From assembly GCA_023250585.1 (NCBI GenBank), contig JAHFAK010000078.1, positions 1-11,445 on the forward strand: a stretch of DNA of 11,445 nucleotides, read 5' to 3'. Position numbers and translations under genes: made by a program. The notes beneath the pieces are model-generated. The model saw only the letters and a program-made list of their open reading frames with translations, was not told the DNA's origin and searched no databases. Origin of the DNA: Deltaproteobacteria bacterium. Lineage in GTDB: Bacteria > Bdellovibrionota_F > JAHFAK01. This document shows, piece by piece, positions 1 to 11,445 of the stretch (positions are counted from its first letter, which is position 1; each line of letters begins with the position of its first letter).

Positions 1-93
1 AAGCGGCCTCACGAAGCGTTAAGTCAAATGTCACCTAATGACTTTGCGCATAAATGGGGCTATACAATTGTCTCTTATGTACCCCTGTTTTAG
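1..93 (+). CDS. Transposase C-terminal end (partial, rve/DDE type)
   Basis: The frame is open from the first base and ends at TAG 91-93, giving 30 residues. It begins KRPHEALSQMSPNDFAHK, which matches the closing motif of rve-type (integrase-core, DDE) transposases of the IS3 and IS481 families, usually written RPHEALG-x2-TP-x2-F/Y. The catalytic DDE residues lie upstream, outside the window. The gene belongs to the insertion sequence whose right end follows immediately. The window is too short to choose between IS3 and IS481. Confidence 0.75.
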   Translation, partial: KRPHEALSQMSPNDFAHKWGYTIVSYVPLF

Positions 94-118
94 TGTTCGA
101 AAAATCGGGTACTTGACA
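1..118 (+). mobile_element. Right end of an insertion sequence (partial)
   Basis: The transposase tail stops 25 bp before a likely IS terminus. Read inward from position 118 on the minus strand, the end starts TGTCAAGTACCCGATTTTTC, with the 5'-TG terminal dinucleotide expected for IS3/IS481 elements. Homology to a sigma-54 activator begins a few bases later. The boundary at 118 is inferred because the left end and target duplication are not in the window. The terminus contains TTGACA (113-118), a -35-like hexamer pointing outward, but the nearest TATATT (141-146) is 22 bp away, so I do not claim a hybrid promoter. Confidence 0.6.
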
Positions 119-122
119 CTCC

Positions 123-1043
123 ATGCTTTCTCATCTCAACTATATTAAAGATAATGAGGCGATAAATGTTCTCATTACGGGAGAATCGGGTGTGGGTAAA
201 GAGTTGATTGCTCGATACATTCATGGGCTGAGTAAAAAAGGCCGACCATTTATTGTGGTTAATTGTGCTGCAATCCCGAATACTCTTATTGAGTCAGTCT
301 TATTTGGCCACAAGAAAGGATCATTTACCGGAGCTCATGAGGATCGCAGTGGTAAATTTGAACTTGCTCATGGTGGGGACGTATTTTTGGATGAAGTCAG
401 TACCCTCAGTGAAGAAATGCAAACACGTTTTTTACGAGTGCTGCAAGAAGGAGAGATAGAACGTATTGGATCACATACTACACGAAAGGTACAATTTCGA
501 GTTATCGCAGCGACAAATGAAGATCTCGACGATCTTGTTACGGCAAAAAAATTTCGTCTTGATCTCTATCATCGGTTACGAGGATTTTCCATGGTAATTC
601 CTCCACTACGGGAACGCATAAAAGATATCGATCTTTTGATTGATCATTATATTAAAAACACTGACATAAAACTTACTGAAGAAGTACGCAAAGTATTTCG
701 AGGATACTCATGGCCAGGAAATGTGAGGGAGCTTAAGAATTTCATGAAGACAATTATAGCACTCAAAAAGAAAGGAAAGGTATTGCTGTCTGATCTTCCC
801 GTGCAGTTTACCTCACATAAAGAAGCGGCTCTTTCCTTTGAAAAATTCTATGATGAGCTTTTTGAAAAGGCTAAAGAGCAAGGCTTAAAGGTAGTCCTCG
901 ACGATATAGAGAAAGCTATTCTTGAACAAGCATTACGTACAACCAAGAATCAATTAGATTGTGCTCAATTAATAAAAACATCCCCACCAACAGTCTCAAG
1001 ACGAATTAAAGAATTTGGATTACGTAAAATATTGCACAACTGA
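123..1043 (+). CDS. Sigma-54 activator (bEBP), N-terminally truncated by IS
   Basis: This is a bacterial enhancer-binding protein that would remodel the sigma-54 RNA polymerase closed complex by ATP hydrolysis. Visible motifs are Walker A GESGVGKE (20-27), the sigma-54-contacting loop GSFTGA (66-71; the usual GAFTGA with A to S), Walker B VFLDEV (87-92), FRLDLYHRL (144-152), PPLRER (160-165), and the sensor II motif WPGNVREL (197-204). A Fis-like helix-turn-helix lies near 275-300 and ends RRIKEFGL. Full-length NtrC-class proteins carry a receiver, GAF or PAS domain of over 100 residues first. Here the frame hits a stop at 114-116, inside the IS end, and the ATG aligns with the Met about 20 residues before Walker A. 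The regulatory domain and the first few AAA+ residues are therefore missing. Ribosome-binding sequence at ATG 123 is weak, so expression is uncertain. It lies just upstream of a sigma-54 promoter and is the probable cognate activator. Confidence 0.85.
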
Positions 1044-1050
1044 ATACAAA

Positions 1051-1066
1051 ATTTCAGGAATGAAAT
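1051..1066. promoter_or_regulatory. Palindrome, possible activator binding site (UAS)
   Basis: ATTTCA-GGAA-TGAAAT is a perfect 6-bp inverted repeat with a 4-bp centre, about 100 bp upstream of the -24 element. That is a normal distance for an enhancer site of a sigma-54 activator. A weaker related pair (ATTTCA 1143-1148, TGAATT 1155-1160) flanks the promoter. Site identity is inference. No T-run follows, so it is not a convincing terminator for the activator gene. Confidence 0.35.
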
Positions 1067-1162
1067 ACTAAGATACATCTTTCAAAATAATGATAATAAC
1101 CCATACATTCTGCAATGCTTGTAATACATGATCCAGAAAGGAATTTCAGTTATATGAATTGT

Positions 1163-1178
1163 TGGCATATGTTTTGCT
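1163..1178 (+). promoter_or_regulatory. Sigma-54 (-24/-12) promoter of the operon
   Basis: TGGCAT (1163-1168), a 5-bp spacer and TTGCT (1174-1178) match the sigma-54 consensus TGGCAC-N5-TTGCW with one deviation. The invariant GG (1164-1165) and GC (1176-1177) are exactly 10 bp apart. It lies directly upstream of the first operon gene and downstream of a sigma-54 activator gene, which strongly supports function. The predicted transcription start is near 1189, only about 6 nt before ATG 1195. The first gene would then have a very short leader, or translation begins at an internal Met codon (1228). Confidence 0.75.
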
Positions 1179-1194
1179 TATATAACGAGGTAGT

Positions 1195-2430
1195 ATGAAA
1201 TTTTTGTCTTTTGATCGTTCAGTACTCATGCTTCTGATTGCACGGGCCTTGAGTTCCTGTGGGTATTTTGCATTGATTGATTTGCTGGCACTTCTCTTTC
1301 TTGAAAGCCCATTTCACTTCTCTGCTGTACAAATAGGAACACTCATAGGACTCTTTGCTCTTATTGATAGAAGTGCTGGACTGTTTTGTGCTTCATTTAT
1401 TTCGGTAAGAACGACAGAGAGATATCATGTACTCGGATTATGCATCTCTGCTTCTTCTTTGTTCTTTTTGTGTATTTCCCATAATTTCTATTTCGTTCTT
1501 CCTATGATGATAACGGTGGGCATAGGAAATTCTCTTCAAGCCCTAACGACAAAAATTTGGATTACTTCACTGACTCATGATAATAATAGAGCAATGGCAT
1601 TTGGGTGGTTTTTCAGAATTGTCAATGCAGCGGCAGCCCTTGTTTCCATTGTTGTTTTTGCCATTCCGTATGCCGAACGAGTTCTCTTGGTTATCGCTGG
1701 AATCGCCGGATGTTATCTTCTCAGTGCCATATTCGTCTTATTCTTTTGTAGCCAAGCTCCCGCAGCTGACGAAAAAATATCACTGAAAATTAAATATAAT
1801 GAATTGTGGAGTATGCTTCAAAACGCATTCCCGTACTGCTTAGTTTTTTTCTTCGCAGTATTTTTCGTTATGCAATTACATATTATTCCATTTTATTTTA
1901 AACAAGAAAGTTCCTTGCCTTCTTTTTTAGGATGGGCACTCGCACTTGATCCTCTTTTAATTGTTCTTTTTCAAGCACAGGCAACTAAAATTTTTCTCTC
2001 GCTAGAAAGAAAAGGATCTTCATTAGGCCTTATTGTTGGCTTTGCTTTTTTCTTCCTTGCCTTTACTATTTTTTCTGCTGTGCCATCAGCATATAAGTTA
2101 TGGCTCTTTATTCCTCTCTTAGCCTGTGGTGAAATGCTTATTACTCCTCATATTGATTATCTTTTAAGCCTAAGGGTACCTCAAAAAACTTTATCCTATG
2201 CATTTGCATTAACTGGCTTAATGTTCTCAGGCGCTCGCTTTGTAGCTGAGGGAGTAGGAATTTTAGCACTAGATTCTCTTGCAAAAAAGAACATGAGCCC
2301 GAACTTGTGGTGGTGGGGTAATGTGGGAATTTTGGGAATAGTTATGGCTTCAATGTATTGGGTTATGAGAAGACAAAAAATAAGAATGTATAAACAAGCC
2401 TTAGCTGAGGCAGGTGTTAGTAATGAGTAA
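1195..2430 (+). CDS. MFS transporter, first gene of the sigma-54 operon
   Basis: This is a 411-residue polytopic inner-membrane protein with about 12 hydrophobic segments and a central hydrophilic break near residues 185-205, which fits the 6+6 layout and length of major facilitator superfamily permeases. The opening resembles drug/metabolite exporters of the MFS_1 type. The loop 2-3 signature is degenerate (around LIDRSAGLF, 54-62), so the substrate cannot be inferred. A weak ribosome-binding sequence (ACGAGG, 1185-1190) precedes ATG 1195. The predicted sigma-54 start falls in that sequence, so the later Met at 1228 is an alternative start. The gene ends 20 bp before the radical SAM gene, which suggests joint transcription. 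A role in exporting the product of the downstream genes is inference; uptake is equally possible. Confidence 0.8.
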   Translation: MKFLSFDRSVLMLLIARALSSCGYFALIDLLALLFLESPFHFSAVQIGTLIGLFALIDRSAGLFCASFISVRTTERYHVLGLCISASSLFFLCISHNFYFVLPMMITVGIGNSLQALTTKIWITSLTHDNNRAMAFGWFFRIVNAAAALVSIVVFAIPYAERVLLVIAGIAGCYLLSAIFVLFFCSQAPAADEKISLKIKYNELWSMLQNAFPYCLVFFFAVFFVMQLHIIPFYFKQESSLPSFLGWALALDPLLIVLFQAQATKIFLSLERKGSSLGLIVGFAFFFLAFTIFSAVPSAYKLWLFIPLLACGEMLITPHIDYLLSLRVPQKTLSYAFALTGLMFSGARFVAEGVGILALDSLAKKNMSPNLWWWGNVGILGIVMASMYWVMRRQKIRMYKQALAEAGVSNE

Positions 2431-2450
2431 GATTATTTTAACAAAACAAT

Positions 2451-3533
2451 ATGAATATTGTTAATTCTACTCTTCAATGGGTATATACTAAAATAGTACC
2501 GGATATTAATAGAGATGCAACTATCTTAGGTATCCAATTAGATATTACGAATGCTTGCAATCTTACGTGCGATCATTGCTATCATGTCCATCATAAAAAC
2601 CATGGGGCACTGACATTTGACCAGTGGGTTAATGTCTTAGACCAGTATGAAAGTCTTCTAAAAAAATTACATATGTTACCACAAATAACATTATGTGGAG
2701 GAGAACCTTTACTGTGTCTTTTTCTTTTTTCATTAGTAGAAAATATTCGTAAACGGTTTAGTAATTGTACTATTAATTTGCTTAGTAATGGAACTGTAAT
2801 TACTCCAAAAATTGCAGAGCAACTCAAAAAATATGCGATTCATGTTCAAATAAGTTTAGATGGCCCTGACTCTTTAAGGCATGATTCTATTCGCGGTAAA
2901 GGAAGTTTTGATAAAGCTCTCGAGGGTTGTCTGATTCTCAAGACACATTATGTTTCTTTTCATCACCAGGCAGTTTTGAGTAAACGTACTGCTCCATGGA
3001 TTTCTGATTTCTTCAAACTTCCTTCTATTACAGGAGCTCGCGAAATGGATTTTACTCGACTTATTGTAGAAGGTCATGCAAAAAAATTAGGTATTCTCGG
3101 CGAGGATTATCCTCTCGAAGGATTAGAGTTAAAGCGAGCATTACAGAATATTCTCTATTATTCAAAAACGACAAAAATTCCCACAAAGACATCAGGCCCC
3201 TTATGGTATCTTATTGATTCTACACTTGGCTCTCCCAGTAATTTTGGTTTTGGTATGGTAATTGGATATCGTGGAGAATTTAAGGTTTCAAGCAGAATAT
3301 CAATGAGTCTTGGCAATGTTTTAGAAGAAGGATTAGAAAAATTATTTCTTAAACATCATGTAATGAAACGCTTACGCCGTGGAAAAATAGAAGGCTGTGG
3401 ACCTTGTGTGTATTTTAGGCAATGTAGAGGAAACCGTAATGCAAGCTACGCTGCCTATGGCCATTTATTTGGGCCAGATCCTGGATGTTGGGTTTTAAAC
3501 AAGAATGATAATCAATTAATGGAGATCCAATGA
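2451..3533 (+). CDS. Radical SAM enzyme with reduced SPASM-like C-terminus
   Basis: The [4Fe-4S]/SAM-binding motif is CNLTCDHCY, with C36, C40 and C43, followed by GGEP (83-86), which contacts the SAM methionine. The segment ISLDGPD (134-140) is typical of the partial TIM barrel of SPASM-type members. The C-terminus has C316-x2-C319-x5-C325 and C346, a SPASM/twitch-like auxiliary cluster site. The CX3C partner after C325 is N329, and the earlier SPASM cysteine next to LGNV (287-290) is absent, so probably only one auxiliary cluster binds. SPASM enzymes modify ribosomal peptides or activate other proteins. The nearby 46-residue peptide gene makes peptide modification possible, but that peptide has no Cys. 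No clear Shine-Dalgarno precedes ATG 2451, and an in-frame TAA at 2439-2441 rules out an upstream extension. Its stop overlaps the next start (ATGA, 3530-3533). Confidence 0.85.
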   Translation: MNIVNSTLQWVYTKIVPDINRDATILGIQLDITNACNLTCDHCYHVHHKNHGALTFDQWVNVLDQYESLLKKLHMLPQITLCGGEPLLCLFLFSLVENIRKRFSNCTINLLSNGTVITPKIAEQLKKYAIHVQISLDGPDSLRHDSIRGKGSFDKALEGCLILKTHYVSFHHQAVLSKRTAPWISDFFKLPSITGAREMDFTRLIVEGHAKKLGILGEDYPLEGLELKRALQNILYYSKTTKIPTKTSGPLWYLIDSTLGSPSNFGFGMVIGYRGEFKVSSRISMSLGNVLEEGLEKLFLKHHVMKRLRRGKIEGCGPCVYFRQCRGNRNASYAAYGHLFGPDPGCWVLNKNDNQLMEIQ

Positions 3534-5083
3534 AAACAAGAAATATTGTATTAATAAGCAGTATTGTATTTGCTTGTATTTCGTTTTTGATAGTAAAGGA
3601 GCATTTTATGAATCTGAAAAAAAAGAAGTCTCAATCCGTTACATTAGCTATCCCTGCAGCTTGGGGATCATTAAATCCTCCAGAATTAACCACGTATTCA
3701 GCATCGGAAATTGTATGGAATGTTTTCGAACCATTAGTAGCTTACGATCTACATGGAAATTTAGTACCTAAAGTAGCACTATCATGGAAAGTTTCTGATG
3801 ACTTACGGGTATATACCTTTATCTTAGATACTAAGCGAAAATTTTCAGATGGGACACATTTAACTGCAAGTATCGTTAAACAAGCATTTGAACACTCGTT
3901 AAAAGTCGTACCTGAGAGTTACAATCAAACTACAGTGGATCTTATGTATCGACTTGAAGGTTTTGAAGAATTTTCAAAAATTAAAACTCTCTCTGGTATT
4001 GTTGTTCAAGGAGAAGACACTGTTATTATGAAGTTTAAAACTCCTTTACGTCAAACCTTGCAATTTCTAACAGGAATAAGGTTTGGAATTTATATTATAG
4101 ATCATAACGGAAAATATCTTGGTACAGGAAGTTACTCGATTGAAAAGGCAACAGACAATGAAGTTATCCTTATGGTAAATCCATTCGCTGAAGAAAAATC
4201 ATCATTTTCACAAGTACGAATTATTGGATTAGAAACTTATGAATTGAATAGTGCTCTTAATCAACAGAAAGCGGATATTTTTTGGACTGTCGATCCTGAA
4301 TTTTTAGACAATCTTAAAGAAACGGTAGGATATATAACGTATTCTGGATCCATTGCCGGACATTCAGTAATAGCTATCAATGGTACTGAAGGCAAAATTT
4401 TTTCTAACAAAAAATTGCGTCAGGCACTACAGTATCTGATTATTAAAGAATATATGCCCCAACTGACTCGGTATTTTGATTCTTCTAGGTTCATTTTAGA
4501 TCCTCAATACTTATCAAGTTTACAGATAGGACGACTATCCCAAGATAAAGTTGATACCTTGATTAATCAAGGGAAGGAATGGGTTACAGATCTGATTAGA
4601 GCTTCTCAATCTCAACCAATTCATTTTCCTTTAAAAGGAACTAAAGACAAAGTACTTGTCGAAATGTTGAAAAAGAAAGGAGTTCGGATAGAAACATCTG
4701 ACGCATTTCTTACTACCAAAGAATTACTAAATTTAGTTTATAAAACACATAATTATGATTTGGTATCTTGGAGAACAGGATTCGGTTCTTCTGATCCTGA
4801 TGGTTTATACCATACTCTAGGTAAGTATGGTGCTATTAGCACACCGCCTATGGGACGTTATAAAGTTTGGCAAGTTTTAGAAGAAGGAAGAACTCTTGTA
4901 GACCTTGAGCAGATGAATCAAGTTTACATTCAATTATCTCAAGCTATTTTAGAAGAAGTTCCTACTATACATTTGGGCTATTGTAGACCTTTTGTCTTTT
5001 ATAATACTCAGAAGGTCAAAATTACAAATCAATCTCTCAATAGTTTAACATTTCATTTGTCGATGTTTGAACCAATATTATAA
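3530..5083 (+). CDS. Oligopeptide-type solute-binding protein 1 (SBP_bac_5)
   Basis: The 517-residue protein has the start of an OppA/DppA-type domain: a VTLAIPAAWGSLNPP strand, then EPLVAYDLHGNLVPKVALSW and the family signature KFSDGTHLTA. The late motif SSDPDGLYHTLGKYG is also typical. These proteins bind peptides or nickel-type ligands outside the cytoplasmic membrane and usually hand them to an ABC permease, but none is encoded here. Residues 5-23 form one hydrophobic segment followed by basic residues (LKKKK), which reads as an uncleaved membrane anchor. The C16 context VFAC is a poor lipobox. A second start at M27 (3608) with its own Shine-Dalgarno would give a soluble 491-residue form. 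The gene overlaps the radical SAM gene by 4 bp and is followed 9 bp later by its paralogue in the same frame. A sensory role with the downstream kinase is inference. Confidence 0.85.
   Translation: MKTRNIVLISSIVFACISFLIVKEHFMNLKKKKSQSVTLAIPAAWGSLNPPELTTYSASEIVWNVFEPLVAYDLHGNLVPKVALSWKVSDDLRVYTFILDTKRKFSDGTHLTASIVKQAFEHSLKVVPESYNQTTVDLMYRLEGFEEFSKIKTLSGIVVQGEDTVIMKFKTPLRQTLQFLTGIRFGIYIIDHNGKYLGTGSYSIEKATDNEVILMVNPFAEEKSSFSQVRIIGLETYELNSALNQQKADIFWTVDPEFLDNLKETVGYITYSGSIAGHSVIAINGTEGKIFSNKKLRQALQYLIIKEYMPQLTRYFDSSRFILDPQYLSSLQIGRLSQDKVDTLINQGKEWVTDLIRASQSQPIHFPLKGTKDKVLVEMLKKKGVRIETSDAFLTTKELLNLVYKTHNYDLVSWRTGFGSSDPDGLYHTLGKYGAISTPPMGRYKVWQVLEEGRTLVDLEQMNQVYIQLSQAILEEVPTIHLGYCRPFVFYNTQKVKITNQSLNSLTFHLSMFEPIL
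3595..3610 (+). promoter_or_regulatory. Internal ribosome-binding site and start in SBP 1
   Basis: AAAGGAG (3595-3601) sits 6 nt before ATG 3608, which is codon 27 of the 517-codon frame. This is a stronger site than the GGAG before ATG 3530. Initiation here would skip the membrane segment and yield a protein starting MNLKKKKSQ, closely matching the signal-less start of the paralogue downstream. Use of this start is inferred from sequence only. Confidence 0.5.
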
Positions 5084-5092
5084 GGAAAGTCT

Positions 5093-6556
5093 ATGGATAC
5101 CAAAAATGAATTTCTTACACTTGCTGTTCCCTCCGCATGGGGTCCTTTAACCCCACCCGAGCAGTGCACCTATGCAGCCTCAGAAATTTTAGGAAATGTC
5201 TTCGAAACATTAGTTGCCTATGATCTATATGGAAATTTAATACCTCAATTAGCTCAATCTTGGAAAGTATCGCCAGATTTGTGTGTATATACATTTACTC
5301 TTAATATAAAACGAAAATTTTCCGATGGGACACCTCTTACAGCAAAAATTATAAAAAAAGCATTTGAGCATGCCTTAACAGTTTCACCTACAAGCCATAA
5401 TCAAAGCGCCCTCGATCTTTTTTATCGACTCGAAGGCTTTGAAGAATTTCAGACAACCAAGTCACTGCGAGGGATTGAGATCCCAACAAAAGATACTTTT
5501 GTAATGAAGTTTAAGACTCCACTCCGACAAGCGTTAACTTTTTTAACGGGAATCAGATATGGAATTTACATAATTAATACAAAAGGGACTTACCTTGGGA
5601 CAGGGAGCTATGTGTTCGATAAAGTATCTGATCAGGAGGTTCTATTATCTGCAAATACCCATGCTCAAGAGCCACCCGCATTTCCTAAAGCTCGCATTAT
5701 TGGATTAGAAACGGCTGAGTTCGGCCCTGCTATAAAAGAACATAAAGCCGATGTCTTTTGGACTGTTGATCCAGAAAAGTTTTTGGATAAAAAGGAAGAA
5801 AATTTACAGCATACTCAAACTTCCGGATCAGTTGCAGCGCATGCTATTATTGCAGTAAATGGCATGAATGGAAGAATCTTTTCCGATCAAAAATTACGTC
5901 AAGCATTACAATATCTTATTGTTCGAGAAAGTTCATCAATCCACAAAGACTATTTTGATCTTTCACGTGTTACCTTAGATTCTCAATATTTGCTACCTTT
6001 ACAGCCAGGTAGATTATCACAGAACGAGGTAAATAAAATTATAGAGGTTGGGAAAGAGTGGGTTCCCCTACTTATTAAAGCTTCACAGGAAAAACCCGTT
6101 TATTTTCCTTTAAGAAATGAAAAAGATAAAATAATGACAGAAATGTTACAGAAAGAAGGGATAAGCATCAAAACATCTCATATGATTCTCTCAACTAAAG
6201 AAGCACTTCACTTAATTTATAAAACGCATGATTATGATTTAATATCATGGCGCATTGGATTCGGATCGATTGATCCTGATAGTATATATCATGCTTTAGG
6301 TCAATATGGTGCTATTAGTACTCCGCCTATAGGACGTCCTCGTGTTTGGATGTATCTCGAAGAAGGGAGATCGACAACTAACATAGAGAAATTAAATGAA
6401 ATATATACTCAACTATCGTATGCAATACTCGAAGAAATCCCAGCAGTTCATGTGGGATATTGTAGACCATTTATATTTTTCAACTCGGATAATATTAAAA
6501 TGAATATTCAAAGATTAAATAATATAAGATTTCATTTAGGCGTACTTAATCATTAA
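5093..6556 (+). CDS. Oligopeptide-type solute-binding protein 2, no signal sequence
   Basis: This 487-residue paralogue of the preceding gene aligns with it almost end to end, with shared blocks such as KRKFSDGT, YRLEGFEEF, MKFKTPLRQ, DIFWTVDPE/DVFWTVDPE and YGAISTPP; by eye more than half the residues are identical. It is a tandem duplication within the SBP_bac_5 (OppA-like) family. Translation starts MDTKNEFLTLAVPSAWG, directly at the mature domain, with no signal peptide or membrane anchor. The start is fixed by an AAGGAAAG ribosome-binding site and by the in-frame stop of the previous gene at 5081-5083. Unless exported another way, this binding protein would be cytoplasmic, which is unusual for the family. 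No ABC permease or ATPase gene is present in the window. Confidence 0.85.
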   Translation: MDTKNEFLTLAVPSAWGPLTPPEQCTYAASEILGNVFETLVAYDLYGNLIPQLAQSWKVSPDLCVYTFTLNIKRKFSDGTPLTAKIIKKAFEHALTVSPTSHNQSALDLFYRLEGFEEFQTTKSLRGIEIPTKDTFVMKFKTPLRQALTFLTGIRYGIYIINTKGTYLGTGSYVFDKVSDQEVLLSANTHAQEPPAFPKARIIGLETAEFGPAIKEHKADVFWTVDPEKFLDKKEENLQHTQTSGSVAAHAIIAVNGMNGRIFSDQKLRQALQYLIVRESSSIHKDYFDLSRVTLDSQYLLPLQPGRLSQNEVNKIIEVGKEWVPLLIKASQEKPVYFPLRNEKDKIMTEMLQKEGISIKTSHMILSTKEALHLIYKTHDYDLISWRIGFGSIDPDSIYHALGQYGAISTPPIGRPRVWMYLEEGRSTTNIEKLNEIYTQLSYAILEEIPAVHVGYCRPFIFFNSDNIKMNIQRLNNIRFHLGVLNH

Positions 6557-6565
6557 TTTATTAGG

Positions 6566-6574
6566 AAAGGAGGT
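6566..6574 (+). promoter_or_regulatory. Very strong Shine-Dalgarno of the 46-codon gene
   Basis: AAAGGAGGT is essentially a perfect anti-16S complement, placed 4 nt before ATG 6579. It is the strongest ribosome-binding site in the plus-strand operon, which suggests that the small protein is made in larger amounts than its neighbours. Confidence 0.75.
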
Positions 6575-6578
6575 AAAG

Positions 6579-6719
6579 ATGAAAAAACGAATGAAAATGC
6601 TGTTAATCTTAGTTCTCACTCTCATTCCTATCGGCTCCGTAGCCTTGAAAGCACAGATTATTGCAGCAGGCATTAATGAAAATGGAAGGCCTGTATCTTT
6701 TGATGAAGAAAGTGGTTAA
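6579..6719 (+). CDS. 46-residue secreted-peptide-like protein, candidate signal peptide precursor
   Basis: I recognise no family. The protein has a basic start MKKRMK, a hydrophobic core at about residues 7-23 (including LLILVLTLIPIG) and a polar tail ending NGRPVSFDEESG. That is the layout of a Sec signal peptide plus a short mature peptide. Possible signal peptidase sites are after A22 (S-V-A) or A25 (L-K-A), which would release a 24- or 21-residue, Cys-free, acidic peptide. An outstanding Shine-Dalgarno precedes it. Its stop lies 12 bp before the kinase start and overlaps the kinase ribosome-binding site, suggesting translational coupling. Position between two peptide-binding-protein genes and a membrane kinase suggests a pheromone or kinase ligand (inference). 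Alternatives are a single-pass small membrane protein acting on the kinase, or a substrate of the radical SAM enzyme. Confidence 0.7.
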   Translation: MKKRMKMLLILVLTLIPIGSVALKAQIIAAGINENGRPVSFDEESG

Positions 6720-6731
6720 AGGTACAAGTGT

Positions 6732-8765
6732 ATGCTTACATTTAAACAATGGTTACAGACTAAACTTACCCCGCCTCTCATTGGGGTGGGGCTTATTTTA
6801 TTACTTGCTCAAATATTTTTTATTTTTCTCCTTTTTCGCGTAAACAAGCAGAAGCAAATAGATATAATAGAACGTTTTGTCTCAATTAGTAGAGAAGCGA
6901 TGAGCATTCATCAGAGCAACCTTCTTGACCAAATGGCTGCTATTGCTTTAGATGAAACAAATGCAAAAGTAATACTTTTGTGTACTGAAAAAGAAGCTGT
7001 TGTATGGTCTTATCCAATTACCTTATCAAATTGTAAAATACCAAAACAAAAATGGACACGGATTTCTGAGAAATCTATTTTTAGTAATCAGCTCTATCCT
7101 AAAGTACTCATTTTATTTCCTCTTTTACCAGACAAAAGATTGCTTATAACGATTAGCTTGATAGTTCTTTGTATTATCTTAAATGGGTTCTTTCTCTTAT
7201 GGAGAATAAAATATATCATTACTACAGATCTCTATTTGCCAAGTCAAAAAATGCATGAAGTGAATGTAAAATTTTCCATTCAAGAATTTAGGATTTTTTA
7301 TGAAGAATTACATAAACTTCGTTTACAAGAAAAACTACAAGCAGCTGATGCAGCAATAGGGCAAATCACCGCGCAAGTAGCCCACGACATCAAATCCCCT
7401 CTTGCAGCGCTCTCAATGCTTTTCAAAGATATGTATGATAAAATTCCTGAAGCAGAAAGAATCGCCATACGAAGCTCGGTAAAACGAATTCAGGATATTG
7501 TGAATAATTTATCGCACATGAAAGAACGTACAAAAGAAGAGTCTATTGTACAAACAGTAAACAGTACGAACCGAGTAGAATTGCTTTCAAGTCTTACCGA
7601 AAGTGTTGTTTCAGAAAAGCGAACTCAATATCGCGATCGACAAGATGTGCTGATTGAAGAACATTTTGATGAATCATCGTATGGAGCATTTGCGGCTATT
7701 GATACTGTTGAATTCAAACGAGTCATATCAAATCTTATTAATAATGCTGTTGAAGCGTTAGATACAAAGGGCACCGTAACTATTTCTCTCGCAGCAACTG
7801 CTACTGAGAATATTATAACAATTACTGATACAGGTACTGGTATTCCTCCGGAACGTCTTACAAAACTTGCTACGAGAGGTACTACCTTTGGCAAAAAAGA
7901 TGGTTCAGGTCTTGGATTGGCACATGCACGGGAGACTCTAGAAAAATGGCAGGGAAACATGAGTATTTCATCAACTGTTGGAGTCGGCACCAAGGTAGCT
8001 CTTACGTTCAAGCGAGCTCAATCTCCCGCATGGTTTTTACCTCGTATCGTTATTAATCCACGAATGAAAGTTTTACTATTAGATGATGATCAATCAATCC
8101 ATGATATTTGGAAAGCTCGACTCCGTGATTATGACCTCGCCGATGGAGATATTGAATTGCTTCACTTTACCACTGCTCGAAGCTTCTCAGCATGGTATGA
8201 TAAGCAGCGGTTTCCAAAGTGCCTACTATTGAGTGACTATGAATTGATTGGTGAGCCAGAGACTGGACTTGATGTCATTGAAAAATACTATATCGGTCGA
8301 GACTCAATCTTAGTTACAAGTCATTGTGAAGAAGAAGCCATCCAAAAGCGCTGTGAAAAACTGGGAGTAAGATTATTGCCCAAAGGATTGGCATATCTTG
8401 TACCAATTGAAGTTCATGTAAGGGAGGCATATGATGCAATCTACATAGGAAATAATAACATGCAGCAGATGCATTGGAAGCTCTCAGCCCAAGAATATAA
8501 TAAAGAAGTACGTTATTATTATAATGTAAAACATTTCATTCATGAAGCCAAGACACTTGATCGGAATATTCCTCTCTATATCGAAGAAGAGTTTCTAGAA
8601 GGAGACGTTCTTCACGATTTAAATAAAGCGGTGACACAGTATGGATTCAGTAACATCTATATGATTACCAAAAATCAAACAAAGCTTCCAACTCTCTCTT
8701 GGATTACACAGATGACCACGACCACTCCTCCGTGGAATAAACCAAAATGTGACAATTTTCCCTAA
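6732..8765 (+). CDS. Hybrid histidine kinase with receiver and degenerate second receiver
   Basis: This 677-residue inner-membrane sensor kinase has TM segments at about 15-36 and 136-157 enclosing a roughly 100-residue sensor with no obvious family. A linker then leads to the phosphoacceptor box QVAHDIKSPLAAL (H218), N-box NLINNAVEAL (334-343), G1 DTGTGIP (366-372) and G2 GSGLGL (391-396). A receiver follows at about 446-560, with acidic D451-D453, phosphoacceptor D502, T529/S530 and K551. A second receiver-like domain (568-668) has NNN (574-576) in place of the acidic pocket and E618 in place of the Asp, and ends in PPW. A ribosome-binding AAAGG overlaps the stop of the upstream peptide gene. 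Phosphotransfer to the sigma-54 activator is plausible, but that activator has lost any receiver. Input from the peptide or binding proteins is inference. Confidence 0.88.
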   Translation: MLTFKQWLQTKLTPPLIGVGLILLLAQIFFIFLLFRVNKQKQIDIIERFVSISREAMSIHQSNLLDQMAAIALDETNAKVILLCTEKEAVVWSYPITLSNCKIPKQKWTRISEKSIFSNQLYPKVLILFPLLPDKRLLITISLIVLCIILNGFFLLWRIKYIITTDLYLPSQKMHEVNVKFSIQEFRIFYEELHKLRLQEKLQAADAAIGQITAQVAHDIKSPLAALSMLFKDMYDKIPEAERIAIRSSVKRIQDIVNNLSHMKERTKEESIVQTVNSTNRVELLSSLTESVVSEKRTQYRDRQDVLIEEHFDESSYGAFAAIDTVEFKRVISNLINNAVEALDTKGTVTISLAATATENIITITDTGTGIPPERLTKLATRGTTFGKKDGSGLGLAHARETLEKWQGNMSISSTVGVGTKVALTFKRAQSPAWFLPRIVINPRMKVLLLDDDQSIHDIWKARLRDYDLADGDIELLHFTTARSFSAWYDKQRFPKCLLLSDYELIGEPETGLDVIEKYYIGRDSILVTSHCEEEAIQKRCEKLGVRLLPKGLAYLVPIEVHVREAYDAIYIGNNNMQQMHWKLSAQEYNKEVRYYYNVKHFIHEAKTLDRNIPLYIEEEFLEGDVLHDLNKAVTQYGFSNIYMITKNQTKLPTLSWITQMTTTTPPWNKPKCDNFP

Positions 8766-8779
8766 ATCAGGAATACATC

Positions 8780-8870
8780 GTAACAGCTCAGTAAATGGGA
8801 AAAATGAAGATGGATCCCGCGATCAAGTCGCGGGATCCATCTTCATTTTTCCCATTTACTGAGCTGTTAC
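8780..8870. repeat. Perfect 43-bp inverted repeat, bidirectional terminator-like hairpin
   Basis: Arms 8780-8822 and 8828-8870 are perfect reverse complements around the 5-nt loop TCAAG. The inner part (TGGATCCCGCGA and its complement) is GC-rich and resembles the short palindromic repeats scattered in many host-associated proteobacteria; the outer part is ordinary sequence. It sits between convergent genes, 14 bp after the kinase stop, so it would end transcription from both sides. It is much longer than a normal intrinsic terminator and has no downstream T-run, so a palindromic repeat element is the more likely origin. The following 126 bp to the next gene hold nothing that I recognise. Confidence 0.9.
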
Positions 8871-8996
8871 CTTAACAAATTCGTTTAGCAAATTAAACAA
8901 ATCAGTGGGATTGCCTTTGTCCAATGTCAGTCATATGAGATCATTTCTTTTTTTCGGCCATTTTTTAGCACAGAAAAAGAGACAGAACTCTAACAA

Positions 8997-10232
8997 TCAT
9001 TGTAATTTAAGAGAGTAATTTTTTAAAATTTTTATTATGAGGGATAAACAAAAGATTATTAAAGCAGTAAATAAAAATGAAAGATAAAAATGATACATTT
9101 CCATATATGAAATTACCGAAATATAAAATCCCAACATTAAAGAGGTTATAATTAAATAAATACTAACTATTTTTGCTTGATAAGATGAAGGAGTTTCTTT
9201 TTGTAATTGACTATAATGATAAGAAAGAGAATCTGTATTAAATATACCTGTAATGAATAGAATGAAAAGATGTATATAAATATTGTTTCCAAACGGAAGG
9301 CAAGCGATAAGGATACCTTGGATTATAGGGAGAGAATTCTCTCTTTGTTTTAGCAAGAACGGAAAAAACACATATATCTTTTCCATACTATAGTGCCCAA
9401 TAATCATTCCAAAAACAAATGCAGATTGTAATAAAGAAAGAACAATTGGTTTTCCATGATAAAATTGGACACTTAAAGGCACTAGCATAATTTGAATAAA
9501 GCAGAAGATGATAGGATCAAGACACGGTTTCAAAACGGCTACTATAAGACGAGAGTCATTTTTTATTAATCGAATTGTTTCTTTCCAATCACGTATAAGC
9601 TCAGAAATGGAAAAGAGACTTCCTCTGATTATAGTTCCTCCTTTGAAATAATTAAATATGCTATGGATTAAAAGAAAAGAAATAAAGTATGTTATCCCAT
9701 CAAGAAAAATAACATCGTGAGTATTTAAAAAAACTAATAGTAATCCACTCATCATTACACCAATCAAATATCCTCCCTGTTTAAGACCAAGAAAAAGAGC
9801 ATTATACTTTTTGAGCACTTCCGAAGGATTATAATAAATGGCGAAACAAAAAGCAGATGCAATATAAAATGGTTTAAAAAAATTTACAGCGAATGTTGTA
9901 AGAGAAACACATAATAAAAAATTTTTATGGTATAAACAAACAGCGGCTAATAAAAATAATATGCCTCTGAAGAGATCTGAATATTTACAAATTTTTATAG
10001 GTGAAATCTTATCAGCGATGTATCCTGCATAGGTTTGTAACAAAATCTTTGCTACCTGTTCACTCATAAGAATCAAACCAAATCCCAAGATAGATCCTGT
10101 TTTATCATAGATGAGCTTACTTAACGTTAATGTATAAAATCCATTTCCTATATTTGTTATAAAAATTGCGAGAAGAAATTTTTGTGATTCAATTGATAAC
10201 TTTTGGTTCAAAATAAATCTCTCAAAATTCAC
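8997..10232 (-). CDS. MFS exporter paired with ATP-grasp protein
   Basis: This 411-residue membrane protein has about 10-12 hydrophobic segments. The N-terminal half resembles MFS_3-type exporters: FITNIGNGFYTLTLSKLIYD, then LILMSEQVAKILLQTYAGYIADKISPIKICKYSDLFRG, whose GYIADKISPIK part is the loop 2-3 motif A (positions about 69-80). It starts with GTG at 10232, overlapping the end of the ATP-grasp gene by 11 bp (ATGTGA context), so the two are translationally coupled. ATP-grasp plus MFS pairs occur in small-peptide pathways such as bacilysin (BacD/BacE), which suggests export of an amino-acid-ligase product. The substrate is unknown. Its sequence is markedly AT-rich compared with the plus-strand kinase and activator genes. 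It ends with TGA at 8999-8997, facing the long hairpin. Confidence 0.82.
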   Translation of the reverse strand: MNFERFILNQKLSIESQKFLLAIFITNIGNGFYTLTLSKLIYDKTGSILGFGLILMSEQVAKILLQTYAGYIADKISPIKICKYSDLFRGILFLLAAVCLYHKNFLLCVSLTTFAVNFFKPFYIASAFCFAIYYNPSEVLKKYNALFLGLKQGGYLIGVMMSGLLLVFLNTHDVIFLDGITYFISFLLIHSIFNYFKGGTIIRGSLFSISELIRDWKETIRLIKNDSRLIVAVLKPCLDPIIFCFIQIMLVPLSVQFYHGKPIVLSLLQSAFVFGMIIGHYSMEKIYVFFPFLLKQRENSLPIIQGILIACLPFGNNIYIHLFILFITGIFNTDSLSYHYSQLQKETPSSYQAKIVSIYLIITSLMLGFYISVISYMEMYHFYLSFLFTALIIFCLSLIIKILKNYSLKLQ

Positions 10233-10812
10233 ATGGTTGATACATAGTTTTTAAATACTCAAAATCATTTCTCAAATGTTGGTAATTAGAATTATAAATA
10301 ATAATCTCATTTATACGTTCACGAACAGTTTGAGATTTCTGAATACATTCATTTTTTTGTACATGCCAGATAATTTCTGTTTGAGATTGAACTTTTGGAG
10401 AATTTAAATGAATAATTTGTGCATTCTCAGTTTTTGGAAACCATAACCACGCTGCATAGGGCCCTTGTTGGGATATTATCTGTAGATCTAAATTCATCTG
10501 AAGTTTAAAAAAAGCTTCTTGATAATTAATTCCACTATTAATTTCATAAATATACGGCACGCTTGCTCCAGGACTTCGTGCTGCAATTTCTAAGAAAACC
10601 AATTCTCCTGTCTTATTCTTAAAAAATTCTAAATGTGTAGTGCCATTAATAAGAGGTGAGAGGGATTTCAAAACATCTCTATTAAAGCTACTTAACTCTC
10701 GATATTCTTGATAATAGAGCGAAATAGAAACAGGATTCTTAGTTTGATTAACGGAAATGAAATTTTCGACCATATCCTTTTTAATTTTAGTTGATAATTC
10801 ATAAAATGACAT
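10222..10812 (-). CDS. ATP-grasp ligase, C-terminal half only
   Basis: The 196 residues contain the metal- and ATP-binding end of the ATP-grasp fold: NGTTHLEFF (56-64, E62) and GELVFLEIAARSPG (69-82, E75 and R79), followed by the GINYQEAFF helix. Complete carboxylate-amine ligases of this type are near 400 residues. The pre-ATP-grasp domain and the ATP-binding lysine and glycine-rich loop are missing. An in-frame TAA 15 nt upstream of the ATG excludes an extension, and no N-terminal half is found in the 430 bp upstream. A strong AAGGAGGG site at 6-nt spacing shows that the ATG is well placed for translation. It may be a decayed gene, a half-protein working with a separate N-terminal partner, or a domain retained for another role. 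It overlaps the MFS gene downstream by 11 bp. Confidence 0.75.
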   Translation of the reverse strand: MSFYELSTKIKKDMVENFISVNQTKNPVSISLYYQEYRELSSFNRDVLKSLSPLINGTTHLEFFKNKTGELVFLEIAARSPGASVPYIYEINSGINYQEAFFKLQMNLDLQIISQQGPYAAWLWFPKTENAQIIHLNSPKVQSQTEIIWHVQKNECIQKSQTVRERINEIIIYNSNYQHLRNDFEYLKTMYQPCEF

Positions 10813-10818
10813 TGGCTT

Positions 10819-10841
10819 CCCTCCTTAGTTATAAAATAACT
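10819..10841 (-). promoter_or_regulatory. Shine-Dalgarno and adjoining palindrome upstream of ATP-grasp gene
   Basis: On the minus strand AAGGAGGG occupies 10826-10819, 6 nt before the ATG at 10812. Directly beside it, 10827-10841 is a 6-bp perfect inverted repeat, AGTTAT-AAA-ATAACT. Its place between the likely promoter region and the ribosome-binding site suits an operator or a small translation-control hairpin, but it is AT-rich and could be chance. I could not assign -35 and -10 boxes with confidence. Confidence 0.35.
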
Positions 10842-10926
10842 TCTATTAGTTTATAAGCCTAATCAATTTTAAACTTTTGAATTGCATAACAGAGAGACTG
10901 TTGCGAAATTCAAAAGTTCATTCTGC

Positions 10927-10954
10927 CTGGATCCCCGCCTACGCGGGGATGACA
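10927..10954 (+). repeat. GC-rich palindromic repeat, copy 1 (dRS3-like)
   Basis: This 28-bp unit runs CTGG...GACA and contains ATCCCCGC-CTAC-GCGGGGAT, 8-bp perfect arms around a 4-nt loop (10931-10950). It is the inverted partner of the copy at 10982-11009 and of the ATTCCC-N8-GGGAAT repeat class known as dRS3 in Neisseria. Confidence 0.8.
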
Positions 10955-10981
10955 AAAACGTAAGCACATACTTTTCTCTGG

Positions 10982-11009
10982 TGTCATTCCCGCGCAGGCG
11001 GGAATCCAG
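10982..11009 (-). repeat. GC-rich palindromic repeat, copy 2 (dRS3-like), inverted
   Basis: Read on the minus strand this is the same 28-bp unit as copy 1. Its palindrome is ATTCCCGC-GCAG-GCGGGAAT (10986-11005). Relative to copy 1, the third arm base pair is T:A instead of C:G, a compensated change that keeps the 8-bp stem intact. Confidence 0.8.
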
Positions 11010-11238
11010 TCTTATAACAACAGATTACAAGAAATAATTATCTGCCAAAACTACGCTGCGTCTATCATTCTATAACCCACATTAGTCATGGACTTCACTA
11101 TTTCGCAACAGTCTCAACAGACTTATAAAGCAAGAGGCATGCCAAAATATTTTCTTTTTATTTTTAGGTAGTTATGAAATTTTGACTAAAGCAAATGTAT
11201 CGTTTCTCTTACATTTTGTACAAATAGAACTGAAAAAA

Positions 11239-11445
11239 TTAGCTGCTTAAATCCTCATCACTAACACCTTCTAAATCAACCCCTTTTTCTTCTAAGAAAA
11301 TTTTCAGTTTCTGATTGGTTTCGCTCAGAAGTGTTTTAAGCTCGAGAAGATTTTTTTGTATTTTTGATCGTAGATCATCTTTAATAGCACGAAGATGTTC
11401 TTTTTCTTTCGTAAAGGAACCTGCTGTAGTATGAGCGAGCTGTGA
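11239..11445 (-). CDS. C-terminal part of an unrecognised charged protein (partial)
   Basis: A minus-strand frame enters from the right edge and ends at TAA (11241-11239), giving 68 residues with no need of a start codon in the window. It contains TKEKEHLRAIKDDLRSKIQK, a Lys/Glu/Leu-rich stretch likely to be helical or coiled-coil, and ends in an acidic tail, GVDLEGVSDEDLSS. I do not recognise a family. Reading-frame choice rests on the uninterrupted frame to the edge and plausible composition. The MITE-like element lies downstream of its stop. Confidence 0.55.
   Translation of the reverse strand, partial: SQLAHTTAGSFTKEKEHLRAIKDDLRSKIQKNLLELKTLLSETNQKLKIFLEEKGVDLEGVSDEDLSS

Follow-up and report, generated by a model that had tools for sequence, protein, structure and literature searches.

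Gene content and promoter of the locus

The analysed stretch of DNA (11,445 nucleotides, hereafter the window) contains the following features:

1-118, forward strand: right end of an IS3-type insertion element, with a transposase C-terminus in translation (KRPHEALSQMSPNDFAHKWGYTIVSYVPLF, ending at a stop codon)
123-1043, forward strand: 5'-truncated AAA+ activator of sigma-54 (Sigma54_activat, 3.4e-60) with a Fis-type helix-turn-helix (HTH_8) and no receiver domain
1163-1178, forward strand: sigma-54 (-24/-12) promoter TGGCATATGTTTTGCT, 0 mismatches to TGGCAYRNNNNTTGCW
1195-2430, forward strand: MFS transporter (MFS_1, 1.9e-12)
2451-3533, forward strand: radical SAM/SPASM-like enzyme (Radical_SAM, 2.1e-19)
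3530-5083, forward strand: SBP1, cluster C solute-binding protein with an N-terminal membrane anchor (SBP_bac_5, 1.4e-28)
5093-6556, forward strand: SBP2, tandem duplicate, 60% identical to SBP1 (SBP_bac_5)
6566-6574, forward strand: strong Shine-Dalgarno sequence AAAGGAGGT of the small gene
6579-6719, forward strand: 46-codon open reading frame for a 46-residue small protein MKKRMKMLLILVLTLIPIGSVALKAQIIAAGINENGRPVSFDEESG, identified by profile match, shuffle tests, a paralog (C75) and family alignment
6732-8765, forward strand: hybrid histidine kinase, identified by Pfam, sequence and structure model
8780-8870, strand not given: 43-bp perfect inverted repeat at the operon end, a terminator or MITE

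A Pfam search of the window returned MFS_1, Radical_SAM, SBP_bac_5 (twice), HATPase_c and Sigma54_activat, with HisKA below threshold. These matches, the coordinates and the mismatch-free promoter bore out the gene order, spacing, overlaps and promoter described in a previous sequence-only reading; the radical SAM gene, for example, overlaps the start of the SBP1 gene by 4 nt. The site at 1163-1178 was the only forward-strand sigma-54 site with at most one mismatch in the window (approximately 0.1 expected). Both rpoN and Omp85/BamA were found in the genome, indicating that it uses sigma-54 and that the host is diderm. The gene spacing suggests that the binding proteins and the kinase are co-transcribed in a single operon.

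The profile match of the activator starts upstream of an in-frame TGA, and its full-length paralogs are 65% and 63% identical to it. The first 118 bp of the window recur identically at the start of contig G000:C87 and, judging from an RPHEAL motif, presumably belong to an IS3 transposase. The receiver domain of the activator has been lost to an IS3-type insertion, whose transposase tail ends at approximately position 118. A receiver search did not identify the 5' half of the disrupted gene. The sequence-only reading had placed a sigma-54 activator next to the operon, which holds for the AAA+ protein but not for its receiver. In sister cassettes, a regulator with both a receiver and a sigma-54 AAA+ domain lies beside the kinase, whereas in the window it does not. 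The window kinase would therefore depend on an activator encoded by a paralog; otherwise, the loop would be broken or unregulated. The closest paralogs of the window kinase and activator in the same genome are encoded at loci C5 and C102.

Recurrence of the gene set and coding nature of the small protein

With a subfamily profile (A4), 30 loci encoding this radical SAM subfamily (motif NAS[YF]..G....DPGCW) were gathered from Elusimicrobiota, Bdellovibrionota, a third phylum of Deltaproteobacteria MAGs and the window's own class; the window enzyme is 46-47% identical to those of L099 and L119. L232, whose contig stops inside the radical SAM gene, was left out of gene-content counts. More distant relatives (L250-L253, approximately 180-208 bits) were set aside as an outgroup; no binding protein, kinase or credible small open reading frame adjoins them, nor does any adjoin L194. 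Many genomes share the order sigma-54 activator, radical SAM enzyme, small open reading frame, SBP_bac_5 protein, kinase. Of the 28 loci whose sequence extends far enough, 26 have an SBP_bac_5 gene, accompanied by kinases and sigma-54 activators, and in 15 loci the activator lies directly upstream. The sigma-54 promoter of sister cassettes occupies the same upstream position as in the window; in 13 loci, a site with at most one mismatch immediately precedes the first cassette gene (approximately 0.1 expected per locus). A second cassette in the same genome (C75) comprises a sigma-54 promoter, a radical SAM gene, a 46-residue open reading frame, an MFS gene, a hybrid kinase and a sigma-54 response regulator. 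Neither C75 nor L188 includes a binding protein.

Each of the 30 loci carries a small open reading frame whose N-terminus resembles a signal peptide and whose Pro is invariant. A profile built solely from small open reading frames of other genomes recovered the 46-residue frame of the window (E = 0.0017 among 3558 open reading frames; 0 of 10,000 shuffles) and recovered held-out members at the expected gap. In C75, a paralogous 46-residue frame lies beside the paralogous radical SAM gene (0 of 200,000 shuffles). The small gene of G001 was not matched by the profile and was found by direct reading upstream of the binding-protein gene, preceded by AAGGAGG, so its supposed absence was rejected. 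Substitution patterns point to purifying selection (omega 0.07 for L218/L222; pS > pN in every pair). The secreted-peptide-like gene noted from sequence alone is, on the independent profile match, the shuffles and the C75 paralog, a real coding sequence.

Recurrence of the gene order had been proposed as a check on the operon, and kinase-activator pairs devoid of the peptide, binding-protein or radical SAM genes as evidence against it. Within the radical SAM subfamily, no such pattern emerged, because the small open reading frame was present throughout. Conservation over 30 loci therefore upholds the proposal of a sigma-54-controlled operon that unites a small secreted-type protein with a radical SAM enzyme, a binding protein and a kinase.

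In the family alignment, conservation is confined to an N-terminal segment with the motif [hydrophobic]-P-[ILVF], which may be either a leader or the product itself. The tails vary from approximately 20 to 90 residues and have no conserved core residue, and neither Cys nor His is conserved. The signal-peptidase site of the window protein is weak, and its C75 paralog has an Arg within the hydrophobic stretch. A short encoded protein, coding by dN/dS and adjacent to a potential modifying enzyme at all loci, makes the 46-residue protein a candidate precursor of a modified peptide, and the radical SAM enzyme probably modifies it. The enzyme falls outside the named peptide-maturase families (best NCBIfam scores approximately 95-113 bits versus cut-offs of 395-500; nearest models include TIGR04340 and TIGR04053), and it scores about equally against peptide maturases and haem/cofactor enzymes, far below cut-offs in every case.

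This even split, and the conservation of a hydrophobic, Pro-containing segment rather than the tail, would also fit a small protein that acts as a membrane accessory subunit, its N-terminus touching the anchor of the binding protein or the kinase, while the ligand sensed by the binding protein-kinase pair is a small molecule produced by the radical SAM enzyme. Cassettes of the same kinase family with small-molecule enzymes (PLP lyase with methyltransferase; ATP-grasp with MFS) point the same way. However, in C75 and L188, which lack a binding protein and have a different type of kinase, the small gene still comes after the radical SAM gene; the enzyme is thus its one invariable partner, as would be the case for a substrate. 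YcaO, a peptide-modifying family, also occurs in several related cassettes, and an accessory subunit is considered the less probable role, though not a remote one.

Binding proteins, kinase and proposed circuit

SBP1 has a hydrophobic anchor at residue 6, as do the binding proteins of sister cassettes, in keeping with export to the periplasm; neither a signal peptide nor an anchor was found in the sequence of SBP2. An AlphaFold model of SBP2 (pLDDT 87.6) showed an OppA/AapF/NikA/CntA-type fold. In fold, the binding protein resembles NikA, NikZ and CntA (staphylopine) no less than OppA, and the profile hit list includes PrgZ (4faj). Asp419 of OppA, the residue that binds the free N-terminus of the ligand, aligns with a Gly both in the profile and in SBP1 and SBP2. 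Binding may therefore not be OppA-like, and a peptide ligand is something we infer. Of the two peptide-type binding proteins claimed earlier, both are SBP_bac_5 members, but SBP2 lacks an export signal and the OppA Asp is not kept in either. The cassettes read showed no ABC permease; together with the N-terminal anchors, this fits sensing rather than uptake. In the window and its sister cassettes, a binding protein is thus encoded beside a membrane kinase without a permease, as in LuxPQ, and SBP1 is the probable ligand receptor.

SBP_bac_5 proteins usually bind nutrients, and an ordinary sensor of environmental peptides or nickel, with the small protein and enzyme incidental, was considered. 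It was rejected as the main explanation and is very improbable, because the small gene and the enzyme are conserved together across phyla (30 of 30 loci, mostly with the binding protein); the missing permease and the membrane anchors also speak against it. The modified peptide might instead be a metallophore or an antimicrobial, the binding protein and kinase sensing a metal complex or its presence rather than a dedicated signal. The nickel- and staphylopine-type folds would suit this, as would the MFS gene of the window, since staphylopine is exported by an MFS protein. The small proteins nevertheless lack conserved Cys or His, no TonB receptor or ABC permease was noticed in the cassettes read, and no immunity gene was seen, which makes this reading improbable.

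An MFS-like gene also occurs in C75 and an MFS_1 gene in L188; most other cassettes have none. The MFS protein, earlier cast as the exporter of the circuit, is therefore optional, and its role as an essential exporter was rejected. It may be an accessory that exports in cassettes with a poor Sec signal (the window, C75 and L188), a pattern drawn from three loci only and one that G001 and L231 do not fit.

In the hybrid kinase, two transmembrane helices flank a periplasmic domain of approximately 100 residues, followed by HisKA, HATPase and receiver domains. The first receiver retains its DDD/D/K residues and the second is degenerate; kinase and receiver blocks were modelled confidently. The same kinase family occurs in cassettes with YcaO, ATP-grasp and PLP enzymes and with other binding-protein folds. 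Related kinase loci pair SBP_bac_5 proteins with YcaO, radical SAM, nitroreductase and ATP-grasp enzymes, typical of modified peptides, and their small signal-peptide open reading frames are approximately 7-fold more frequent than in control gaps. Because the family serves other cassettes, this kinase class, whose co-occurrence with the small gene and binding proteins had been proposed earlier as a check, is no hallmark of the radical SAM peptide, and the kinase was rejected as a marker of a peptide circuit.

The window holds one member of a conserved cassette, and we consider it somewhat better than an even chance that this cassette acts in signalling, as an autocrine modified-peptide circuit. 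In such a circuit, the sigma-54 promoter would drive the radical SAM enzyme, the Sec-type small protein, the anchored cluster C binding protein and the histidine kinase, whose normal partner response regulator would be the sigma-54 activator. Modification of the small protein by the enzyme would probably fall within the conserved Pro-containing N-terminal segment or beside it, and the product would leave via Sec, perhaps via the MFS protein in some copies. The tethered binding protein would capture it at the inner membrane and hand it to the kinase; the kinase would phosphorylate the activator, which would then switch on the promoter of the cassette and so close a positive feedback loop. More tentatively, a large undescribed class of such cassettes may exist in diderms (Elusimicrobiota, Bdellovibrionota and others), combining a modifying enzyme (radical SAM, YcaO or others), a Sec-type precursor, an inner-membrane-tethered binding protein and a hybrid kinase, in which the conserved signal-peptide segment with its Pro, and not the tail, gives rise to the pheromone.

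Comparison with known systems

Dedicated receptors for peptide signals are familiar from Gram-positive bacteria but are hardly known from outer-membrane bacteria. In agreement with the earlier remark that the composition is undescribed, no description of the cassette was found in the literature outside subscription papers; judged from sequence, it looks like an undescribed way for outer-membrane bacteria to sense their own modified peptide. It provides a defined recurring gene set, candidate precursor sequences and a testable receptor pair in phyla with almost unknown social behaviour, some of them predators, and predicts that a new radical SAM chemistry acts on a substrate resembling a signal peptide. 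Should the modified peptide prove to be what the binding protein recognises, this would be a peptide pheromone system gated by a solute-binding protein under sigma-54.

Radical SAM RiPP clusters (sactipeptide, ranthipeptide, cyclophane and ACGX-type) likewise place a small precursor-like gene, conserved N-terminally and variable in its tail, beside a radical SAM/SPASM-type enzyme. The cassette differs in matching no model at cut-off, in its Sec-like N-terminus without conserved Cys, in lacking a dedicated ABC exporter or leader peptidase, and in its fixed association with a binding protein, a kinase and sigma-54. Enterococcal conjugation pheromones (PrgZ/TraC) are hydrophobic peptides cut from signal-peptide-type precursors and imported via Opp to a cytoplasmic regulator; precursor type and SBP_bac_5 receptor are shared, whereas the cassette has no permease, a membrane kinase, a sigma-54 output and a diderm host. 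In the Gram-positive NisK, AgrC and ComP systems, a membrane kinase senses a modified peptide and induces its own operon, as is proposed here. A Pfam search of the window found no AgrB-type protease/exporter with a cyclic peptide precursor, and the cassette, without AgrB or lanthionine enzymes, adds a binding-protein co-receptor and sigma-54 and spans several diderm phyla. The kinase core is nearest AtoS and the activator is of the NtrC/NorR type, as in AtoSC and ZraSR, but both are embedded among enzyme, peptide and binding-protein genes and the kinase has its own receivers. LuxP-LuxQ, in which a binding protein without a transporter lies beside a hybrid kinase that ultimately controls a sigma-54 activator (LuxO in Vibrio), shares this arrangement and output, as do other kinases coupled to binding proteins; in the cassette, the binding protein is of cluster C and membrane-anchored, and an enzyme and a small protein take the place of LuxS.

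The operon, its promoter and its incomplete parts

All genes listed in the sequence-only reading were present in the window, which comprises the whole of contig C153. The draft genome measures 2.24 Mb (about 35% G+C) and belongs to a diderm bacterium with one rpoN. The operon is tightly packed, with intergenic gaps of, in order, 20, -4, 9, 22 and 12 nt, and its sigma-54 promoter (TGGCATATGTTTTGCT, 1163-1178) matched the consensus with 0 mismatches. A second perfect sigma-54 site (11129-11144, minus strand) is directed towards two genes (8997-10812, minus strand), one ATP-grasp-like with a truncated N-terminus and one for an MFS, from which it is separated by an element bounded by terminal inverted repeats of 28 bp (10894-11115). 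Immediately 3' of the kinase gene, a perfect inverted repeat of 43 bp with a loop of 5 nt (8780-8870) may be a terminator or a mobile repeat.

Two corrections concern the activator and the second binding protein. The sigma-54 activator beside the operon (123-1043) is present, but it begins inside its AAA+ domain and lacks a receiver. It is preceded by the last 118 bases of an IS3-type element (transposase tail KRPHEALSQMSPND...). Because this element end sits just before the AAA+ start, and the identical 118 bases open another contig (C87), the receiver domain was most likely lost to insertion; a receiver search did not identify the missing half. Both SBP_bac_5 solute-binding proteins (SBPs) are encoded, but SBP2 has no signal sequence and starts straight at the mature domain, unlike SBP1 and its counterparts in sister cassettes, which carry an N-terminal membrane anchor. 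SBP2 (5093-6556) shares the reading frame of SBP1 and starts 9 bases past its stop codon; it may act in the cytosol, be made by readthrough or be decaying. As a parallel to the duplicated SBP, one sister cassette (L187:7433-13340) contains two tandem SBP-kinase pairs behind a single radical SAM gene and a single small ORF.

Recurrence of the cassette and conservation of the small ORF

The same genome has a second copy on contig C75, made up of a perfect sigma-54 promoter, a radical SAM gene, an ORF of 46 codons, genes for an MFS-like protein and a hybrid kinase, and a complete sigma-54 response regulator, for which receiver and AAA+ matches were both found; this copy has no SBP. Its small protein (MKKRIILGILSVVRMIPVRAVSLRAQIVEAHIVSRETHMLSELSVW) aligned without gaps to that of the window (MKKRMKMLLILVLTLIPIGSVALKAQIIAAGINENGRPVSFDEESG), with 14 identities and a score of 53, which was reached by 0 of 200,000 region-preserving shuffles.

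A kinase-core scan yielded 79 loci, mainly in Elusimicrobia and Bdellovibrionota-type MAGs, and G001, a genome of the same class, contained two SBP-radical SAM-kinase loci. Further members were gathered with a radical SAM enzyme profile. With phylum labels taken from the MAG titles of centre genomes, members occurred in 5 of 294 genomes of the Elusimicrobiota phylum (G334 gave a sixth match but has no cassette), 14 of 290 genomes from the phylum to which an Oligoflexia genome belongs and 3 of 46 genomes of a third phylum. Subfamily-level scores among 386 sampled genomes were confined to the window's genome and G001.

Thirty loci were assessed, including the window and its genome's second copy, two others (L218 and L219) being near-identical. 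All 30 had the small ORF, recognised by profile in 26 and by its position and motif in 4; SBP_bac_5 occurred in 26 of the 28 loci whose sequence was long enough to judge. Fifteen loci had a sigma-54 activator directly upstream, and 13 had a sigma-54 site with at most 1 mismatch just upstream of the cassette's first gene, against approximately 0.1 expected per locus. In Bdellovibrionota the order is almost always sigma-54 response regulator, radical SAM, small ORF, SBP_bac_5 and kinase; in G001 it is small ORF, SBP, radical SAM and kinase. Radical SAM, small ORF, SBP and kinase are common to the Elusimicrobiota members, one of which (L099) also has an activator.

A profile built, with the window left out, on 18 small ORFs taken from other genomes found held-out small ORFs in the radical SAM-SBP gap of five other loci and recovered that of the window (E=0.0017 among 3558 ORFs), at a score matched by 0 of 10,000 shuffles of that ORF. 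Synonymous differences exceeded non-synonymous ones in every pair tested, and omega was 0.07 for the closest informative pair. In an alignment of 24 small proteins, one Pro, closing the hydrophobic stretch, is invariant and the tail varies widely. No Pfam or NCBIfam family was found for them, the sole match being one sub-threshold Coq4. In the cassettes of the wider kinase family, small signal-peptide ORFs that have a ribosome site were about 7x denser (13 in 15.9 kb) than in control gaps within those loci (9 in 78.4 kb), which counts as supporting evidence only, as the heuristic was fixed after the first examples had been seen.

The wider kinase family

The kinase core family occurs with many kinds of upstream genes. 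SBP_bac_5 lies within 3 genes of the kinase in 33 of the 79 loci; others have Peripla_BP_6 and other folds, and radical SAM, YcaO, nitroreductase, ATP-grasp or methyltransferase genes are found. YcaO genes lie between SBP_bac_5 and a same-family kinase in four loci (L102, L127, L129 and L157) and probably a fifth (L104), most with a small signal-peptide ORF upstream; from gene content, these are the predicted YcaO counterpart of the radical SAM cassette. Same-family kinases also lie beside AstE/AspA, methyltransferase, MFS, ATP-grasp and periplasmic protein genes (L079, G000:C160:4000-10605), a PLP lyase, a methyltransferase and an ABC_sub_bind-type gene (L075, G000:C5), and aminotransferase/AONS-like, GNAT-like, MFS and SBP genes (L073, G034:C14:60000-75000). 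These small-molecule-type cassettes look like synthesis-export-sensing modules.

In Elusimicrobia enzyme-SBP-kinase cassettes, 2dG-II (2'-deoxyguanosine) riboswitches (RF03165) lie directly upstream of small signal-peptide ORFs:

L104, 97-167: 2dG-II riboswitch
L129, 6553-6623: 2dG-II riboswitch
L145, 7502-7572: 2dG-II riboswitch
L125, 6491-6561: 2dG-II riboswitch
L120, 3552-3621: 2dG-II riboswitch
L149, 5813-5888: 2dG-II riboswitch

Judging by translation, the start of the L119 radical SAM ORF resembles this element. Given this placement, the cassette small ORFs may be a natural target of riboswitch control.

A proposed self-tuned circuit and known systems

The most economical reading of the cassette is a self-tuned circuit, in which the radical SAM enzyme would modify the small protein, the membrane-tethered SBP would catch the modified product, and the kinase would signal to the sigma-54 activator and thereby to the cassette promoter. 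This reading is supported by the fixed pairing of enzyme and small ORF, the absence of permease genes from the cassettes read, the anchored SBPs, the sigma-54 promoter and two further loci of the same genome (C5 and C102), where close paralogs of the window's kinase and activator occur together. Against it count that modification of the small protein is a proposed chemistry, that the N-terminus-binding Asp of OppA is lost in the SBPs, and that the ligands of cluster C SBPs also include nickel chelates, opines and other signals. In the window, this loop could operate as described only if a paralogous activator took over.

No published description of the cassette was found in the literature searched. 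Its principle, modified-peptide two-component signalling, is already known; no precedent is known for its architecture, its hosts, its type of receptor or its sigma-54 control.
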